Shown here one piece after another: positions 1-64,000 of a DNA stretch of 64,000 bases (positions within the stretch are counted from its first letter, which is position 1; each line of letters begins with the position of its first letter). The notes beneath the pieces are model-generated. The model worked only from the letters and a program-made list of their open reading frames with translations. It had not been told where the DNA came from and did no database searches. This DNA comes from Rhizobium sp. C1 (GTDB taxonomy: Bacteria; Pseudomonadota; Alphaproteobacteria; Rhizobiales; Rhizobiaceae), in the NCBI RefSeq assembly GCF_021026335.1, contig NZ_JAJNCY010000005.1, forward strand, positions 186,001 to 250,000. The letters are read 5' to 3'. A program made the position numbers and the translations under genes.

Positions 1-1070
1 TCCCATACAAGACCGTGCTAGGCCGCTCCTATGATGTCGGCGATTTCGAACGGCATCTGAATGCAGCCCTTGAAAAGGCCGGCTGGTCAGCTTTCGACGC
101 GCGGGTGAAGGCTTCGAAGGCCAACGGGAAAATCCGGGGCATTGGCCTTGCCACCTATATCGAATGCTGCGCCTTCCCGGGCGGCGAGCCGGTGCATCTC
201 ACACTCGAAGCCGACGGCACCGTGACACTAGACATCGGCACGCAGGCCGGTGGTCAGGGGCATTTGACGGCCTATACGCAGTTCGTCTCCGACAAGCTCA
301 ACCTGCCCCCGGAGAAGATCAAGGTTCGCCAGGGTGACACGTCGCGGCTTTCGTCGGGCGGTGGCACGGGCGGCTCGCGCTCCATCCCGCTCGGCGGGGT
401 CTCGGCGGCGCGCGCCGGCGAGGATCTGGCGAAGAAAATCCGCAAGCTGGCAGCCGAGGAGTTGGAAGCGGCAGAAGCCGATATCGAATTCGACGACGGC
501 ATCGCCCGCATCGCCGGTACCGACCGGCAGGTGGATTTTGCCATGCTCGCCGGCAAGGCAAAGCAGCCGGAGGACCTGAAGGGGCTTGGTGAGTTCACGG
601 CAGAAGAATGCACCTATCCCAACGGCACGCATATCTGCGAGGTCGAGATCGACCCGGAAACCGGGGCGCTCGACATCGTTGGCTATACGGTGGTGGACGA
701 TTTCGGTGTGGTGGTGAACCCGATCCTGCTGCAGGGCCAGGTCCATGGCGGCATCGTGCAGGGCATCGGCCAGGCGCTGACGGAAGGCGCGGTGTATGCC
801 GAAGACGGGCAGCTCTTGACGGCAAGCTTCATGGACTACGCCATGCCACGCGCCGACAATCTGCCGATGTTCGACTGGCACGGCGAACACGTACCCTCCA
901 CGATCAACCCGCTCGGCATCAAAGGCGCCGGCGAAGCGGGCACGATCGGCGCGACACCAGCCGCACTCAATGCCGTCACCGACGCGCTCTACCGTGCCTA
1001 TGGCATCAGCCATATCGAGATGCCGACGACACCGCAGCGCATCTGGCAGGCGATTGAGGCGGCTAAGTAA
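1..1070 (+). CDS. Molybdenum hydroxylase large subunit (CoxL/xanthine dehydrogenase family), 5'-truncated by window edge
   Basis: The frame is open from the first bases, so only the C-terminal ~355 residues of a protein normally near 780 aa are present. The family binds molybdopterin cytosine dinucleotide and works with FAD and 2Fe-2S subunits to hydroxylate CO, aldehydes, purines or aromatics. Visible motifs are GTQAGGQGH, a Gln/Gly-rich cofactor-binding loop, and GIKGAGEAGTIGATPA near the C-terminus, whose Glu is the usual active-site base. The residues that separate true CO dehydrogenase (the AYRCSFR-type loop) lie upstream of the window, so the substrate cannot be named. No partner subunit is visible. 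The stop is at 1068-1070 and a repeat element follows. Confidence 0.85.
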   Translation, partial: PYKTVLGRSYDVGDFERHLNAALEKAGWSAFDARVKASKANGKIRGIGLATYIECCAFPGGEPVHLTLEADGTVTLDIGTQAGGQGHLTAYTQFVSDKLNLPPEKIKVRQGDTSRLSSGGGTGGSRSIPLGGVSAARAGEDLAKKIRKLAAEELEAAEADIEFDDGIARIAGTDRQVDFAMLAGKAKQPEDLKGLGEFTAEECTYPNGTHICEVEIDPETGALDIVGYTVVDDFGVVVNPILLQGQVHGGIVQGIGQALTEGAVYAEDGQLLTASFMDYAMPRADNLPMFDWHGEHVPSTINPLGIKGAGEAGTIGATPAALNAVTDALYRAYGISHIEMPTTPQRIWQAIEAAK

Positions 1071-1114
1071 GACCCAGCCGGTCGGCTGAACCAATATGGT
1101 TTCAGGGTGCGGCT

Positions 1115-1246
1115 CCCCCCTCACCCCACCTCCGCTTTGCTCGGCGGACCTCTCCCCGGTGGGGCGAGGATATCCATAAGCGCTGCGGCGCGCTCCCGCT
1201 TCTCCCCATCGGGGAGAAGGTGGCCCGAAGGGCCGGATGAGGGGGA
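1115..1246. repeat. Rhizobial intergenic palindromic repeat, copy 1 (CCCCTCACCCC type)
   Basis: This is a ~130-bp non-coding element beginning CCCCTCACCCC and ending GGATGAGGGGGATGCCGC. Inner hairpins are made by CTCTCCCCGGTGGGGCGAG and TTCTCCCCATCGGGGAGAA. A second copy with the same order of blocks lies at 45103-45236. Both sit just after the stop codon of a gene, as expected of REP-like elements of rhizobia. No coding role is seen. Confidence 0.75.
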
Positions 1247-1289
1247 TGCCGCAACCGGAACGCTTGCCTTGTGAAGGGTTAGCCCGCGT

Positions 1290-2363
1290 TCACCGCTTCC
1301 CATGCATCAGCATGGCAATCACGAAAAACGCGCCGATGGAACTCGTCACCACGCCAACCGGCAGTTCCTGCGGCGGGAGCAACGTGCGGGCGAGCAGATC
1401 GCTGCCGAGCATGAGCGCGGCGCCGATCAGGCTGCAAACGATGGCGAGGCGCGCATGCAGCGGCCCGGTGAACGCGCGGGCCACATGCGGCACCATGAGG
1501 CCGATAAAGCCGATGACGCCGGTGATCGAGACGAGGAGCGCGGTCGAGAAACTGGCAACGAGGAAGGTGACGTTACGCAGGCGCTTGACCGGCACACCGA
1601 GGCTTTCGGCCGTCTGTTCACCACCCAGCAGCGCGTCGAGCTGGCGATGTCGGGCGAGCGTATAGGCAAGCGCCAACCCCGCCCCGGCGAGCCCGATGCC
1701 GATATTGTGCCAGCTGGAGAGACCCAAGCCCCCCATGGTCCAGAAGAGGACCGAATGGGCCGCCCGCTGATCGCCGGAAAAGACGAGATAATTGGTGAGC
1801 GCCGTGAAGAGAAACGACACGGCAAGGCCTGCCAGCACCAGCCGTTCATTGCCCTGCCCCTCTGTCCGCCGCAAGAGAAACAGAACCGCCCCCGTCGCAC
1901 ACATGCCCCCGGTGAAGGCCGCGATCGGCAGGGTGAAGACGCCGAGCTGATCGCCGACACGGGTGATGACCGCCACAGCCCCCGCCGCCGCGCCCGCCGA
2001 GAGGCCGAAGAGGAAGGGATCGGCCAGATCATTGCGGGTGATCGTCTGGAGCAGCAGGCCGATGACGGCAAGACCTGCCCCCACCGCAATCGCCACCAGC
2101 GCGCGCGGCAGGCGCAGGTCGACAATGATGCGGTCGATCGGCGTCGCGGCGCTCTCGTGGCTGAGACCCACGGCGCGGGCAATGGCGCCCACGACCTGAT
2201 CCAGCGGGATCACAGTCGAGCCGTAGGCCACTGAAATGCATGCGAGGATAACGACGGCAAGGATCGCCGCCGTCACAATAAGAGCAAAGCGCGCTGTCGG
2301 ATTTGGAGCGTTGCTCGATCTGACTTTGTCAGATCGACGCTCCAATTCTTTTGTTTGGCGCAT
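1290..2363 (-). CDS. btuC: BtuC-like FecCD-family ABC transporter permease (cobalamin uptake)
   Basis: This 357-aa polytopic inner-membrane permease is hydrophobic from about residue 25 to the end. It carries the FecCD-family signature around GVIGFIGLMVPHVARAF before the C-terminal helices. The family imports siderophores, heme or vitamin B12. The vitamin B12 assignment rests on the cobalamin riboswitch that heads the operon. It is the last gene of the set, after the ATPase and the binding protein. The N-terminal ~25 residues are charged and atypical: codons for KELERRSDKVRSSNAP form a near-perfect DNA palindrome (2303-2345), which looks like an inserted repeat. The start codon lies in another inverted repeat (2358-2404). 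The ATG at 2363 has a GAGG about 11 nt upstream; a later start is possible. Confidence 0.82.
   Translation of the reverse strand: MRQTKELERRSDKVRSSNAPNPTARFALIVTAAILAVVILACISVAYGSTVIPLDQVVGAIARAVGLSHESAATPIDRIIVDLRLPRALVAIAVGAGLAVIGLLLQTITRNDLADPFLFGLSAGAAAGAVAVITRVGDQLGVFTLPIAAFTGGMCATGAVLFLLRRTEGQGNERLVLAGLAVSFLFTALTNYLVFSGDQRAAHSVLFWTMGGLGLSSWHNIGIGLAGAGLALAYTLARHRQLDALLGGEQTAESLGVPVKRLRNVTFLVASFSTALLVSITGVIGFIGLMVPHVARAFTGPLHARLAIVCSLIGAALMLGSDLLARTLLPPQELPVGVVTSSIGAFFVIAMLMHGKR
2303..2345. repeat. TTGGAGCG palindromic element inside the btuC reading frame
   Basis: The outer arms TTGGAGCGT and ACGCTCCAA and the inner arms CGATCTGAC and GTCAGATCG pair around a TTT loop, with a 4-nt bulge in the left arm. 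The outer arms match two intergenic palindromes at 31126-31169 and 35496-35539, suggesting one element family. Here it lies within the coding sequence and is translated in frame as part of the BtuC N-terminus. Confidence 0.6.
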
Positions 2364-2404
2364 AATCTTACTGATCCTCGTTTCACTCCGGTCGGATTAT
2401 GCGC
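2358..2404. repeat. 10-bp inverted repeat in the btuF-btuC junction
   Basis: GCGCATAATC (2358-2367) and GATTATGCGC (2395-2404) are perfect inverted arms with a 27-bp spacer. The left arm contains the btuC start codon. In RNA this hairpin would enclose the btuC ribosome-binding region, so it could protect the upstream message or lower permease translation. The effect is inferred. Confidence 0.5.
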
Positions 2405-3352
2405 TCAGAACGCTTCCGGGTGGAGCGCGCGGGCGATCTTGTCGATGGCCTTCACATTGTCCGGGCCGGGCGTGAGCTCTTCATAGCGCAGGGCCACGAA
2501 GCGGTTGTTCTTCACCGCATCCGTTTCCTTCATGACCGGATTGGATTTCAGGAAATCGAGCAGCTTTTTGTAACCCGCGCCATCCTGATAATCGAGCAGG
2601 ATCAGGAATTGCGGATTGCGCGCGGCCACCGTTTCCCAGTCCGTATTGCCCCAGCTGGTCTGCATGTCGGCCATGATATTCTTGCCGCCGGCTGCCTCGA
2701 TCATGGCCGTGGGGATCGCAAACTTGCCGGCCGTGAACGGTTTGTCCTCACCGGAATCGTAGAGGAAGACGCGCGTATCGGTGTTCTTGCCGACCTTGGC
2801 GCGGATCTCGGCAAGCTGCGCCTTCCACCCATCGACGAGCTTTTTGGCTTCAGCCTCTTTGCCGAAGATCTTGCCAAGCTTTTCCATATCGCCGAACAGC
2901 AGGTCCATGGAGGCGGCCGGGCGGTTCTTGTCGAGATGCACGCAGCTTTCCGTCAGAACGAGCGTCTTGATGCCATGTTCGGCCAGCGTATCCGGCGTCA
3001 CCTCGCCGCCGGGCTTCATGCCGTAATACCAGCCGGCAAAGAAGAAATCGGGATTGGCCGAAAGGATGTTTTCCATCGTCGGATATTTCGGCGCAAGCTC
3101 AGGAATGGAACCCTGTTCCTTCTTGAACTCATCATCCAGCTTGTACCAGCCGGAAACGCCGGTAATGCCGACGATTTCCGGCTGCAGGCCGAGCGCAAAG
3201 GCCATCTTGGACATGTTGATGTCGTTGATCACGGCGCGCTTGGGGGCGGCATCAAAGGTCAGCGGCTTGCCGCAGCTATCGACGGTGACGGGAAAGGCAA
3301 AGGCGGAGCTTGCGGCCAGCGACAGAAGGAGGCCGAGTGTCAGGCGTTTCAT
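2405..3352 (-). CDS. btuF: BtuF-like periplasmic cobalamin-binding protein
   Basis: This is a 315-aa class III solute-binding protein. The start at 3352 was chosen because it gives a clean signal peptide (MKRLTLGLLLSLAASSAFA) preceded by GAGAG; an in-frame codon at 3367 would add five residues. The mature protein begins FPVTVDSCGKPLTFD and continues PKRAVINDINMSKMAFALGL, typical of TroA/FecB-like binding domains. It sits between the ATPase and permease genes and is presumably expressed from the same cobalamin-riboswitch leader. Sequence alone would also fit a siderophore or heme binder; the riboswitch favours cobalamin. Confidence 0.8.
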   Translation of the reverse strand: MKRLTLGLLLSLAASSAFAFPVTVDSCGKPLTFDAAPKRAVINDINMSKMAFALGLQPEIVGITGVSGWYKLDDEFKKEQGSIPELAPKYPTMENILSANPDFFFAGWYYGMKPGGEVTPDTLAEHGIKTLVLTESCVHLDKNRPAASMDLLFGDMEKLGKIFGKEAEAKKLVDGWKAQLAEIRAKVGKNTDTRVFLYDSGEDKPFTAGKFAIPTAMIEAAGGKNIMADMQTSWGNTDWETVAARNPQFLILLDYQDGAGYKKLLDFLKSNPVMKETDAVKNNRFVALRYEELTPGPDNVKAIDKIARALHPEAF

Positions 3353-3368
3353 CTGGAAATCTCTCAAG

Positions 3369-4142
3369 TCAGTGATGGGTCATGGGAATGTCGAAAACCG
3401 TCAGCTCGCGGTTTTCATGCGGATGCGGCAGGCGCAGGAGATCGATGCCGAAGACCTCGCGCACCAGATCGCGCGACAGGGTCTCGTCGGCAGAAATCAG
3501 CCGCCCGTCCCGCATGACGGCCACGCGGGTGGCGAAATCCGGTACGAGGTTGAGATCGTGGAGAACGGCGACCACCGTCAGATCGAGTGCCGCAACCAGC
3601 GCCAGAAGCGCGCCGCGGGCGCGCGGGTCGAGATGGTTCGTCGGCTCATCGAGGAAGAGAATGCGCGGCTCCTGCGCCAGCGCGCGGGCGATCTGCGCCC
3701 GCTGGCGCTCGCCGCCAGAGAGAAGGCCCATTTCGCGCTTTGCAAGGCCTGAAAGCCCCGTGCGCTCCATGGCCGCGTCGATCAGATCAGCCTCTTCGGC
3801 GCGGGTGCGGCGCGTGGCATGCGGTATGCGGCCGAGCGCCACATAGTCGCGTACCGAAATGCGCCGGTCCGGCTGGTCGGCCTGTCCAACGACGGCGATC
3901 TGGCGCGCCCGGTCAATGGGTTTCAGCGCTTGAAGCGGCTGACCGTCGAGCAGGATGGAACCCGAGGACGGGCGGCTCATGCCGCACATCAGCTTCAGCA
4001 GCGTCGTCTTCCCCGCGCCGTTCGGGCCGATGATCGCCAGACGATCGCCGGTGCGGATATCGAGCGACACGGCATCGACGATGGCGGCGCCACCGGCGGC
4101 ATGAAAGGTCAGGTTGTGGGCTGCAAGCGCGGTCAAAATCAT
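3369..4142 (-). CDS. btuD: BtuD-like ABC transporter ATP-binding protein (cobalamin uptake)
   Basis: This 257-aa ATPase drives the BtuC-type permease. Walker A GPNGAGKTT is near residue 40, the signature LLSGGERQRAQIARAL near 142, Walker B ILFLDEPTNHLD near 162, and the switch histidine lies in AVLHDLN. The ATG at 4142 with GAGAG upstream gives the usual family N-terminus; an in-frame extension to 4232 would run toward the riboswitch and lacks support. It is the first gene after the cobalamin riboswitch and is followed 16 nt later by the binding-protein gene. Confidence 0.85.
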   Translation of the reverse strand: MILTALAAHNLTFHAAGGAAIVDAVSLDIRTGDRLAIIGPNGAGKTTLLKLMCGMSRPSSGSILLDGQPLQALKPIDRARQIAVVGQADQPDRRISVRDYVALGRIPHATRRTRAEEADLIDAAMERTGLSGLAKREMGLLSGGERQRAQIARALAQEPRILFLDEPTNHLDPRARGALLALVAALDLTVVAVLHDLNLVPDFATRVAVMRDGRLISADETLSRDLVREVFGIDLLRLPHPHENRELTVFDIPMTHH

Positions 4143-4254
4143 CTCATCTCTCGGCAATCGGCGCTGGAGAAGGATGATCGGCCATGAACGCGCCAGATCG
4201 CGCGTGATGGTCATCAACGCTTCCCGGCACACCCCGTCCGGTTGCTACGTGTCT

Positions 4255-4441
4255 TGACGGCAGGTCTCCTGGCTTGCGGGTCGAAAGCTCTGCCAGCCTT
4301 CCCGGCCGTTTGGGCCAGTGGCGTCGTTGACAGAGCCTCACCGCTCACAGTTGCGGGGGCAGCCATGGTTTCGGCCCCATTCGGGTCGTCCTCACCATGT
4401 TCCCTATTAATCCTTCCGGCTTGGCCTTCAGGAACCGTCAC
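4255..4441 (-). promoter_or_regulatory. Cobalamin riboswitch upstream of btuD-btuF-btuC
   Basis: Read on the minus strand, the segment holds the class hallmarks in order: a GGGAA-containing stem, GCTGCCCCCGCAACTGTGA in the core, and the B12 box GCCAGGAGACCTGCC (4259-4273) at the 3' end. The first downstream gene starts ~110 nt later. Cobalamin binding is known in this class to lower expression of downstream transport or synthesis genes. Confidence 0.92.
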
Positions 4442-4481
4442 CCCCAGTTATGCGCCGCGCGGAACGCTTGTCAAGCGCGCA

Positions 4482-5465
4482 TCACTCTGCCGCCTGTTTG
4501 AACAATCGGCATTTGTTGAAGCCATCAATGATGATCTCCTTCGGCAGGTTGCGGCCGATGAAGACAAGGCGGGTGATGCGGGCTTCGCCGTCCCGCCAGG
4601 CACGCTGGTGGTCGCCTTCCATCAGCATATGCACACCTTGGACCACATAGCGATCATCGTCGCGGTCGAAGCTGATGATGCCCTTCATGCGCAGGATATC
4701 GGCGCCGAAATGCTTCACGGTCTGCTCTATCCAGGGGAAGAAGCGCTCCGGGTCGACTGGCTCATGGGATGTCAGGGAAATGCTCGATACGTGGTCGTCA
4801 TGCTCGTGCTCATGCGTCTCGTCCAGGAAATCGGGCTCGACTTCGAGAATGCGGGTGAGATCGAAGGCGCGGCGGTCGAGAAGGGCTGCAATATCGACAT
4901 CGCAACGCTGCGAGCGGATAATCGAAGCCGTCGGGTTCAGGCGGCGAATGCGCTCCTCAACGGCGGCAATATCCTCCTCGCTGACCAGATCGACCTTGTT
5001 GAGGATGATCGTGTCGGCAAAGGCCAGCTGTTCCTGCGCCTCATGCGCATGGTCGATCTCGCCGAGCAGATGCTTGGCATCGACCACGGTGATGATGGAA
5101 TCGAGCCGCGTCTTCGACCGCACGTCCTCATCGACGAAGAAGGTCTGCGCCACCGGCGCAGGGTCCGCCAGGCCCGTCGTCTCGATGAGGATACCGTCGA
5201 AACGGTCGCGGCGGCGCATCAGCGTCTCGATGATGCGGATCAGATCGCCGCGCACGGTGCAGCAGATGCAGCCGTTGTTCATCTCGAACACTTCTTCGTC
5301 GGTATCGACGATGAGATCGTTGTCGATGCCGACTTCGCCGAACTCGTTGACGATGACCGCGAACTTGCGGCCATGCGGCTCGGTGAGGATGCGGTTCAGA
5401 AGCGTGGTCTTGCCCGCGCCGAGATAGCCCGTCAGCACGGTGACCGGTGTTGCTTCGCGTTCCAT
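4482..5465 (-). CDS. COG0523 (CobW/ZigA-type) G3E GTPase, putative zinc metallochaperone
   Basis: This 327-aa P-loop GTPase has Walker A GYLGAGKTT near residue 13, the family metal motif GCICC at 65-69, ETTGLADPAP as switch region and NKVD near 165. A His-rich stretch, ETHEHEHDDHVSS, near residue 225 fits metal binding. The C-terminal CobW_C domain is complete. COG0523 proteins deliver metals to client enzymes. The Zur-like boxes at its promoter argue for zinc limitation rather than cobalamin synthesis. It is divergent from a second COG0523 gene. The cobalamin riboswitch leader follows it on the same strand, so read-through is possible but the two control signals are distinct. Confidence 0.88.
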   Translation of the reverse strand: MEREATPVTVLTGYLGAGKTTLLNRILTEPHGRKFAVIVNEFGEVGIDNDLIVDTDEEVFEMNNGCICCTVRGDLIRIIETLMRRRDRFDGILIETTGLADPAPVAQTFFVDEDVRSKTRLDSIITVVDAKHLLGEIDHAHEAQEQLAFADTIILNKVDLVSEEDIAAVEERIRRLNPTASIIRSQRCDVDIAALLDRRAFDLTRILEVEPDFLDETHEHEHDDHVSSISLTSHEPVDPERFFPWIEQTVKHFGADILRMKGIISFDRDDDRYVVQGVHMLMEGDHQRAWRDGEARITRLVFIGRNLPKEIIIDGFNKCRLFKQAAE

Positions 5466-5529
5466 CGGATTGCCCTCTTCGCGTTAGGGGTCGCGAAGCG
5501 GCTTGCGCCGCTACGGTCTCGCCATGTAT

Positions 5530-5573
5530 GTAATGTTATGACATTACGATAATCGATGTAATAACATTACATC
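5530..5573. promoter_or_regulatory. Two Zur-like operators between divergent COG0523 genes
   Basis: Box 1 (5530-5547) has arms GTAATGT and ACATTAC with a 4-nt centre. Box 2 (5555-5573) has arms GATGTAAT and ATTACATC with a 3-nt centre. Both resemble the alphaproteobacterial Zur consensus built on GTAATGTTATAACATTAC, box 2 less exactly. The position between two zinc-type GTPase genes fits repression in zinc-replete cells. Confidence 0.75.
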
Positions 5574-5605
5574 TGCGCCCGTTGTCAACCCCGGATCGCG
5601 ACCGT

Positions 5606-6730
5606 ATGGAAAAGCCCGACATGTCCCAGCAACAATCCTCTGCCACCGGAGCAAAACAGGTGGATGGACGCATCCCCGTCACATTGTTGACCGGGTTTCT
5701 CGGCTCCGGCAAAACGACGCTGCTGAACGATGTCCTCGCCCATCCGGCGATGGCGGGAACCGCCGTCATCGTCAACGAATTCGGCGCCATCCCGGTCGAC
5801 CACGATCTGGTTCAGACCGGCCGCGAGACCTATCTGCGCACCTCGACCGGTTGCCTCTGCTGCACGGCGACGAGCGATATCCGCGCCTCGCTCTATGAAC
5901 TGGATCAGGCGGTTAGCGCCGGCAGCGTGCCGAGCGTTTCCCGCGTGGTCATCGAGACGACTGGGCTCGCCGACCCCGCCCCCATCGTCAACAGCCTGAT
6001 TGCCGGTGGCGCACCGGCGCTGGGCCTGCGCGATCATGTCGTGGCGCGGCGTTACCGCCTTGCAAGCGTGGTGACGGCCTTCGATGCGCTGGAAGGTCTC
6101 CCGACGCTGGAGCGTTTCATGGAAGGCTGGAAGCAGCTCGCCTTTGCCGACCATATCGTGCTGACGAAAACCGACCAGCCCCATCTTGCCCGCAACTGGG
6201 CCGGCGAGCTTGAACATCTCAACCCAGCCGCCACACTGCATGATCGCCATGCGCCGGGTTTCGATCTGATGCAGCTCTTCGGCACCGGGTCCTATGCGCT
6301 GGAAGGCAAGGCGGAGGATGTCGCCGGCTGGCTTGCCATGGAGCGACTGGCGCTGCTGCATGACCATGCCCACGACACCGACCGGCATGGCCAGATCGAG
6401 GCGGTGTCGCTCACGCATGATGTGCCGCTCGACCGCCGGTCGCTGGATGTTTTCCTCAAGGTCGTCACCAGCAATATCGATTCAGGCCTTTTGCGAATGA
6501 AGGGCCTCTTTGCCGTTTCCGACGACCCCGAACGCCCGATCGTCGCGCATGCCGTCCAGCACCGGCTTTATCCGCTGACTCAACTCGACCGCTGGCCTAA
6601 CGGGGATCGGCAGAGCCGCGTCGTGCTGATCGGCCAGGACATGCCGATCAGGCAGATCCGCGAACTGTTCGCCGCCCTTGCTCCACGCCCACGAAAGGGC
6701 TTCGGCTGGGGATCGGGGAGAGACGCATGA
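5606..6730 (+). CDS. COG0523 (CobW-type) G3E GTPase, second paralogue
   Basis: This 374-aa GTPase has Walker A GFLGSGKTTLL near residue 30, the metal motif CLCC at 83-86, ETTGLADPAPI and TKTD, and a His/Asp-rich patch (HDHAHDTDRHG) in its second half. It is longer than and clearly different from the neighbouring copy, so the pair is not a recent duplication. The ATG at 5606 was chosen over a TTG at 5582, which would put the start almost on the operator; an ATG at 5621 is also possible. The gene lies ~35 bp from the Zur-like boxes. It overlaps the next gene by 4 bp (ATGA), implying translational coupling. Confidence 0.87.
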   Translation: MEKPDMSQQQSSATGAKQVDGRIPVTLLTGFLGSGKTTLLNDVLAHPAMAGTAVIVNEFGAIPVDHDLVQTGRETYLRTSTGCLCCTATSDIRASLYELDQAVSAGSVPSVSRVVIETTGLADPAPIVNSLIAGGAPALGLRDHVVARRYRLASVVTAFDALEGLPTLERFMEGWKQLAFADHIVLTKTDQPHLARNWAGELEHLNPAATLHDRHAPGFDLMQLFGTGSYALEGKAEDVAGWLAMERLALLHDHAHDTDRHGQIEAVSLTHDVPLDRRSLDVFLKVVTSNIDSGLLRMKGLFAVSDDPERPIVAHAVQHRLYPLTQLDRWPNGDRQSRVVLIGQDMPIRQIRELFAALAPRPRKGFGWGSGRDA

Positions 6731-7029
6731 CGTCCGCCTTCGTCAATCCGCTGCAGCGGCGCGCACCGGGATTGGTCGAGCAGGCCCGCGCCATCAAGCA
6801 ATGGACCCGCGACAGCCTTGCGCTCCCAGACGATACCGTCGTTTCCGTCAATGAACTCGCCTGCCACCTCCCCGGTTGCCCGCCAAAGGAGACGGTCATC
6901 CTTGTGATGAACGCAGCAGTGACAATGCAGGCCTCCATTCACAAGGCTCTGTCGGAGGTGGCGGAGGCGGATGTTGCCGCTGCGGTCTGGACCGATCCTG
7001 CCGGTCAGGACCCGGCGCGCGGCGGCTGA
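6727..7029 (+). CDS. Small conserved-looking protein coupled to COG0523 GTPase
   Basis: This 100-aa soluble protein has no domain I can name. Its start overlaps the GTPase stop as ATGA, a strong sign that the frame is real. Visible features are a helical N-terminal half and the motif VNELACHLPGCPPKET, with two cysteines and a histidine five residues apart that could bind a metal. The context suggests an accessory to the upstream metal chaperone, which is inference. Its last 25 bp overlap the 3' end of the convergent LacI gene. Confidence 0.6.
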   Translation: MTSAFVNPLQRRAPGLVEQARAIKQWTRDSLALPDDTVVSVNELACHLPGCPPKETVILVMNAAVTMQASIHKALSEVAEADVAAAVWTDPAGQDPARGG

Positions 7030-8036
7030 AGCGATTTGCCGGGCACGAAGCTCAGCGGCACGATCTCGCCTCGGCGACGGCTGATCTCCTCGTCGGGCGA
7101 CAGAAGATCGAGCACGGTTTCGCCGAGCCGCGTGCCGAGCGCATCAAGATCGAGCCGAAAACAGGCGGGCGCGGGATTGAGAAAGCGCATCAGCGGATTT
7201 TCGCGGAAGGCGACGATGGAAATGTCGCGGCCAGCCTCGACGCCCGTTTCGCCGAAGGCCGCATAGACGCCGGCGGCGGTCACTTCCGAGCAGAGCAGCA
7301 GCGCGGTCGGCTGATCGGCCATGCCGGCCACCTGCTTGCCGAGGCTGAAGCCACCCACTTCGCTGGTTGGCACGCGGATGATAAGGCTCTCGTCTACAGC
7401 GATCCCCGCCTCGGCAAGACCCTTCAGGTAACCCGCCTTGTAGTGGTAGCCGAGCGCGACATCGTTATCCGGCAAACCGACAGCGATGCGCCGGTGGCCG
7501 AGTTTCACCACCTCCTGCACCGAGCGGCGCGCCACGCCCTCGAAATCCAGGTCGATCCAGGAATAATTGCCCGGCGTCTCGCTGCGACCGAGCGTCATGA
7601 AGGGCAGTTTCGACTTTGCCAATTGCGCGATGCGGTGATCGACGCGGCGCGTGGCGGTCATGACCAGCGCATCGACGATGCCACGGGCAATCACCCGCGA
7701 CAGGAACTCGACCGGATCGTCGGCCGAATGGCACGGCAGGACGACCAGATCGTAGCGCTGTTCGGCGAGATAGAGGTTCATCGCATCCAGCACCACATAG
7801 AAGAACTGGTCGCCGGCCTGATGCGCGGGATGGCCGGTTTCGATGACGAAGCCGATCGTGTTCGTGGCGCCGCGCCGAAGGCTGCGCCCTGACTGGTTGG
7901 CGACATAGCCGAGTTCGGTGGCGGCTTTCAGAACTTTTTCAAGCGTTTCGGGGTGCACGCCCGGCCGGTTGTTGAGCGCACGCGACACCGTCCCTATGGA
8001 AATATTGAGATGGTCGGCCAGCCGGCGGATGTTCAT
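7005..8036 (-). CDS. LacI-family transcriptional repressor, probably for a lost sugar transport locus
   Basis: This 343-aa regulator opens with a canonical helix-turn-helix, NIRRLADHLNISIGTVSRALN. The ATG at 8036 places that domain at the N-terminus; the open frame runs upstream to 8096 without family residues. The rest is a periplasmic-binding-protein-like sensor domain that binds a sugar or related effector. Two palindromes with CG-centred AAACGTTT cores lie directly upstream, so autoregulation is likely. The expected divergent transport operon is missing; only the tail of a sugar ABC ATPase gene remains at 8131-8211. It resembles AglR-type regulators in layout, but the ligand is unknown. 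Confidence 0.85.
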   Translation of the reverse strand: MNIRRLADHLNISIGTVSRALNNRPGVHPETLEKVLKAATELGYVANQSGRSLRRGATNTIGFVIETGHPAHQAGDQFFYVVLDAMNLYLAEQRYDLVVLPCHSADDPVEFLSRVIARGIVDALVMTATRRVDHRIAQLAKSKLPFMTLGRSETPGNYSWIDLDFEGVARRSVQEVVKLGHRRIAVGLPDNDVALGYHYKAGYLKGLAEAGIAVDESLIIRVPTSEVGGFSLGKQVAGMADQPTALLLCSEVTAAGVYAAFGETGVEAGRDISIVAFRENPLMRFLNPAPACFRLDLDALGTRLGETVLDLLSPDEEISRRRGEIVPLSFVPGKSLQPPRAGS

Positions 8037-8047
8037 TGCGCATGCCT

Positions 8048-8061
8048 CGTAAACGTTTCCA
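8048..8061. promoter_or_regulatory. LacI-type operator, proximal
   Basis: CGTAAACGTTTCCA is a slightly imperfect copy of the perfect palindrome at 8100-8115, about 12 bp upstream of the repressor start codon. The CG-centred AAACGTTT core is standard for LacI-family sites. Confidence 0.7.
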
Positions 8062-8099
8062 AGGAATCTCTTGACACGTCTCAAGTCCCAGGACAACTT

Positions 8100-8115
8100 T
8101 CGTAAACGTTTACGA
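8100..8115. promoter_or_regulatory. LacI-type operator, distal perfect palindrome
   Basis: TCGTAAACGTTTACGA is a perfect 16-bp palindrome, 39-52 bp from the proximal site. It would have controlled the divergent promoter of the operon now deleted. Confidence 0.75.
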
Positions 8116-8130
8116 GTCGACCGCGACGGA

Positions 8131-8211
8131 GGAAGCGCGAATGTTCAGATCGACCCGGCCAATGTCTATCTCTTCGACCGGAAGAGCGAGGCGGCGCTCA
8201 GGAGCCTCTGA
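8131..8211 (+). pseudogene. 3' remnant of a UgpC/MsmK-type sugar ABC transporter ATPase gene
   Basis: The frame ending at the TGA at 8209-8211 reads ANVQIDPANVYLFDRKSE and then AALRSL. This matches the usual C-terminal end of the TOBE region in MsmK/UgpC/AglK ATPases, where a D-P-A-x-x-x-L-F-D segment closes the protein. Nothing of the ATPase core is left, and homology seems to begin only ~20 bp after the distal LacI operator. A deletion from the operon promoter into its last gene would leave exactly this. Confidence 0.6.
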
Positions 8212-8363
8212 CGGACAGGCGACCGGTAACCCTGAAAGGCAGCCCTGCGCATCACGCGGAGCTCCGCCCTGTACATTTTACCAAAGTGCAGGTAGAAAGC
8301 GCGCATGATTGATCCCGCAGCATGCGTTCCCGCATCAGCGATCCCGTTCCGAAAGATTTTTGC

Positions 8364-10217
8364 ATGACCATTCTCGACGGCGTTGCGACGCCGCTTGGCA
8401 ACGCGCTTCAAAAGCGCGGCTACACCCAGTTGACCCCCGTTCAGGAAGCGATGCTTGCTGACGACCTCAAGGGCCGCGACGCGCTCGTCTCCGCGAAGAC
8501 CGGCTCCGGCAAGACGGTGGCTTTCGGCCTCGCGATTGCCCCCGACATTCTCGGTGAAAACCGCCTCTTCGGCCCGGCGGAAGCGCCTCTGGCGCTCGCG
8601 ATTGCACCGACGCGCGAGCTTGCCATGCAGGTCGCCCGCGAACTCGAATGGCTCTATGGCGAGGCGCATGCGGTGATCGCCACCTGCGTCGGCGGCATGG
8701 ATACGCGCAAAGAGCGCCGCGCGCTGGAGCGTGGCTGCCACATCGTCGTCGGCACGCCCGGCCGTCTGCGTGACCACATCACCCGCAACGCGCTCGATCT
8801 CTCCAACCTCGCCGCCGTCGTGCTGGACGAGGCGGACGAGATGCTCGACCTCGGCTTCCGCGAAGACCTCGAATTCATCCTGGGTGCTGCGCCGACCGAA
8901 CGCCGCACGCTGATGTTCTCGGCCACTGTGCCCAAGTCGATCGCCACGCTTGCCAAGAGCTACCAGCGCGACGCGATGCGCATCACGACCGCCGCCGAAG
9001 AGCAGCAGCACAGCGATATCGAATATCGCGCCCTGCTCTGCGCCGCGCCCGACCGCGAAAACGCGATCCTCAACACGCTGCGCTATTACGATGCGGCCAC
9101 GGCCATCGTCTTCTGCTCGACCCGTGCTGCGGTCGCGCATCTGACGGCGCGCTTCTCCAATCGCGGCTTCCCCGCCGTGTCGCTGTCCGGCGAGCTGACG
9201 CAGAACGAACGCAGCCACGCGCTGCAGGCCATGCGTGACGGGCGCGCCCGTGTGTGCATCGCCACCGACGTTGCCGCGCGCGGCATCGACCTGCCGAGCC
9301 TCGAACTCGTCGTCCATGCCGACCTGCCGACGAATGCCGAAACGCTGAAGCATCGCAGCGGCCGCACCGGCCGCGCCGGACGCAAGGGCGTCTCCGCCCT
9401 CATCGTGCCGCTGCCCGCCCGCCGCAAGGCCGAGCGCCTTCTGGACGCCGCCGGCATCAACGCCGAATGGGCAAACCCGCCGACCGCCGCCGCCATCCTG
9501 CAGCGCGACGACGAACGCCTGCTGACCGACCCGGAACTGAGCCTTGGCGTTGACGAGGACGATCGCGAGATGGCCGCGCGCCTCATCGAGGCGCATGGCG
9601 CCGAGAAGATCGCCGCCGCCTATATCCGGCATTTCCGCTCGACCCGCTTTGCGCCGGAAGACATCCAGGAAATGGCCGTCTATGCGCCGAAGTCCCGCGA
9701 GGCGCGCGACGCCACGCGCGAACGCCGCACCAACGATTTCGAGCCGCAGCCCGCCCGCGCCCGCGAAGACTTCGACGAAAGCGTCTGGTTCTCGCTCTCG
9801 GTCGGCCGCAAGCAGAATGCCGAGCCCCGCTGGCTCATCCCCATGCTCTGCCGCGCCGGCAATATCGGCAAGCGCGACATCGGCACGATCAAGATGATGC
9901 CCGGCGAAACCTATGTCGAAATCCACGCCAGCGCTGCTGACGGCTTCACAGCCTCGCTCGGCCCCAAGATGCTCATCGAGGACAAGCTGCGCGTCAAAAA
10001 ACTCGACGCCCGCCCCGACATGTCCCGCAGCGGCCCGCGTGAGGCTGGCCACCGCGACGAACGCCCGCAAGGCGACTTCAAGAAGCCCGACTGGAAGAAA
10101 AAGGGCGACTACGCCGGCAAGAGCGACGGCGGCAAGCCCTACAAGGGCAAGAGCTTCGACGGCAAGCCCGGCGGGGCTAAGGGCGGCAAGCCGGACTGGA
10201 AGAAGAAGAAGGGTTGA
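8364..10217 (+). CDS. deaD: DEAD-box ATP-dependent RNA helicase (DeaD/CsdA-like)
   Basis: This 617-aa helicase unwinds RNA duplexes in ribosome assembly or cold adaptation, as known for DeaD/CsdA. All core motifs are present: the Q motif (GYTQLTPVQEAML), I (AKTGSGKT), Ia (PTRELA), Ib (TPGRL), II (LDEADEML), III (SAT), V (TDVAARGIDLP) and VI (HRSGRTGRAG). A DbpA-type RNA-binding domain follows near residues 470-555. The last ~60 residues are a Lys/Gly-rich basic tail of repeated DWKKK and GK units, common in cold-shock helicases. The ATG at 8364, with GAAAG upstream, gives the standard short N-terminus; an in-frame ATG at 8322 would add 14 residues. Confidence 0.9.
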   Translation: MTILDGVATPLGNALQKRGYTQLTPVQEAMLADDLKGRDALVSAKTGSGKTVAFGLAIAPDILGENRLFGPAEAPLALAIAPTRELAMQVARELEWLYGEAHAVIATCVGGMDTRKERRALERGCHIVVGTPGRLRDHITRNALDLSNLAAVVLDEADEMLDLGFREDLEFILGAAPTERRTLMFSATVPKSIATLAKSYQRDAMRITTAAEEQQHSDIEYRALLCAAPDRENAILNTLRYYDAATAIVFCSTRAAVAHLTARFSNRGFPAVSLSGELTQNERSHALQAMRDGRARVCIATDVAARGIDLPSLELVVHADLPTNAETLKHRSGRTGRAGRKGVSALIVPLPARRKAERLLDAAGINAEWANPPTAAAILQRDDERLLTDPELSLGVDEDDREMAARLIEAHGAEKIAAAYIRHFRSTRFAPEDIQEMAVYAPKSREARDATRERRTNDFEPQPARAREDFDESVWFSLSVGRKQNAEPRWLIPMLCRAGNIGKRDIGTIKMMPGETYVEIHASAADGFTASLGPKMLIEDKLRVKKLDARPDMSRSGPREAGHRDERPQGDFKKPDWKKKGDYAGKSDGGKPYKGKSFDGKPGGAKGGKPDWKKKKG

Positions 10218-10223
10218 GGACTG

Positions 10224-10240
10224 GCCGGGCCAAGCCCGGC
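10224..10240. terminator. GC hairpin between convergent genes
   Basis: GCCGGGC, a CAA loop and GCCCGGC form a perfect 7-bp stem between the convergent helicase and membrane-protein genes. There is no clear T-run on either side, so it may be a weak bidirectional terminator or a 3'-end stabiliser. Confidence 0.4.
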
Positions 10241-10246
10241 AAACCT

Positions 10247-11350
10247 CTATTTCCAGCTCTTGTAGTCGCTTGCGACACAGCCGAAAGGCGCGCGGTCATG
10301 ACCAAAGCGCGCCTTCAGCTGAGAGCAGCCCCAGGCGTTCAACGGACGCGGCATGAGATTGTTGATATCCATGCCCGGCGACTGGAATTGCGTCGGTGAA
10401 CTCGTGACATACCAAAGCCAGAAGCCGAAGACGCCGATGACAAGCATCAGCAGGATCGCGACGGCAATCTTGATGCGCGACCAGATCGAAATCTGTCCCT
10501 CGGGCTTCTGCGCTTCAAGAACGGTATCCTGGCCCGCGTCATGCTCGTTCTGGAAGGGCGCCAGCGCCGCGACGCGCTCCTCCTCCGTCAGACCATTGAT
10601 ACGCTGCAAGCGGCTGTCGAGCAGAATTGGCAGCGATGTGTCGCCATGGCGCACGGCCAGCGCCACCGGATTTTTGCCATTGATGCCGACAAGCAGCGGC
10701 TCCTCCCCCGGTTGCAACCGTGTGTAGACTGTCCGTCCGGTTTTGTCAGAAGCGATCTTGTCGGCATAGGTGACGGAAAGTCTGCCGCGGCGGCGGTCGA
10801 AGGCCATGATCTCGACCGGAACGGGCATCAGCCGGGCGGGCTGGCTCAATCGGCTTTTCGCCCGCGCAATACGAAGACCCAGAAAGATCATGCCAAGACT
10901 CAAGCCCAACATGAAGACAGCGAAGGCGGCGAGCGTGATGATCCGGTTCCACAACTTGTCGAGCCCCAGGCTCATCGTCGCGAGTTCCGGATGATCCGCG
11001 GAAATCACCAGCCCGGTCTCGTAATCGCCGACGTGGAAATCGACGAACATGATTCGGACGTCCTGATCGTAGGACTTGCCACCGTATGTGTAGACAAGGC
11101 GCGCCTCGCAATCGGTGAAGATCGCCTTGCGCGTGGTGCAGCGCCCGTCACGAACGTCGCCCTGCTCCAGCGGCAGCGGATTCTGGCTGATCTGAAAATC
11201 GCGATACACCCCGGGTGCCTGCCAGATGAGAAGGAATATCGTCAGCGCCAGAATGATTGGCGTGGACCAGAAGTAGGCATTTGGTGTGGAGAGTGAATCT
11301 TTTCGCAGCGAAAGCGGGCGGGCGGGAAGAATGAGAGAAGGCGTCGACAT
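10247..11350 (-). CDS. Inner-membrane protein of unknown function (DUF3592-like layout)
   Basis: This 367-aa protein has three apparent membrane segments: near residues 30-46 (IILALTIFLLIW), 135-160 (ITLAAFAVFMLGLSLGMIFLG) and 300-322 (IAVAILLMLVIGVFGFWLWYV). Between the first two lies a domain with paired cysteines (DGRCTTRKAIFTDCEARLVY) and the pattern VYTYGGKSYDQDVRI, reminiscent of DUF3592 proteins, which often have a periplasmic loop. I do not recognise a specific function. It is monocistronic, convergent with the helicase gene, and starts with ATG at 11350. Confidence 0.7.
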   Translation of the reverse strand: MSTPSLILPARPLSLRKDSLSTPNAYFWSTPIILALTIFLLIWQAPGVYRDFQISQNPLPLEQGDVRDGRCTTRKAIFTDCEARLVYTYGGKSYDQDVRIMFVDFHVGDYETGLVISADHPELATMSLGLDKLWNRIITLAAFAVFMLGLSLGMIFLGLRIARAKSRLSQPARLMPVPVEIMAFDRRRGRLSVTYADKIASDKTGRTVYTRLQPGEEPLLVGINGKNPVALAVRHGDTSLPILLDSRLQRINGLTEEERVAALAPFQNEHDAGQDTVLEAQKPEGQISIWSRIKIAVAILLMLVIGVFGFWLWYVTSSPTQFQSPGMDINNLMPRPLNAWGCSQLKARFGHDRAPFGCVASDYKSWK

Positions 11351-11536
11351 CGGGTTCCTCGGTTTGCCGGCTTGAACGCCGGCTTTGGTTTTTGGTTCCT
11401 GAAGGTCAGGTTCTCTTATTATTTTCTCTCCGGCGTCTTGTCACGCAGATTGCATTAAGTGTGGTAAGGTTTTCGTGACTTTCCCAGCCACAAACGCGAT
11501 GATCGCCTGCAAGGTGAGGTCAGGAAGTCCGACTAT

Positions 11537-12439
11537 TCATTCGACCTGCCGGCCATGCGCCCGCGCCATCTCCACGAAGGCGCGGAAGGCGGCTGACGGG
11601 TTCTTGCGGCCGGGATAGTAGAGGCAGAGCGGGACCGTTGGCGGTGTCCAATCCTGCAACACGCGTTCAAGCCGCCCGGCAGCGATGTCTTCGCGCACAT
11701 CGGCTTCCATGAAGAAGCCGATCCCGATCCCCTCGGCAACGGCTATCCGGGAAAGCGTGGATTCATCGAGCGTGATCGGACCCTCGACGTCGATCTGAAC
11801 CGCCTCTCCCTCCTTCTCGAAATGCCAGCGATAGGGCGCGCCGTTTGGCAGCCTGATCTGGATGCACCTGTGTGCAAGGAGATCGGGCGGAACGCGCGGT
11901 CTTCCATGCGCCTCGAAATAGGCCGGTGCCGCGACCACGGCGAAACTGCGTGGCAGCCCGAGCGGAACCGCGATCATGTCGCTCGGCACCAGATCGGCAG
12001 GCCGAAGCCCGAGATCAAACCCCTCGGCCACGATGTCGACGATGCGGCCCTCCGTGACGAGATCGACATGAACCTGCGGATAGCGGCGCAGAAAGGCCAG
12101 GACCAGCGGCGCCAGGATCTCGCGGGCGCCGGACGCGAAGGCATTGATGCGCAATGTGCCGGACGGCGTGTCCTGCTGCGAGCGCGCCGTTTCCATCGCG
12201 TCCTGTATGACGCGCAGCGCCGGTGTCACCTGGCTCACGAAGGTTCGTCCGGCATCCGTCAGCGACACGCTGCGCGTGGTGCGATTGAACAGCCGGACGC
12301 CAAGCTCCCGCTCGACCTTGCCGATGAGATTGCTGAGCGCCGTGGTTGAAAGCCCGAGTTCGGGGGCTGCGGCGCGAAAGGACTTCCGCGCGGCGATGGC
12401 GAGCACCGCTTCGATTTCCAGCAGACCGTGTCGCGACAT
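11537..12439 (-). CDS. LysR-family transcriptional regulator divergent from NTF2-like/SDR pair
   Basis: This 300-aa regulator has the N-terminal winged helix-turn-helix [20 protein letters not shown] and the downstream [17 protein letters not shown], followed by a substrate-binding domain. The ATG at 12439 was chosen because the helix-turn-helix starts there; the frame stays open to 12598, but that part would overlap the divergent gene. LysR proteins usually control the adjacent divergent genes, so the likely targets are the NTF2-like and SDR genes at 12567-13675. The effector is unknown. Confidence 0.85.
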
Positions 12440-12566
12440 TATCCCGATTTCCGAAATATTACATCCGCTTTTATCCCACTTATTGAAACACCGGTCCAGC
12501 CTTAGATTGTCCTCATCGATGCCGCTGTAGCCCGGCACTGACAGAAGCGAAACAAGGAGACCAAAC

Positions 12567-12896
12567 ATGTACTTCCAGCTACCCGAGCCGATCGCCACCT
12601 ATTTCCAGGCCGACCGGAACACGAATGCAGACGCCGTGGCGGCGAGCTTCAGCGAAAACGCGGTCGTGACGGACGAAAACAATCTCTATCGCGGCCGCGA
12701 TGCCATCCGCCGCTGGAGGGCGGAAGCCTCGGCCAAGTACACCTACACGGTCGTGCCCTTCGCCATGACAGCGGAAGGGGATCGCACGGTGGTTTCAAGC
12801 CACCTCACCGGCGACTTCCCCGGCAGCCCGATCGACCTGCGGTATTTCTTCGTGCTCGAAGACGGCAAGATCGCCGAACTGGAGATCAAGCCATGA
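12567..12896 (+). CDS. NTF2-like (SnoaL-fold) small protein
   Basis: This 109-aa protein has the SnoaL/NTF2-like pattern: an N-terminal helix ([20 protein letters not shown]), then [19 protein letters not shown], and a C-terminal sheet ending [16 protein letters not shown]. The fold hosts isomerases, dehydratases and binding proteins; catalysis cannot be assigned here. An aggag-type RBS precedes the ATG. The stop overlaps the next start (ATGA at 12893), so it is coupled to the SDR gene and probably works with it. Confidence 0.8.
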
Positions 12897-13675
12897 TCCC
12901 CTTCGTCAATCTGGAAGGCAAGCGCGCGCTCGTGACATCGGGCACGCGCGGGGCCGGAGCCGCAACGGTACGGCTGTTCCGCGAACTCGGAGCCACGGTC
13001 CTGACCAACGCGCGGACGAAACCGGCAACGCTGGAAGAGGGCGTCGAGTTCGTCGCGGCGGACCTGACATCGGCGGAAGGCTGCGCCAGCCTCGCCGCCG
13101 CCGTCCAGGATCGCCTCGGCGGGGTGGACGTGATCGTCCACATGCTGGGCGGCTCGTCGTCGCCCAGCGGCGGCTTCGCCGCACTCGGCGAAGCGGAGTG
13201 GGCGCAGGAACTGGACCTCAACCTGATGCCGGCGGTGCGGCTCGACCGCGCTCTCTTACCCGGTATGATCGCCCGTGGAAGCGGCGTCATCATCCACGTC
13301 TCCTCCATCCAGCGGATCCTGCCGCTGCCGGAGGCCACGACCGCCTATGCGGCGGCCAAGGCCGCGCTTTCCACCTACAGCAAGGCGCTGTCGAAGGAAG
13401 TCTCGCCCAAAGGCGTCCGCGTGGTGCGTGTCTCGCCCGGCTGGATCGAAACCGAGGCATCCCTCAGCTTCGCCGAGCGGCTCGGGGCTGAAGCCGGCGT
13501 CGGTCTCGAAGAGGGCAAACGCATCATCATGAACGCCCTCGGCGGCATCCCCCTCGGACGACCGTCCACACCGGGAGAAATCGCCAACCTCATCGCCTTC
13601 CTCGCCTCCGACCGCGCCGGCAGCATCACGGGGTCTGAGTTTGTGATCGATGGGGGGACAGTGCCGACGGTTTGA
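12893..13675 (+). CDS. Short-chain dehydrogenase/reductase (SDR)
   Basis: This 260-aa NAD(P)-dependent oxidoreductase carries the Rossmann motif [12 protein letters not shown] near residue 15 (one Gly position differs from the usual TGxxxGxG), the catalytic Ser in HVSSIQRI, and the YAAAK active-site pair near 150. The C-terminal segment [18 protein letters not shown] and GSEFVIDGG is standard for classical SDRs. It is translationally coupled to the NTF2-like gene and probably under the divergent LysR regulator. The substrate is unknown. An intergenic repeat follows the stop. Confidence 0.85.
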
Positions 13676-13745
13676 GGGGGCTTCCCGGCATAGTTTGACG
13701 AGGTGAGGATGAGGGCAACGCCGGGTGCCGCACCAACCTCATCCT

Positions 13746-13877
13746 CCGTCATACCGGCCTTGAGCCGGTGTCCAGTGCGCGATGTCAATCGCGCGGGGCA
13801 CTCTTCTCCCATGGAATAAGTCCTTTCAGCTCGCAGACGCGAGCTGGCTGGATGCCGGATCAAGTCCGGCATGACGG
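13746..13877. repeat. Palindromic element flanking GIY-YIG gene, left copy
   Basis: The element is bounded by CCGTCAT and ATGACGG. It begins CCGG-CCTTGAG-CCGG and ends CCGGATCAAGTCCGG, with internal hairpins at GCGCGATGTCAATCGCGC and AGCTCGCAGACGCGAGCT. It aligns over its length with the reverse complement of the element at 14298-14438, including the shared AGTCCTTTCAGC block. It is non-coding. Confidence 0.8.
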
Positions 13878-13957
13878 AGAGAATGGGAGAGGCGTCGCGT
13901 CCAGACAACCTCCGTCCACGTATTGCACCACAAAACAACCTCGAATACAACCATAGC

Positions 13958-14248
13958 ATGAAAGGCTATGTGTATATCCTCGCCTCGAAACGCAACGGAA
14001 CGCTCTACACCGGCGTCACCAGCGACCTGCCACGTCGGCTTTACGAACATCAGAACAACGTCACACCGGGATTCACCTCGACCTATGGCGTCAAGACATT
14101 GGTATGGTTTGAGGAATTCGATCTCGTGACAGATGCCATTGCGCGCGAAAAGGCTATCAAGAACTGGCCGCGGAAATGGAAGCTGGAGCTGATCGAGGCG
14201 ATGAACCCGGATTGGGAGGATATCGCGCACTATCTGCTGCTGCCGTGA
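13958..14248 (+). CDS. Small GIY-YIG nuclease-domain protein between inverted repeats
   Basis: This 96-aa protein consists of one GIY-YIG domain. The first strand is GYVYILASKRNGTLYTGVT, the usual GIY and YIG elements in the GYVYIL...LYTGVT form common to this subfamily. Then come SDLPRRLYEH with the catalytic-type Arg and His, and a Glu in AIAREKAIKNWPRKWK. The ATG at 13958 was chosen because the domain starts there. Similar single-domain proteins are frequent in Rhizobiales, and their function is not established to my knowledge. The gene is flanked by inverted copies of one palindromic element, with gaps of 80 and 49 bp. Confidence 0.85.
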   Translation: MKGYVYILASKRNGTLYTGVTSDLPRRLYEHQNNVTPGFTSTYGVKTLVWFEEFDLVTDAIAREKAIKNWPRKWKLELIEAMNPDWEDIAHYLLLP

Positions 14249-14297
14249 GGGCCATGCACCAGAACGGCCAATGCGTCGATTGGCGTTCCCCCACACG

Positions 14298-14438
14298 CCG
14301 TCATCCCGGACTTGATCCGGGATCCAGCCAGCCTGCGTCTGCAGGCTGAAAGGACTCATGAACGTGCGTGCCTCGTAAGAGAGTCTTCCGCGCGATGGAC
14401 ATCGCGCACTGGATGCCGGATCAAGTCCGGCATGACGG
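14298..14438. repeat. Palindromic element flanking GIY-YIG gene, right copy (inverted)
   Basis: The element is bounded by CCGTCAT and ATGACGG, with end hairpins CCCGGACTTGATCCGGG and GCCGGATCAAGTCCGGC and internal hairpins at AGCCTGCGTCTGCAGGCT and GCGCGATGGACATCGCGC. It is the inverted counterpart of 13746-13877, slightly longer in the middle. Confidence 0.8.
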
Positions 14439-14530
14439 AGAGGTTTGTGACCAAACCGGTTATAGAGGTTGCCAGTTAACGCCCTAAGATTGTAAATTAG
14501 CGAAGACGCGCCGCCCTCGGGATTATCACA

Positions 14531-15340
14531 ATGAGCAAAGAGTCAGAATTCGGTCAAAAATTCTCGCAACTCTATTTAGTCCCGGCGGAATTGCTACAAG
14601 ATAGCACACGTATGAGAAGAAGAATCGGCGCAGTCTTCTTTTTCCACGCTGGGAATGTTAGAGATCTGCTCAACTGGGAAATTGGCACCGCTCTCGACGC
14701 GGGCGGCTCTGCAACAGCAGACTACTGGCCGTCGGCCTTCACAAGAATTGAGCTTAGGGATGTGCTCAATGCGATCACTGTCATCGCTAATCGACTTGAT
14801 AGCAGAGACCGTTTTCTGAGAGAGGTCCAAAGAGTATTTGATGAGGAGCATGTCCGTTATACGCTTGATCACCTTGGCGGTGTTCACTTTAGGGTAGATG
14901 CTGAATTTGAACGCTCACGGACTTCAACAATTCACACATTGGCCGGTGCCAGATACGAAGCGGTTAGAGATCAAATTGACCGCACATTCAGAGCTCTAGA
15001 CAGTATCCCACCTGATGGAAAGCTCGCGATTCGCTCAGCATTTTTCGCCGCTGAAGGATTGTTCCGGTTGATGTTCCCCAATGCCCACCAATTAAGCTCG
15101 ACCGAAGTTTCTAAGTACCTCAAGCCAATAATTGATAAGCAATTTGCCGGGGCACGCCCAGCGCTGCAAGTTTCGCTGAAGCAATTGGAAGCCTTTAAGT
15201 GTTGGATTGATGGCGCTCATTTTTACAGGCATGAGCCTGGATCGGAGGAGCCTACACAACCACCGCTTGACTTGGCGATCTTAATGGTTTCCCAAGCTGC
15301 GGCTTACATCAGATGGCTTCAACAGTTCGATCCGAATTAA
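14531..15340 (+). CDS. A+T-rich protein of unknown function, likely horizontally acquired
   Basis: This 269-aa soluble protein starts with ATG at 14531. I do not recognise a named family. Base composition and codon choice are visibly more A+T-rich than in every neighbour, with frequent AAT, TTT, ATA and AGA codons, a sign of transfer. It is rich in predicted helix. The C-terminal third includes CWIDGAHFYRHEPGSEEPTQ, followed by LDLAILMVSQAAAYIRWL; an Arg-His pair before a helical end loosely recalls helical HEPN-type proteins, but no clean Rx4-6H motif is present. It lies between the repeat-flanked nuclease gene and the DNA ligase, so a defence or mobile-element role is conceivable but unsupported. 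Confidence 0.65.
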   Translation: MSKESEFGQKFSQLYLVPAELLQDSTRMRRRIGAVFFFHAGNVRDLLNWEIGTALDAGGSATADYWPSAFTRIELRDVLNAITVIANRLDSRDRFLREVQRVFDEEHVRYTLDHLGGVHFRVDAEFERSRTSTIHTLAGARYEAVRDQIDRTFRALDSIPPDGKLAIRSAFFAAEGLFRLMFPNAHQLSSTEVSKYLKPIIDKQFAGARPALQVSLKQLEAFKCWIDGAHFYRHEPGSEEPTQPPLDLAILMVSQAAAYIRWLQQFDPN

Positions 15341-15404
15341 ACGCGATATAGCTGTCTTCGCAAAAGTCGTTGAACTGCGAGGAAATAGAGGAACGGTATT
15401 TTCC

Positions 15405-17015
15405 TCACCTCTCCCCCACCAGCGCCATCAGCGTCTCCAGCCGGTCCGCCTCGATCGGCGGCTTGTCCATCCTCAGCCGCGCAATCCGCGGAAACCGCAT
15501 CGCCACGCCCGATTTGTGCCGGTTTGACAGCGCGATGCCTTCAAACGCCACTTCCATCACGAAGCCTTTCTCGGGCTCGGCGCGGACGGCGCGGACGGGG
15601 CCGAAGCGGTCTGTGGTGTTGTTGCGGACGAATTTGTCGAGGACTTCGAGTTCCTCGTCGGTGAAGCCGAAATAGGCCTTGCCGACGGGGACGAGGACTT
15701 CCTGGCCGGGTTCCCCGGTCCAGACGCCGAACGTGAAGTCGGAATAGTAACTGGAGCGCTTGCCGTGGCCGCGCTGGGCATACATCATCACCGCGTCGAT
15801 GAGATAGGGGTCGCGCTTCCACTTGAACCATTCGCCCTTGACGCGGCCGGCCTGATAGTGGCTCTCGCGGCGCTTGATCATCACGCCCTCGATGACCGGA
15901 TCGGGCGGGTCGAGCCGCAGCTTTTCCAGGCCTTCCCAGCTGTCGAAGGGGACGGTGGGCGAGAGGTCGAAGCGGTCATGGGCGGCGCGCTCGATAAGGT
16001 GGCCGAGCCGTTCGCGCCGCACCTCCAGCCCCTCGCCGCGCACATCGCTTTCGCCCTCGAAGAGGAGATCATAGGCGCGGATGAAGGCGGGATAGTCTCT
16101 GAGATGCGCCGGCGTCACCGTCTTGCGGTTAAGCCGCTGCTGCAGGTCGGAAAAGGTCAGCGTCGGCGAATTGGTACGCGCGGTGCCGCCGATCAGCAGC
16201 TCGCCATCGATGACGCCCTCGAAATCCACCGCCTCCAGCACATCCGGGAAGGTCTCGGAAATGTCGTCGCCGCTGCGTGAATAGAGTTTCTTCCGCGTGC
16301 CCGACGAGGAGAGCTGCACGCGGATGCCATCCCATTTCCATTCGGCGAGGAAATCGGCGGGGTCCATTTTCTTCAGGTCATCGTCGCCGATCGGGTGCGC
16401 CAGCATGACCGAATGGAAGATGGCGGGCGTCGCCAGCATCGGCTTGCCCGCCCTTCCCTCCAGCCAGGCGAAGAGATCGACGTAAGGCGGGGCCAACCCA
16501 TGCCACAGTGTTTCGATCTCGGTAATGTCGATGCCGCTCATCTGGGCGAGCGCCTGCTTGGCAAGCCGCGCGGAGACGCCAATGCGCAGATTGCCCATGG
16601 CGAGCTTCAGGAAGGCATAGCGGCCGCTGGCATCCAGCCGGTCGAGCAGCGCGCGCAGATGCGTGCGGATATTGCTGCGGCTCAAGCCGTTCAGCTCCTC
16701 GACGACGGCGCTCAGGCGCGGCGGCTCCGGTTTTTCGCCCTCCGGCGCCTGCCAGACGAGCGATACGGTCTCGGCCAGATCACCCACATAATCATAGGAA
16801 TAGCGGAAAAGCTCCGAGTCCATCTGTTCCAGAACCAGCTCGCGGATCAGCGCCGGCTTGACCAGATGAATTTCGAGCGTGCCGGTCAGCGCGGCCAGCG
16901 CATAGCCGCGATCCGGGTCCGGGGTGGTGGCGAAATAATCGGCCAGAAGCGTCAGCTTGCCATTACGCTGCGGCGTCAGCACAAGACGGTCAAGAAGATT
17001 GGCAAAGGCTTCCAT
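15405..17015 (-). CDS. ATP-dependent DNA ligase (cisplatin damage-response, LigC-like group)
   Basis: This 536-aa ligase seals DNA nicks with ATP. An all-helical N-terminal domain occupies residues ~1-200. Then come nucleotidyltransferase motif I EWKWDGIRVQ, with the adenylated Lys near residue 235, motif III (DGELLIG), motif V (VMIKRRESHYQAGRVKGEWFKWK) and an OB-fold domain. This architecture matches the ligase that in many proteobacteria is encoded with an exonuclease, an Lhr-type helicase and a metallophosphoesterase. The ATG at 17015 overlaps the exonuclease stop (TGATG), so the two are coupled; a TTG at 17018 is a less likely start. The helicase and phosphoesterase are not in this window. 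Confidence 0.88.
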   Translation of the reverse strand: MEAFANLLDRLVLTPQRNGKLTLLADYFATTPDPDRGYALAALTGTLEIHLVKPALIRELVLEQMDSELFRYSYDYVGDLAETVSLVWQAPEGEKPEPPRLSAVVEELNGLSRSNIRTHLRALLDRLDASGRYAFLKLAMGNLRIGVSARLAKQALAQMSGIDITEIETLWHGLAPPYVDLFAWLEGRAGKPMLATPAIFHSVMLAHPIGDDDLKKMDPADFLAEWKWDGIRVQLSSSGTRKKLYSRSGDDISETFPDVLEAVDFEGVIDGELLIGGTARTNSPTLTFSDLQQRLNRKTVTPAHLRDYPAFIRAYDLLFEGESDVRGEGLEVRRERLGHLIERAAHDRFDLSPTVPFDSWEGLEKLRLDPPDPVIEGVMIKRRESHYQAGRVKGEWFKWKRDPYLIDAVMMYAQRGHGKRSSYYSDFTFGVWTGEPGQEVLVPVGKAYFGFTDEELEVLDKFVRNNTTDRFGPVRAVRAEPEKGFVMEVAFEGIALSNRHKSGVAMRFPRIARLRMDKPPIEADRLETLMALVGER

Positions 17016-18025
17016 CAATCGCCCTCGTCTTCATAGCCGACGAGATGCAACGGCTTGGCGGCCACACCCTGCAGCGTACACCAGCGCACCAGCGCCTCCT
17101 CGCGCCCATGCGTCACCCAGACTTCGCGCGGGGCGATCTCGCGGATCGTCGCCGTCAACTCGTCCCAGTCGCAATGGTCGGAGATGATCAGCGGAAGCTC
17201 GACGCCGCGCTGGCGCACCCGTTGGCGGACCATCATCCAGCCGGAGGCAAAGCCGATCAGCGGCTCGGCAAAGCGCCGCGCCCAGCGATCGGAAAAAGAA
17301 GATGGCGGGCCGATGACCACCGCGCCGCGATAATCGGCGCGCTCGGATTTCTCCACCGTGGCCGGACGCAGATCGCCGAGATCGATGCCCTCGCTCTGAT
17401 AATAGCGGCAGAGCTTGTCCAGCGAGCCGTGAATATAGATCGGCGCGTCATAGCCCTGCCGGCGCAACAACGCGATGACCCGCTGCGCCTTGCCGAGCGC
17501 ATAGGCGCCGATCATGTGCGTGCGCTCGGGGAAGAGCTTCAGCGAGGCGATCAGCTTGCTCATTTCCTTGTCCGGATCGGGATGGCGAAAGACGGGCAAG
17601 CCAAAGGTGGCCTCGGTGATGAAGACATCGCAGGGGACAGGCTCAAAGGCCTCCGCCGTCGGGTCGGGCGAGCGCTTGTAATCGCCGGAGACGACAATGC
17701 GCGTGCCATTCATCTCGACGGCAATCTGCGCAGAGCCCAGCACATGGCCGGCGGGATGAAAGTGGACCGTCACGCCATTGACGTTGATCGTCTCGCCGAA
17801 GGCCGCCGCCTGTTCGGTCCCACAGAAATCCGCGCCATAGCGCAGCCCCATGATGTCGAGCGTCCGCCGGGTGGCCAGAACCGCGCCATGGCCGGGACGC
17901 GCGTGGTCGGAATGGCCGTGGGTGATCAGCGCCCGCTCGACCGGCCGCACCGGATCGATGTAAAAGCCGCCGGGGCGGCAGTATAGCCCTTCCGGTCGCG
18001 GGCTCAGAAGCTGCTCGGCATCCAT
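17015..18025 (-). CDS. Ligase-associated DNA exonuclease, metallo-beta-lactamase fold
   Basis: This 336-aa protein has the metallo-beta-lactamase motif THGHSDHARPGH near residue 35, FHPAGHVLGSAQI near 108, VSGDYKRS near 135 and a later ISDHCDWDEL region. The order fits the beta-CASP-like nuclease group (SNM1/CPSF relatives) found beside ATP-dependent ligases. It is predicted to trim DNA ends or interstrand-crosslink intermediates before ligation, by analogy. It is the first gene of a two-gene unit on the minus strand; the ligase begins on its stop codon. Confidence 0.87.
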   Translation of the reverse strand: MDAEQLLSPRPEGLYCRPGGFYIDPVRPVERALITHGHSDHARPGHGAVLATRRTLDIMGLRYGADFCGTEQAAAFGETINVNGVTVHFHPAGHVLGSAQIAVEMNGTRIVVSGDYKRSPDPTAEAFEPVPCDVFITEATFGLPVFRHPDPDKEMSKLIASLKLFPERTHMIGAYALGKAQRVIALLRRQGYDAPIYIHGSLDKLCRYYQSEGIDLGDLRPATVEKSERADYRGAVVIGPPSSFSDRWARRFAEPLIGFASGWMMVRQRVRQRGVELPLIISDHCDWDELTATIREIAPREVWVTHGREEALVRWCTLQGVAAKPLHLVGYEDEGD

Positions 18026-18356
18026 GGGCGTAGCGGGACCTCATCAGGGGGTCGGTGATTGATCAGTAACGCCCATATGATGCGTCAGTTCCGGGGAATT
18101 CAAGGTGGGCGAGAGGGATACGGCAATGATGGCTTTGCGGTTTGCGCCACCGGGAGCGCCATAGCTGGCAGGAAAATCCGGGAGTGGCGTGAACACAGCT
18201 TCAGTTGGGTGATGTTTCGAGATACTCTCGTGAGAGTTGGGCGTTGTTTGCGCTAAGTCCTTTAGTTAGAAACACAATCCGCACCATGCTCGTGTCAATC
18301 CAGACTGATGATTGTTCCACTATCAAAGTTGCAAAAGTAGAAATGGGTTACTTTTC
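18026..18356. other. Intergenic region between exonuclease and secreted protein genes
   Basis: These ~330 bp contain no convincing open frame, repeat or RNA signal. They must carry the divergent promoters of the exonuclease-ligase unit and of the gene at 18357. The second half becomes A+T-richer toward the unknown gene. Confidence 0.5.
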
Positions 18357-18866
18357 GTGAGAGCTTTAGCTTTATGTCTGGCCTGCATCTATCTTTCCTT
18401 GGGCTGTAGCAATGCGCGGGCTGACGATTGGCCGTCCGATCGTCAAAAAATAGAAAAATTCCTGGCTGGACGCGATTGCGCCAGCGCCTGGAAGAAGCTC
18501 TGGCCGTCGGCCAGGAGCGGCAACAAAGATGCATTGAACATGATTGTCGACGCCATCTTCGCGCATGGAATGACGGTGCCGGGCACATCCGATGCGATTT
18601 CCAGAATTAGATACATCAATCTTTTCAGCATCTACGGCCTGCAGAAGAAGGACTCATTTACCTATAAATGGGTCTCCAACATGTACGAAATGAAGTATTT
18701 TACAGACCCCTTCCGTAAATGCGTCATGGATGCCAAGGATCTGTCCAAATGCGCCCAGATTGCCGTAGATGATAGACTTCTGCCTGAGTTCAAGCAGTTC
18801 GTCAGAGAGGTCGATCTTTTGTCCAAAGGCAAGAATTCCCAATGCGCGCTTCAGGAGCTCCGCTGA
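18357..18866 (+). CDS. Putative secreted protein of unknown function
   Basis: The protein is ~169 aa. From the GTG at 18357 the sequence begins with a signal peptide, RALALCLACIYLSLGCSNARA, before DDWPSDRQKIEKFL. An in-frame TTG at 18312 would add 15 residues. The LSLGC segment hints at a lipobox, but Ser at -3 is poor, so cleavage after ARA is as likely. The mature part has four spaced cysteines (DCASAW, FRKCVMDAKDLSKCAQ, SQCALQ) and short helices of the kind seen in Sel1-like or HEAT-like proteins, but no repeat is clear. It is A+T-richer than its neighbours. Function is unknown. Confidence 0.55.
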   Translation: MRALALCLACIYLSLGCSNARADDWPSDRQKIEKFLAGRDCASAWKKLWPSARSGNKDALNMIVDAIFAHGMTVPGTSDAISRIRYINLFSIYGLQKKDSFTYKWVSNMYEMKYFTDPFRKCVMDAKDLSKCAQIAVDDRLLPEFKQFVREVDLLSKGKNSQCALQELR

Positions 18867-18933
18867 CGTGATCTAAGTGGCGAATCTCGGCAACCGCGCG
18901 GGTTTGATCCAGACCGACCGTCTCCCCGCTGTT

Positions 18934-19647
18934 TCAATGCAGCCCGAGATAGCTCCGCTCGATCTGCGGATCGTTGGCAAGATCCGCCGCCTTCCCGCTC
19001 ATGGTGATTTCGCCCAGCTCCATCACATAGGCCCGGTCGGCGGCGTTGAGCGCGGCGCGCGCGTTCTGCTCGACCAGCAGGATCGCCACGCCATCCTTGC
19101 GCAGGTCTTCGATGATGGTGAAGATGTCGGCGACGATGCGCGGGGCCAAGCCCAGGCTCGGTTCGTCCAGCATCAGCACCTTAGGACCAGCCATCAGCGC
19201 GCGGCCCATGGCGAGCATCTGGCGCTCGCCACCGGACATGGTGCCGGCCTCCTGGCGGCGGCGTTCCTTGAGGCGCGGGAAGCGGTCAAACACGCCAGCC
19301 ATGCGCGCCTGCGCCTCCCGCTCGGAGAAGCGCACGGCACCGAGGCGCAGATTGTCCTCGACGCTCATGGAGGAGAAAAGCTCGCGCCGCTCGGACACGA
19401 GCGACAGGCCGGCGGCCACACGGTCCTCGACCTCCAGCCTGTAGAACGGAGCGTCGTCGAATGTCTGTTCGCCGACCGCGGGCAGGATGCCCATCGCGGC
19501 GTTGAGCAAGGTCGATTTGCCGGCGCCATTCGCGCCGATGACGGTGACGATCTCGCCGGCGAAGACCTCCAGCGAGACGCCGCGCACGGCCTCGACCTTG
19601 CCATAGGAAACTGAGAGGTTGGAGAGAGAAAGCAGAGGCTTGCTCAT
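18934..19647 (-). CDS. livF: LivF-like ABC transporter ATP-binding protein
   Basis: This 237-aa ATPase has Walker A GANGAGKSTLL near residue 36, signature MSGGERQMLAMGRAL near 134 and Walker B VLMLDEPSLGLAP. The LivF-type C-terminal region ends RSYLGLH, the usual end of LivF proteins. It drives uptake with the fused LivM-LivG protein and LivH. It overlaps the upstream fusion gene by 4 bp and is the last gene of the set. Confidence 0.88.
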   Translation of the reverse strand: MSKPLLSLSNLSVSYGKVEAVRGVSLEVFAGEIVTVIGANGAGKSTLLNAAMGILPAVGEQTFDDAPFYRLEVEDRVAAGLSLVSERRELFSSMSVEDNLRLGAVRFSEREAQARMAGVFDRFPRLKERRRQEAGTMSGGERQMLAMGRALMAGPKVLMLDEPSLGLAPRIVADIFTIIEDLRKDGVAILLVEQNARAALNAADRAYVMELGEITMSGKAADLANDPQIERSYLGLH

Positions 19648-21458
19648 GCTTCGGCACCTCCGGCAACGGTGGATGACGTCTGCTTGGGCTCGGCGGCACC
19701 ACCGAGATAGGCTTCGAGAACGGCGGGGTGCGAGCGGATGACATCCGGCGGCCCTTCGGCGATCTTGGTGCCGAAATCGAGCACAACGATATGATCGGTC
19801 AGTCCCATGACGAAGCCCATGTCGTGTTCGACGAGAAGCAGGCTCATGCCTTCCGAGCGTAGCTGGCTAAGAAGCTCCGAAAGCTGGCCCTTTTCGAAAT
19901 GGCGAAGACCAGCTGCGGGTTCGTCGAGCAAAAGCAGCGACGGATTCATCGTCAGCGCACGGGCGATCTCGACGATGCGCTGCTGGCCAAGTGCCAGGCT
20001 ACCGGCCGGCTTGTGCATGTGTTCGGCAAGGCCGACGCGCGTAATCTGCCGCGCGGCCTCGGCGAACAGGGCCGCCTCCTCGGCACGATCGGTGCGGATG
20101 AGCGCCGAGAGCAGGTCCTTGCGGCCGCGCAGGTGTCCACCGAGTGCCACATTCTCCAGAACCGACATGTCCGGCAGGAGCTTCACATGCTGGAAGGTGC
20201 GGGCGATGCCCAGTCCCGCGATCCGCTGCTGGCCAATGCCGGAGATCGCTTGGCCGGCGAAGCTGACCGCACCGGAACTCAAGGACAGGACGCCCGTGAT
20301 CAGATTGAAGGTCGTGCTCTTTCCGGCGCCGTTCGGGCCGATGAGGGCAACGATCTCGCCGGATTTGACGCCGAAGTTGACAGCGTTGACTGCTGTCAAC
20401 CCGCCGAACTTCTTGGTGGCGTCCTGCACCTTCAGAATCTCGCTGCCGCGTGGCACCGGCATGTCGCGGCCGGTCAGCGGTTGCGCATCAGTCGGGATGC
20501 TGCGCGGCTTTGCCTCGGGCAGGATGCGCTGCACCAGCGGCCAGAGGCCGTCGGGTGCCACCTGCAGCAGCACGATCAGCAGGACGCCGAAGACGATCGG
20601 TTCATAGAGCGCGCTGTCGGTGATCAGCGTCGGCATGACGCGCTGGATGACGTCGCGCAGTTCGGTGATGATGAAGGCCCCGGCAATCGCGCCCCAGACC
20701 TGCCCTGCTCCACCAACAACCGCCATGAACAGATAACTGATACCGGCATTCAGGTTGAACGGGCTCGGCGTCACCGCGCTCTGGAAGAAGGCGTAGAGCC
20801 AGCCGGACAGGCCCGCCAGCACGGCGGCATAGACGAAGACGATGAGCTTGGCCTGGCTCGCCGAAATGCCGAAGGCGCCCGCCATGGTCGAACCGCGGCG
20901 CAGCGACCGGATCGCACGACCGACGCGGCTGTCGAGCAGGTTCAGCGTGGCAATGCCACAAATAAGCAGCGCGCCCCAGATCACGGCATGCAGCCGCGCC
21001 GGTTCGTGGAAGCTGACGGAGCCGACGGTGAGCGGCGGGATGGAGCTGATACCGTCGTGGCGGCCCAAGAGTTCCAGCTGGCCGAAGAGATAGTAGAGCG
21101 CCAAGCCCCAGGCGATGGTGCCGAGCGGCAGATAATGACCGGCCAGACGCACGGTGACGAAGCCGAGAAGCAGAGCGGCGAGTGCGGAAACGGCGAGCGC
21201 CACGGGAAGCGTCGCAATCGGGCTCCAGCCATATTGCGTGGTGAGCACGGCGGCCGAATAGGCGCCGAAACCGGCAAGCGCCGCCTGCCCGAAGGAGGTC
21301 AGCCCGCCGACGCCGGTCAACACGACGAGGCCGATGGCGACGATGGCCGCCAGCCCGATATTGTCGAGCAGGATGATCCAGAAGGGCGGGAAGCCGGGAA
21401 CGAACGGGGCCAGGATGATGATGGCGGCGAAGAGGCAGAGGGCGATACGGTTGGTCAT
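19644..21458 (-). CDS. Fused LivM permease-LivG ATPase of a branched-chain-amino-acid-type transporter
   Basis: This 604-aa protein joins two subunits that are usually separate. Residues ~1-305 are a LivM-type permease with about eight to ten membrane helices and the GLTSFGQAALAGFGAYS motif. Residues ~340-595 are a LivG-type ATPase with Walker A GPNGAGKSTTFNLITG, the QQRIVEIARAL signature region, Walker B LLLDEPAAGL and the switch His in LLVEHDMGFV. The linker near 305-340 is Pro-rich (PEAKPRSIPTDAQPLTG). The frame is continuous. Such fusions are known in Alphaproteobacteria. The gene lies 3 bp after livH and overlaps livF. Confidence 0.88.
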   Translation of the reverse strand: MTNRIALCLFAAIIILAPFVPGFPPFWIILLDNIGLAAIVAIGLVVLTGVGGLTSFGQAALAGFGAYSAAVLTTQYGWSPIATLPVALAVSALAALLLGFVTVRLAGHYLPLGTIAWGLALYYLFGQLELLGRHDGISSIPPLTVGSVSFHEPARLHAVIWGALLICGIATLNLLDSRVGRAIRSLRRGSTMAGAFGISASQAKLIVFVYAAVLAGLSGWLYAFFQSAVTPSPFNLNAGISYLFMAVVGGAGQVWGAIAGAFIITELRDVIQRVMPTLITDSALYEPIVFGVLLIVLLQVAPDGLWPLVQRILPEAKPRSIPTDAQPLTGRDMPVPRGSEILKVQDATKKFGGLTAVNAVNFGVKSGEIVALIGPNGAGKSTTFNLITGVLSLSSGAVSFAGQAISGIGQQRIAGLGIARTFQHVKLLPDMSVLENVALGGHLRGRKDLLSALIRTDRAEEAALFAEAARQITRVGLAEHMHKPAGSLALGQQRIVEIARALTMNPSLLLLDEPAAGLRHFEKGQLSELLSQLRSEGMSLLLVEHDMGFVMGLTDHIVVLDFGTKIAEGPPDVIRSHPAVLEAYLGGAAEPKQTSSTVAGGAEA

Positions 21459-21461
21459 GGC

Positions 21462-22493
21462 TCAGTCCTCCTCGTCCGTATGTTTGCTGGCAAAGGATCG
21501 GACCAGAAGGACCGGGATCAGCAGCGTGAAGACGATGACTTCCTTGAAGTCGCTGGCAAAGAAGGATGAGAAGCTTTCGATCAGGCCGACGGCAAGGGCC
21601 GCAGCAGCCGTCAGCGGATAGCTGGCGAGCCCGCCGATGATGGCGGCGACGAAGCCCTTGAGGCCGATGACGAAGCCGGTGTCGTAATAGATTGTGGTCA
21701 TGGGTGCCAGCAGCACGCCGGAGACCGCGCCGATGCCGGCGGCGAGCGCCAGTGCGATCTTGCCCGTGCCCTTCGTGCGGATGCCAACGAGGCGAGCGCC
21801 GAGACGGTTGACGGCCGTTGCGCGCAGCGCCTTGCCCTGCACGGTGCGCTCGAAGAACCAGTAGAGGCCGGCGATGAGCAACACGGTTGCTGCATAAACC
21901 GCGATGTTCTGGCCGCTGACCGGCAGCGGGCCGAGATCGACGGAGAAGTCCGTCAGCGCATCGGCCTTCTGGCCTTCCGCGCCGAAGAAGACGAGGCCGA
22001 GGCCCATGAGAGCCAGATGGGTGCCAACGGCGGCGATCAGCAGGACGAGCACGCTGCGGTCGGCGAGCGGCTGGAAGGCAATGCGGTAGAGATGCGGCCC
22101 GAGTGCGGACACGATGGCCACGGTCAGAACCAGGCTGGCGATGGTGGATACGCCGGCCAGCTCACGGGCCGCGAGGAGAAGCGCCAGCGGCACTACGATC
22201 TTCTCGACGCCCTGGCGGAGAAGGAACGTGCCGGTGATGCGGCTGCGCTCGGCATAGAGATCGAAGAGAAGCGCCACGAAGGCGAAGATCGGCAGCAGAT
22301 AGGCGGTGCCCGGCACGTGGCCGCCCTGCAGCATGGCATAGGTCAGCGCGCCATAGGCGACGAATTCGCCCTGCGGGATGAAGATGATGCGTGTCACCGC
22401 AAAGACCAGCACCAGCGCGAAGCCGAGTAGCGCGTAGATCGCACCGTTGGTGATGCCGTCCTGCACCAGAAAGAGCAGAATCGTGAGATCCAA
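21462..22493 (-). CDS. livH: LivH-like branched-chain amino acid ABC permease
   Basis: This 343-aa polytopic permease opens DGITNGAIYALLGFALVLVF, the standard LivH N-terminus, and contains the transporter loop with AVNRLGARLVGIRTKGTGKIAL. The C-terminal TTIYYDTGFVIGLKGFVAAIIGGL segment is also typical. It pairs with the LivM half of the fusion protein. It is second in the transcription order binding protein, LivH, LivM-LivG, LivF. The family moves branched-chain amino acids, but also urea, amides and aromatic acids, so the substrate is not proven. Confidence 0.87.
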   Translation of the reverse strand: MDLTILLFLVQDGITNGAIYALLGFALVLVFAVTRIIFIPQGEFVAYGALTYAMLQGGHVPGTAYLLPIFAFVALLFDLYAERSRITGTFLLRQGVEKIVVPLALLLAARELAGVSTIASLVLTVAIVSALGPHLYRIAFQPLADRSVLVLLIAAVGTHLALMGLGLVFFGAEGQKADALTDFSVDLGPLPVSGQNIAVYAATVLLIAGLYWFFERTVQGKALRATAVNRLGARLVGIRTKGTGKIALALAAGIGAVSGVLLAPMTTIYYDTGFVIGLKGFVAAIIGGLASYPLTAAAALAVGLIESFSSFFASDFKEVIVFTLLIPVLLVRSFASKHTDEED

Positions 22494-22568
22494 GTTTTGT
22501 CTCCTCCGGGCACAGGTTTAGAGATGCCGCGAGCTGCAGCCTTGCACGATTGAAGCTATTCGGAAAGA

Positions 22569-22589
22569 GACCCGGCGCAGGGCCGGGTC
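22569..22589 (-). terminator. Hairpin after the binding-protein gene (attenuator)
   Basis: GACCCGGC and GCCGGGTC form an 8-bp perfect stem with a short loop, followed on the minus strand by TCTTTCC. It lies between the binding-protein gene and livH. Such partial terminators or stabilisers are common where the binding protein must be made in excess of the membrane parts. Confidence 0.6.
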
Positions 22590-22614
22590 CGATTTTCAGA
22601 AGACGTTTTCGGGC

Positions 22615-23763
22615 TTACTTGATCAGCTCGAACTTGCCGTCCTTGACGGTGAGCATGATGCGGGCGCGCTCGTCGACGCCATAGCGATCCGTGGCGGTAA
22701 AGTTATAAACGCCCTGCGAGGCGCCGATATCCTTTTCGGTGATCAGCGCATCGGCGATGGCTTCGCGGAATTCCGGCGTGCCGGGCTTGGCCTTCTTCAA
22801 GGCGACCGGAACAACGCGCTTCAGCACTTCGAACGCATCCCACGGATGACCGGCGAACTGGTTGCGCGGACCGAATTTCGGCTCATAGGCGGCGACCAGA
22901 GCGAGACCAGGCGCCTTGGTGAGCGCGCTGTCCGGTTGACCCTCGGGCAGCATGTCCGGACCCGAAGCCATGATCACGCCTTCGGCAGCCTTGCCGGCAA
23001 TGCGGATGAAGTCCTGCGAGACGGCGCCATGGGTCTGGTAGATCAGGCCCTTGTAGCCGCGTTCGCGCAGCGTCGACTGCGGCAGGGCCGCACCCGTGCC
23101 GGAAGCGGCAACGAGAACGGCATCCGGCTTGGCGGCCACCAGCTTCAGCACCTGACCGGTGACGGAGGTGTCGGCGCGGGCATAGCGCTCATCGGCAACG
23201 AGCTTCAGCCCATACTTGTCTGCGGCGGCCTTGAACTGACCGAGCCAGAGATCGCCCCAGCTGTCGGAAAAGCCGATCATGCCAACCGTCTTCACACCGC
23301 TCTTCTTCATGTGGTCGAAGATGCCGGCGGCCATGAGCGGCACCGGCTGCGGCATGATCACCGTATAGCGCTCCTTGCCCGGCGTGACCGGCATCGGGCC
23401 GAGACCGAAATGCGGGACCTTGGCGTCGAAGGCGACAGCCGAAACGGCAATCGTCGGCGGTGTGGTCGAAGAACCGAGGATCACGTCGACCTTGTCGTCG
23501 TTGATCAAACGCTTGGCGTTCGTAGTCGCCTGTGTCGGATCACCGGCATCGTCGAGAACGATCAGCTTCACCTTGAGGCCGCCGATTTCGGTCGGAACGA
23601 GCGTCAGCGCATTCTTTTCCGGAATGCCGAGCGCTGCGGCCGGACCAGTGGTCGAGAGCGTCGCTCCGACGGTCAGAACCCCATCTTCGGCTTTTACGAC
23701 CGCGGCGGACAGGCCAAGCGCTGCAACGCAGGCTGCGGCCGCAATTGAGAATTTGAATTTCAT
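22615..23763 (-). CDS. Periplasmic solute-binding protein, LivK/amino-acid type
   Basis: This 382-aa type I periplasmic binding protein begins with a signal peptide, KFKFSIAAAACVAALGLSAA, ending around VKAEDG. The start at 23763 follows GGGAGGAG, a strong RBS, and removes an 18-residue extension of the open frame. The mature part opens GVLTVGATLSTTGPAAALGI and contains VDVILGSSTTPPTIAVSAVA, typical of LivK/AmiC-like proteins. It is the first gene of the transport operon. A hairpin at 22569-22589 separates it from livH. No catabolic gene nearby gives away the substrate. Confidence 0.86.
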   Translation of the reverse strand: MKFKFSIAAAACVAALGLSAAVVKAEDGVLTVGATLSTTGPAAALGIPEKNALTLVPTEIGGLKVKLIVLDDAGDPTQATTNAKRLINDDKVDVILGSSTTPPTIAVSAVAFDAKVPHFGLGPMPVTPGKERYTVIMPQPVPLMAAGIFDHMKKSGVKTVGMIGFSDSWGDLWLGQFKAAADKYGLKLVADERYARADTSVTGQVLKLVAAKPDAVLVAASGTGAALPQSTLRERGYKGLIYQTHGAVSQDFIRIAGKAAEGVIMASGPDMLPEGQPDSALTKAPGLALVAAYEPKFGPRNQFAGHPWDAFEVLKRVVPVALKKAKPGTPEFREAIADALITEKDIGASQGVYNFTATDRYGVDERARIMLTVKDGKFELIK

Positions 23764-24080
23764 GGAACTCCTCCCGTGACTTCCAATTGAAATACCGAGC
23801 TTTAAAATTGTCTTCAAAGACGATCGGCAGACGGCATGCGCTTATTCCCTCCGAACAAGGGCCCTCCTCCGCGAAAACCGCTTGATGATTATGCTATATA
23901 ACTTTTTAAGTACCTGCAAGCTGTCCCCTGTCGATTAGAGGCGTGAAAAATCGCGCATACATCAGAGTGAAAATTCGCAGCCTCTCGACTTCTACGGTCA
24001 TTCCGTGCTAACGTTAATTATTCGTTATCAATAAAAATAAAAAACCGGGATTACATGAATTATGTTGCGGGAGCTCATTC
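23764..24080. other. A+T-rich intergenic region upstream of the liv-type operon
   Basis: These ~317 bp lie between the divergent binding-protein and small membrane-protein genes. They are A+T-rich, particularly at 24010-24070, and must carry both promoters. No palindrome, repeat or structured RNA stands out. GGGAG at about 24068 is a ribosome site for the small gene. Confidence 0.5.
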
Positions 24081-24293
24081 ATGAAACGGCTGGAACTTTA
24101 TTTCATTAGGGCGGTATTGATAACTCTGTTGATGGTCATTGCTTTTTCGCCGATTGCGGCCATCGGATACTTCTTTGAGGGCGTCGCCAGCCTGACACTG
24201 CAGGCGACTCATCTTCTCGCGCTGGGCTATCTTCTGCTGATAGCCTTCTGCGCCTTTCTTCTCAGCCCTGTTTTCGGCGAAAACAAAAGCTGA
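24081..24293 (+). CDS. Small two-helix membrane protein
   Basis: This 70-aa protein is predicted to span the membrane twice: residues ~9-31 (IRAVLITLLMVIAFSPIAAI) and ~43-63 (THLLALGYLLLIAFCAFLLS), with a basic N-terminus (MKRLELYF) and a charged tail. A GGGAG ribosome site precedes the ATG. It ends 3 bp before the 3' end of the convergent iolB gene. No family is recognised. Confidence 0.55.
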   Translation: MKRLELYFIRAVLITLLMVIAFSPIAAIGYFFEGVASLTLQATHLLALGYLLLIAFCAFLLSPVFGENKS

Positions 24294-24296
24294 GAC

Positions 24297-25094
24297 TTAA
24301 AGTGTCAGAAGCCATTCGTGCTCTTGCTGGTTATGGAATTTCCAGACCCGCTTCGGGCCAGCCATGACATTGAGGTAGTAAAGATCGTAGCCGTGGATGG
24401 TCGCGCAAGGGTGATACCCCTTGGGCACTAGAGCAACATCGCCGTCTTCCACCGCCATCGCCTCGTCGAGCGAGCGATCGTCCGTGTAGACGCGCTGGAA
24501 GGCGAAGCCCTGCGGCGGGTTGAGGCGGTGGTAATAGGTCTCTTCCAGGAAGCTCTCGTTCGGCAGATTATCCTGATCGTGCTTGTGCGAGGGATAGGAC
24601 GAAGTGTTGCCGTTCGGGGTGATGACTTCCACGACGAGCAGCGAATGCGCCGAATTGTCGTCTTCCGGCATGATATTATGCACGAGGCGAACGTTGGAGC
24701 CCTTGCCGCGGGTGATCTGCGGATGCGCGCCCGGCGCAATGCGTTTGGCGGTGTAACTTCCGCCACCGGGAGCCGAGCAGACGGCAAGCTCCAGATCGGT
24801 CTCGGCCGTCACAGACCAGCTGGAACCCATCGGTACGTAAAGCGCATCCGGCGCACCTTCGAACGGGCTCTTGCGGCCGCCGAGTGTGCCGAAACTCTCC
24901 TCGCCAGCCTTCGCCGTGGCAGAGCCGGAAATCCAGACGAGGCAGTTTTCACGGTCGCCGGTTTCCGCGGACACCGTTTCACCGGCCTTCAACTTGTGCA
25001 GCTCGAAACCGACATAGGTCCAGCCCGCACTTTCCGGCGTGACCTTCGTCACCAGACCATGATCGCCTTTCGGCTTGACGAGAAGTTTGGACAT
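24297..25094 (-). CDS. iolB: 5-deoxy-glucuronate isomerase (IolB)
   Basis: This 265-aa cupin converts 5-deoxy-glucuronate to 2-deoxy-5-keto-gluconate in myo-inositol degradation. Two cupin halves are visible. The second has the motif YPSHKHDQDN with metal-binding His residues, then ETYYHRLNPPQGFAFQRVYT and PKGYHPC. The start at 25094 follows AAGGAG and removes a 30-residue extension that would run into a repeat. It is last in the iolC-iolD-iolE-iolB order on the minus strand; the gap to iolE carries a repeat. Confidence 0.92.
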   Translation of the reverse strand: MSKLLVKPKGDHGLVTKVTPESAGWTYVGFELHKLKAGETVSAETGDRENCLVWISGSATAKAGEESFGTLGGRKSPFEGAPDALYVPMGSSWSVTAETDLELAVCSAPGGGSYTAKRIAPGAHPQITRGKGSNVRLVHNIMPEDDNSAHSLLVVEVITPNGNTSSYPSHKHDQDNLPNESFLEETYYHRLNPPQGFAFQRVYTDDRSLDEAMAVEDGDVALVPKGYHPCATIHGYDLYYLNVMAGPKRVWKFHNQQEHEWLLTL

Positions 25095-25109
25095 GGCTTG
25101 CTCCTTTGT

Positions 25110-25290
25110 CCTCAAAAAATGCCCCTCCCCAACCCTCCCCACAAGGGGGAGGAAGTTAACCTGCCGCACCGTGCGCAGCCACAATGGGCGACAGCGGTGC
25201 AGCGAGTCATCTCCCCCCTTGTGGGGGAGATGGCGGCAGCCAGAGGGGGCCTTGCCGCGGGCGTCTGCTATGCCCCTTCTCCCCGACGGG
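25110..25290. repeat. Intergenic palindromic repeats between iolE and iolB
   Basis: The 200-bp iolE-iolB gap holds palindromic blocks built on CCTCCCCACAAGGGGGAGG and CTCCCCCCTTGTGGGGGAG, then a CCCCTTCTCCCCGACGGGAG block of the same style as the element at 1115. Such mosaics are common in rhizobial operons. They may act as RNA stabilisers or attenuators for iolB. Confidence 0.6.
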
Positions 25291-25301
25291 AGACGGGTGC
25301 G

Positions 25302-26219
25302 TCACTTCACCGGAAACCCTTGCGTTTCCACCTCATACCCTGCCGCCGTCATCACGCACATCAGCTCGGCATGGCCGATCTCGGCCATCTTCTGCGGCGG
25401 CGCCTTCTTGGGGTCCTGCTCGGCTTCGACGACGAACCAGCCTTCATAGCCATAGTCGGCGCAGCGCTGGACGATTGCGCCGAAATCGAGCGAGCCGTCG
25501 CCCGGAACGGTGAAGGCGCCGAGCGCCACGGCATCGAGGAAGGACTGCTTCGAGCGGTCGAGACCATCCACGACCGGGCGGCGGATGTCCTTCACATGCA
25601 CATGGTTGATGCGGGCATGGTGATTGTCGATGGCGCGCAGCACGTCGCCGCCGGCAAAGGCCAGATGGCCGGCATCCATCAGCAGGGGAATCCCCTCGCC
25701 CGAATATTTCATGAAGGCGTCGAGTTCCTGTTCGGTCTCGACCACGGCCGCCATGTGGTGGTGGTAGGAGAGCGGCATGCCCTGCTCGGCGCACCATTCA
25801 CCGAATTCCGTGACCTTGCGGGCATAGGCCTTCATCTCGTCATCCGAGAGCTTGGGCTTGGTGGCCAGCGGCTTGGACCGGTCGCCCTGGATGGAGCGGC
25901 CGACTTCGCCATAGACGATGCAGGGCGCGTCAACCGCCTTGAACAGCTCGATCATCGGCGCGATGCGGTCCTTGTTGGCCGCAAGCTCTTCGTTGACCAG
26001 CGTGCCGGAAAACCAGCCGCCGCAGAGCGTCACGTCCGCAGCGCGCAGGATCGGCAGCATGACAGCCGGATCGTCGGGAAAGCGGCGGCCCTTTTCCATG
26101 CCGGTGAAGCCGGCAGAGCGGGACTGGCGCAGGCACTCTTCCAGCGACACGTCGTCGGACAGGTCCGGAAGGTCGTCGTTCCACCACGCGATGGGGGACA
26201 TGCCGAGTTTGGCTTTCAT
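25302..26219 (-). CDS. iolE: Inosose dehydratase (IolE)
   Basis: This 305-aa TIM-barrel enzyme dehydrates 2-keto-myo-inositol to 3,5/4-trihydroxycyclohexa-1,2-dione. It starts KAKLGMSPIAWWNDDLPDL, the IolE opening, with the characteristic CGGWFSGTL, SYHHHMAAVVET, LMDAGHLAFAGGD and HVHVKDIR metal-ligand strands of xylose-isomerase-like enzymes. The ATG at 26219 follows GGAG. It is 51 bp downstream of iolD. Confidence 0.93.
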   Translation of the reverse strand: MKAKLGMSPIAWWNDDLPDLSDDVSLEECLRQSRSAGFTGMEKGRRFPDDPAVMLPILRAADVTLCGGWFSGTLVNEELAANKDRIAPMIELFKAVDAPCIVYGEVGRSIQGDRSKPLATKPKLSDDEMKAYARKVTEFGEWCAEQGMPLSYHHHMAAVVETEQELDAFMKYSGEGIPLLMDAGHLAFAGGDVLRAIDNHHARINHVHVKDIRRPVVDGLDRSKQSFLDAVALGAFTVPGDGSLDFGAIVQRCADYGYEGWFVVEAEQDPKKAPPQKMAEIGHAELMCVMTAAGYEVETQGFPVK

Positions 26220-26270
26220 GAAATTCTCCTCGAAAAGAAGCGGGAGCGGCATCCGCTCCCTTTAAAAGGT

Positions 26271-28133
26271 TTAGCCGATACGCTGGAAGGCGAGCGCCTT
26301 CTTATACGCTTCGTGCGCCTTGTTGACCTCAGAGCGCGGGCTGACTTCCGGCACGGCGACATCCCACCAGTGGCCGCCATCGCCGGTCGTCGTCAGCGGA
26401 TCGGTGTCGATGACGATGACGGAGGTGCGGTCGTGCGACTTGGAGTCAGCCAGCGCCTGTTCCAGCTCGGCGACGGTCGAGACCTTGACGGCAGTCGCCC
26501 CCATGGATTCCGCATGCCCCCGGAAATCGATGTTCGACGGCACAACGTGATAGGCGTCGTCCAGCAGGTTGTTGAAGTTCGCCCCGCCGGTCGCCATCTG
26601 CAGGCGGTTGATGCAGCCATAGCCGCGATTGTCGAGTACGACGACGGTGATCTTGCGACCGATCATGACCGAGGTCGCGATCTCGGAATTGGCCATCATG
26701 TAGGAGCCGTCGCCGACCATGACGACGATGTCGAGCTCCGGCCGCGCCATCTTGGCGCCCAGCCCCCCGGCAATCTCGTAGCCCATGCAGGAGAAGCCAT
26801 ATTCCATGTGATAGCTGCCCGGCTTCGTCGCCGGCCAGAGCTTGTGCAGCTCGCCCGGCAGACCGCCGGCGGCGCAGAGCACCATGCTCTTTTCAAGATC
26901 GATGGAGCGCGTGACGGCGCCAATCACCTGCGCATCCGAGGGAAGTCCCGTGCCCGTCACGAAATCGGGGGAGAACATCTTCTCGACCGACTTCATCCAG
27001 GTTGCCTTGGCAAGATCGGCCTTGTCAGCCAGCGCCGCAGGAGCGCGCCAGTCGCCGAGCTTCTCCGAGATCAGCGTCAGCGCCTCGCGTGCATCCGCAA
27101 TCAGCGGCTCCGCGCCATGCTTGCCACCGTCGATGGGCGCGACATTGATCGAGAGGATTTTCAGGTCCTCGTTCTTGAACAGCGCCCAGGAACCGGTGGT
27201 GAAATCCTGGAAGCGCGTACCGATGCCGATGACCAGATCGGCCTCCTCGGCAATCGCATTGGCGGCAGAGGTCCCCGTCACGCCGACCGAGCCCAGCGCC
27301 AGCGGGTGGCGCTCGTCGATCGCCGACTTGCCGGCCTGCGTCACGACAACCGGAACGCCGTGCTTGTCGGCGAAGGCGGTGAGTTCATCGCTCGCCAGCG
27401 AATAGAGCACGCCGCCACCGGCGACGATGACCGGCTTCTTCGCCGCCGAGATCAGCGCGATGGCATTGGCGAGTTCTGTCTCGTCGGGGCGGATGCGGCG
27501 GTTGGTCGTCCAGACGCGCTCCTCGAAGAAGTTCTCCGGATAATCAAAGGCCTCCGCCTGCACATCCTGGCAGAGCGACAGCGTCACCGGGCCGCAATCG
27601 GCGGGGTCGGTCAGAACCTGCATGGCGCGGCGCAGGGCCGTGATGATCTGCTCGGGCCGGGTGATGCGGTCGAAATAGCGCGACACGGGGCGGAAGGCGT
27701 CAGAGGCCGACACCGTGCCGTCGCCGAAAGCTTCGATCTGTTGCAGAACCGGGTCCGGCGCGCGATTGGCGAAGACGTCGCCGGGCAGGAAGAGGACCGG
27801 GAGGCGGTTGACATGGGCGACACCGGCGGCGGTCACCATGTTCAGTGCGCCGGGGCCGATGGAGGTGGTGCAGGCCATGAAGCGGCGGCGGAAATTCGCC
27901 TTGGCATAGGCGATCGCCGAATGCGCCATCGACTGCTCGTTATGGGCGCGATAGGTCGGGAACCCGTTGCGCGCCTGATAGAGCGCCTCGCCGATGCCGG
28001 CGACATTGCCATGGCCGAAAATCGCCCAGCAACCGCCAAAGATCGGCTGCTTGACGCCATCGATCACCGTCATCTGGCTGGAAAGAAACTTCACGAGGGC
28101 CTGCGCCATCGTCAGCCTGATCGTCTTGCCCAT
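26271..28133 (-). CDS. iolD: 3D-(3,5/4)-trihydroxycyclohexane-1,2-dione acylhydrolase (IolD)
   Basis: This 620-aa thiamine-diphosphate enzyme hydrolyses the cyclic dione to 5-deoxy-glucuronate. It has the three-domain layout of acetolactate-synthase relatives. The N-terminal segment has GHGNVAGIGEAL, the cofactor-binding motif is VMVGDGSYMM with the following Asn/Glu region near residue 480, and the middle domain holds VIGIGTRFQDFTTG. The ATG follows GGGAGG. It lies 39 bp downstream of iolC. Confidence 0.93.
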   Translation of the reverse strand: MGKTIRLTMAQALVKFLSSQMTVIDGVKQPIFGGCWAIFGHGNVAGIGEALYQARNGFPTYRAHNEQSMAHSAIAYAKANFRRRFMACTTSIGPGALNMVTAAGVAHVNRLPVLFLPGDVFANRAPDPVLQQIEAFGDGTVSASDAFRPVSRYFDRITRPEQIITALRRAMQVLTDPADCGPVTLSLCQDVQAEAFDYPENFFEERVWTTNRRIRPDETELANAIALISAAKKPVIVAGGGVLYSLASDELTAFADKHGVPVVVTQAGKSAIDERHPLALGSVGVTGTSAANAIAEEADLVIGIGTRFQDFTTGSWALFKNEDLKILSINVAPIDGGKHGAEPLIADAREALTLISEKLGDWRAPAALADKADLAKATWMKSVEKMFSPDFVTGTGLPSDAQVIGAVTRSIDLEKSMVLCAAGGLPGELHKLWPATKPGSYHMEYGFSCMGYEIAGGLGAKMARPELDIVVMVGDGSYMMANSEIATSVMIGRKITVVVLDNRGYGCINRLQMATGGANFNNLLDDAYHVVPSNIDFRGHAESMGATAVKVSTVAELEQALADSKSHDRTSVIVIDTDPLTTTGDGGHWWDVAVPEVSPRSEVNKAHEAYKKALAFQRIG

Positions 28134-28172
28134 GTTGGCCTCCCGGTATTTTCTTGTTCAGTTCAACCTGAC

Positions 28173-30110
28173 TTAGTTCAGGCCGCGCGTCTTCAGCCAG
28201 GCCTTGGTCAGCCCCTCGAACCGCGCCGCCATATCAGCAATCGCAGCCTCGTCATCCATCTTGCCGCCAAGCCATTGCCGCGCCGCATCCGCAAAGATCG
28301 TGCGGCCGACCGCGAAACCCTTGACCGAGGGCGCAACCAGTGTCGCGGCAAAGGCCTTTTCCAGCTCCGCCGCCGGGGCTTCGAGCCCTAGCAGCACGAT
28401 ACCGCGGCAGAAGGGATCGTGCTCGGCAATCACGGCCTCGATCTTCGCCCAGGCCGTTTCGGATGCCTGCGGCTCCAGCTTCCACCAGTCGGGCTTAATG
28501 CCCAGATCGTAAAGCTCGCGCATCGCCCTCGCAATGGTGTCATCGTTCAGCGGGCCATTCTTGCCCGCAATGATTTCGATCAACAACTCGCGGCCCACCT
28601 TGCGGGCGGCGTCGAACAGGCTCTTCAGCTTCTCCTGCTGATCGGCCTTGAGTGCCGCCGGATCGTCCGGATGATAGAAGCACAGGCACTTGATGCAATG
28701 TTCGAGCGGCCAGGCAACGAGCTGGGAGCCGATATCCTGCGAGAATTCGAACTTGAGCGGCTTCGAGCCCGGAAGCTCGACCGGACGGCCGATCCAGGAG
28801 AAATTCTGCTTCATCGCATCGAAGAAGGCATCGCGACCGAAACGCTCGTCGATCAGCATGCCATAGCCCGGACGCCCCTTGGCGACGCGGGCGGCAGCGG
28901 CGACCGCGAGGCGCTTGAAGGCGGGGATGCGCTCTTCGGGAACGTTGAGTTCGCGGGCCACATCGACCAGCTGCGAGCGGTGGTCGATGGCCAGCGCCAT
29001 CAGCAGCGGGATTTCGCCGGCAAGCCGGGTCGTGGCCCAATGGACGTGGTTGAGATCCGCATCCTTGCGCAGCGCGCGTTCCTTGCTGCCATGCTTGAGG
29101 AAGTACTGAAGCTCGGTGAAACTCGGGATTTCCGGCGAGCAGAGCAGGCGCGATACGGCAAAGGCACCGCAGGCATTGGCCCAGGTGGCCGAGGTCTCAT
29201 GCGCCTCGCCCTTCAGCCAGCCGCGCAGGAAACCGGACATGAAGCTGTCGCCGGCACCGAGCGTGTTATAGACCTCGATCGGGAAGCCCTGGCCGACGAT
29301 CCCCTGTTCCAGATCGTCCGGGATTTCGCCATCATAGACGATGCAGCCCATCGGGCCGCGCTTCAGAACGATGGTGGCAGACGACGACGCGCGGATGGTC
29401 TGCAGCGCCGCGAGAAGATCGGCTTCGCCCGAGGCAATCAGCACTTCCTCTTCCGTGCCGACGATGAGGTCGCATTCGGCCAGAACCGGCTTCAGACGGC
29501 TCGAGACGGCATCCGAGGCGATATAGCGCTCTTCGCCCGCCCGGTGGCCGGCAAGGCCCCAGAGATTGGGGCGATAGTCGATATCGAAGATCACCTTCGC
29601 GCCGTTCGCCTTGGCGATGCGGATCGCCTTCTTCTGCGCGGCCTCGGTGTTCGGCTTGGAAAAGTGCGTGCCGGTGACGAGCACGGCGCGGGCGGATTGG
29701 ATGAAGTCCTCACGCACGTCGTCTTCGCTGATCGACATGTCGGCGCAGTTTTCGCGATAGAAGATGGTCGGGAAGGTCTTGTCGTTTTCGACGCCGAGCA
29801 GAACCAGCGCCGTGAGACGCGCCGGATCGGTCTTGATGCCCTTGGTTTCGACACCCTCGCGGGCCAGATGTTCCTTGATGAAGGAGCCCATCTGTTCGTC
29901 ACCGACGCCGGTGATGATCGCCGATTTCAGCCCCAGCCGCGCGGTGCCGATGGCGATGTTGGCGGGGCAACCGCCGACGGAGCGGGCGAAGCTCACTGTA
30001 TCTTCCAGCCGCGCGCCGATCTGCTGGCCGTAAATGTCGACAGAGGAGCGGCCGATGGTGATGACATCAAGCTCAGCCTCGGGCTTGAAGCCGGGGGAAA
30101 GGCGCGGCAT
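28173..30110 (-). CDS. iolC: 5-dehydro-2-deoxygluconokinase fused to DUF2090 aldolase-like domain (IolC)
   Basis: This 645-aa protein has two domains. Residues ~1-325 form a PfkB-family sugar kinase, with GGCPANIAIGTARLGLKSAI near the N-terminus and the catalytic motif NTLGAGDSFMSGFLRG near residue 280. It phosphorylates 2-deoxy-5-keto-gluconate. Residues ~330-645 form a DUF2090 domain related to class I aldolases and proposed to cleave the phosphorylated product. The start at 30110 follows GGAGGAT; an in-frame start at 30122 is possible. It is the first gene of the iolCDEB unit, and an IolR-type operator lies 80 bp upstream. Confidence 0.92.
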   Translation of the reverse strand: MPRLSPGFKPEAELDVITIGRSSVDIYGQQIGARLEDTVSFARSVGGCPANIAIGTARLGLKSAIITGVGDEQMGSFIKEHLAREGVETKGIKTDPARLTALVLLGVENDKTFPTIFYRENCADMSISEDDVREDFIQSARAVLVTGTHFSKPNTEAAQKKAIRIAKANGAKVIFDIDYRPNLWGLAGHRAGEERYIASDAVSSRLKPVLAECDLIVGTEEEVLIASGEADLLAALQTIRASSSATIVLKRGPMGCIVYDGEIPDDLEQGIVGQGFPIEVYNTLGAGDSFMSGFLRGWLKGEAHETSATWANACGAFAVSRLLCSPEIPSFTELQYFLKHGSKERALRKDADLNHVHWATTRLAGEIPLLMALAIDHRSQLVDVARELNVPEERIPAFKRLAVAAAARVAKGRPGYGMLIDERFGRDAFFDAMKQNFSWIGRPVELPGSKPLKFEFSQDIGSQLVAWPLEHCIKCLCFYHPDDPAALKADQQEKLKSLFDAARKVGRELLIEIIAGKNGPLNDDTIARAMRELYDLGIKPDWWKLEPQASETAWAKIEAVIAEHDPFCRGIVLLGLEAPAAELEKAFAATLVAPSVKGFAVGRTIFADAARQWLGGKMDDEAAIADMAARFEGLTKAWLKTRGLN

Positions 30111-30191
30111 TCGATCCTCCACATTCTGTTCTTTTCAGCCTTCAGGCCGGTTGCGGCGGATGAAACACAAAAGCCAATAACTTGTCAATTC

Positions 30192-30205
30192 GGAATTTAT
30201 ATTCC
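30192..30205. promoter_or_regulatory. IolR-type operator upstream of iolC
   Basis: GGAATTTATATTCC fits the GGAA-N6-TTCC motif described for the Sinorhizobium meliloti inositol repressor IolR. It lies between the end of iolR and the start of iolC, inside an A+T-rich stretch that looks like a promoter, so the iolCDEB unit probably has its own repressed promoter. Confidence 0.8.
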
Positions 30206-30209
30206 AAAT

Positions 30210-31058
30210 TTATTCTGCTGCATTCTGTTCATGCCTACGGTATTCCGCGATGCCGACAGACAAGGCCATAGTGAGCGCCATGGAGGCGGAAAGCGACCGG
30301 AAGCCGGCGAAATCCGCCTCCGCCACCTCGAACCAGAGCGTGGAAATAGAGGCGAGCGGTGAGAAGGCGGAATCGGTGATGGAGACCAGCGGTACGCCCT
30401 GCGCATGCAGCGCGCGGGCATGTTCGAGGCTTTCGGCGGCGTAGGGCGAGAAGGAGATCGCTAGTGCCGCATCAGTGGGCCGCGCAAATTGCACGGTCTC
30501 CATGTCCACGCCATTGGTGGAAGCGACCATCTGGTGGCGGATGCCGAGCTTGGAGAAGGCGTAAGATAAATGCGCGGTCAGCGCATAGGAGCGCCGCTTG
30601 GCGATCAGGTAGATCGTGTCCGCCGCACCCAGAACCTCGATGGCGCGCTTGAAATCCTCCTCGCGGATCGCTTCTTCCATCTTGACGATGGAGGAGCGGG
30701 CCGCGCCGAAGAACCCATGCAGAAGTGCGGCTTCCGGGGCCGGATCGCCGGATTTCTCGATCTGCGTCAGCCGCTCTTCATAGGATGGCGTACGCAGTCG
30801 AAGCCGCTCCTTGAAGATCGTCTGGAAATGCGAGAAGCCCTCATAGCCGAACTGATGAGCGAGCCGCACGAGTGTAGACGGCTGCACGGAGGCCGCCTGG
30901 GCGATACTCGCGGCCGTGCCGAAGGCGATCTCGTCCGGGTTTTCGAGCGCATAAGCCGCGGCCTGCTTCAGCCGCTTCGGCAGCTTCACATGGTTGCCGA
31001 CCACCTGGGCCTTCAGGCTCTCGAAATCCACCGGCGGCACAGCGGCCGCTTCGCTCAT
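30210..31058 (-). CDS. iolR: RpiR-family repressor of inositol catabolism (IolR)
   Basis: This 282-aa protein has an N-terminal RpiR helix-turn-helix domain with IAQAASVQPSTLVRLAHQFG, followed by GFSHFQTIFKERL. The C-terminal SIS domain contains IYLIAKRRSYALTAHLSYAF and ALAISFSPYAAESLEHARAL. SIS domains bind phosphosugars, here probably an inositol breakdown intermediate. The ATG at 31058 fits family length; the frame stays open to 31370, but that part overlaps a palindromic element and the idhA promoter. It is upstream of iolC on the same strand and divergent from idhA. Confidence 0.9.
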   Translation of the reverse strand: MSEAAAVPPVDFESLKAQVVGNHVKLPKRLKQAAAYALENPDEIAFGTAASIAQAASVQPSTLVRLAHQFGYEGFSHFQTIFKERLRLRTPSYEERLTQIEKSGDPAPEAALLHGFFGAARSSIVKMEEAIREEDFKRAIEVLGAADTIYLIAKRRSYALTAHLSYAFSKLGIRHQMVASTNGVDMETVQFARPTDAALAISFSPYAAESLEHARALHAQGVPLVSITDSAFSPLASISTLWFEVAEADFAGFRSLSASMALTMALSVGIAEYRRHEQNAAE

Positions 31059-31125
31059 ATCCGCCAAATCAGTTCTCCGTATCCCCTGACGCATCGTGCT
31101 TCGCGCGATACGTAGATCCTGTCTG

Positions 31126-31169
31126 TTGGAGCGTCCTTTGCGCATCCGAACGGACGCGCGGCGCTCCAA
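31126..31169. repeat. TTGGAGCG palindromic element in the iolR-idhA gap
   Basis: The element runs from TTGGAGCGTCC to CGGCGCTCCAA, with inner arms TGCGCATCCG and CGGACGCG. It closely matches the element at 35496-35539 and shares its outer arms with the one at 2303-2345. It lies in the untranslated leader of iolR. Confidence 0.7.
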
Positions 31170-31173
31170 TGAT

Positions 31174-31187
31174 GGAATGTTTATGCC
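31174..31187. promoter_or_regulatory. Candidate weak IolR site upstream of idhA
   Basis: GGAATGTTTATGCC matches GGAA-N6-TTCC with one mismatch (TGCC for TTCC). It sits next to the palindromic element in the divergent iolR-idhA region. Support is only the motif and its position. Confidence 0.4.
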
Positions 31188-31372
31188 AAAAATGGAATTG
31201 GGCAACTGCTTCTTCCAAAATTCATGCGAGACCCGTTGTTTGAAACCAGACATTCCTTTATGACCGTGCAAATGAAATCTTCGTTCCATTTCGGATCGGC
31301 AATTCCGGAAAAGCGCGTCACGCTTCCGCCGGCTTTTGCAGCCAACAAACTGACATTTTCGGGAGCACACTC

Positions 31373-32365
31373 ATGACAGTGAAATTCGGACTCTTGGGCG
31401 CCGGCCGCATCGGCAAGGTTCATGCCAAGGCAGTCGCCGGCAATGCGGATGCCAAGCTTGTCGCCGTCGCCGATCCCTTCGCCGAGGCCGCCAATGCGAT
31501 TGCCAAGACCTATGGCTGTGACGTCCGCACGATCGAGGAGATCGAAAAGTCCGCCGATATCGACGCCGTCATCATCTGCACGCCCACCGACACGCATGCC
31601 GACCTGATCGAGCGCTTTGCCCGTGCCGGCAAGGCGATCTTCTGCGAAAAGCCGGTGGATCTGGACGTTGAGCGGGTCAAGGCCTGCATCAAGGTGGTCG
31701 AGGAGACCAAGGGCAAGCTGATGGTCGGCTTCAACCGCCGCTTCGACCCGCATTTCATGGCCGTTCGCAAGGCGATTGCCGATGGCAAGATCGGCGCGGT
31801 CGAAATGGTCACGATCACCTCGCGCGATCCGGGCGCTCCGCCGGTCGAATACATCAAGCGTTCCGGCGGCATTTTCCGCGACATGACGATCCATGATTTC
31901 GACATGGCGCGCTTCCTGCTCGGCGAAGAGGTGGCTTCCGTCTCCGCCCATGCCGCAGTTCTGGTCGATCCGGAAATCGGCAAGGCCGGCGACTTCGACA
32001 GCGTCACCGTCATTCTCGAGACCAAGTCCGGCAAGCAGGCCGTCATCTCGAACTCGCGCCGCGCCACCTATGGCTACGACCAGCGCATCGAAGTGCATGG
32101 CTCGAAGGGCGTCGTTTCGGCCGAAAACCAGCGCGCCGTTTCCATCGAGATCGCCAATGGCGAAGGCTATACCCGCCCGCCGCTGCATGATTTCTTCATG
32201 ACGCGCTACACGGAGGCTTACGCCAACGAGATCGCCGCCTTCATCGCGGCCATCGTGGATGGCGCTGCCATCAGCCCGACCGGCACGGACGGTCTCAAGG
32301 CGCTCCAGCTCGCCGATGCCGCGCTCGAAAGCGCCAAGACCGGCAAGCGCGTCTCGCTCGCCTGA
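31373..32365 (+). CDS. idhA: myo-Inositol 2-dehydrogenase (IdhA/IolG)
   Basis: This 330-aa NAD-dependent enzyme of the Gfo/Idh/MocA family oxidises myo-inositol to 2-keto-myo-inositol, the first pathway step. The N-terminal Rossmann motif is GLLGAGRIGKVHAKAV. The signature FCEKPVDLD, with the catalytic-type Lys, is near residue 98, and GGIFRDMTIHDFDMARFL carries the active-site Asp/His pair. The ATG at 31373 follows GGGAG. It is divergent from iolR and ends at a strong terminator. Confidence 0.93.
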   Translation: MTVKFGLLGAGRIGKVHAKAVAGNADAKLVAVADPFAEAANAIAKTYGCDVRTIEEIEKSADIDAVIICTPTDTHADLIERFARAGKAIFCEKPVDLDVERVKACIKVVEETKGKLMVGFNRRFDPHFMAVRKAIADGKIGAVEMVTITSRDPGAPPVEYIKRSGGIFRDMTIHDFDMARFLLGEEVASVSAHAAVLVDPEIGKAGDFDSVTVILETKSGKQAVISNSRRATYGYDQRIEVHGSKGVVSAENQRAVSIEIANGEGYTRPPLHDFFMTRYTEAYANEIAAFIAAIVDGAAISPTGTDGLKALQLADAALESAKTGKRVSLA

Positions 32366-32384
32366 TCGATTGATCGAAGACAGA

Positions 32385-32419
32385 AGCCTGCGCGGACAAA
32401 AATCCCGCGCAGGCTTTTT
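32385..32419 (+). terminator. Rho-independent terminator of idhA
   Basis: AGCCTGCGCGG and CCGCGCAGGCT form an 11-bp perfect stem with a 9-nt A-rich loop, followed by TTTTT and CG. It lies 20 bp after the idhA stop. Confidence 0.9.
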
Positions 32420-32428
32420 CGTGCTCGC

Positions 32429-32671
32429 TCATGCCTCGCCATAGCCGCGCCGGCGCTTGGCCCTGAGCAGTCGCGCAAGAAGTGCTGCCGCCTCTTCCCG
32501 CTTGGCGAAATCATGCAGCTTGACCTGGCCCCGCGTACCGATCCGCCCCCAATGCCGCCGCAGCCGCACATCGCCGAACAGTGTCGGTTCGATGGAGAGC
32601 ATGTAGAAGCGTGCCATGTTTTTGGCCGGATCGCGCCGTTCCAGATAGATATCGTCTGAGATCGTGGTCAT
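32429..32671 (-). CDS. WGR-domain protein
   Basis: This 80-aa protein is a single WGR domain: YLERRDPAKNMARFYMLSIE, then FGDVRLRRHWGRIGTRGQVK with the signature Trp-Gly-Arg, and a basic C-terminal helix (RLLRAKRRRGYGEA). WGR domains occur in poly(ADP-ribose) polymerases and as small stand-alone proteins, and probably bind nucleic acid ends. The ATG at 32671 gives the family length. It is convergent with idhA and shares the terminator region. Confidence 0.85.
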   Translation of the reverse strand: MTTISDDIYLERRDPAKNMARFYMLSIEPTLFGDVRLRRHWGRIGTRGQVKLHDFAKREEAAALLARLLRAKRRRGYGEA

Positions 32672-32790
32672 TGACCAAGAGTCGCCGATCACGACTCCCG
32701 CGTCCAATGAGACTTATGAATCCAAAAGCTTAGACTGATTCACGGACGTGATGTTTTGGTTCGAACGGAGTTTTAAGGGAGCCAGAAACG

Positions 32791-32940
32791 AAAAAGCCTG
32801 CCGCGGGAGGAGGTGCGGCAGGCTTTCGAAATTCAGAACAGCGACTGGGAGGAGGAGTGCCGCTGCTCTATTTTCAGGCCCTTCGGGAGGAGAGAAGGCC
32901 TGAAGCTCGAAGCGGGCGGGAGGAGGTGCCGCGCTTCAAT
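32791..32940 (-). ncRNA. Predicted trans-acting sRNA with four anti-Shine-Dalgarno hairpins (alpha-r14/'cuckoo'-like)
   Basis: On the minus strand four consecutive stem-loops all expose CTCCTCCC or CCTCCTCCC in the loop: 32937-32909 (arms GAAGCGCGGC/GCCCGCTTC), 32902-32875 (CAGGCCTTC/GAAGGGCCTG), 32865-32839 (CAGCGGCAC/GTCGCTG, bulged) and 32823-32796 (GCCTGCCGC/GCGGCAGGC, perfect 9 bp). The last is followed by TTTTTCG at 32795-32789, a Rho-independent terminator. The stems differ in sequence while the loops are constant, so structure with fixed loops is under selection. Loops complementary to ribosome-binding sites are the hallmark of the alphaproteobacterial alpha-r14 sRNAs, which include S. 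meliloti NfeR1, linked to osmoadaptation. The 5' end is not mapped; two tandem shorter RNAs are possible. Confidence 0.8.
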
Positions 32941-32980
32941 GAGATAAATTTAACCCGGGGCCGGCTCGACCGCCAGCGCT

Positions 32981-33021
32981 TTTGCTGCATTGCAGCCATG
33001 CAAATGTTGCAATGCAGCAAA
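32981..33021. promoter_or_regulatory. Perfect 14-bp inverted repeat between the sRNA and osmoprotectant operon
   Basis: TTTGCTGCATTGCA (32981-32994) and TGCAATGCAGCAAA (33008-33021) are perfect inverted arms with a 13-bp spacer that itself holds TGCA and TTGCA half sites. The left part includes CTGCATTGCAG, of the CTGC-N3-GCAG type reported for PhaR of polyhydroxyalkanoate metabolism. It ends ~44 bp from the first sRNA hairpin and has no T-run, so it is more likely an operator than a terminator. Confidence 0.55.
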
Positions 33022-33279
33022 CACTCTCACGAAGCCGCTTTTCATTTTTATGAGAAACTGACCGCCGGGACTGAACGGATCGCGGTCGCCGTTCGTAACG
33101 GCTCCTGACAGAGATTGGCAGGGGTGGGCTTTAGGGAATCTCATACGGCAAGGTCTGTCGCGGGAACATTCGCGGCCATGGGCCATTGTCACGTTGAGGG
33201 CGATGATGCGCGCACGTCTACAAAGAGCGCAGCACTGGCGTTCTGGGAGCAGTCACATTCATTGAACAGGGGACCATTC

Positions 33280-34197
33280 ATGAACAGGCTTTTCAAACTG
33301 GCCGGCACGCTGGCTTTTGCAGCATTCGCATCCATGCAGGCCATGGCGGCCGACAGCGTTGTCGTATCGTCTAAAATCGATACGGAGGGCGGGGTGCTCG
33401 GCAATATCATCCTGCAGGCCCTGAAGGCGAATAATATCCCGGTGGAAAGCAAGATCCAGCTGGGCGCAACACCTATCGTCCGCCAGGCGATCACACAGGG
33501 GCAGATCGATATCTATCCGGAATATACCGGCAACGCCGCGTTCTTCTTCAACAAGGGCGATCTTCCGGTCTGGAACAAGGCCGACGAGGGTTATGCCAAA
33601 GCGAAGGAACTGGATTACGACGCCAACAAGATCGTCTGGCTGACGCCTGCCAAGGCCAACAACACCTGGGCGATCGCGGTACGCGGTGATGTGGCGGATG
33701 CCAACAAGCTTTCGACACTCTCCGACTTCGGCGCCTATGTCGCCAAGGGTGGTCAGGTGAAGCTCGCGGCCTCCTCCGAATTCGTGACGTCACCTTCAGC
33801 GCTTCCCGCCTTCGAAAAGGCCTATGGTTTCAAGATGAAACCCGATCAGCTGATCACGCTGTCCGGCGGCGACACGGCCGCCACGATCTCGGCGGCCGCA
33901 CAGCAGACCTCGGGCGCGAACGCCGCGATGGTCTACGGCACCGATGGCGGCATCGCGCCGTCCGGTCTGAAGGTGATGGAAGACGACAAGGGTGTGCAAC
34001 CGGTCTATCTGCCCACACCGATCATCCGCGAGGAGAAGCTGAAGCAATATCCGAAGATTGCCGATATCCTGAAGCCGATCTTCGAGGCGCTGGATCTTCA
34101 GACGCTCCAGACGTTGAACGGTCGCGTTCAGGTCGGCGGCGAGCCGGCGAATGCAGTGGCTGCCGATTTCCTGTCCTCGAAGGGCTTCGTCAAGTAA
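33280..34197 (+). CDS. Osmoprotectant ABC transporter substrate-binding protein (YehZ/OsmX-like)
   Basis: This 305-aa periplasmic protein of the OpuAC/ProX superfamily starts with signal peptide NRLFKLAGTLAFAAFASMQA ending near AMAADS. The mature part opens VVVSSKIDTEGGVLGNIILQ and holds QIDIYPEYTGNAAFFFNKGD, typical of YehZ/OsmF-type glycine-betaine binders. The ATG at 33280 follows AGGGGA; the open frame upstream has no signal-like sequence. It is first in a four-gene operon and lies ~340 bp from the predicted sRNA. Confidence 0.85.
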   Translation: MNRLFKLAGTLAFAAFASMQAMAADSVVVSSKIDTEGGVLGNIILQALKANNIPVESKIQLGATPIVRQAITQGQIDIYPEYTGNAAFFFNKGDLPVWNKADEGYAKAKELDYDANKIVWLTPAKANNTWAIAVRGDVADANKLSTLSDFGAYVAKGGQVKLAASSEFVTSPSALPAFEKAYGFKMKPDQLITLSGGDTAATISAAAQQTSGANAAMVYGTDGGIAPSGLKVMEDDKGVQPVYLPTPIIREEKLKQYPKIADILKPIFEALDLQTLQTLNGRVQVGGEPANAVAADFLSSKGFVK

Positions 34198-34252
34198 GAT
34201 GATGGGCCCGTTGGTCGCGCTGATGACCATCGGAACAGATGGGGCGGTTTGA

Positions 34253-35485
34253 ATGTCGGCAGGTTTCGATTTGCAGGCGACCACGAGGCGCGGTGCCGGG
34301 CTGGACAGGCTCGGCGTTCTGCTTGCCGCGATTGTCGCGGCGGGTCTCGCGCTGCAGCCTTTCTGCCTTTTCCGCGCCAACCGCATCGTGGCGGCAAAGC
34401 CCGTCGGGCTTCTGTCGGCGTTGCCGCCGCTGGAATCACAGATCGTGCTGGGATTGATCGTCGTGGCAAGCGTCCTTCTCTTGCTGCGCACGCCGTCGCC
34501 GCTCCGCCTCTCCGTTTCCGTCCTGACCCTGGTGCTTCTCGCGTTCGCCATCGGGCGGGCGGGAGTCTATCTGACCCCATCCAGCAACACTTACGCCCGT
34601 GTCGCGCCAGGCGGCGGCTTCTGGTTCGCCGCGTTCGCCTTCGCCATCGCGCTGGCCGATGCGGCCGTGCGGCTGAGGATGCCGCCCCTCGGGCGGCTTG
34701 CCCTGCTGGCGCTCATCGGCGGCGCGCTCTGGCTCTTTCTGTGGTCCGGCGCCTGCGATGCGCTCTCCATCCTGCGCGAATATGCCAACCGGGCCGATGT
34801 CTTCTGGCGGGAGGCGCGCGTCCATCTTTTCCTTGCGGCCGGTTCGCTCGCGGCGGCGGCTGTCGTCGGCATTCCGCTCGGCATCCTCTGTGTCAGGGTG
34901 CGGCCGCTTCGCGCCGCGCTCCTCAACAGTCTGAACATCCTGCAAACCATTCCCTCGATGGCACTGTTCGGCCTGCTCATTGCACCGCTGGCCTGGATCG
35001 GCGCGCATGTGCCCGGCGCATCTGCGATCGGCATCGCCGGAATCGGGATTGCGCCCGCCTTTGTCGCACTCTTTGCCTATTCGCTCCTGCCCATGGTCTC
35101 CAACACCGTGGCTGGCCTCGAAAGCGTGCCCGTCCAGGCGCGGGATGCTGCGCGCGGCATGGGCATGACGGCGCGTCAGCGCTTTATGGAGATAGAACTG
35201 CCCCTCGCCTTCCCCGTCATCCTCACCGGAATCCGCATCGTGCTGGTGCAGAACCTCGGCCTTGCCGTGCTGGCTGGACTGATCGGCGGCGGCGGTTTCG
35301 GCACATTCGTCTTTCAGGGCATCAGCCAGACGGCCACGGATCTCGTGCTGCTGGGCGCGCTGCCCACGGTCGCCCTCGCCTTTGCCGCCGCCATCGTGCT
35401 CGATGCGGCCGTGGAGATGACACGACCCATGACGAGCGCATCGGCGCGAAAATCGAAATCGCTTTTCGAAAGACACGATGAGTAG
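34253..35485 (+). CDS. Osmoprotectant ABC transporter permease, long form (YehY-like)
   Basis: This 410-aa protein has an N-terminal half of about five extra membrane helices and a C-terminal binding-protein-dependent permease domain. The permease loop is SNTVAGLESVPVQARDAARG, followed by MGMTARQRFMEIELPLAFPV. This long form is typical of YehY/OsmW-like permeases. The ATG at 34253 gives the membrane-like frame; an overlapping frame four bases upstream has the composition of a shadow. A palindromic element separates it from the ATPase gene. Confidence 0.85.
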   Translation: MSAGFDLQATTRRGAGLDRLGVLLAAIVAAGLALQPFCLFRANRIVAAKPVGLLSALPPLESQIVLGLIVVASVLLLLRTPSPLRLSVSVLTLVLLAFAIGRAGVYLTPSSNTYARVAPGGGFWFAAFAFAIALADAAVRLRMPPLGRLALLALIGGALWLFLWSGACDALSILREYANRADVFWREARVHLFLAAGSLAAAAVVGIPLGILCVRVRPLRAALLNSLNILQTIPSMALFGLLIAPLAWIGAHVPGASAIGIAGIGIAPAFVALFAYSLLPMVSNTVAGLESVPVQARDAARGMGMTARQRFMEIELPLAFPVILTGIRIVLVQNLGLAVLAGLIGGGGFGTFVFQGISQTATDLVLLGALPTVALAFAAAIVLDAAVEMTRPMTSASARKSKSLFERHDE

Positions 35486-35495
35486 ATTCAATAGC

Positions 35496-35539
35496 TTGGA
35501 GCGTCCCTTATGCGTCTTGAAGGACGCAGGGCGCTTCAA
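35496..35539. repeat. TTGGAGCG palindromic element in the permease-ATPase gap
   Basis: The element runs from TTGGAGCGTCCC to GGGCGCTTCAA, with inner arms TGCGTC and GGACGCA. It is nearly the same as the element at 31126-31169. It lies inside the operon, 16 bp before the ATPase start, and could affect the balance of subunits. Confidence 0.7.
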
Positions 35540-35554
35540 TCGGAGAGCAGAGGC

Positions 35555-36490
35555 ATGATTGAAATCAACGGGATCACCAAAGTCTATGAGGGTATTCGCG
35601 CCGTCGACGACGTCTCGCTGAAAATCGGGAGCGGCGAGATCGTCACCGTGGTCGGCACCTCCGGCTCCGGCAAGACGACCCTTCTCAGGATGATCAACCG
35701 TCTGGTGGAACCGACCAGCGGGACGATCCTGATCGACGGACGCGACAATCGCGATCTTCCCGGGCACGAGCTCCGCCGCGCCATCGGCTATGCCATTCAG
35801 GGCTATGGCCTGTTTCCCCACCGCACGGTGGCGCAAAACATTGCGACCGTGCCGAAGCTGCTCGGCTGGGACAAGAAGCGCATCGAGAGCCGCGTGGACG
35901 AGCTGCTGGCGCTGTTTCATCTGGAACCAAGCCAGTTTCGCGCCCGCATGCCGCATGAACTCTCCGGCGGACAGCAGCAGCGCATCGGCGTGGCCCGCGC
36001 GCTTGCCGCCGAACCGGCGGTTCTCTTGATGGATGAGCCCTTCGGTGCGCTCGATCCGATTATTCGCGGCAAGGCGCAGGAGGACCTCATCGAGATCCAG
36101 CGCCGTTTTGCCACGACGATCGTTCTCGTTACCCATGGCATGGACGAGGCCATCCGGCTGGGCCACCGCATCGCCGTCATGGACAAGGGCAAGCTGTTGC
36201 AATTCGCGGCCCCGGCGGAGCTGATTGCGCATCCGGCAACTGCGTTCGTGGCAGACCTTGCCGGCAGAGCTGACCGCGCCTTCCGCCTGTTGTCGCTCTC
36301 GCCGGTCGTCGACCTGCTGGAGCCGGGTGAGGCTTCGGGAGAGCCCATCGGCGCGCAGGCGTCGCTCAAGGATGCGCTTTCGGAAGCCCTGTGGTCGGGC
36401 CGCGCGGCGCTGCCGGTTCTTCGGGACGGGGCAATCGTCGGACGCGTGACACGCGAAAAGCTCATGGCGCGCGCGGGACAGCCGCAATGA
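35555..36490 (+). CDS. Osmoprotectant ABC transporter ATP-binding protein (YehX/OpuCA-like)
   Basis: This 311-aa ATPase has Walker A GTSGSGKTTLLRMINRL near residue 36, signature ELSGGQQQRIGVARAL near 133, Walker B VLLMDEPFGALDP and switch His in LVTHGMDEA. The N-terminus IEINGITKVYEG and the Q-loop region FPHRTVAQNIATVP are OpuCA-like. A partial C-terminal regulatory segment follows rather than a full CBS pair. The ATG at 35555 is preceded by GAGAGCAGAGGC. It overlaps the next permease gene by 4 bp. Confidence 0.88.
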   Translation: MIEINGITKVYEGIRAVDDVSLKIGSGEIVTVVGTSGSGKTTLLRMINRLVEPTSGTILIDGRDNRDLPGHELRRAIGYAIQGYGLFPHRTVAQNIATVPKLLGWDKKRIESRVDELLALFHLEPSQFRARMPHELSGGQQQRIGVARALAAEPAVLLMDEPFGALDPIIRGKAQEDLIEIQRRFATTIVLVTHGMDEAIRLGHRIAVMDKGKLLQFAAPAELIAHPATAFVADLAGRADRAFRLLSLSPVVDLLEPGEASGEPIGAQASLKDALSEALWSGRAALPVLRDGAIVGRVTREKLMARAGQPQ

Positions 36491-37236
36491 AAGGCTCCGC
36501 CCTCATTCGCCTTCTTCTTCTGGTGCTGCTGGTGGCGTTTCTGCTCACGCCGCAATCGTTCCGGCCGGTCTTCCAGCCCTTTGCGGCGAATGGCGCGCCG
36601 GCGATTTACACCCAGTCGAGCCTTCTGGCGCTCACGCTCAGCCACCTTGCCATGGTTGGGGTCGCGACGCTTGCAGCGGCCATCGTCTCGATCGGCCTTG
36701 CCGTTCTCGTCACCCGGCCCGCGGGCCGCGAGTTCTTGCCGCTGTCCCGCTCGATCGCCAATATCGGTCAGACCTTTCCGCCTGTCGCGGTGCTGGCGCT
36801 TGCGGTGCCCGTTTTCGGCTTCGGCCCCATCCCGACCCTGATCGCGCTGTTTCTCTATGGCTTGCTGCCGATTTTCGAAAACACCCTGACCGGTTTGACG
36901 ACCGTCCCACACTCTGTCCAGGAAGCCGCGCGCGGCGTCGGCATGACGGATACCCAAAGACTGATCAGTGTCGAGCTTCCGCTAGCCCTGCCAATTATCC
37001 TCGCCGGCATCCGGTTGACTGCGGTGATTTCGCTGGGCACCGCGACTATCGGCTCCACCGTGGCGGCCAAGACACTCGGCGAGGTCATCATTGCCGGGCT
37101 GATCTCGAACAACACGGCCTTTGTCCTGCAAGGCGGCCTGGTGGTCGCCCTCCTCGCGCTCTTCATTCACCAGGGCTTCACCAGCCTCGAAGCCAGGATC
37201 GGCCGGCAAGCGGGCGCAATGCAGCCGGCTCAATAA
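36487..37236 (+). CDS. Osmoprotectant ABC transporter permease, short form (YehW/OpuCB-like)
   Basis: This 249-aa permease has about six membrane helices and the loop LTGLTTVPHSVQEAARGVGM, followed by DTQRLISVELPLALPIILAG. The ATG overlaps the ATPase stop (ATGA). With the three upstream genes it completes a binding protein, long permease, ATPase, short permease unit, the order of YehZYXW-like osmoprotectant importers. Likely substrates are glycine betaine, choline or related compounds. Confidence 0.87.
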   Translation: MKGSALIRLLLLVLLVAFLLTPQSFRPVFQPFAANGAPAIYTQSSLLALTLSHLAMVGVATLAAAIVSIGLAVLVTRPAGREFLPLSRSIANIGQTFPPVAVLALAVPVFGFGPIPTLIALFLYGLLPIFENTLTGLTTVPHSVQEAARGVGMTDTQRLISVELPLALPIILAGIRLTAVISLGTATIGSTVAAKTLGEVIIAGLISNNTAFVLQGGLVVALLALFIHQGFTSLEARIGRQAGAMQPAQ

Positions 37237-37332
37237 AACGCAGTCTGACGGCACGGCAGTAAAACTCCGTGACGAAACGGTTTCAAGGGGCAGACAATGC
37301 CGGGATTTTGCGCTATCAAGAAGAGATGGCGC

Positions 37333-37346
37333 AGTAAAATTTTACT
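37333..37346. promoter_or_regulatory. LacR operator in the lacR promoter
   Basis: AGTAAAATTTTACT is a perfect 14-bp palindrome 35 bp upstream of the repressor start. A near copy is found at 38472-38485 before lacE. The spacing suggests autoregulation. Confidence 0.75.
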
Positions 37347-37381
37347 AAATAGACCGCGCCGGAGCGATTGAGGCGGGAAAC

Positions 37382-38476
37382 ATGGTCACAATCAAGGAGA
37401 TCGCAAAGGCCGCCGGAGTTTCAGCTGCCACGGTCTCGCGCGTCCTCAATTACGACCCGACGCTTTCCATCTCGCCCGCCAAGCGTCAGGCGGTCATAGA
37501 GACGGCAGAAGCGCTGAATTACGAGACGCCGCGCAATCGCAACCGGGTGGCGGCTGCCACCCCCTTCAGCACCTCGAATATTGCGCTGACCCGGCTGGTG
37601 CTGGTGCATTTCCTGCAATCCTCAGAGGAAATGGCCGATCCCTATTACATCGGCGTACGCCTCGGCATCGAGAACCGATGCCGCGACATGAAGACCGAGA
37701 TCGTCAAGGTCTACCACAACGACCAGCTTCCCGATCCGGTCATCCTGCAAGGCGCTTCGGGCGTGATCGTGATCGGCAAGCATTCGCCGCGCGAAATCGA
37801 CTGGCTGCAGGACAATTGCCGCAACCTCGTTTTTGCGGATTTCAACCCGAAGCGCGACGATCTCGACAGCGTCTACAGCGATCTCAACGAGACGACGCGC
37901 AAGCTGCTCGACAATCTCTCAAGCCTTGGCTACGGGCGCATCGCCTTCATCGGCAGCTACGAGAATATCGACGGACGTTCCGAGCCGCATGGGGAGACGC
38001 GCTGCCGCGCCTATATCGAATGGCACAAGGAAAAGGGCGTGTTCGAGCCGGATCGTCTGGTGCTCGGCAATATCTGCGACACGGGCCAGAACCTGCGCCT
38101 CGAAACCGGATATATGCTGGCAAAACAATTGCTTGAGCGCGGCGAGCGGCCGGATGTCGTGGTCACGGCCAACGATAACATGGCGATCGGCGCCTATCGG
38201 GCCTTCCAGGAGGCCGGTCTTTCCATCCCGCAGGATATCTCGGTCGCCTCCTTCAACGATATTCCCGTCTCGCAATTCCTTAATCCGCCGCTCTCCACCG
38301 TTCGCATCCGCAGCGAAAGCATTGGCGAAACGGCCGTTGACCTGCTGCTCGAGCGGCTGGCGGGACGTGATTATGCCAAGCGCGTGATCATTCCTACGAC
38401 CATGATTTGGCGGCAGAGTTGCCTTTCTCCTGCCGAGGTGCCATCGAGTGCTCCAAGCCTCGCTGCAGCGCAATAA
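37382..38476 (+). CDS. lacR: LacI-family repressor of the lactose operon (LacR-like)
   Basis: This 364-aa regulator starts VTIKEIAKAAGVSAATVSRVLN, a canonical LacI helix-turn-helix, and continues into a sugar-binding sensor domain with VVVTANDNMAIGAYRAFQEAGLSIPQDISVASFND. The gene order repressor, binding protein, two permeases, beta-galactosidase, ATPase matches the lactose operon of Agrobacterium radiobacter and S. meliloti, hence the symbol. Two matching palindromes lie at its own promoter and before lacE. It is on the same strand as, and 104 bp from, the operon. Confidence 0.82.
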   Translation: MVTIKEIAKAAGVSAATVSRVLNYDPTLSISPAKRQAVIETAEALNYETPRNRNRVAAATPFSTSNIALTRLVLVHFLQSSEEMADPYYIGVRLGIENRCRDMKTEIVKVYHNDQLPDPVILQGASGVIVIGKHSPREIDWLQDNCRNLVFADFNPKRDDLDSVYSDLNETTRKLLDNLSSLGYGRIAFIGSYENIDGRSEPHGETRCRAYIEWHKEKGVFEPDRLVLGNICDTGQNLRLETGYMLAKQLLERGERPDVVVTANDNMAIGAYRAFQEAGLSIPQDISVASFNDIPVSQFLNPPLSTVRIRSESIGETAVDLLLERLAGRDYAKRVIIPTTMIWRQSCLSPAEVPSSAPSLAAAQ

Positions 38477-38485
38477 ATATTTACT
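38472..38485. promoter_or_regulatory. LacR operator before lacE
   Basis: AATAAATATTTACT is a 14-bp palindrome with one mismatch in the arms. It shares the TTTACT half with the site at 37333-37346. It overlaps the last codons of lacR and lies ~95 bp upstream of lacE, in the only A+T-rich stretch of the region. Confidence 0.65.
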
Positions 38486-38580
38486 AAAAATTTTCTTGCG
38501 GAGCGGAATATTTTCCGCTTAACTCCCGGACGAGCGGAGGGAGACACCGCGCGACTTTTGCATCCACGGGAGGAAATCTG

Positions 38581-39846
38581 ATGAACACGACTTTCAAGAC
38601 GTCGCTTGCTGCGCTCGTCTTCAGCACGTCGAGCGTGCTGGCGATGGCCGCGGCCCAGGCCAAGGAAATCACCGTCTGGTGCTGGGATCCCAATTTCAAC
38701 GTCGCCATCATGAAGGAAGCCGGCGCGATCTATTCCAAGACGCATCCGGACATCAAGATCAACGTCGTCGACTTCGCCAAGGCCGACGTTGAAGCCAAGC
38801 TGCAGACGACGCTCGCCTCCGGCGTGACGACCAGCCTGCCGGATATTGTTCTCATCGAAGACTACGGCGCACAGAAATATATCCAGTCCTTCCCCGGCGC
38901 CTTCGCGTCGATGAACGACGTTGTCGATTACTCCAAGTTCGCGCCCTACAAGGTCAAGCTCGCCACCGTTGATGGCAAGACCTATTCCATGCCCTTCGAT
39001 TCCGGCGTGACCGGCCTCTACTACCGCAAGGACTACTTGGAACAGGCCGGCTACAAGCCGGAAGACATGCAGAACCTGACCTGGGACAAGTATATCGAGA
39101 TCGGCAAGAAGGTCTCCGAAAAGACCGGCAAGAAGATGATGGGTCTCGACCCCAACGATGCCGGCCTGATCCGCATCATGATGCAGTCGGCTGGCGGCTG
39201 GTATTTCAACGACAAGGGTGAGCTCAACATCACCGGCAACGAAGCCCTCAAGGCAGCTCTCAAGACCGAAGGCAAGCTGATTGCCTCCGGCATCACCAAG
39301 CCGGCCTCCGGCTGGTCGAACTGGGTCAGCACTTTCACCTCAGGCGATGTCGCGACCGTCATCACCGGCGTGTGGATCACCGGCACGATCAAGGCGACGA
39401 AGGACCAGGAAAACAAGTGGGGCGTAGCTCCGATCCCGAAGCTTGATGTGAAGGGCGCAACGGATGCCTCCAACCTCGGCGGCTCGAGCTGGTACGTGCT
39501 GGCTTCTTCGCCGGAAAAGAAGGAAGCCATCGACTTCCTGAACTCGGTCTATGGCAAGGATGTTGACTTCTACCAGAAGATCCTCGTCAATCAGGGCGCT
39601 GTCGGCTCGCTCATGGAAGCCCGTAAGGGTGCAGCCTATGAAACCGCCGACAAGTTCTTCGGCGGCGAAAAGATCTGGCAGAAGTTTGCCGACTGGCTCT
39701 CGAAGGTGCCGTCCGTGAACTACGGCGTTTTCACCAACGAAGTCGACTCCGCCGTGGCAGCCCAGCTGCCGGCGCTCGGCAAGGGTGGCGATGTCGACGC
39801 GGCGCTGAAGGCGATCGAGGCGCAGGCCAAGTCTTCGATGCAGTAA
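38581..39846 (+). CDS. lacE: Sugar ABC transporter substrate-binding protein (LacE-like)
   Basis: This 421-aa family 1 extracellular binding protein has a signal peptide from NTTFKTSLAALVFSTSSVLA to AAAQAKE, followed by ITVWCWDPNFN. The typical hinge strands FDSGVTGLYYRKDYLEQAGY and SSWYVLASSPEKKEAIDFL are present. It delivers the sugar, by context lactose, to LacF-LacG. The ATG follows GGGAGG. A bulged hairpin lies between it and lacF, as often found after binding-protein genes. Confidence 0.87.
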   Translation: MNTTFKTSLAALVFSTSSVLAMAAAQAKEITVWCWDPNFNVAIMKEAGAIYSKTHPDIKINVVDFAKADVEAKLQTTLASGVTTSLPDIVLIEDYGAQKYIQSFPGAFASMNDVVDYSKFAPYKVKLATVDGKTYSMPFDSGVTGLYYRKDYLEQAGYKPEDMQNLTWDKYIEIGKKVSEKTGKKMMGLDPNDAGLIRIMMQSAGGWYFNDKGELNITGNEALKAALKTEGKLIASGITKPASGWSNWVSTFTSGDVATVITGVWITGTIKATKDQENKWGVAPIPKLDVKGATDASNLGGSSWYVLASSPEKKEAIDFLNSVYGKDVDFYQKILVNQGAVGSLMEARKGAAYETADKFFGGEKIWQKFADWLSKVPSVNYGVFTNEVDSAVAAQLPALGKGGDVDAALKAIEAQAKSSMQ

Positions 39847-39859
39847 ATCCTCCCGCGTG

Positions 39860-39889
39860 GCGAAGGGCCGGCTAAACCCGGTCCGTCGC
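39860..39889 (+). other. Intercistronic hairpin after lacE
   Basis: GCGAAGGGCCGG and CCGGTCCGTCGC form an imperfect 12-bp stem with a 6-nt loop directly after the lacE stop. It may stabilise the lacE message or limit transcription into lacF. There is no T-run. Confidence 0.45.
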
Positions 39890-39995
39890 TGCTTGCACTG
39901 CATCCGATCGCGCCGTCCGCCTGCCCCCGGCGGGCGACGCATCCCTCCCCCATAGGGCGAGGTAATTTCATCAGACACGAACCGGAAGCCTTCAG

Positions 39996-40901
39996 ATGGC
40001 AAGCGCAAACCGCAGCCTGAACCGCTATTTCGACATCAACGGCTGGTTCTTCGTCGCGCCCGCCGCGTTGCTGATCGGCGTCTTCATGGTCTATCCGATC
40101 CTGTACTCGCTCTGGATGTCGTTCCAGACCGGGAAGGGCATGATGACCCAGTTCGGCGGGCTCGCGAATATCAGGCGTCTCTTCGACGATCCGATGTTCA
40201 TGCTGGCGCTCTACAACACGATGATCTTCTTCATCGTGCAGGTGCCCGTGATGCTGACGCTGGCGCTCTTCCTCGCCTCGCTGCTCGACAATCCGAACCT
40301 GAAATTCCGTGGGCTTATCCGCACCGCCATCTTCCTGCCCTGCGTGTCGTCGCTGGTCGGCTATGCGGTTCTGTTCAAGAGCATGTTCGTCCAGGATGGT
40401 CTGATCAATTCGACACTGCTCGCGCTCCACATCACCAGCCAGCCGATCCCGTGGATGACCGACCCCTTCTGGGCGCGCGTGCTGATCATCATCGCGATCA
40501 CCTGGCGCTGGACCGGCTACAACATGATCTTCTTCCTGGCGGCCCTCCAGAACATCGACAAGTCGATCTATGAGGCCTCGCGCATTGACGGCGTGCCGTC
40601 CTGGGGCCGGTTCTTCTATCTGACCGTGCCGATGCTGAAGCCCGTGATCCTGTTCACCACCGTGACGTCGACGATCGGCACGCTGCAGCTCTTCGACGAG
40701 GTGCGCAACATCATGACGAGCGACGCCGGGAGTGCTGCCGGTCCGTCGAATTCGGCGCTGACGCTCTCGGTCTATATCTACAACCTGACCTTCAAGTTCG
40801 TGCCGAGCTTCGGCTACGCGGCCACGGTCTCCTATGTGATCGTGCTGGCCGTCGCACTGCTCGCCGTCATCCAGTTCTACGCATTGAGGGAGAAGGACTG
40901 A
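39996..40901 (+). CDS. lacF: Sugar ABC transporter permease (LacF-like)
   Basis: This 301-aa MalF-type permease has about six membrane helices and the EAA loop YEASRIDGVPSWGRFFYLTV near residue 195. It pairs with the downstream MalG-type permease. The start at 39996 follows GGAAGCC. Its stop overlaps the lacG start by one base. The assignment to lactose is from gene order. Confidence 0.87.
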   Translation: MASANRSLNRYFDINGWFFVAPAALLIGVFMVYPILYSLWMSFQTGKGMMTQFGGLANIRRLFDDPMFMLALYNTMIFFIVQVPVMLTLALFLASLLDNPNLKFRGLIRTAIFLPCVSSLVGYAVLFKSMFVQDGLINSTLLALHITSQPIPWMTDPFWARVLIIIAITWRWTGYNMIFFLAALQNIDKSIYEASRIDGVPSWGRFFYLTVPMLKPVILFTTVTSTIGTLQLFDEVRNIMTSDAGSAAGPSNSALTLSVYIYNLTFKFVPSFGYAATVSYVIVLAVALLAVIQFYALREKD

Positions 40902-41719
40902 TGGACCGGCTCACCCGTACACTTTCCAGCGTCTTCACCTATGCCTTCCTCGGCATCATGGCCTTTCTCTCGATCTTCCCCTTCATCTGGATGATCCTGG
41001 GCGCAACCAATAACTCGAACGACATCATCACCGGCAAGATCGGCATCGGCAGCGCGCTGATCGACAATATCCGCGCCTTTGCCGCCGCCGTCGATGTGCC
41101 GCTGGTCTTCTGGAACTCGATCAAGATCGCGCTGATCTCGACGGCGCTGACGCTCATCGTCGCCTCGCTCGCCGGCTACGGCTTCGAAGTTTTCCGCTCC
41201 AAGTATCGCGAGAGGGTCTATAACGGGATCCTGCTCACCCTCATGGTGCCCTTTGCGGCCCTGATGATCCCGCTCTTCATCATGATGGGCAAGCTCGGTC
41301 TCATCGACACGCATTGGGCGGTTATCCTGCCGACGATTGGCTCCGCCTTCGTCATCTTCTATTTCCGCCAGTCCACAAAGGCCTTCCCGTCCGAACTGCG
41401 CGATGCCGCCCGCGTCGATGGCCTGAAGGAATGGCAGATCTTCCTGCTGATCTATGTGCCGGTGATGCGCTCGACCTATGCGGCGGCCTTCATCATTGTC
41501 TTCATGGCGTCCTGGAACAACTATCTCTGGCCGCTCATCGTGCTGCAAAGCAACGAGATGAAGACGATCACGCTCGTCGTCTCGTCGCTCGCCTCGGCCT
41601 ATTACCCGGATTTTGGCGCCGTCATGGTCAGCGCCATTCTCGCCACGCTTCCCACCCTTCTCGTCTTCTTCGTCATGCAGCGGCAGTTCGTGCAGGGCAT
41701 GACAGGCTCGATCAAATAG
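40901..41719 (+). CDS. lacG: Sugar ABC transporter permease (LacG-like)
   Basis: This 272-aa MalG-type permease has about six helices and the EAA loop RDAARVDGLKEWQIFLLIYV near residue 165. It ends QRQFVQGMTGSIK, the usual C-terminus of the family. It overlaps lacF (TGATG) and is followed 8 bp later by the beta-galactosidase gene. Confidence 0.88.
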   Translation: MDRLTRTLSSVFTYAFLGIMAFLSIFPFIWMILGATNNSNDIITGKIGIGSALIDNIRAFAAAVDVPLVFWNSIKIALISTALTLIVASLAGYGFEVFRSKYRERVYNGILLTLMVPFAALMIPLFIMMGKLGLIDTHWAVILPTIGSAFVIFYFRQSTKAFPSELRDAARVDGLKEWQIFLLIYVPVMRSTYAAAFIIVFMASWNNYLWPLIVLQSNEMKTITLVVSSLASAYYPDFGAVMVSAILATLPTLLVFFVMQRQFVQGMTGSIK

Positions 41720-41727
41720 GACTTCCC

Positions 41728-43974
41728 ATGCGCAATACCTCGCTTTTCAACGACAACTGGATCTTTGCTGCCGGCTTCGACAAGGCAGCCGCCGGTTCCC
41801 CGCTCAAGGGTGAAACCGTGCGCCTGCCGCATAATGCGCTGGATCTGCCGCTGAACTACTTCGACGAAAAGGGCTATCAAAAGCCCTTCACCTACCAGAA
41901 GGTCATCGCCTGGTCGCCGGAGTTCGAAGGCAAGGACGTTTCGGTCGTCTTCGACGGCGCCATGGCCGATGCCGTCGTCTATGTGAATGGCACGGAAGTC
42001 GTTGCCCACAAGGACGGCTACACGCCCTTCGAGGCGCGCCTGACGGGTCATCTCAAGCCGGGCGATAACCTGATCACCGTGAAGATCGACGGGTCCGAAA
42101 ACCCGGAAATCCCGCCTTTCGGCGGCCGGATCGACTATCTTACCTATGCCGGCATCTATCGCGATGCCTGGCTGAAGATTGCAAGCCCCGTCTCGATCGA
42201 GAACATCAAGATCGAAACGCCGGTGGCGCTCGCTGAGAACAAGTCGGTCACCGCCCGCGTCGACCTGCGCGCCGCTTCTAGCCTGGCGCTCGAAGGCACG
42301 CTCACGTTGTCGCTCAAGTCCTCCGACGGCAAGGTCATCGCCTCGACGGAAAAGACGGTCTCCGGCGCTTCCGAAATCGTCTCCTTCACCGACATGGCCG
42401 GCCTCTCGATCTGGGAGCCGGAAAACCCGGTTCTCTACACGATCGAGGCCGTTCTCGTCACCGCCAGCGGCACCGACAACCTCTCCTCGAACTTCGGCTT
42501 CCGCACCGCGCAGTTCACGCCGGAAGGCTTCTTCCTCAACGGCAAGCCGCTGAAGATCCGCGGCCTCAACCGTCACCAATCCTGGCCCTATACCGGCTAT
42601 GCGATGGGCAAACGCGCGCAGGAGCGCGACGCCGAGATCCTGAAATACGATCTCAAGTGCAATCTCGTGCGCACCTCGCATTATCCGCAGTCGCCCTGGT
42701 TCCTCGACCATTGCGATCGCATCGGCCTTCTCGTGTTCGAGGAAATCCCCGGCTGGCAGCATATCGGCGGCAAGGACTGGCAGGCCGAGAGCGTGAAGAA
42801 TGTCGAGCGGATGATCCGCCGCGACTGGAACCACCCCTCGATCATCATGTGGGGCGTGCGCATCAACGAGTCGCAGGACAATCACGACTTCTATGTCGAG
42901 ACCAACAAGACCGCGCGCGCGCTCGATCCGACCCGCCAGACCGGCGGCGTGCGCTACATCACCGACAGCGAATTCCTCGAAGACGTCTTCACCATGAACG
43001 ACTTCGTGCTGGGTTCGGAAGAAATGCCGGGCGCCAACCGCGGCCGCATTCCGCTGCGCGACCAGCAGGAATGCACGGGCCTGAAGCAGAAGGTACCCTA
43101 TATCATCACCGAATTCGGCGGCCACATGTATCCGACGAAGCGGCATGACCAGGAACAGCGCCAGGCCGAACACGTCACCCGCCACCTGCAGGTGCTGAAC
43201 GCCATGTATGGCGATCCGTCGATTTCGGGCGCCATCGGCTGGTGCATGTTCGACTACAACACGCACAAGGACTTCGGCTCCGGCGACCGCATCTGCCATC
43301 ACGGCGTGATGGACATCTTCCGCGAACCGAAATTCGCCGCTTACGCCTACAAGAGCCAGTGCGAACCGTCCGACGAAGTCGTCATGCAGCCGGCCTCCTT
43401 CTGGGCGCGCGGCGAGCGCAATATCGGCGGCATCCTGCCGCTGATCGTGCTGACCAACTGCGACGAGATCGAAATCGCCTATGGCTCGGGCATCCGCAAG
43501 CGCGTCGGTCCGGATCGCGAACGCTTCCCGCATCTGCCGCATCCGCCGGTCGTCATCGACCACCGCCATTTCTCCAAGGACGAACTCGGCCTCTGGGGCA
43601 TGGAATGGCAGCCGGGCGAACTGATCGGCTTCATCGGCGGCAAGGAAGTCGCCCGCATGAACATGGTGGCGGACCCGGTCCCGGCCAAGCTCGAAGTCGT
43701 CGCCGACGACCAGACGCTGCCGGCTGCCACCAAGGATCAGGTCCGCTTCATCGTCCGCGCGCTCGACCAGGCCGGCAATATCCTGCCCTTCCTGGATGAG
43801 CCGGTGCATGTCGAAGTCACGGGCAGCGCCAAGCTGCTCGGCCCGGAGACCATCATTCTCACGGGCGGAACGACCGGCTTTTGGATCGAATCGACCGGGA
43901 CAACGGGTGCCGTGAGCGTGAAGGTTTCTTCGCCGCGCTTTGCGACGCAGACCCTGTCACTGACGGCCGTCTAA
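41728..43974 (+). CDS. lacZ: Glycoside hydrolase family 2 beta-galactosidase
   Basis: This 748-aa enzyme hydrolyses beta-galactosides such as lactose. Residues ~1-150 are the sugar-binding jelly roll (ETVRLPHNALDLPLNYFDEKG), ~155-260 the immunoglobulin-like domain, and the TIM barrel starts near LKIRGLNRHQSWPYTGYAMG. The acid/base Glu is in IMWGVRINESQDN and the nucleophile in YIITEFGGHMYP. Extra C-terminal domains follow. It has no signal peptide, so it acts in the cytoplasm after uptake. A longer open frame reaching back to 41314 overlaps lacG and was rejected. Confidence 0.9.
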   Translation: MRNTSLFNDNWIFAAGFDKAAAGSPLKGETVRLPHNALDLPLNYFDEKGYQKPFTYQKVIAWSPEFEGKDVSVVFDGAMADAVVYVNGTEVVAHKDGYTPFEARLTGHLKPGDNLITVKIDGSENPEIPPFGGRIDYLTYAGIYRDAWLKIASPVSIENIKIETPVALAENKSVTARVDLRAASSLALEGTLTLSLKSSDGKVIASTEKTVSGASEIVSFTDMAGLSIWEPENPVLYTIEAVLVTASGTDNLSSNFGFRTAQFTPEGFFLNGKPLKIRGLNRHQSWPYTGYAMGKRAQERDAEILKYDLKCNLVRTSHYPQSPWFLDHCDRIGLLVFEEIPGWQHIGGKDWQAESVKNVERMIRRDWNHPSIIMWGVRINESQDNHDFYVETNKTARALDPTRQTGGVRYITDSEFLEDVFTMNDFVLGSEEMPGANRGRIPLRDQQECTGLKQKVPYIITEFGGHMYPTKRHDQEQRQAEHVTRHLQVLNAMYGDPSISGAIGWCMFDYNTHKDFGSGDRICHHGVMDIFREPKFAAYAYKSQCEPSDEVVMQPASFWARGERNIGGILPLIVLTNCDEIEIAYGSGIRKRVGPDRERFPHLPHPPVVIDHRHFSKDELGLWGMEWQPGELIGFIGGKEVARMNMVADPVPAKLEVVADDQTLPAATKDQVRFIVRALDQAGNILPFLDEPVHVEVTGSAKLLGPETIILTGGTTGFWIESTGTTGAVSVKVSSPRFATQTLSLTAV

Positions 43975-43984
43975 GGGGGGCACC

Positions 43985-45064
<1,080 letters not shown>

Positions 45065-45102
45065 GCGGCCTCAGCGGGGATAATTTCCGTTCTGCCGTGT
45101 GG

Positions 45103-45236
45103 CCCCCTCACCCCGCCTCCGCTTCCGCTCGGCGGACCTCTCCCCGGTGGGGCGAGGAGGTCCCGAGAGGCTGCGGCTTGCCCGCTTCTCCCCGCCGGGG
45201 AGAAGATGCCGGCAGGCAGATGAGGGGGCTCGCCGC
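45103..45236. repeat. Rhizobial intergenic palindromic repeat, copy 2 (CCCCTCACCCC type)
   Basis: This ~134-bp element has the same blocks as 1115-1246: CCCCTCACCCCGCCTCCGCT, then CTCTCCCCGGTGGGGCGAG, then TTCTCCCCGCCGGGGAGAA and a TGAGGGGGCTCGCCGC end. It lies after lacK and before an SDR gene. It probably marks the end of the lactose operon. Confidence 0.75.
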
Positions 45237-45360
45237 AAATGCAAACGACTGTTCAAGCGTCCCATAACCCCAGCCGGACGCAAATTATTTTCAGACTTGC
45301 GCACCCAACCCCAAGCCTTCATGACTTCGCTCCAACGATAGCCACAAGCGGGAGGATACG

Positions 45361-46143
45361 ATGACGGCGACATTCGATTGGGCAAAGGCATTCTCGCTCG
45401 AGGGCAAGCGGGCGCTGGTCACGGGTGGAGCGGCCGGCATCGGCCAGGCGATTGCTGTGGCGCTCGCTGCCTCCGGCGCAGACGTCGCCTTCACCACCCA
45501 TTCGCGCCCCGGCGATGAAACCGCCGCAGCCATCGCTGCCCACGGCCGCAAGGCGAAGGACGTCCATGCCGATCTCGGCGCGCTCGACGCCGCCGGTGCT
45601 GAAGCGCTGATCGAGAAGCTTGAGGCCGACTTCGGCGGCATCGACATTCTTGTCAACAATGCCGGCATCATCCGCCGCGCCGATCTGCCCGTGCATAGCG
45701 AGGAAGACTGGCGCGCGGTGCTTTCCACCAATCTCGATTCCGTCTGGTTCCTGTCGCAGGCCGCCTCCCGCCGCATGCAGGACCGCAAACACGGGCGCAT
45801 CATCAACATCGCCTCGCTGCTCTCCTTCCAGGGCGGCATCCGCGTTCCGGGCTACACGGCCTCGAAGCATGCCGTCGCCGGGCTGACGAAGGCACTCGCC
45901 AACGAGCTGGCCCCGCATGGCGTGACGGTCAATTCCATCGCGCCCGGATATATCGCCACCGACAACACGACCGCGCTGCGCGCCGATCCGGACCGCTCGC
46001 GCCAGATCCTCGAGCGCATCCCCGCCGGTCGCTGGGGCGAGGCCTCCGACATCGCCGGCACCGCCGTTTTCCTGGCGTCGCCGGCCGCCAATTACGTGAC
46101 CGGCGCGATCCTCAATGTCGATGGCGGCTGGCTGGCACGCTGA
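45361..46143 (+). CDS. Short-chain dehydrogenase/reductase (KduD-like layout)
   Basis: This 260-aa classical SDR has the Rossmann motif TGGAAGIGQAIA near residue 20, the NNAGI motif near 100 and YTASKHAVAGLTKALANELA with catalytic Tyr/Lys near 162. The opening [13 protein letters not shown] and the closing AVFLASPAANYVTGAILNVDGG are typical of KduD and gluconate 5-dehydrogenases, but the substrate cannot be fixed. The ATG follows GGGAGG. Its stop is 2 bp from the 3' end of the convergent CoA ligase gene. Confidence 0.83.
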   Translation: MTATFDWAKAFSLEGKRALVTGGAAGIGQAIAVALAASGADVAFTTHSRPGDETAAAIAAHGRKAKDVHADLGALDAAGAEALIEKLEADFGGIDILVNNAGIIRRADLPVHSEEDWRAVLSTNLDSVWFLSQAASRRMQDRKHGRIINIASLLSFQGGIRVPGYTASKHAVAGLTKALANELAPHGVTVNSIAPGYIATDNTTALRADPDRSRQILERIPAGRWGEASDIAGTAVFLASPAANYVTGAILNVDGGWLAR

Positions 46144-46145
46144 TT

Positions 46146-47774
46146 TCAGCCCGCGGGCTGCTTGAGCCGGAAGCGCTGGATCTTGCCGGATTCCGTTTTC
46201 GGCAATTCCTTCACGAACTCGATGGCGCGCGGATATTTATAGGGCGCGATCGTCGCCTTGACATGCAGCTGCAGGAGCTCCACGGTCGGCTCAGCCGGGA
46301 TCGCCTGTTCGGCCAGAACGACATAGGCCTTGACGATCTGCCCGCGGGCTTCGTCGGCCACGCCGATCACCGCGCATTCCTTCACATAGGGATGAGCCAG
46401 CAGCGCCGCCTCGACTTCCGGCCCGGCTATGTTGTAGCCGGCCGAAACGATCATGTCGTCGTTGCGGGCTGCGAAGTGGAAATAGCCGTCCTCATCCTGA
46501 ATGAAGGCATCGCCGGTGACGTTCCAGCCGTCGCTGACATAGTCCGTCTGGCGATAATCCGCGAGATAGCGGCAGCCGACAGGGCCACGCACGGCAAGCC
46601 GCCCGACAGTCCCGCGTGGAACCTCGTTCATGGCCTCGTCCACCACCTTCGCCTCATAGCCCGTCAGCGGCTTGCCGGTGCAGCCGGGCTTGTAGTCGGT
46701 GAGCCGGTTCGAGATGAAGATATGCAGCATCTCGGTTGCGCCGATGCCGTCCAGGATCGGCTTGCCGGTCCGCTTGACCCATTCGTCGAAAACCGGCGCG
46801 GGTAGCGTTTCGCCAGCCGAAACCGCAATGCGTAGCGAGGAGAGATCGACGCCCTCGTTCATCGCCGAGAGCATGGCCCGATAGGCGGTCGGTGCGGTGA
46901 AGCAGATCGTCGCCTTGTACTTGCGGATGATCTCGATGAGGTTCGGCGGCGTGGCGTTTTCAATCAGGGCCGCGCAGGCCCCGAAGCGCAGCGGGAAGAT
47001 GGCGAGGCCGCCCAGCCCGAAGGTGAAGGCGAGCGGTGGCGAGCCGACGAAGATATCGTCGGGCTGAACATCGAGCACTTCGCGCGCATAGGCATCGGCA
47101 ATGATGAGCAGATCGCGATGGAAATGCATCGTTGCCTTGGGGATGCCCGTCGAACCGGAGGTGAAGCCGAGCAGCGCGACATCGTCGCGGCCGGTCTTCA
47201 CGGCCTTGAATTGCACCGGCTTCTCGAGCGCCGCACGGTCCAACTCGGCATCGTGATTGGCGGTGCCGTCAAAGCCGATGACCTTGGTGAGAAACGCGTT
47301 TTCCTTGGCGCAGGCGATCATGTCTTCCATGAGCCGCGTGTCGCATAGCGCCATCTCGATTTCCGCCTTGTCGACGATCTTGGCGAGTTCCGCAGCGCGC
47401 AGCATGGGCATGGTGTTGACGACAATGCCACCCGCCTTGGTCACGGCGAGCCAGCAGGCAACCATGGCCGGATTGTTGGCGGAGCGGATCAGCACCCGCA
47501 TGCCCGGCTTCAGGCCGAAATCCTCAACCAGTGCATTGGCAAGCCGGTTGGTCCAGTCGGTGAGTTCCTTGTAGGTGCGGCGACGGCCGTTGCCGATCAG
47601 CGCCATGCGGTCGCCGAAGCCGCGCTCTACCATGCGGTCGGTCAGTTCTTCGGCCGCGTTGAGCCATTCCGGATAGTCGAAACCGGTCAGGTCGATGGCT
47701 GGCCAAAGCTCGGCCGGCGGCAGGTTGTCACGCGCAAATGTGTCGGCAAGGCCGGTGGGTCCCAGTGCTGTCAT
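46146..47774 (-). CDS. Aromatic acid-CoA ligase (AMP-binding; benzoate/2-aminobenzoate-CoA ligase-like)
   Basis: This 542-aa ANL-superfamily enzyme activates a carboxylic acid as AMP ester and then CoA thioester. The AMP-binding loop is LLGFTSGSTGIPKATMHFHR near residue 185. Further motifs are DGIGATEMLHIF, RNDDMIVSAGYNIAGPEVEA and the C-terminal catalytic Lys region PKTESGKIQRFRL. The LAFTFGLGGLAIFPLRFGA stretch recalls benzoate and aminobenzoate CoA ligases; the acid is not proven. The ATG at 47774 follows GGAGAG. A deleted and frameshifted second copy lies at 54882-55343. Confidence 0.82.
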   Translation of the reverse strand: MTALGPTGLADTFARDNLPPAELWPAIDLTGFDYPEWLNAAEELTDRMVERGFGDRMALIGNGRRRTYKELTDWTNRLANALVEDFGLKPGMRVLIRSANNPAMVACWLAVTKAGGIVVNTMPMLRAAELAKIVDKAEIEMALCDTRLMEDMIACAKENAFLTKVIGFDGTANHDAELDRAALEKPVQFKAVKTGRDDVALLGFTSGSTGIPKATMHFHRDLLIIADAYAREVLDVQPDDIFVGSPPLAFTFGLGGLAIFPLRFGACAALIENATPPNLIEIIRKYKATICFTAPTAYRAMLSAMNEGVDLSSLRIAVSAGETLPAPVFDEWVKRTGKPILDGIGATEMLHIFISNRLTDYKPGCTGKPLTGYEAKVVDEAMNEVPRGTVGRLAVRGPVGCRYLADYRQTDYVSDGWNVTGDAFIQDEDGYFHFAARNDDMIVSAGYNIAGPEVEAALLAHPYVKECAVIGVADEARGQIVKAYVVLAEQAIPAEPTVELLQLHVKATIAPYKYPRAIEFVKELPKTESGKIQRFRLKQPAG

Positions 47775-48000
47775 TGTTCCACTCTCCAATTTGTTTCTGG
47801 ATTTATTGGTATTGATTTCTTGGCTCCGGTCCGCAGGCCGCGAGCATCGTCGTCTCTTCGGACGACCTGTCCTTTCATAAAACTGCGCCCATTTGGATAT
47901 TATTTCAAGCTTGAAATATTACCCTGGATCGGTACCGGAATGGGATGCTCTTGGGCAGGAGCAGCGACCGCAAGGACCGTCGCTCCTGCCGATCTCAGGA

Positions 48001-49215
48001 TCACACCGCGACGGCTGCCTGCCGTGCGTTCTTCACGAAAAGCAGCAGGAGCAGGATGGCAGCAGCTGCCGGAACGGCGGCCGCGAGCACGATCTGTTGC
48101 GGCGGCCAGCCGAAGGCGAGCACCGCACCGCCGATGCCGGGTCCGACAATGGAGCCAATGCGGCCCATGGCGGCGGCCCAACCGATGCCGGTGGTCCTCA
48201 GCGCCCCTGGATAGATGGTGACGGCAAGGGCGCTCTGGGCAACGCAGCAGGGGATGAACCCGACGCCCATAAGAATGACGAGCGGCATGATCGCCCCGAC
48301 CGAAATCCCTGCAAGTCCGAAGACGGCAATCCCGGCAAGACCGATGACGGCCGCGACCAGCAGTGTTATCGCCGTCTGCACCCGCGCCGACAGGAAGATC
48401 AGCAACAGGTCGCCGACCAGCCCGCCCATCGAGAAGGCGGCAGCGATGGCCGGCGCCTTCTCGGGCGGAAGGCCCATCTGCAGCGCCAGCGTCGGCATCC
48501 ACGAGATCAGCGCATAGGCAATGACGAAGACGAGGAAGGCAAAGAGCCAGAGGGTGACCGTGGCGCTCGCCATGCCGTTGCCGAAGAGAGCGGACACCGC
48601 ATTGCCGTCCTGGACCGGACGTGCCTTTGCCGCACCGTCACGGATGGCGCTCGCAATCCACGGCAGGAGAAGAAGCGGCAGGATGCCGCCCGCAATGAAG
48701 ACGCCCTTCCAGCCGAAATGCGCCATCAGAGGCCCGCCGGCAATGCCGGCCAGGACGCCGCCGGCGGAGATGCCGGTGGCGATGATCATGGCGGCCATGG
48801 CGCTTTTCGGACCGGGCATCAGATCGGCGGCTCTCGCGATGGCGATCGGCAATGCGCCGCCAAGACCCAGTGCCGTGACGAAGCGAAGGACGGTCAGGCT
48901 CGTCACGTCACCTGCCAGGACGGTGGCCAGCGAACCGAGCCCGAAGACCACGACGCTGGCCAGCGCCATGGCGCGCGCGCCGAAGCGCAAGGCCAGCGGC
49001 CCGCAGGCCATATAGCCGACGACCGCACCGACGCTGGTTGCCAGGAATGTCGGCACCATGGCGGCGGGCGCAATACCCCAATCCTTGGCAAGGATCGGCG
49101 CAACGAAGGTGATCGCGATCGTGTCGAAACCGTCGAGCGTCACGATCAGGAAGCACAGGAGCATCGTGGTGAACACGCTGCCCCCGCTGGTTGTTGGATT
49201 GTCATTCGTCTGCAT
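48001..49215 (-). CDS. Major facilitator transporter, aromatic acid:H+ symporter (AAHS) type
   Basis: This 404-aa protein has about twelve membrane helices. The first helix holds TLDGFDTIAITFVAPILAKD, the Asp-Gly-Phe-Asp signature of the AAHS group (PcaK, BenK and relatives). The family imports protonated aromatic acids. With the CoA ligase and esterase genes on the same strand it suggests uptake and activation of an aromatic acid or its ester. It lies 226 bp upstream of the ligase gene and 32 bp downstream of the esterase gene. Confidence 0.87.
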   Translation of the reverse strand: MQTNDNPTTSGGSVFTTMLLCFLIVTLDGFDTIAITFVAPILAKDWGIAPAAMVPTFLATSVGAVVGYMACGPLALRFGARAMALASVVVFGLGSLATVLAGDVTSLTVLRFVTALGLGGALPIAIARAADLMPGPKSAMAAMIIATGISAGGVLAGIAGGPLMAHFGWKGVFIAGGILPLLLLPWIASAIRDGAAKARPVQDGNAVSALFGNGMASATVTLWLFAFLVFVIAYALISWMPTLALQMGLPPEKAPAIAAAFSMGGLVGDLLLIFLSARVQTAITLLVAAVIGLAGIAVFGLAGISVGAIMPLVILMGVGFIPCCVAQSALAVTIYPGALRTTGIGWAAAMGRIGSIVGPGIGGAVLAFGWPPQQIVLAAAVPAAAAILLLLLFVKNARQAAVAV

Positions 49216-49247
49216 GTCATTCCCCTCTCTGTTTTTTTTGAATGACG

Positions 49248-50729
49248 TCAGATGCTTGCGTAGGCTTGCACCCTCCGGTCGAAATGAAGTCTCGTGCCGT
49301 TTTCGCCATATTGCGGCCAGGCCGGCAGTCCCTCGCCCTCGGGCGAACCCGCGTGAACGAATGTCATCAATGCTGTCTGGAAAGTGCGCGAGAGATCCTG
49401 CAATTCAGCGAGATCGGCACCTGCAATCGAGGCCGCGCCGGCACCGATCCAGGTTTCGACATTGCCGAACAGGAAAGGCAGATCGAGGCAGTGGCAAGCT
49501 CCCAGACCCGGACGCAAGGACTGCCAGTCGAACTGGTACATGTAGGATTTCGCACCATGACGGCCTTGCGCAGCGGCGAACTCGGCGCTCAGGTGATTGA
49601 AAGCTTCGTCACCGCGAAGGTCGGCGAGAATTGCGCCGGGATGGGCCGGCGCGCGGCGGCTCTTCGCCACGGCCAGCGCATGTTCGGCACCGTCGCCGAA
49701 CACCCGCACGAATTCGGCCTTCAGCTGCTCGTCCGTGAAGTTGGCGAACAACGGATTGCCCAGCGCGAAGGAACCGTATTCCTCGCGGGTGATCCCGATG
49801 ATGGTATCGCACCAGGAACCTTCACCGTCGATGATCGCGTCGATCGGGTCGCGCTTGATGAGATCGCCGTCGATCACCGGCATGAATGGCGGAGCGACAT
49901 CGCCCGGAACAGGCGAAGCTTGCGGCTTCTGCTGCAGGAGACGCAACGCCTCCATGAAACGGTCCGCTGCGATTGTCCGCATAGGCTCCAGATTGGCGGG
50001 GTCATAGCCCAGAACTTCGAGCATGCCGCGCGCGACCGGCGGAGCATCCTCGGCCTTGCGAAGCCGCAGACCCAGCGGCGCACTCATGAGGATCGCGCGC
50101 TTGAATAGCCCCTTGCAGGCCGGATTCGCCAGCATGACGGCGATGCTGAAACCGCCGGCGGACTGACCCGAAATGGTGATCTCGTCCGGATTGCCCCCGA
50201 AAGCACCGATCGCCTGACCGATCCATTTGAGCGCGGCGATCTGGTCGTGAATCCCGAGATTGGTTGGCGCAAAGCCAGGTTGTGACAGAAAGCCGAGCGG
50301 TCCGAGGCGATAGTTGATATTGACGACCACACAGCCGCTATTCTTCGCCAGGAGCGCGCCGTCGTAGCAGGGCAACGAGCCGCCGCCCGTCATGAAGGCA
50401 CCGCCATGGACGAAGACGAGAACCGGCACCGAGGCGTCCGGTGCCACCGGCGACCAGATCTCGAGATGCAGACAATCCTCATCGAGCGTCATGGGATAGA
50501 CGCCCATCACCGCATCGAGACGCGAGGGCAGTTGCGGAGCAACGAACCCGGTTTGGGAGGCTTCCAGCGGGCCGCTCCAATGAAGCGGCTCGCCCGGAAG
50601 CTGATACCGGCGTTCGCCTGAGATGGGCCGGGCATAGGGAACCCGGTGGAATGCGGCAACACCATCGCGCTTGACGCCCTTGAGAGCACCAAAGGGGGTT
50701 TCGAGAATGATTTCGTTTGTCATCAGCAT
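49248..50729 (-). CDS. Type B carboxylesterase
   Basis: This 493-aa alpha/beta hydrolase of the carboxylesterase type B family has the nucleophile elbow ISGQSAGGFSIAVML near residue 190, the oxyanion segment VFVHGGAFMTGGGS, the acidic residue in GITREEYGSF and the catalytic His in GACHCLDLPFLFG near 405. It has no signal peptide, so it acts on imported esters. ATG codons at 50729 and 50723 are both possible. It is divergent from the LysR pseudogene at 50832, whose intact paralogue probably once controlled this promoter. Confidence 0.87.
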   Translation of the reverse strand: MLMTNEIILETPFGALKGVKRDGVAAFHRVPYARPISGERRYQLPGEPLHWSGPLEASQTGFVAPQLPSRLDAVMGVYPMTLDEDCLHLEIWSPVAPDASVPVLVFVHGGAFMTGGGSLPCYDGALLAKNSGCVVVNINYRLGPLGFLSQPGFAPTNLGIHDQIAALKWIGQAIGAFGGNPDEITISGQSAGGFSIAVMLANPACKGLFKRAILMSAPLGLRLRKAEDAPPVARGMLEVLGYDPANLEPMRTIAADRFMEALRLLQQKPQASPVPGDVAPPFMPVIDGDLIKRDPIDAIIDGEGSWCDTIIGITREEYGSFALGNPLFANFTDEQLKAEFVRVFGDGAEHALAVAKSRRAPAHPGAILADLRGDEAFNHLSAEFAAAQGRHGAKSYMYQFDWQSLRPGLGACHCLDLPFLFGNVETWIGAGAASIAGADLAELQDLSRTFQTALMTFVHAGSPEGEGLPAWPQYGENGTRLHFDRRVQAYASI

Positions 50730-50831
50730 GAGCGTGATCCATCCGTTTCAGCGTTGAGGAAAATAATAGCTGCATTTTCCCGCAATGGCGTTCTATATTC
50801 GGGACGCTATCGTCCATATTTAGAGACGAAT

Positions 50832-51215
50832 ACGAACGGCCTTGACGACATGTATCTGTTTCGAAAGGTTTTGGAATCCGGCGGACTTGCGGCCGCCGCG
50901 AGACTTTTGGGGGGCACCAAGTCGAATCTCGCCCGCCGGGTCGCCGAGCTGGCAACACGGCTTGGACTGCCGCCCTATCACCGTGACAGCCGGAACTTCG
51001 GGATCACTAATTTCGGATCGGAATACGACCAGCGCTGCGTGCGGCTGGCGAATGAGGCCGACAAGGTGGTGCGTAAGGCCGACATGCGCGGAGGCTTCTA
51101 CGTCATCGCCGGCGAACGCACTCGCCTTGCCCTCGAGTATCGGGGCGAGTTGGGCGAGATCGCCTTCGATTTTCCTGTCGATGTGAAAGTGCGTGATGGT
51201 GCGTACGCGGCGTAA
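50832..51215 (+). pseudogene. LysR-family regulator pseudogene (degraded paralogue of 55415-56314)
   Basis: The frame reads NGLDDMYLFRKVLESGG and continues through RRVAELATRLGLPPYHRDSR and FGSEYDQRCVRLANEADKV, closely matching the intact regulator. The start codon is lost: ACG at 50832 replaces ATG. After about residue 80 the similarity stops and an unrelated run to a TAA at 51213-51215 follows, so the whole effector domain is missing. Upstream bases from 50761 (AAATAATAGCTGC) also match the intact copy, including a decayed operator palindrome. It is a partial duplication that has decayed. Confidence 0.8.
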
Positions 51216-51352
51216 CGGGGCTTCGCGTCGCCGATGCCTCGAGCATGCCAAGCCTCGTCAGCGGCAATACGCAGGCTGCGACCGCCGTGATTGGCGAAAA
51301 AGCGCCAGGCCTGTCCTGGGCGTCAATGCGCGAGCGGCTGCTAATGGCCTGA
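51197..51352 (+). pseudogene. 3' remnant of a GMC-family oxidoreductase gene
   Basis: One frame reads VRGVTGLRVADASSMPSLVS and then GNTQAATAVIGEKA before a short tail and TGA at 51350-51352. This is the characteristic C-terminal end of glucose-methanol-choline oxidoreductases such as choline dehydrogenase. No N-terminal FAD-binding part exists nearby; upstream is LysR-pseudogene sequence. The tail overlaps the end of the convergent AraC gene by 12 bp. Confidence 0.72.
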
Positions 51353-52381
51353 TGCCGTTTCACGCGCGCGCCTTCGATAGGTGCTCGGCGCAAGGCCGGT
51401 CCACCGCTTGAAGGCCTGCGAGAAGCTGGAGAGATCGCTGAAGCCGAGTTGTTCGGCGATCTCGCCAACGGTGAGCGTTTCGTCGGCAAGCAGCGTCTCC
51501 GCCCGGAGGCGCCGGCCCTCGGCTGAGAGCGCTCGAAAGGTCGTGCCCTCGGCCTGAAGCCGGCGTTTCAGCGTACGCTCGCTCAGATTGGCGAGCCGGG
51601 CGAAGTCGGTCAGGCTGCCGGGCGGCCTTTCGGCATAGGCGCTGCGATAGCGAAAGGACACGGCACCCGTCTTCAGGCCGCGTTTCTGCTGTTCCAGGCG
51701 CTGGCGGCACATGGATTCCGTCAGTGCCGCAGTCACGGGGTTAGCCTGAGGCAGAGGGCGATCGAGATAGGTTTTGCCGATGACAATGCAATTGCGCGCG
51801 GCACCCGTATTGATCGGAGTACCGAAAACGGGAGGCAAGGCCGCAAAACCGTTCAGATCGCGAGGCGCAGCTCTCATGTCGAAGCCGAGCAGCTCAGGTT
51901 CATCACCCAGGTTCTCGCGCATCAGAAGTGTGGCGGCCACCATGTCGCGGGCCACGACAAAATCCCGCACATCGACGGGCAAGTCGGGTTCATCGAAGGA
52001 AAGGACGCCATGATCGGCATATTCCTGGAACGAAATCGCGGTGAAAGCATGGGTCAGCGGCAGGAAACGCATGGCAAATTCGAGCGCGTCGCGCCCGGTC
52101 GCCCGGCTCAGAAGCGCCAGCCCCCATATTCCATAGGTGGCGAAATGGAATTCAAGGCCCGCATCAATGCCCAGTCGGACCGGATCGCCCAGCGCCTTCA
52201 CGAGATTCGTCAGAACGCGCAATTCCTGCGCAGCGGCAATCTCGATGTCGGGCGAGCGCAGCGCAGCTTGCGTGATCCGGCTACCGGTCAGAAGGTCGGC
52301 CGTCGACAGGCCGCGCCGGTTGCCGAATTCGACCAGCACGAGAACGCCTGCAGGGCTGCGGGGATAGTTCCAGAATTCCAT
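51341..52381 (-). CDS. AraC-family transcriptional regulator (Arabinose_bd-type N-terminus)
   Basis: This ~346-aa regulator has an N-terminal domain of the type found in OruR/ArgR-like AraC proteins (SPAGVLVLVEFGNRRGLSTA) and a C-terminal double helix-turn-helix: LTDFARLANLSERTLKRRLQ, then VGEIAEQLGFSDLSSFSQAF and KRWTGLAPSTYRRRA. The ATG at 52381 was chosen because family homology starts there; an ATG at 52426 would add 15 residues. It is divergent from the aldehyde dehydrogenase gene, its likely target. The effector may be an aromatic alcohol or aldehyde, inferred only from context. Confidence 0.82.
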   Translation of the reverse strand: MEFWNYPRSPAGVLVLVEFGNRRGLSTADLLTGSRITQAALRSPDIEIAAAQELRVLTNLVKALGDPVRLGIDAGLEFHFATYGIWGLALLSRATGRDALEFAMRFLPLTHAFTAISFQEYADHGVLSFDEPDLPVDVRDFVVARDMVAATLLMRENLGDEPELLGFDMRAAPRDLNGFAALPPVFGTPINTGAARNCIVIGKTYLDRPLPQANPVTAALTESMCRQRLEQQKRGLKTGAVSFRYRSAYAERPPGSLTDFARLANLSERTLKRRLQAEGTTFRALSAEGRRLRAETLLADETLTVGEIAEQLGFSDLSSFSQAFKRWTGLAPSTYRRRARETASGH

Positions 52382-52531
52382 ATCGGCATGAACTCGGTAA
52401 ATTACTTGGCCCGAATGATAAAGCATGTGGCCCTGCCTGTCATGGGGCGTAAGCCACGCCCGACGCATGATGCGCCGACGGAGGACTATGGGTCACGAAA
52501 CACCACGACCGTAATGCTCAGGAGGAAAGAC

Positions 52532-53935
52532 ATGACCGATCTGAAGACCCGTTTCGACGCCCAGAAGGCGGCGTTCGAGGCTGAGCCCTGGCCGAGCCTC
52601 GAACGCCGCCAATCCCGTCTCGACAGGCTTATGGCGCTGACGCGAGATCATGAGCCGGAGATTGTCGCAGCCATCAATGCCGATTTTGCCGGCCGCTCTT
52701 CGCATGAAACGCGGCTCGCCGAACTCTTCGTCATCGCCGGCGGCATCGCCCATGCCAAGTCGCATCTGAAGCGCTGGATGCGCACCCAACGCGTGCCGAC
52801 TGCGCTTCATTTCCTGCCCGCCCACAACCGGCTGATGCCGCAGCCACTTGGCGTCGTCGGGATCCTCTCGCCCTGGAACTATCCGTATCAGCTCGCCATC
52901 GGCCCCGCCGTCGCAGCCCTTGCTGCCGGTAACCGGGCGATGATCAAGCCGTCGGAACTGACACCGAACTTCTCGGATCTGCTGGCCCGGCTGGTTGCCA
53001 AGCTCTTCGATCCGGCGGAGCTTTGCGTCGTGACCGGCGATGCCGATGTCGGCAAAGCCTTTTCTGCCACGCCCTTCGACCATCTCTTCTTCACCGGCTC
53101 TACTGCGGTCGGCCGGCAGGTGGCAATGGCGGCAGCGGCCAATCTGACACCGGTCACGCTGGAACTCGGCGGCAAGTCGCCAGCCATCATCGATCCGTCT
53201 GCGGATATTGCCCGGATCGCCCGCCGCCTCGCCTTCGGAAAGTTGCTGAATGCCGGCCAGACCTGCATCGCACCGGATTACCTGATGGTGCCGCAGGGAC
53301 AGAGCACAGCCGTGGCCGAGCAGTTGTCGCGCGCCGTCAAGGCACTTTATCCGACCATCGAGAGCAATCCCGATTACACGTCGATCATCTCGGAGCGTCA
53401 CCGCGACCGTCTTGCCGCCCTGGTCGAGGATGCGCGGACGCAAGGCGCCCGCGTCATCGAAATCGCGCCCGTGGCTGCGAACCGCGCGGGCTCGCGGAAA
53501 TTGTCGCCGACGCTGCTTCTCGACGTAAAGCCCTCGATGCGCATCATGCAGGAAGAAATCTTCGGGCCACTTCTTCCGATCGTCGAATATGACGGCGTGG
53601 ATGCGGCGATTGCCCGCATCAAGGCGGGCGAGCGCCCGCTGGCGCTCTACTTGTTTGGCAGCAACAGCGACAATCGAGAGCGCATCCTGCGCGAAACCCA
53701 TGCCGGAGGCGTAACTGTCAATGATTGCCTCTGGCATCTGGCTCAGGAGGACCAGCCATTTGGCGGCGTTGGCGCCAGCGGAACCGGGGCCTATCACGGC
53801 GAATGGGGCTTCCGCACCTTCAGCCATTACAAGCCGGTGTTCAGCCAGACCGGATTGGCCGGTACGGCACTCTTCCAGCCGCCCTATGGCAAGGTGTTCG
53901 AGCTGCTGCTGGCCACACTGCGTCGGATCACCTGA
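52532..53935 (+). CDS. Coniferyl-aldehyde-type aldehyde dehydrogenase
   Basis: This 467-aa NAD(P)-dependent enzyme oxidises aldehydes to acids. The catalytic Cys is in NAGQTCIAPDYLMVP near residue 245 and the Glu in TLELGGKSPAII near 211. The cofactor loop FTGSTAVGRQVA and the N-terminal part GVVGILSPWNYPYQLAIGPA are present. The short length and the membrane-proximal style C-terminus (LFQPPYGKVFELLLATL) are typical of coniferyl aldehyde dehydrogenases and fatty-aldehyde relatives. The ATG at 52532 follows AGGAGG. It is divergent from the AraC gene and followed 62 bp later by an SDR gene. Confidence 0.85.
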   Translation: MTDLKTRFDAQKAAFEAEPWPSLERRQSRLDRLMALTRDHEPEIVAAINADFAGRSSHETRLAELFVIAGGIAHAKSHLKRWMRTQRVPTALHFLPAHNRLMPQPLGVVGILSPWNYPYQLAIGPAVAALAAGNRAMIKPSELTPNFSDLLARLVAKLFDPAELCVVTGDADVGKAFSATPFDHLFFTGSTAVGRQVAMAAAANLTPVTLELGGKSPAIIDPSADIARIARRLAFGKLLNAGQTCIAPDYLMVPQGQSTAVAEQLSRAVKALYPTIESNPDYTSIISERHRDRLAALVEDARTQGARVIEIAPVAANRAGSRKLSPTLLLDVKPSMRIMQEEIFGPLLPIVEYDGVDAAIARIKAGERPLALYLFGSNSDNRERILRETHAGGVTVNDCLWHLAQEDQPFGGVGASGTGAYHGEWGFRTFSHYKPVFSQTGLAGTALFQPPYGKVFELLLATLRRIT

Positions 53936-53997
53936 GAGACCGCCCTGCCTTTCCGACACATCTGACCGAAAATTTCAAAGTTTCACAGGAGAAATAG

Positions 53998-54789
53998 ATG
54001 ATGATGAACAAACCCCGTTTCGCGCTGGTCACGGGTGCGGGATCCGGCATAGGCCTGGCCACGGCCGGGCGTCTGGTCAAGGCCGGCTGGCGTGTCGCAC
54101 TGGTCGACGTCAACGGCGAGGCGCTAGCCCGCGCCGCCGCAGACCTCGGCCCGGCAAGTCTGCCCTTCACCTGCGATCTGTCCGACGCGGCCGCGGTCGA
54201 GGCGCTGATGCAGGCAATTGGCGCTGCATCCGGCGGCAAACTCGACCTGCTGGTCAACAATGCCGGGCTCTTGTGGTCGGGTCATTTCAAGGATCAGACG
54301 CCGCAAAGCATTGCGCGGATCACCACCGTCAACACGATGGCGCTAGCGATCTGCACGAGGCTGGCCTTTCCGCTTCTCAAGGCGAGCGCCGATGCCGGGG
54401 GCAAGCCGGTCGTGATCAATCTTTCCTCCGCCTCCGCGGCGGCGGGGATTCCCAGCCTTGCGATCTACTCGGCCTCCAAGTTCTGGGTTCGCGGCTTCAC
54501 CGAGGCGCTTGCCGTTGAATGGCGCGGTCAGGGCATTGCCGTGCGCGACGTCATGCCGCCCTTCGTGCACACGCCGATGATGGCGGGCAATGCCGCAGCC
54601 AATCCGTTCCATGTGCGCCTCGGTGCCAACCTCAGCGCCGACGATGTGGCGCGGTCGATCGTCTCGTCAATTCAAGGCGGGCCGCTTCATCGCTACATGA
54701 CCCTGCAGCTGCAATTCACCCGCCTGCTGATCGCCCTCTTGCCGGGCTCATGGACACGCCGCGCCCTCTCGGCCATAGGCGGGTATTGA
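53998..54789 (+). CDS. Short-chain dehydrogenase/reductase beside aldehyde dehydrogenase
   Basis: This 263-aa SDR has the Rossmann motif TGAGSGIGLATAGRLV near residue 15, NNAGLLWSGHF near 85, and the Ser and YSASKFWVRGFTEALAVEW active-site region near 158. It starts at three consecutive ATG codons after AGGAGA. The position behind the aldehyde dehydrogenase suggests an alcohol-to-aldehyde step before the dehydrogenase, possibly covering the role of the lost GMC oxidase. The substrate is not known. Confidence 0.83.
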   Translation: MMMNKPRFALVTGAGSGIGLATAGRLVKAGWRVALVDVNGEALARAAADLGPASLPFTCDLSDAAAVEALMQAIGAASGGKLDLLVNNAGLLWSGHFKDQTPQSIARITTVNTMALAICTRLAFPLLKASADAGGKPVVINLSSASAAAGIPSLAIYSASKFWVRGFTEALAVEWRGQGIAVRDVMPPFVHTPMMAGNAAANPFHVRLGANLSADDVARSIVSSIQGGPLHRYMTLQLQFTRLLIALLPGSWTRRALSAIGGY

Positions 54790-54881
54790 GGGCGATCAGG
54801 TCTCCTGGCAAATCGACGCTTTGATCGGCCATGTCGGCACCGGGCTCTTCGGCGCCCGGTGCCGAATGTCTTGCAAATCCC

Positions 54882-55343
54882 TCAGGCAACCGGCTGCTTG
54901 AGCCGGACGCGCTGGATCTTGCCGGATTCCGTCTTGGGCAATCCCTGACTGTGGGCTCGGCAGGGATCGCCTGTTCGGCCAGAACGACATAGGCTTTCAC
55001 GATCCGCCCCCGCGCCTTATCGGCCGCGCCAATGACCGCGCATTCCCGGACATAGGGGGCGTCCACGATCGGCTTGCCGGTCCGCTTGACCCATTCGTCG
55101 AAAACCGGCGCGGGCAGCGTTTCGCCAACCGAAACGGCAATACGCTGCGAGGAAAGATCGACCCCCTTGTCATCGCCATGAGCATGGCCCGATAGGCGGT
55201 GGGTGCGGTAAAGCAGATCGTCGCCCTGTACTTGCGGATGATCTCGATGAGGTTCGGCGGTGTGGCGTTTTCAATCAGGGCCGCACAGGCCCCGAAGCGC
55301 AGCGGGAAGACGGCAAGTCCGCCAAGCCCGAAGGTGAAGGCCA
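54882..55343 (-). pseudogene. Decayed copy of the aromatic acid-CoA ligase gene
   Basis: From 55342 downward the minus strand encodes AFTFGLGGLAVFPLRFGACA and FTAPTAYRAMLMAM, nearly identical to the intact ligase at 46146-47774. A frameshift follows: the VDLSS...GETLPAPVFDEWVKRTGKP part is out of frame. A deletion then joins this to YVRECAVIGAADKARG and AEQAIPAEPTV. A second deletion joins to LPKTESGKIQRVRLKQPVA and the stop. The 5' ~40% of the gene is absent; homology ends where the AAATAATAGCTGC sequence of the LysR promoter begins. Confidence 0.85.
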
Positions 55344-55378
55344 AATAATAGCTGCGAATTTGGCGGATGACGTTCTAT

Positions 55379-55402
55379 ATTCAGGACGTTATCGTCCTGA
55401 AT
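55379..55402. promoter_or_regulatory. LysR-type operator (T-N11-A-like palindrome) before intact LysR gene
   Basis: ATTCAGGAC and GTCCTGAAT are perfect 9-bp arms with a 6-bp spacer, ending 12 bp before the regulator start. The same position in the pseudogene copy (50797-50820 region) retains only a degenerate version, which supports its role as a real operator. Confidence 0.7.
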
Positions 55403-55414
55403 AGGGAGACGCTG

Positions 55415-56314
55415 ATGAATGGCCTCGACGACATGTATCTATTTCGAAAGGTTGTGGAATCGGGAGGAATATCGGCTGCCGCGAGACGCTTGGGGATCGC
55501 CAAGTCGACACTGGCCCGGCGCGTGGGTGATCTGGAAACGCGGCTTGGCCTGCCGCTCTATCACCGTGACAGCCGGCGCTTCGGGCTCACCAATTTCGGA
55601 TCGGAATGCTACCAGCACTGCGTTCGGCTGGCGAATGAGGCCGACAAGGTTCTGGCTCTGGCCGAACGCACCCGCGCCTATCCGACAGGCGTGCTGCACG
55701 TCGTGTGCCCGCCTGTGATCGGGGCCGCCATCGTCGACGCACTGGCGGTGGAATTTGCCGCCTCGGTGCCGGATGTGCGCCTGCATCTGGAAGAGACGAT
55801 GGGCGTTTTCGACCCGCGCGAAACGCTTGCCGATTTCGCCATCTATCCCAGTTTCACACCACTGCCTGACTCGACCCTCGTTGCCCGCAAGATCATGTCG
55901 GCACCCTATGCTCTGGCCGCACGGCCGGATCTGCTCGAAGGACGGCCGTTTCCCAGGAGCCCGGACGAGCTTCAGGATCTTCGCTGCATCGGGCTGGGCA
56001 GCCGCGGAACCGACTGGAAATGGCGACTTCAAAAGGGTCGTCAAGTGCAGACGCATCGCTTCGCGCCGGTGTTTACCACGACACTTCCGAGCGCCCTTCT
56101 CAACGCCGCCCTGCAAGGTCTGGGGGCCGCGTCGCTTCCGGCTATGTTCTGCCGTCGCCCGTTCGAGGACGGCCGGCTCATTCCACTGCTTGAAGACTGG
56201 TCACCCGATCCGGTGACGCTTTATGCGGTCTATCCCAGTTCACGAACGCTTTCCAACGCCGCCCGTCAGTTCCTGAACTTGCTGCTGGAGCGTCTGCCGC
56301 GCCTGCTGGCTTAA
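55415..56314 (+). CDS. LysR-family transcriptional regulator (intact paralogue)
   Basis: This 299-aa regulator has the winged helix-turn-helix NGLDDMYLFRKVVESGGISA, then ARRLGIAKSTLARRVGDLET, and a complete effector domain (VLHVVCPPVIGAAIVDALAV onward). The ATG at 55415 follows GGGAG. A palindromic operator lies just upstream. The divergent partner, a CoA ligase gene, is now a pseudogene, so the current targets are uncertain; the intact ligase, transporter and esterase unit 5-9 kb away is a candidate. Confidence 0.87.
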   Translation: MNGLDDMYLFRKVVESGGISAAARRLGIAKSTLARRVGDLETRLGLPLYHRDSRRFGLTNFGSECYQHCVRLANEADKVLALAERTRAYPTGVLHVVCPPVIGAAIVDALAVEFAASVPDVRLHLEETMGVFDPRETLADFAIYPSFTPLPDSTLVARKIMSAPYALAARPDLLEGRPFPRSPDELQDLRCIGLGSRGTDWKWRLQKGRQVQTHRFAPVFTTTLPSALLNAALQGLGAASLPAMFCRRPFEDGRLIPLLEDWSPDPVTLYAVYPSSRTLSNAARQFLNLLLERLPRLLA

Positions 56315-56404
56315 ATCCGCCTGGAAACGCCACAGATATCTGCTCCACGCGCTCAGCCGAACCACCCGTCTGACGGTCGGCCCGAGTTGCGCGGGCCGCC
56401 GGTT

Positions 56405-57256
56405 TCAATGCGCCGATTGCTGCTTGGCGCGGGTGACGATCTGCGTCGGGTTGACGAATTGCAGCGCGATCACCAGCCAGAACAGCGTCGTGACCATGTA
56501 GACGACCGCCATGGCGTCGATGGATTGCGAGGCCCGTACGCCCGAGGCGAACACCGCATAGTAGAGCGAGACGACGAGCGTCTGTGTCGTCGGGCCCGCG
56601 ACGAGGAAGGTCAGCTCGAACATGGCGAGCGCTCGAACGAGAACAAGCAGCAGCGCGGCCAGCATCCCGGGCAGGAGCAGCGGGAACAGGATGCGCAGGA
56701 AGAGGCTGGTCGTCCCTGCCCCGAAGACGCGAGCGGCGGCCTCGATGCGCGGATCGATCTGCTCGATGAAGGGGATCATGACCAGCACGACGAAGGGGAA
56801 GGACGGCACGAGGTTGATCAGCACAACGCCCCAGAACGTGCCGCCGAGCCCGAACTGATAAAGCACGGTTGCGAGCGGAATGCCATAGGTCAGCGTCGGA
56901 ATGAGGAGCGGCAGCAGGAAGAGCAGAACGACGATCTTCTTGCCCGGAAAATCGCGCCGCGCCAGCGCATAGGCCGTGATGATGCCGAGCAGGCCCGACA
57001 GGATCGTGACGGTGAAGACGATCTCGAAAGTCACGAGAACGACATCGGACAGCTGGAACTCGTTCCAGGCATCGAAATACCAGCGCGTCGTCCAGCCGGC
57101 CGGCAGCCATGTGCCAAGCCAGCGCGTGGCGAAGGAATTGATAATCACGACCGCAATCACCGCCGCGAGATTGAGCACGAACAGGCCGGCCACCGCCCAG
57201 ATGGCGAAGCGCCAGATTTTCGAAGTGAGGCCCTTGTCACGGATCATCGGGATCAA
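56405..57256 (-). CDS. ABC transporter permease (PotC-like)
   Basis: This 283-aa permease has six predicted helices and an EAA-type loop, ARVFGAGTTSLFLRILFPLL, near residue 175. It belongs to the spermidine/putrescine, iron and 2-aminoethylphosphonate permease group. It overlaps the upstream permease by 4 bp (ATGA). It is the last gene of a binding protein, ATPase, permease, permease unit. The substrate is uncertain; the divergent hexuronate genes suggest a sugar acid rather than a polyamine, which is inference. Confidence 0.85.
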   Translation of the reverse strand: MIPMIRDKGLTSKIWRFAIWAVAGLFVLNLAAVIAVVIINSFATRWLGTWLPAGWTTRWYFDAWNEFQLSDVVLVTFEIVFTVTILSGLLGIITAYALARRDFPGKKIVVLLFLLPLLIPTLTYGIPLATVLYQFGLGGTFWGVVLINLVPSFPFVVLVMIPFIEQIDPRIEAAARVFGAGTTSLFLRILFPLLLPGMLAALLLVLVRALAMFELTFLVAGPTTQTLVVSLYYAVFASGVRASQSIDAMAVVYMVTTLFWLVIALQFVNPTQIVTRAKQQSAH

Positions 57257-58131
57257 CCTTTCGTGCCGCCGGCGGGGCCGCGATAGAAGAGGGACCGGCC
57301 GGCCAGAACCAGCACGACCACGACAAGCTCAACGCCGCCCATGATGAGCGCGATCGCCGAGCCCATGGAGTGATCATATTGCTCGAAGGCCGCCTGATAG
57401 GCCGCAATCGAAATGACGCGCGTCGGACCGGCAGGCGCGCCGAGAAGCACGGCGGAGGGGAAGACCGCATAGGCCTGCACGAAGGACAGGCAGAAGGTCA
57501 CCGCAAGACCGGGCACCAGCAGCGGCAGGAAGATGCGCGCGAAACGCTGGCGCGGCCCCGCCCCGAGCGTCGCCGCCGCCTGCTCGATGGCCGGATCAAT
57601 GCCGGACACATAGGAGAGCGTCAGCAGGAAGGCGAAGGGAAAGCCCGTGATCAGCAACGAGGCAAAGACGCCCCAGTAATTGTTGGTGAGCTTGAGCGGT
57701 TCATGCAGGATGCCGAGCAGCATCAGCGCGTGGTTGAACCAGCCGCGCGGCCCCAAAAAGGTCAAAAGGCCATCGGCGACGAAAACCGTGCCCAGCGTGA
57801 TCGGCAGAACGAGGATCGTCGTCAGCAGCCGCTGCCGGCGCATGAGCCGCACGCGAAAGGCGATCGGCACGGCGAGCGCGAGATTGACGATGGTCACCGG
57901 AAGCGCCAGCCACAGCGTCGCGGCGATCGTGCCGTATTGATAGGGATCATGGAAGAATTTGGCGTAGTTGGCATACCAGGCGCCCTCCTTGGGGCGCAGG
58001 GAGTCGATCACGCCAAAGGCGAAGGGATAGACGAAGAGTGCCAGGATGAAGATCAACCCCGGCAGGATGAGCAGTGTCGTGCCGTCAAGGCCGCGTGCGG
58101 CAAGCCGGCTGCGAAGCGAAGGCGCGCTCAT
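57253..58131 (-). CDS. ABC transporter permease (PotB-like)
   Basis: This 292-aa permease opens with LLILPGLIFILALFVYPFAF and holds the EAA-type loop AATLGAGPRQRFARIFLPLL near residue 180. It is the first of two paired permeases and overlaps both neighbours by 4 bp, showing tight translational coupling with the ATPase before it and the PotC-like permease after it. Confidence 0.86.
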   Translation of the reverse strand: MSAPSLRSRLAARGLDGTTLLILPGLIFILALFVYPFAFGVIDSLRPKEGAWYANYAKFFHDPYQYGTIAATLWLALPVTIVNLALAVPIAFRVRLMRRQRLLTTILVLPITLGTVFVADGLLTFLGPRGWFNHALMLLGILHEPLKLTNNYWGVFASLLITGFPFAFLLTLSYVSGIDPAIEQAAATLGAGPRQRFARIFLPLLVPGLAVTFCLSFVQAYAVFPSAVLLGAPAGPTRVISIAAYQAAFEQYDHSMGSAIALIMGGVELVVVVLVLAGRSLFYRGPAGGTKG

Positions 58132-59258
58132 GCCGCGTCTTCCCGGAAGATCAGGGCGCGCTGCGGAGCCGGCGACAGATAGGCAGACGCACCGCGCGAC
58201 AGGGGCTCATCGGCGCGGAAGTAAAGTTCCGCCCCGGCAGCCGTGCGCGCCAGCCCGAAAAAGGCGCGGCCGCGATATTCGATGCTGACGACGGTTGCCG
58301 CAATGCCGGGTGCCGTGGCGCTCGCGACCAGGTCTTCAGGGCGAATGGCGAGAGCCGCGTTTTCGCCCGCCCTGAACGTTTCGCGTGCCAGACCGGTGAA
58401 GCGGCTGCCATCGACCTCGATTTCGGCCTCGTCGCCGGCGACCGAGACGATCCGGCCCGGCATGCGGGTGCGGAAGCCCATGAAGTCGGCAACGGTGAGA
58501 TTGACCGGCCGCTGATAAAGCTCTTCCGGTGTGCCGATCTGCTGGATATTCCCCTGGCTCATGACGACGATGCGGTCGGCAAGCGACAGCGCCTCGTCCT
58601 GGTCATGCGTGACATAGATGGTGGTCGAGCCGATCTGGTCGTGAATGGCGCGGATTTCGGCGCGCATTTCCAGGCGCAGCTTGGCATCGAGATTGGAGAG
58701 CGGTTCGTCCATCAGGACGACGGGCGGACGGATCACGATGGCGCGGGCAATGGCCACGCGCTGCTGCTGTCCGCCGGAGAGCTGTCCGGGCAGCTTGTCC
58801 GCCTGGCTTTCCAGCCGCACCATGGCGAGCGCGTCGCGGATGCGCTTCTCGGCCTCCGGCCCCTTGATGCCCTGCATGGCAAGCCCGAAGCCAACATTCT
58901 TGCGCACGCTCATATGCGGAAACAGCGCATAGCTCTGGAAGACCATGCCGAAGCCACGCTTTTCCGGCTCGAGCTGGTCAATGCGGCGGCCGCCGAGACG
59001 GATTTCGCCGCCGGTGAGTTCCAGCAGTCCGGCAATGCAGTTGAGTGCCGTCGACTTGCCGCAGCCCGAAGGGCCAAGCAGCGCGATGAACTCGCCGGGC
59101 TCGATGGCAAGGTCGATCCCTGCCAGCGCGTTATAAGCGCCGAAAGACCGGCGAAGACCGTCAAGCTCAAGACGCCCACCAATTCGTGATGCGCCCACGC
59201 CCGATGCAACTGATGCCGGGTTCGCATGTTCTGCCACTGCGTTCACTCTATGCTCCAT
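58128..59258 (-). CDS. ABC transporter ATP-binding protein (PotA-like)
   Basis: This 376-aa ATPase has Walker A GPSGCGKSTALNCIAGLL near residue 60, signature LSGGQQQRVAIARAIV near 160, Walker B VLMDEPLSNLDAKLR, switch His in VTHDQDEALSLADRI and a C-terminal TOBE domain with ALAIRPEDLV. An extra ~25-residue N-terminal leader (VNAVAEHANPASVASGVG) precedes the usual family start, so an internal start is possible. It lies 107 bp after the binding-protein gene. Confidence 0.87.
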   Translation of the reverse strand: MEHRVNAVAEHANPASVASGVGASRIGGRLELDGLRRSFGAYNALAGIDLAIEPGEFIALLGPSGCGKSTALNCIAGLLELTGGEIRLGGRRIDQLEPEKRGFGMVFQSYALFPHMSVRKNVGFGLAMQGIKGPEAEKRIRDALAMVRLESQADKLPGQLSGGQQQRVAIARAIVIRPPVVLMDEPLSNLDAKLRLEMRAEIRAIHDQIGSTTIYVTHDQDEALSLADRIVVMSQGNIQQIGTPEELYQRPVNLTVADFMGFRTRMPGRIVSVAGDEAEIEVDGSRFTGLARETFRAGENAALAIRPEDLVASATAPGIAATVVSIEYRGRAFFGLARTAAGAELYFRADEPLSRGASAYLSPAPQRALIFREDAA

Positions 59259-59365
59259 TCCGGAAAGACAGGCGGTGCGGACGCCAAGCCCGCATCGCTT
59301 TGTTTGGACGCAATTCCGGACGGAGAACCGGTTCCCACTTTTCCCGGAATTGCTTCGACTTCCAA

Positions 59366-60541
59366 TCAGCCCTTCTTCGAACCGATCTTCTCATCCCAGA
59401 TGCGGAAGGCTTCCACCATCTGCTTGGGCTTCAGCGGCACTTCCAGCGGGTTGTTGGCGATCCAGTCGGCATATTCGGGACGCCCGAACTGCTTGATCGT
59501 GTCCTGGCTGGCCTGCGGGGCCATGTCGAGCGTGACATCCTTGACCGCCGGGCCGGGATAGAAATAGCCGGCGTCATAGGCGATCGCCTGCTGCTTCGGC
59601 TGCAGGATGAAGTTCAGCACATCCATCAGCACCGCGACCTTCTCGTCCGGCACACCCTTCGGGACGACGGCATAGTGTGCGTCCGTGACCCAGTGGAAAC
59701 CGTCCAGCTTGGCGACCTTGGCCTCGGCCGGCACGATACCGAGCGCGCGCGGGTTGATGTCCCAGCCGGTGGTCGAAACCATCATATCGCGGGTGCCTTC
59801 CCCGAGTTCCTTGCAGACCTGCGTGGTGCCGCTCGGATAATATTCGATATTCTCGCCGAGCGCCGCCAGGTATTCCCAGGTCTTCGCCCAGCCGTTCGTC
59901 GGGTCGAGCGGGTCCTTGTCGCCCAGCAGATAGGGCAGGCCCATCAGGAAGGTACGGCCGGGGCCGGAATTGGCGGGACGGGCATAGATGAAGCGGTTCT
60001 TGTTCTGCTTGGCCCAGTCGAGAAGCTCCTGCGTGTTCTTCGGCGGGGTCTTCACCTTATCCGGCATGTATTCGAGAAGCGGACCGGACGGATAATAGGT
60101 GACAACGACACCCTGATCCTTGGCCAGCGCCTGCATCTTCCAGGCTTGCGGAATATAGATCTTTTCCAGATCCGGCAGGTCTGCCTTGTGCGCGGCTAGG
60201 TCGAGCCAGAGACCCTGGTCGAGACCAGCGGAGAGTGCATCCGTACCGGTCAGCACCAGATCGATATCGACCTTGCCGGCCGTCTGCTGCGCCTTGATCT
60301 TGCCCGGCAGTTCCGGCGCCGGCGCCTTGGTGAAGGCGAAGCGCGAAACCCAGTCCGGCTTCTGCTTGGCATAGGCTTCGAACATGCCTTGCGTCAGCGC
60401 CAGATTGCCGGCCACATCGGCGACCGTGATCGTGACAGGGCTTGCGGGCTTCTTGATCTCCGCAAGCAGGCGGCTGGGGAACGACCCCAGGACAACCGCG
60501 CCGGCCGCGCCTCCGACAAATGTCCTACGCGAAATTTTCAT
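59366..60541 (-). CDS. Tat-exported ABC transporter substrate-binding protein (PotD-like)
   Basis: This 391-aa periplasmic binding protein starts KISRRTFVGGAAGAVVLGS, a twin-arginine signal, so it is probably exported folded by the Tat pathway. The mature part opens ASPVTITVADVAGNLALTQG and has DLVLTGTDALSAGL and AHYAVVPKGVPDEKVAVLMD strands of the PotD/FbpA group. The ATG at 60541 follows GGAGGAG; an in-frame extension to 60589 was rejected. It is the first gene of the transporter unit and divergent from the GntR regulator. Confidence 0.85.
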   Translation of the reverse strand: MKISRRTFVGGAAGAVVLGSFPSRLLAEIKKPASPVTITVADVAGNLALTQGMFEAYAKQKPDWVSRFAFTKAPAPELPGKIKAQQTAGKVDIDLVLTGTDALSAGLDQGLWLDLAAHKADLPDLEKIYIPQAWKMQALAKDQGVVVTYYPSGPLLEYMPDKVKTPPKNTQELLDWAKQNKNRFIYARPANSGPGRTFLMGLPYLLGDKDPLDPTNGWAKTWEYLAALGENIEYYPSGTTQVCKELGEGTRDMMVSTTGWDINPRALGIVPAEAKVAKLDGFHWVTDAHYAVVPKGVPDEKVAVLMDVLNFILQPKQQAIAYDAGYFYPGPAVKDVTLDMAPQASQDTIKQFGRPEYADWIANNPLEVPLKPKQMVEAFRIWDEKIGSKKG

Positions 60542-60670
60542 GCTGGCTCCTCCGTTTGCTTCAGGCGGGCACCCGGGGTGCCGCGACACTTAGATCGATT
60601 TCAAAACACCGGGAAATTCTCAGTGCGGGCCGACCTCCTCCGTCGTGGCCCTTGGCAAGTCTGCATAACT

Positions 60671-60690
60671 GATATACTAGTACACTTGAT
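60671..60690. promoter_or_regulatory. Candidate GntR operator and promoter
   Basis: GATATACTAGTACACTTGAT contains an 8-bp palindrome, TACTAGTA, within a longer GntR/FCD-like site, and TATACT could be a -10 element. It lies 21-40 bp before the regulator start in the divergent gap to the transporter. Confidence 0.5.
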
Positions 60691-60710
60691 CCTGTCAACA
60701 GAGCCCCTTG

Positions 60711-61433
60711 ATGACGCAGAACGAGCCTACCCGCAGCCTTGACGATGCTTCCGCTGGCAGAAGGCCCCCGAGCCTTGTCCGCGTGACCACGGCGCGCGCC
60801 ATCTATGAACGGCTGCATGCTGATATCCTGTCGCTGAAGATGCCGCCCGGCATCGCCCTGCAGGAAAAGAAGATCGCCGAGGAATTCGGCGTCAGCCGCA
60901 CGCCCGTGCGAGAGGCCCTGCTGCGGCTTTCGGAAGGCGGGCTGGTCGACATCTATCCGCAGTCGGGCACGGTCGTGTCGCGCATTCCCGTCTCCGCGAT
61001 CCCGGAAGCCGTGGTGGTGCGCAAGGCGTTGGAATCGACGACCGTAGAGAAGGCGACGCAAGTTGCGGATGCTGCTGCCATTGCCCGGCTGGATGCCATC
61101 ATCGCACGCCAGCGCACCTGCTCTGCGCTCGGCGACACATCCGGCTTTCACGAGGAAGACGAGGCCTTTCACGAGGCAATCACCCAGATTGCCGGCTATC
61201 CCGGCATCTGGACAATCCTCAAATCGGTGAAGGTGCAGATCGACCGCGCGCGGCGGATCACGCTGCCGATCCTCGGGCGCATGGACAAGGTGATCCAGGA
61301 GCATGTCGAGATCCGAGATGCCATAGCAGCCCACGACGCCGACGCAGCCCGGGCTGCAATCCTGCATCATCTTAACGCAGTCATTCCGGATGTCGCGGAA
61401 TTGCGGCTGAAACATCCGGATTACTTCCGGTAA
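60711..61433 (+). CDS. GntR-family regulator, FCD type (UxuR-like role)
   Basis: This 240-aa regulator has an N-terminal winged helix-turn-helix (IYERLHADILSLKMPPGIAL, then KIAEEFGVSRTPVREALLRL) and a C-terminal FCD domain with the metal-binding-type His/Asp positions (FHEEDEAFHEAI, HVEIRDAIAAHD). FCD-GntR proteins typically sense sugar acids. The ATG at 60711 was chosen; a TTG at 60708 precedes it. It is upstream of uxuA on the same strand and divergent from the transporter, so it probably controls both. Confidence 0.87.
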   Translation: MTQNEPTRSLDDASAGRRPPSLVRVTTARAIYERLHADILSLKMPPGIALQEKKIAEEFGVSRTPVREALLRLSEGGLVDIYPQSGTVVSRIPVSAIPEAVVVRKALESTTVEKATQVADAAAIARLDAIIARQRTCSALGDTSGFHEEDEAFHEAITQIAGYPGIWTILKSVKVQIDRARRITLPILGRMDKVIQEHVEIRDAIAAHDADAARAAILHHLNAVIPDVAELRLKHPDYFR

Positions 61434-61484
61434 GTCAATACTAACTCAATATTACAGGCAGGCCGAAAGGCGGAGGAGACAAAG

Positions 61485-62672
61485 TTGCGGCAGGGTTGGA
61501 GATGGTTCGGGCCGGAAGCACCGGTCACGCTGGACGAGGTGCGCCAGACGGGCGCGACGAATATCGTATCCTCACTGCATCAGGTTCCCATCGGCAGGGT
61601 CTGGACGGAGGCCGAGGTCGCCGAGCGCAAGTCGCTGATCGAGACGACGCCGGCGGGTCGCTCGCCGCTCATCTGGTCGGTGGTGGAAAGCATTCCGATC
61701 CCCGATGCGGTCAAGCGCATGGGCGGCAAGGCGAAGGCCGAGATCGAGGCGTGGATTGCGAGCCTTGAGGCGGTTGCCGCCTGCGATATCCCGATCGTCT
61801 GCTACAATTTCATGCCCGTGGTCGACTGGACGCGCACCGAACTCGATTACGAGATCGAGACCGGCGCCACAGCCATGCGTTTCGACCACGAGCGCTTCGC
61901 CGCTTTTGACCTTCATGTCCTGCAACGTGCCGGTGCCGAAGCCGAATACTCGGCAGAGGATCGCGTCCGCGCCCGCGCCGTCTTCGAGGCGATGACCGAG
62001 GCGGAGATTGCGGAGATCACCCGCATCATCACCTCGGCCCTGCCCGGATCCACCACCGAGCCGATGACCGTACCGGGTTTCCGCGACAAGCTCGCGCAAT
62101 ATACCGGCATCGATGCCGGCAAGCTGCGTCAGCATCTCATCGAATTCCTGGAGGCCGTGACACCCGCCGCGGAAGCGCGTGGCGTCAAGCTGACGCTGCA
62201 TCCCGACGATCCGCCGCGCCCGCTCTTCGGCCTGCCGCGCATTGCCTCCACCGCTGACGATTATGCAGCACTCTTCGACGCCGTGCCCTCCCCGGCCAAT
62301 GGCATGTGCTACTGCACAGGCAGCCTTGGCGTGCGCGCCGACAACGACCTGCCGGCGATTGCCCGCCGTTTCGCGGAGCGCATCCATTTCGTCCACCTGC
62401 GCGCCACCAAGCGCGAGGGTGATGGCCGCTCCTTCCACGAGAGCGCGCATCTGGAAGGCGATGTCGACATGGTGGCGGTTCTGAAGGAACTCGTCGCCGA
62501 GGATCGCAAGCGGGACGCCGCCTCGCAGATGGTCTTCCGCTCAGACCACGGCCACCGGATGCTCGACGATCTGAACAAGACCGTTACCCCCGGCTATCCG
62601 GCGATCGGCCGCATGCGCGGCCTCGCGGAACTGCGCGGCATTCTCTACGCGCTCGGCGCGGTTCCGAACTGA
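61485..62672 (+). CDS. uxuA: Mannonate dehydratase (UxuA)
   Basis: This 395-aa enzyme converts D-mannonate to 2-keto-3-deoxygluconate in glucuronate degradation. The start is TTG at 61485, 6 nt after GGAGGAG, giving RQGWRWFGPEAPVTLDEVRQ, the UxuA opening. Family motifs include NIVSSLHQVPIG, CYNFMPVVDWTRT, LTLHPDDPPRPLFGLPRI, FVHLRATKREGDGRSFHESA and FRSDHGHRMLDDL, with metal-binding His and Cys residues. It is 51 bp downstream of the GntR gene and 9 bp upstream of uxaC. Confidence 0.93.
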   Translation: MRQGWRWFGPEAPVTLDEVRQTGATNIVSSLHQVPIGRVWTEAEVAERKSLIETTPAGRSPLIWSVVESIPIPDAVKRMGGKAKAEIEAWIASLEAVAACDIPIVCYNFMPVVDWTRTELDYEIETGATAMRFDHERFAAFDLHVLQRAGAEAEYSAEDRVRARAVFEAMTEAEIAEITRIITSALPGSTTEPMTVPGFRDKLAQYTGIDAGKLRQHLIEFLEAVTPAAEARGVKLTLHPDDPPRPLFGLPRIASTADDYAALFDAVPSPANGMCYCTGSLGVRADNDLPAIARRFAERIHFVHLRATKREGDGRSFHESAHLEGDVDMVAVLKELVAEDRKRDAASQMVFRSDHGHRMLDDLNKTVTPGYPAIGRMRGLAELRGILYALGAVPN

Positions 62673-62681
62673 GGAAACGAC

Positions 62682-64000
62682 ATGGACAGCAAGAATGGCA
62701 TCCTCCATCCAGATCGGCTCTTTCCCGCTGATCCGGCCACCCGCACGGTCGCGCGCGACCTTTATGAAACCGTGAGCGGCCTGCCCATCGTCAGCCCGCA
62801 TGGACATACGGAACCGTCGTGGTTTGCCAATGACACCGCGTTTGAGGATGCATCGGCGCTGCTGGTGATCCCCGACCACTATCTCTTCCGCATGCTCAAC
62901 AGCGTCGGCGTCAATCTCGACAGCCTCGGCGTTCCCCGCCTCGACGGCAAGCCGGTGGCGAAGGGGCGCGACATCTGGCGCGCCTTTGCCGCGCACTATT
63001 CGCTGTTTCGCGGCACGCCCTCAAGCCTCTGGGTCGATCATGCAATGTCCGCCGTACTCGGCTGCGACGAGGCGCTGACTACTCAGAATGCCGACCGGCT
63101 CTACGACCATATCAATGCTGAGCTCGCCAAACCGGAATTCCGCCCTCGCGCGTTGCTGACCCGCTTCGGCATCGAGACGATTGCGACGACCGAGGGCGCG
63201 CTGGACCCGCTCCCGCATCACCAGAAGCTCGCCGCCGACGGCTGGATCGGCAAGGTGCGCACGACCTATCGGCCCGACAGCGTGACCGATCCGGATGCGC
63301 CGGGCTTTCGCGACAACCTCATCAAGCTCGGCGAAATAACCGGCGAGGACGTGACCCGCTGGGACGGCATGATCGCCGCGCATCGCAACCGCCGCGCCTA
63401 TTTCCGCCAGTTTGGTGCGACCGCGACCGACCACGGCGTGCCTTCTGCCTTCACCGCCGATCTTGCGGCGACCGAGAAGCAGACACTGCTTGACAAGGCG
63501 CTGAAAGGGCCGCTTTCGGCTTCGGACGCCGAGCTCTTTCGTGGCCAGATGCTGACCGAAATGGCGGGCCTGTCGGCGCAAGACGGCATGGTCATGCAGA
63601 TCCATGCGGGCTCGCGCCGCAACACGGACGCCGCGCTTTTTGCCTCGCGTGGGCCCAATATGGGCGCCGATATCCCGGGCCGCACCGACTGGGTGGGCGG
63701 GCTGAACGCCCTGCTTGCAAAGTACGGTCACGCGCCGGGCTTAAAGATCCTGCTTTTCACGCTGGACGAGACCACCTATGCCCGCGAACTCGCCCCCATG
63801 GCGGGCTATTGGCCATGCCTGATGATCGGCCCGCCCTGGTGGTTCCATGACAGCCCGGCCGGCATCCGGCGTTACCTTGATCAGGTCTCGGAAACGGCGG
63901 GCTTCGCCAATCTCGCCGGGTTCAACGACGACACGCGGGCGCTGCTTTCGATCCCCGCCCGGCACGATGTCTGGCGGCGCGAGGTCTGCCGCTATCTGGC
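62682..64000 (+). CDS. uxaC: Glucuronate/uronate isomerase (UxaC), 3'-truncated by window edge
   Basis: The frame from the ATG at 62682, after GAGGAAAC, is open to the end of the window, giving 439 codons of a protein usually ~470 aa. It starts GILHPDRLFPADPATRTVAR with the active-site motif VSPHGHTEPSWFANDTAF, and later shows MQIHAGSRRNTD, FTLDETTYARELAPMAGYWP and GPPWWFHDSPAGIRRYLDQV, all typical of uronate isomerase. It interconverts glucuronate with fructuronate. It follows uxuA closely and would be expected with a fructuronate reductase gene downstream. Confidence 0.93.
   Translation, partial: MDSKNGILHPDRLFPADPATRTVARDLYETVSGLPIVSPHGHTEPSWFANDTAFEDASALLVIPDHYLFRMLNSVGVNLDSLGVPRLDGKPVAKGRDIWRAFAAHYSLFRGTPSSLWVDHAMSAVLGCDEALTTQNADRLYDHINAELAKPEFRPRALLTRFGIETIATTEGALDPLPHHQKLAADGWIGKVRTTYRPDSVTDPDAPGFRDNLIKLGEITGEDVTRWDGMIAAHRNRRAYFRQFGATATDHGVPSAFTADLAATEKQTLLDKALKGPLSASDAELFRGQMLTEMAGLSAQDGMVMQIHAGSRRNTDAALFASRGPNMGADIPGRTDWVGGLNALLAKYGHAPGLKILLFTLDETTYARELAPMAGYWPCLMIGPPWWFHDSPAGIRRYLDQVSETAGFANLAGFNDDTRALLSIPARHDVWRREVCRYL

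Follow-up and report, generated by a model that had tools for sequence, protein, structure and literature searches.

Described relatives of the RNA

The small RNAs SmelA075 and SmelA099 were described in 2011 as consisting of three and four hairpins, respectively, each with the loop CCUCCUCCC, and were proposed to form one family in which the number of hairpin modules is variable (PMC3927594). SmelA099 (smrA6) was placed by a deep-sequencing survey at 1328175-1328334 on the minus strand of S. meliloti pSymA, with a length of 160 nt (PMC2873474), and the four-hairpin model has been named RFM_SmelA099 in the literature. For NfeR1, previous studies reported validated ABC binding-protein targets, redundant motifs, silencing of ntrB, and predicted targets that are mostly transport proteins (PMC7143759, PMC10746234), as well as an osmoadaptation phenotype (PMC7143759). 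The NfeR1 promoter carries TGCA-N6-GCAT at -72 to -60 (PMC10746234).

The sequence GCAT-N3-TG-N3-T has been proposed as the consensus of the regulator LsrB/VtlR (PMC7486931, PMC8844928), and a box of this kind lies at -61 to -49 of PabcR1 (PMC8844928). In Agrobacterium, LsrB was termed a thiol-based redox switch, and lsrB was reported to be consistently in an operon with trxB across Rhizobiales (PMC11975290).

Structure of the four-hairpin RNA

In the window, i.e., the whole 64,000-nt stretch of DNA analyzed here, the minus strand from 32941 to 32789 corresponds to a predicted RNA of about 153 nt with four hairpins, each of which carries CTCCTCCC. Hairpin 1 (32907-32939) has its loop word at 32918-32925, hairpin 2 (32873-32904) at 32885-32892, hairpin 3 (32834-32870) at 32847-32854, and hairpin 4 (32789-32827) at 32805-32812. 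Six copies of CTCCTCCC were counted on both strands of the whole window against 2.72 expected, and six were reached in 5 of 100 shuffles; for four copies clustered at this density, a simple binomial estimate gives an expectation of about 7.5e-9 per window. It is the clustering, rather than the copy number in the window, that is improbable.

The stretch 32941-32789 folds with -71.8 kcal/mol, which is 29 kcal/mol below the mean of shuffled sequences in which the four loop words were fixed in place (-42.3 +/- 4.3), and none of the 500 shuffles was as low. The mean pairing probability was 0.003, 0.078, 0.000, and 0.000 for the four loop words and 0.77 for the remaining RNA; in the minimum-energy structure a single base at one end of loop 2 is paired, and the other three loop words are unpaired throughout. 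In an alignment of 33 distinct four-hairpin sequences, which was fitted to the structure and is thus biased in its favor, 96.7% of the cells pair, and 28 of the 40 pairs changed on both sides, compared with four to nine when the partners were slid. All six modelled pairs of hairpin 2 changed on both sides somewhere in this alignment. The first-pass annotation had described four hairpins with one constant loop and variable stems, and both descriptions hold.

Hairpin 4, with a run of T at its end, is a putative intrinsic terminator by its fold and sequence; its loop has 10 bases, and a simple terminator scan limited to loops of up to 8 reported none at this place. The interval first annotated (32791-33021; fold z = -6.6) covers the RNA and extends to 33021 because a palindrome at 32981-33021 was included, which carries no such loop and lies upstream of the predicted start.

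Family assignment

The Rfam model of alpha-r14 (RF02344) matched 32789-32910 with 97.8 bits (gathering score 58.8; model positions 1-123), aligning hairpins 2 to 4. This model comprises three hairpins, and hairpin 1, which lies outside it, is therefore extra. The models of CcsR1 (RF02791, 36.2 bits against a gathering score of 65.3), which shares the CCUCCUCCC motif, and of ar7 (RF02342, 37.2 bits against 60) remained below their thresholds. A constant unpaired CCUCCUCCC on variable stems, as in alpha-r14, is present, with the exception that hairpin 2 carries UCUCCUCCC, which departs from the full word by a single base. The window RNA resembles NfeR1 and alpha-r14 in its hairpins with an anti-Shine-Dalgarno (aSD) loop and hypervariable stems, in the aSD loop of the terminator hairpin, and in an LsrB-type motif upstream, while it has one more hairpin at the 5' side than their three.

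Four consecutive aSD-loop hairpins are the trait of the SmelA099 subtype, and they were found here. From 11 genus sequences we built R1, a model for RNAs with four loops. It scored 171 bits over positions 1-159 on the window RNA, which had partly served to build it, and the published SmelA099 stretch of pSymA matched the full model with 136 bits. SmelA099 also has a nearly identical terminator hairpin and shares GCAT-N3-TG-N3-T upstream, starting at -59, but it differs in the sequence of stem 2 and lacks an exact TGCA-N6-GCAT. Loop 1 of SmelA099 starts 16 nt past its published 5' end; the same spacing, applied by analogy to the window RNA, predicts a start at 32941.

An alpha-r14/"cuckoo" type had been suggested from the raw sequence, and the covariance models confirm this reading, so that the RNA is filed in the alpha-r14/SmelA099 group. 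That every hairpin including the terminator carries the loop, which had been singled out as special, is correct as an observation but not distinctive, because the RF02344 consensus already shows the loop in the terminator hairpin; nor are four hairpins distinctive, because this form was reported in PMC3927594. The window RNA is a real, conserved small RNA of a family and subtype known from root-nodule bacteria and related organisms, and mostly an ordinary one. What is new here is its placing, the finding that its adjacency to an OsmF importer is not conserved, and a near-constant LsrB/VtlR box on the four-loop form.

Distribution

Three further such loci were found in the genome that holds the window. 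One with four loops (contig C17, 107.1 bits with RF02344) and one with three (contig C1, 112.1 bits) are each present in all six genus genomes, as is another three-loop locus, which scores 55.5 bits here and 49.9-55.5 bits across the genus (L004, L022-L026), below the alpha-r14 gathering score. The latter has TGCA-N6-GCAT about 300 nt upstream, and in the two copies inspected (L004 and L022) a short ORF just upstream showed no Pfam match (no DUF1127). We disregarded three more RF02344 matches in the same genome, which scored 14.7-17.4 bits with E above 1. The six genus genomes, our own included, hold four loci each, except G003 with three; assignment of the loci by loop spacing and alignment shows that G003 lacks the window locus. 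Loss of the loops in close relatives, named earlier as a finding that would speak against the RNA, was looked for and not seen, as all five genus copies, the window included, keep four exact loops.

At E <= 0.001, RF02344 matched 117 of the 121 sampled genomes of the bacterial family, with scores above the cut-off in 111. The three-loop pattern occurred in 47 of 61 sampled genomes, compared with one of 61 for the reversed pattern. R1 matched 23 of the 121 genomes at E <= 1e-18 and, by the listed scores, reached at least 100 bits in 17. A 237-nt query comprising the RNA and the palindrome matched 562 of 72,556 plasmid records, and 133 of these matches cover at least 80% of the query. Of five of the best plasmid homologs, which come from Ensifer, Rhizobium, and Agrobacterium, all but one carry four exact loops, and the remaining one has three.

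Several loci depart from a single cluster of three or four loops. Two or three clusters stand a few hundred bases apart at seven loci (L028, L029, L031, L034, L037, L042, and L146), and overlapping triple matches at C2:1130449-1130618 of genome G035 suggest, from the listing alone, a run of five CTCCTCCC loops. In three plasmid homologs (L206, L207, and L208, from Ensifer, Rhizobium, and Agrobacterium) a ligD gene for a non-homologous end-joining ligase lies within about 1 kb.

Upstream region and putative control by LsrB

The palindrome at 32981-33021 is a perfect inverted repeat with 14-bp arms. Its core is shared by the genus copies and the five plasmid homologs, whereas the arms are not conserved over their full length. 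Two motif matches on the minus strand lie inside the palindrome, namely the LsrB/VtlR box GCAT-N3-TG-N3-T at 32989-33001 (-60 to -48 from the predicted start) and TGCA-N6-GCAT, the LsrB-type motif of the NfeR1 promoter, at 32998-33011 (-70 to -57), and both boxes occur in all five plasmid homologs examined. To judge from these features, the palindrome is most likely candidate operator DNA. The abcR1 promoter has its LsrB/VtlR box almost equally far from the start, whereas AbcR1 itself is a different RNA, which interacts with Hfq (PMC8844928).

No sigma-70 consensus pair was found upstream of the RNA. At the expected places there are just a -35-like CTGGCG (32971-32976, minus strand), in a block conserved in genus and plasmid copies, and TTAAAT (32948-32953, minus strand), a putative -10 element by position only. 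The window RNA thereby differs from NfeR1, which has a consensus -35/-10 pair; CTTAGAC-N17-CTATAT, a trait of the published alpha-r14/NfeR1 homologs and not of the Rfam model, is absent here. It also lacks the NtrC motif TGC-N11-GCA at -95 to -121, the sole nearby match being inside the palindrome. According to PMC10746234, the NtrC signature is not evident in Agrobacterium or Brucella promoters either.

Among 30 R1-matched loci examined, 24 have exactly four loops, and GCAT-N3-TG-N3-T lies 75-83 nt upstream of loop 1 in 22 of these (16 of 18 if the genus is left out). The box is missing at L239, where, by eye, one base of the TG pair differs, and at L232, which lies behind a DUF1127 gene. Among 75 clusters with at least three loops, a set that overlaps with the former one, the box occurred 60-90 nt before loop 1 in 21 clusters and 136-230 nt before it in none; the compared sequences are related, and these counts are therefore not independent. 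The 21 comprise seven of nine four-loop and 14 of 66 three-loop clusters, so the box is not family-wide. In a binned count of 73 clusters, all 21 occurrences were at 72-87 nt upstream of loop 1, and the remaining 28 bins, each 8 nt wide, were empty.

Against control windows, the VtlR form of the box was found in 15 of 69 clusters and in 11 of 138 controls. When the count was repeated on 75 clusters, there were no matches in the upstream controls and 11 in the downstream controls, which without exception came from loci that have two or three clusters. Six of these 11 sit 78-82 nt before the next cluster and therefore belong to its promoter; the other five are unexplained. The pattern TGCA-N6-GCAT was rejected as a family-wide mark, with 7 of 69 clusters compared with 13 of 138 control windows and no enrichment by count; the pattern by itself is about as frequent in the window as expected (three copies against 3.4).

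In the same genome, a 300-aa protein with LysR-family matches adjoins trxB. No LsrB model was among the best 25 of its 55 NCBIfam matches, all of which were below cut-off, so the name LsrB rests on gene order. Binding of LsrB upstream of the window RNA is putative and suggested by the motif.

If the four-hairpin cuckoo RNAs form a branch of their own within the LsrB/VtlR regulon throughout the family, which travels on plasmids together with its operator and shuts down nutrient uptake, a proposal to which we give about an even chance, then the operator of the abcR1 type, kept at a fixed distance in nearly all four-loop loci, would mean that a redox-sensing LysR regulator drives multi-loop RNAs, beside AbcR1 and NfeR1. 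The near-constant box in many genera offers a testable link between a redox-responsive regulator and RNAs that block ribosome-binding sites, some of them on plasmids. In the literature searched, supplements aside, we did not find the LsrB/VtlR box described on four-loop RNAs; a 2021 study of small RNAs and a LysR regulator by Eisfeld et al. may in part anticipate it.

Predicted targets and mode of action

We regard it as highly probable that the window RNA is a four-hairpin alpha-r14/"cuckoo" RNA of the SmelA099 subtype, activated by LsrB, which acts as a redundant blocker of Shine-Dalgarno regions, mainly of transporter mRNAs. In this reading, the trxB-linked LysR protein would be LsrB; it would bind the upstream box and switch on transcription from a promoter whose -35 element is poor, and the transcript, about 153 nt long, would end at hairpin 4. 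With its four equivalent loops, the RNA could then bind Shine-Dalgarno regions that have the sequence GGGAGGAG or one close to it, and translation would be blocked, above all that of ABC transporter mRNAs, in the manner reported for the three-loop relative NfeR1. Four loops would mean redundancy or a higher dose, not four specificities.

The published NfeR1 results are the main basis of this target prediction, and by the same analogy they support the silencing of ribosome-binding sites proposed in the first-pass annotation (PMC7143759, PMC10746234). The companion suggestion of transporter mRNAs as targets is plausible from the NfeR1 work, and the starts in the window lean the same way without reaching significance. 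The lowest pairing energy in the window was obtained for the start of an ABC binding protein (22615-23763, -19.0 kcal/mol), and another ABC binding protein (38581-39846, -16.7 kcal/mol), a dehydrogenase (45361-46143, -16.7 kcal/mol), and an ABC permease/ATPase (19644-21458, -16.1 kcal/mol) also pair strongly. The bias towards ABC genes (13 ABC compared with 18 other genes) gave a one-sided p = 0.15; when osmF is given its best alternative start, p falls to 0.06. These tests used a greedy list of 54 ORFs that includes false ones, with starts picked by best pairing, of which 31 were labelled (13 ABC and 18 other, one of the latter by NCBIfam alone); 12 ORFs with no Pfam match and 11 unscanned ones were omitted.

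Genome-wide, GGGAGGAG-N3-10-ATG occurred 44 times, compared with nine for the reversed control, and a repeat element accounts for at least nine of the 44. In the first 30 rows, which represent 29 distinct starts, 16 products of at least 61 aa were scanned, giving five transporter parts (four ABC and one MFS) and 11 others. For ntrB, the start site pairs with -11.6 kcal/mol, between the 1st (-14.0) and 5th (-10.9) percentiles of random 20-mers; this gene is the best match of a family search, under its cut-off (190 compared with 240 bits), and the value is compatible with ntrB being a target here but is no proof of it.

The repeat itself is about 150-200 nt long and is present in at least eight copies in the same genome (G000; C1:146771, 389600, 657998, and 778609; C3:95776; C5:104456; C9:3558; C17:237690; loci L177, L179, L181, L182, L187, L190, L193, and L202), with a core that holds GGGAGGAG, the perfect complement of the loop of the small RNA. 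Three copies tested had no Rfam match at gathering score. Judged by this complementarity, the repeat, if transcribed, could be a decoy for the RNA.

The mixed set of genes with perfect sites would also fit an RNA whose loops mimic the anti-Shine-Dalgarno tail of 16S rRNA and lower initiation generally, with no transporter focus. The loop contains the CCUCC core of 16S, the genes with perfect sites code not only for transporters but also for dehydrogenases, an AMP-binding enzyme, and a transketolase, and the ABC bias in the window is not significant. However, only a few start sites in the window pair far better than random, and NfeR1 has validated specific targets, with predicted ones mostly transport proteins (PMC7143759, PMC10746234). 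We consider such a broad damper of translation unlikely, though it keeps more weight than the two explanations discussed below.

Neighboring genes and other explanations

Divergently from the RNA, osmF (33280-34197, plus strand) encodes a glycine betaine substrate-binding protein, which matched the equivalog NF049931 with 500.2 bits (cut-off 400) and is followed by permease, ATPase, and permease genes. The gap from the predicted 5' end of the RNA to the ATG of osmF is 338 bp, close to the ~340 bp first annotated. On the other side, a WGR-domain ORF (32429-32671, minus strand; PF05406, tblastn) lies downstream of the RNA and, together with an inositol 2-dehydrogenase gene, is kept in all five genus copies.

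This arrangement had been taken to make the importer a partner of the RNA, and the two could be one locus-specific unit for osmoadaptation, with a shared operator and silencing of the importer mRNA. The short divergent spacing, the OsmF match, and the osmoadaptation phenotype of NfeR1 (PMC7143759) agree with it, and G003, the sole genus genome without the RNA, has no osmF either. However, osmF adjoins the RNA in three of the five genus copies (G000, G004, and G005), while some 5 kb separate the two in G002, and in G001 they are on different contigs. Among the best 80 of 515 relatives of osmF, two loci are adjacent to such an RNA (L054 and L056); in Rhizobium sp. C4 (L055) the RNA is 5 kb away, and L067 has a weakly similar three-loop cluster. 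No cluster of at least two exact loop words was found at the other 76 loci in flanks of up to 6 kb, which were shortened in eight of the 80. Within this set, the closest osmF records are from Rhizobium sp. C4 and two Rhizobiales isolates. The osmF start site pairs with the RNA at -7.4 kcal/mol, a value weaker than the 5th percentile of random sites (-10.9; mean -5.1).

Thus neither synteny nor pairing energy bears out the osmoprotectant linkage. Adjacency to osmF is not a conserved trait, the importer is not counted in the system, and its neighborhood is probably incidental; we regard the osmoadaptation unit as quite improbable.

Least probable is a CcsR-like RNA processed from the 3'-UTR of a DUF1127 mRNA, since, although cuckoo-type clusters follow DUF1127 genes elsewhere in the bacterial family (five of six scanned ORFs matched PF06568), the two nearest upstream minus-strand ORFs of at least 80 aa have no Pfam match, the CcsR1 model stays below gathering, and the window locus has its own conserved box, on which grounds a CcsR-type origin of the window copy was rejected.

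At five loci (L051, L136, L157, L163, and L232) the loop clusters begin 26-53 nt past the end of a DUF1127 gene (PF06568), and such DUF1127-linked clusters are a 3'-UTR-like form in the family beside the free-standing one. Elsewhere in the window, a cobalamin riboswitch (4242-4454, minus strand, 129 bits) lies near genes for an ABC ATPase (3369-4232, minus strand) and a FecCD permease (1290-2363, minus strand).
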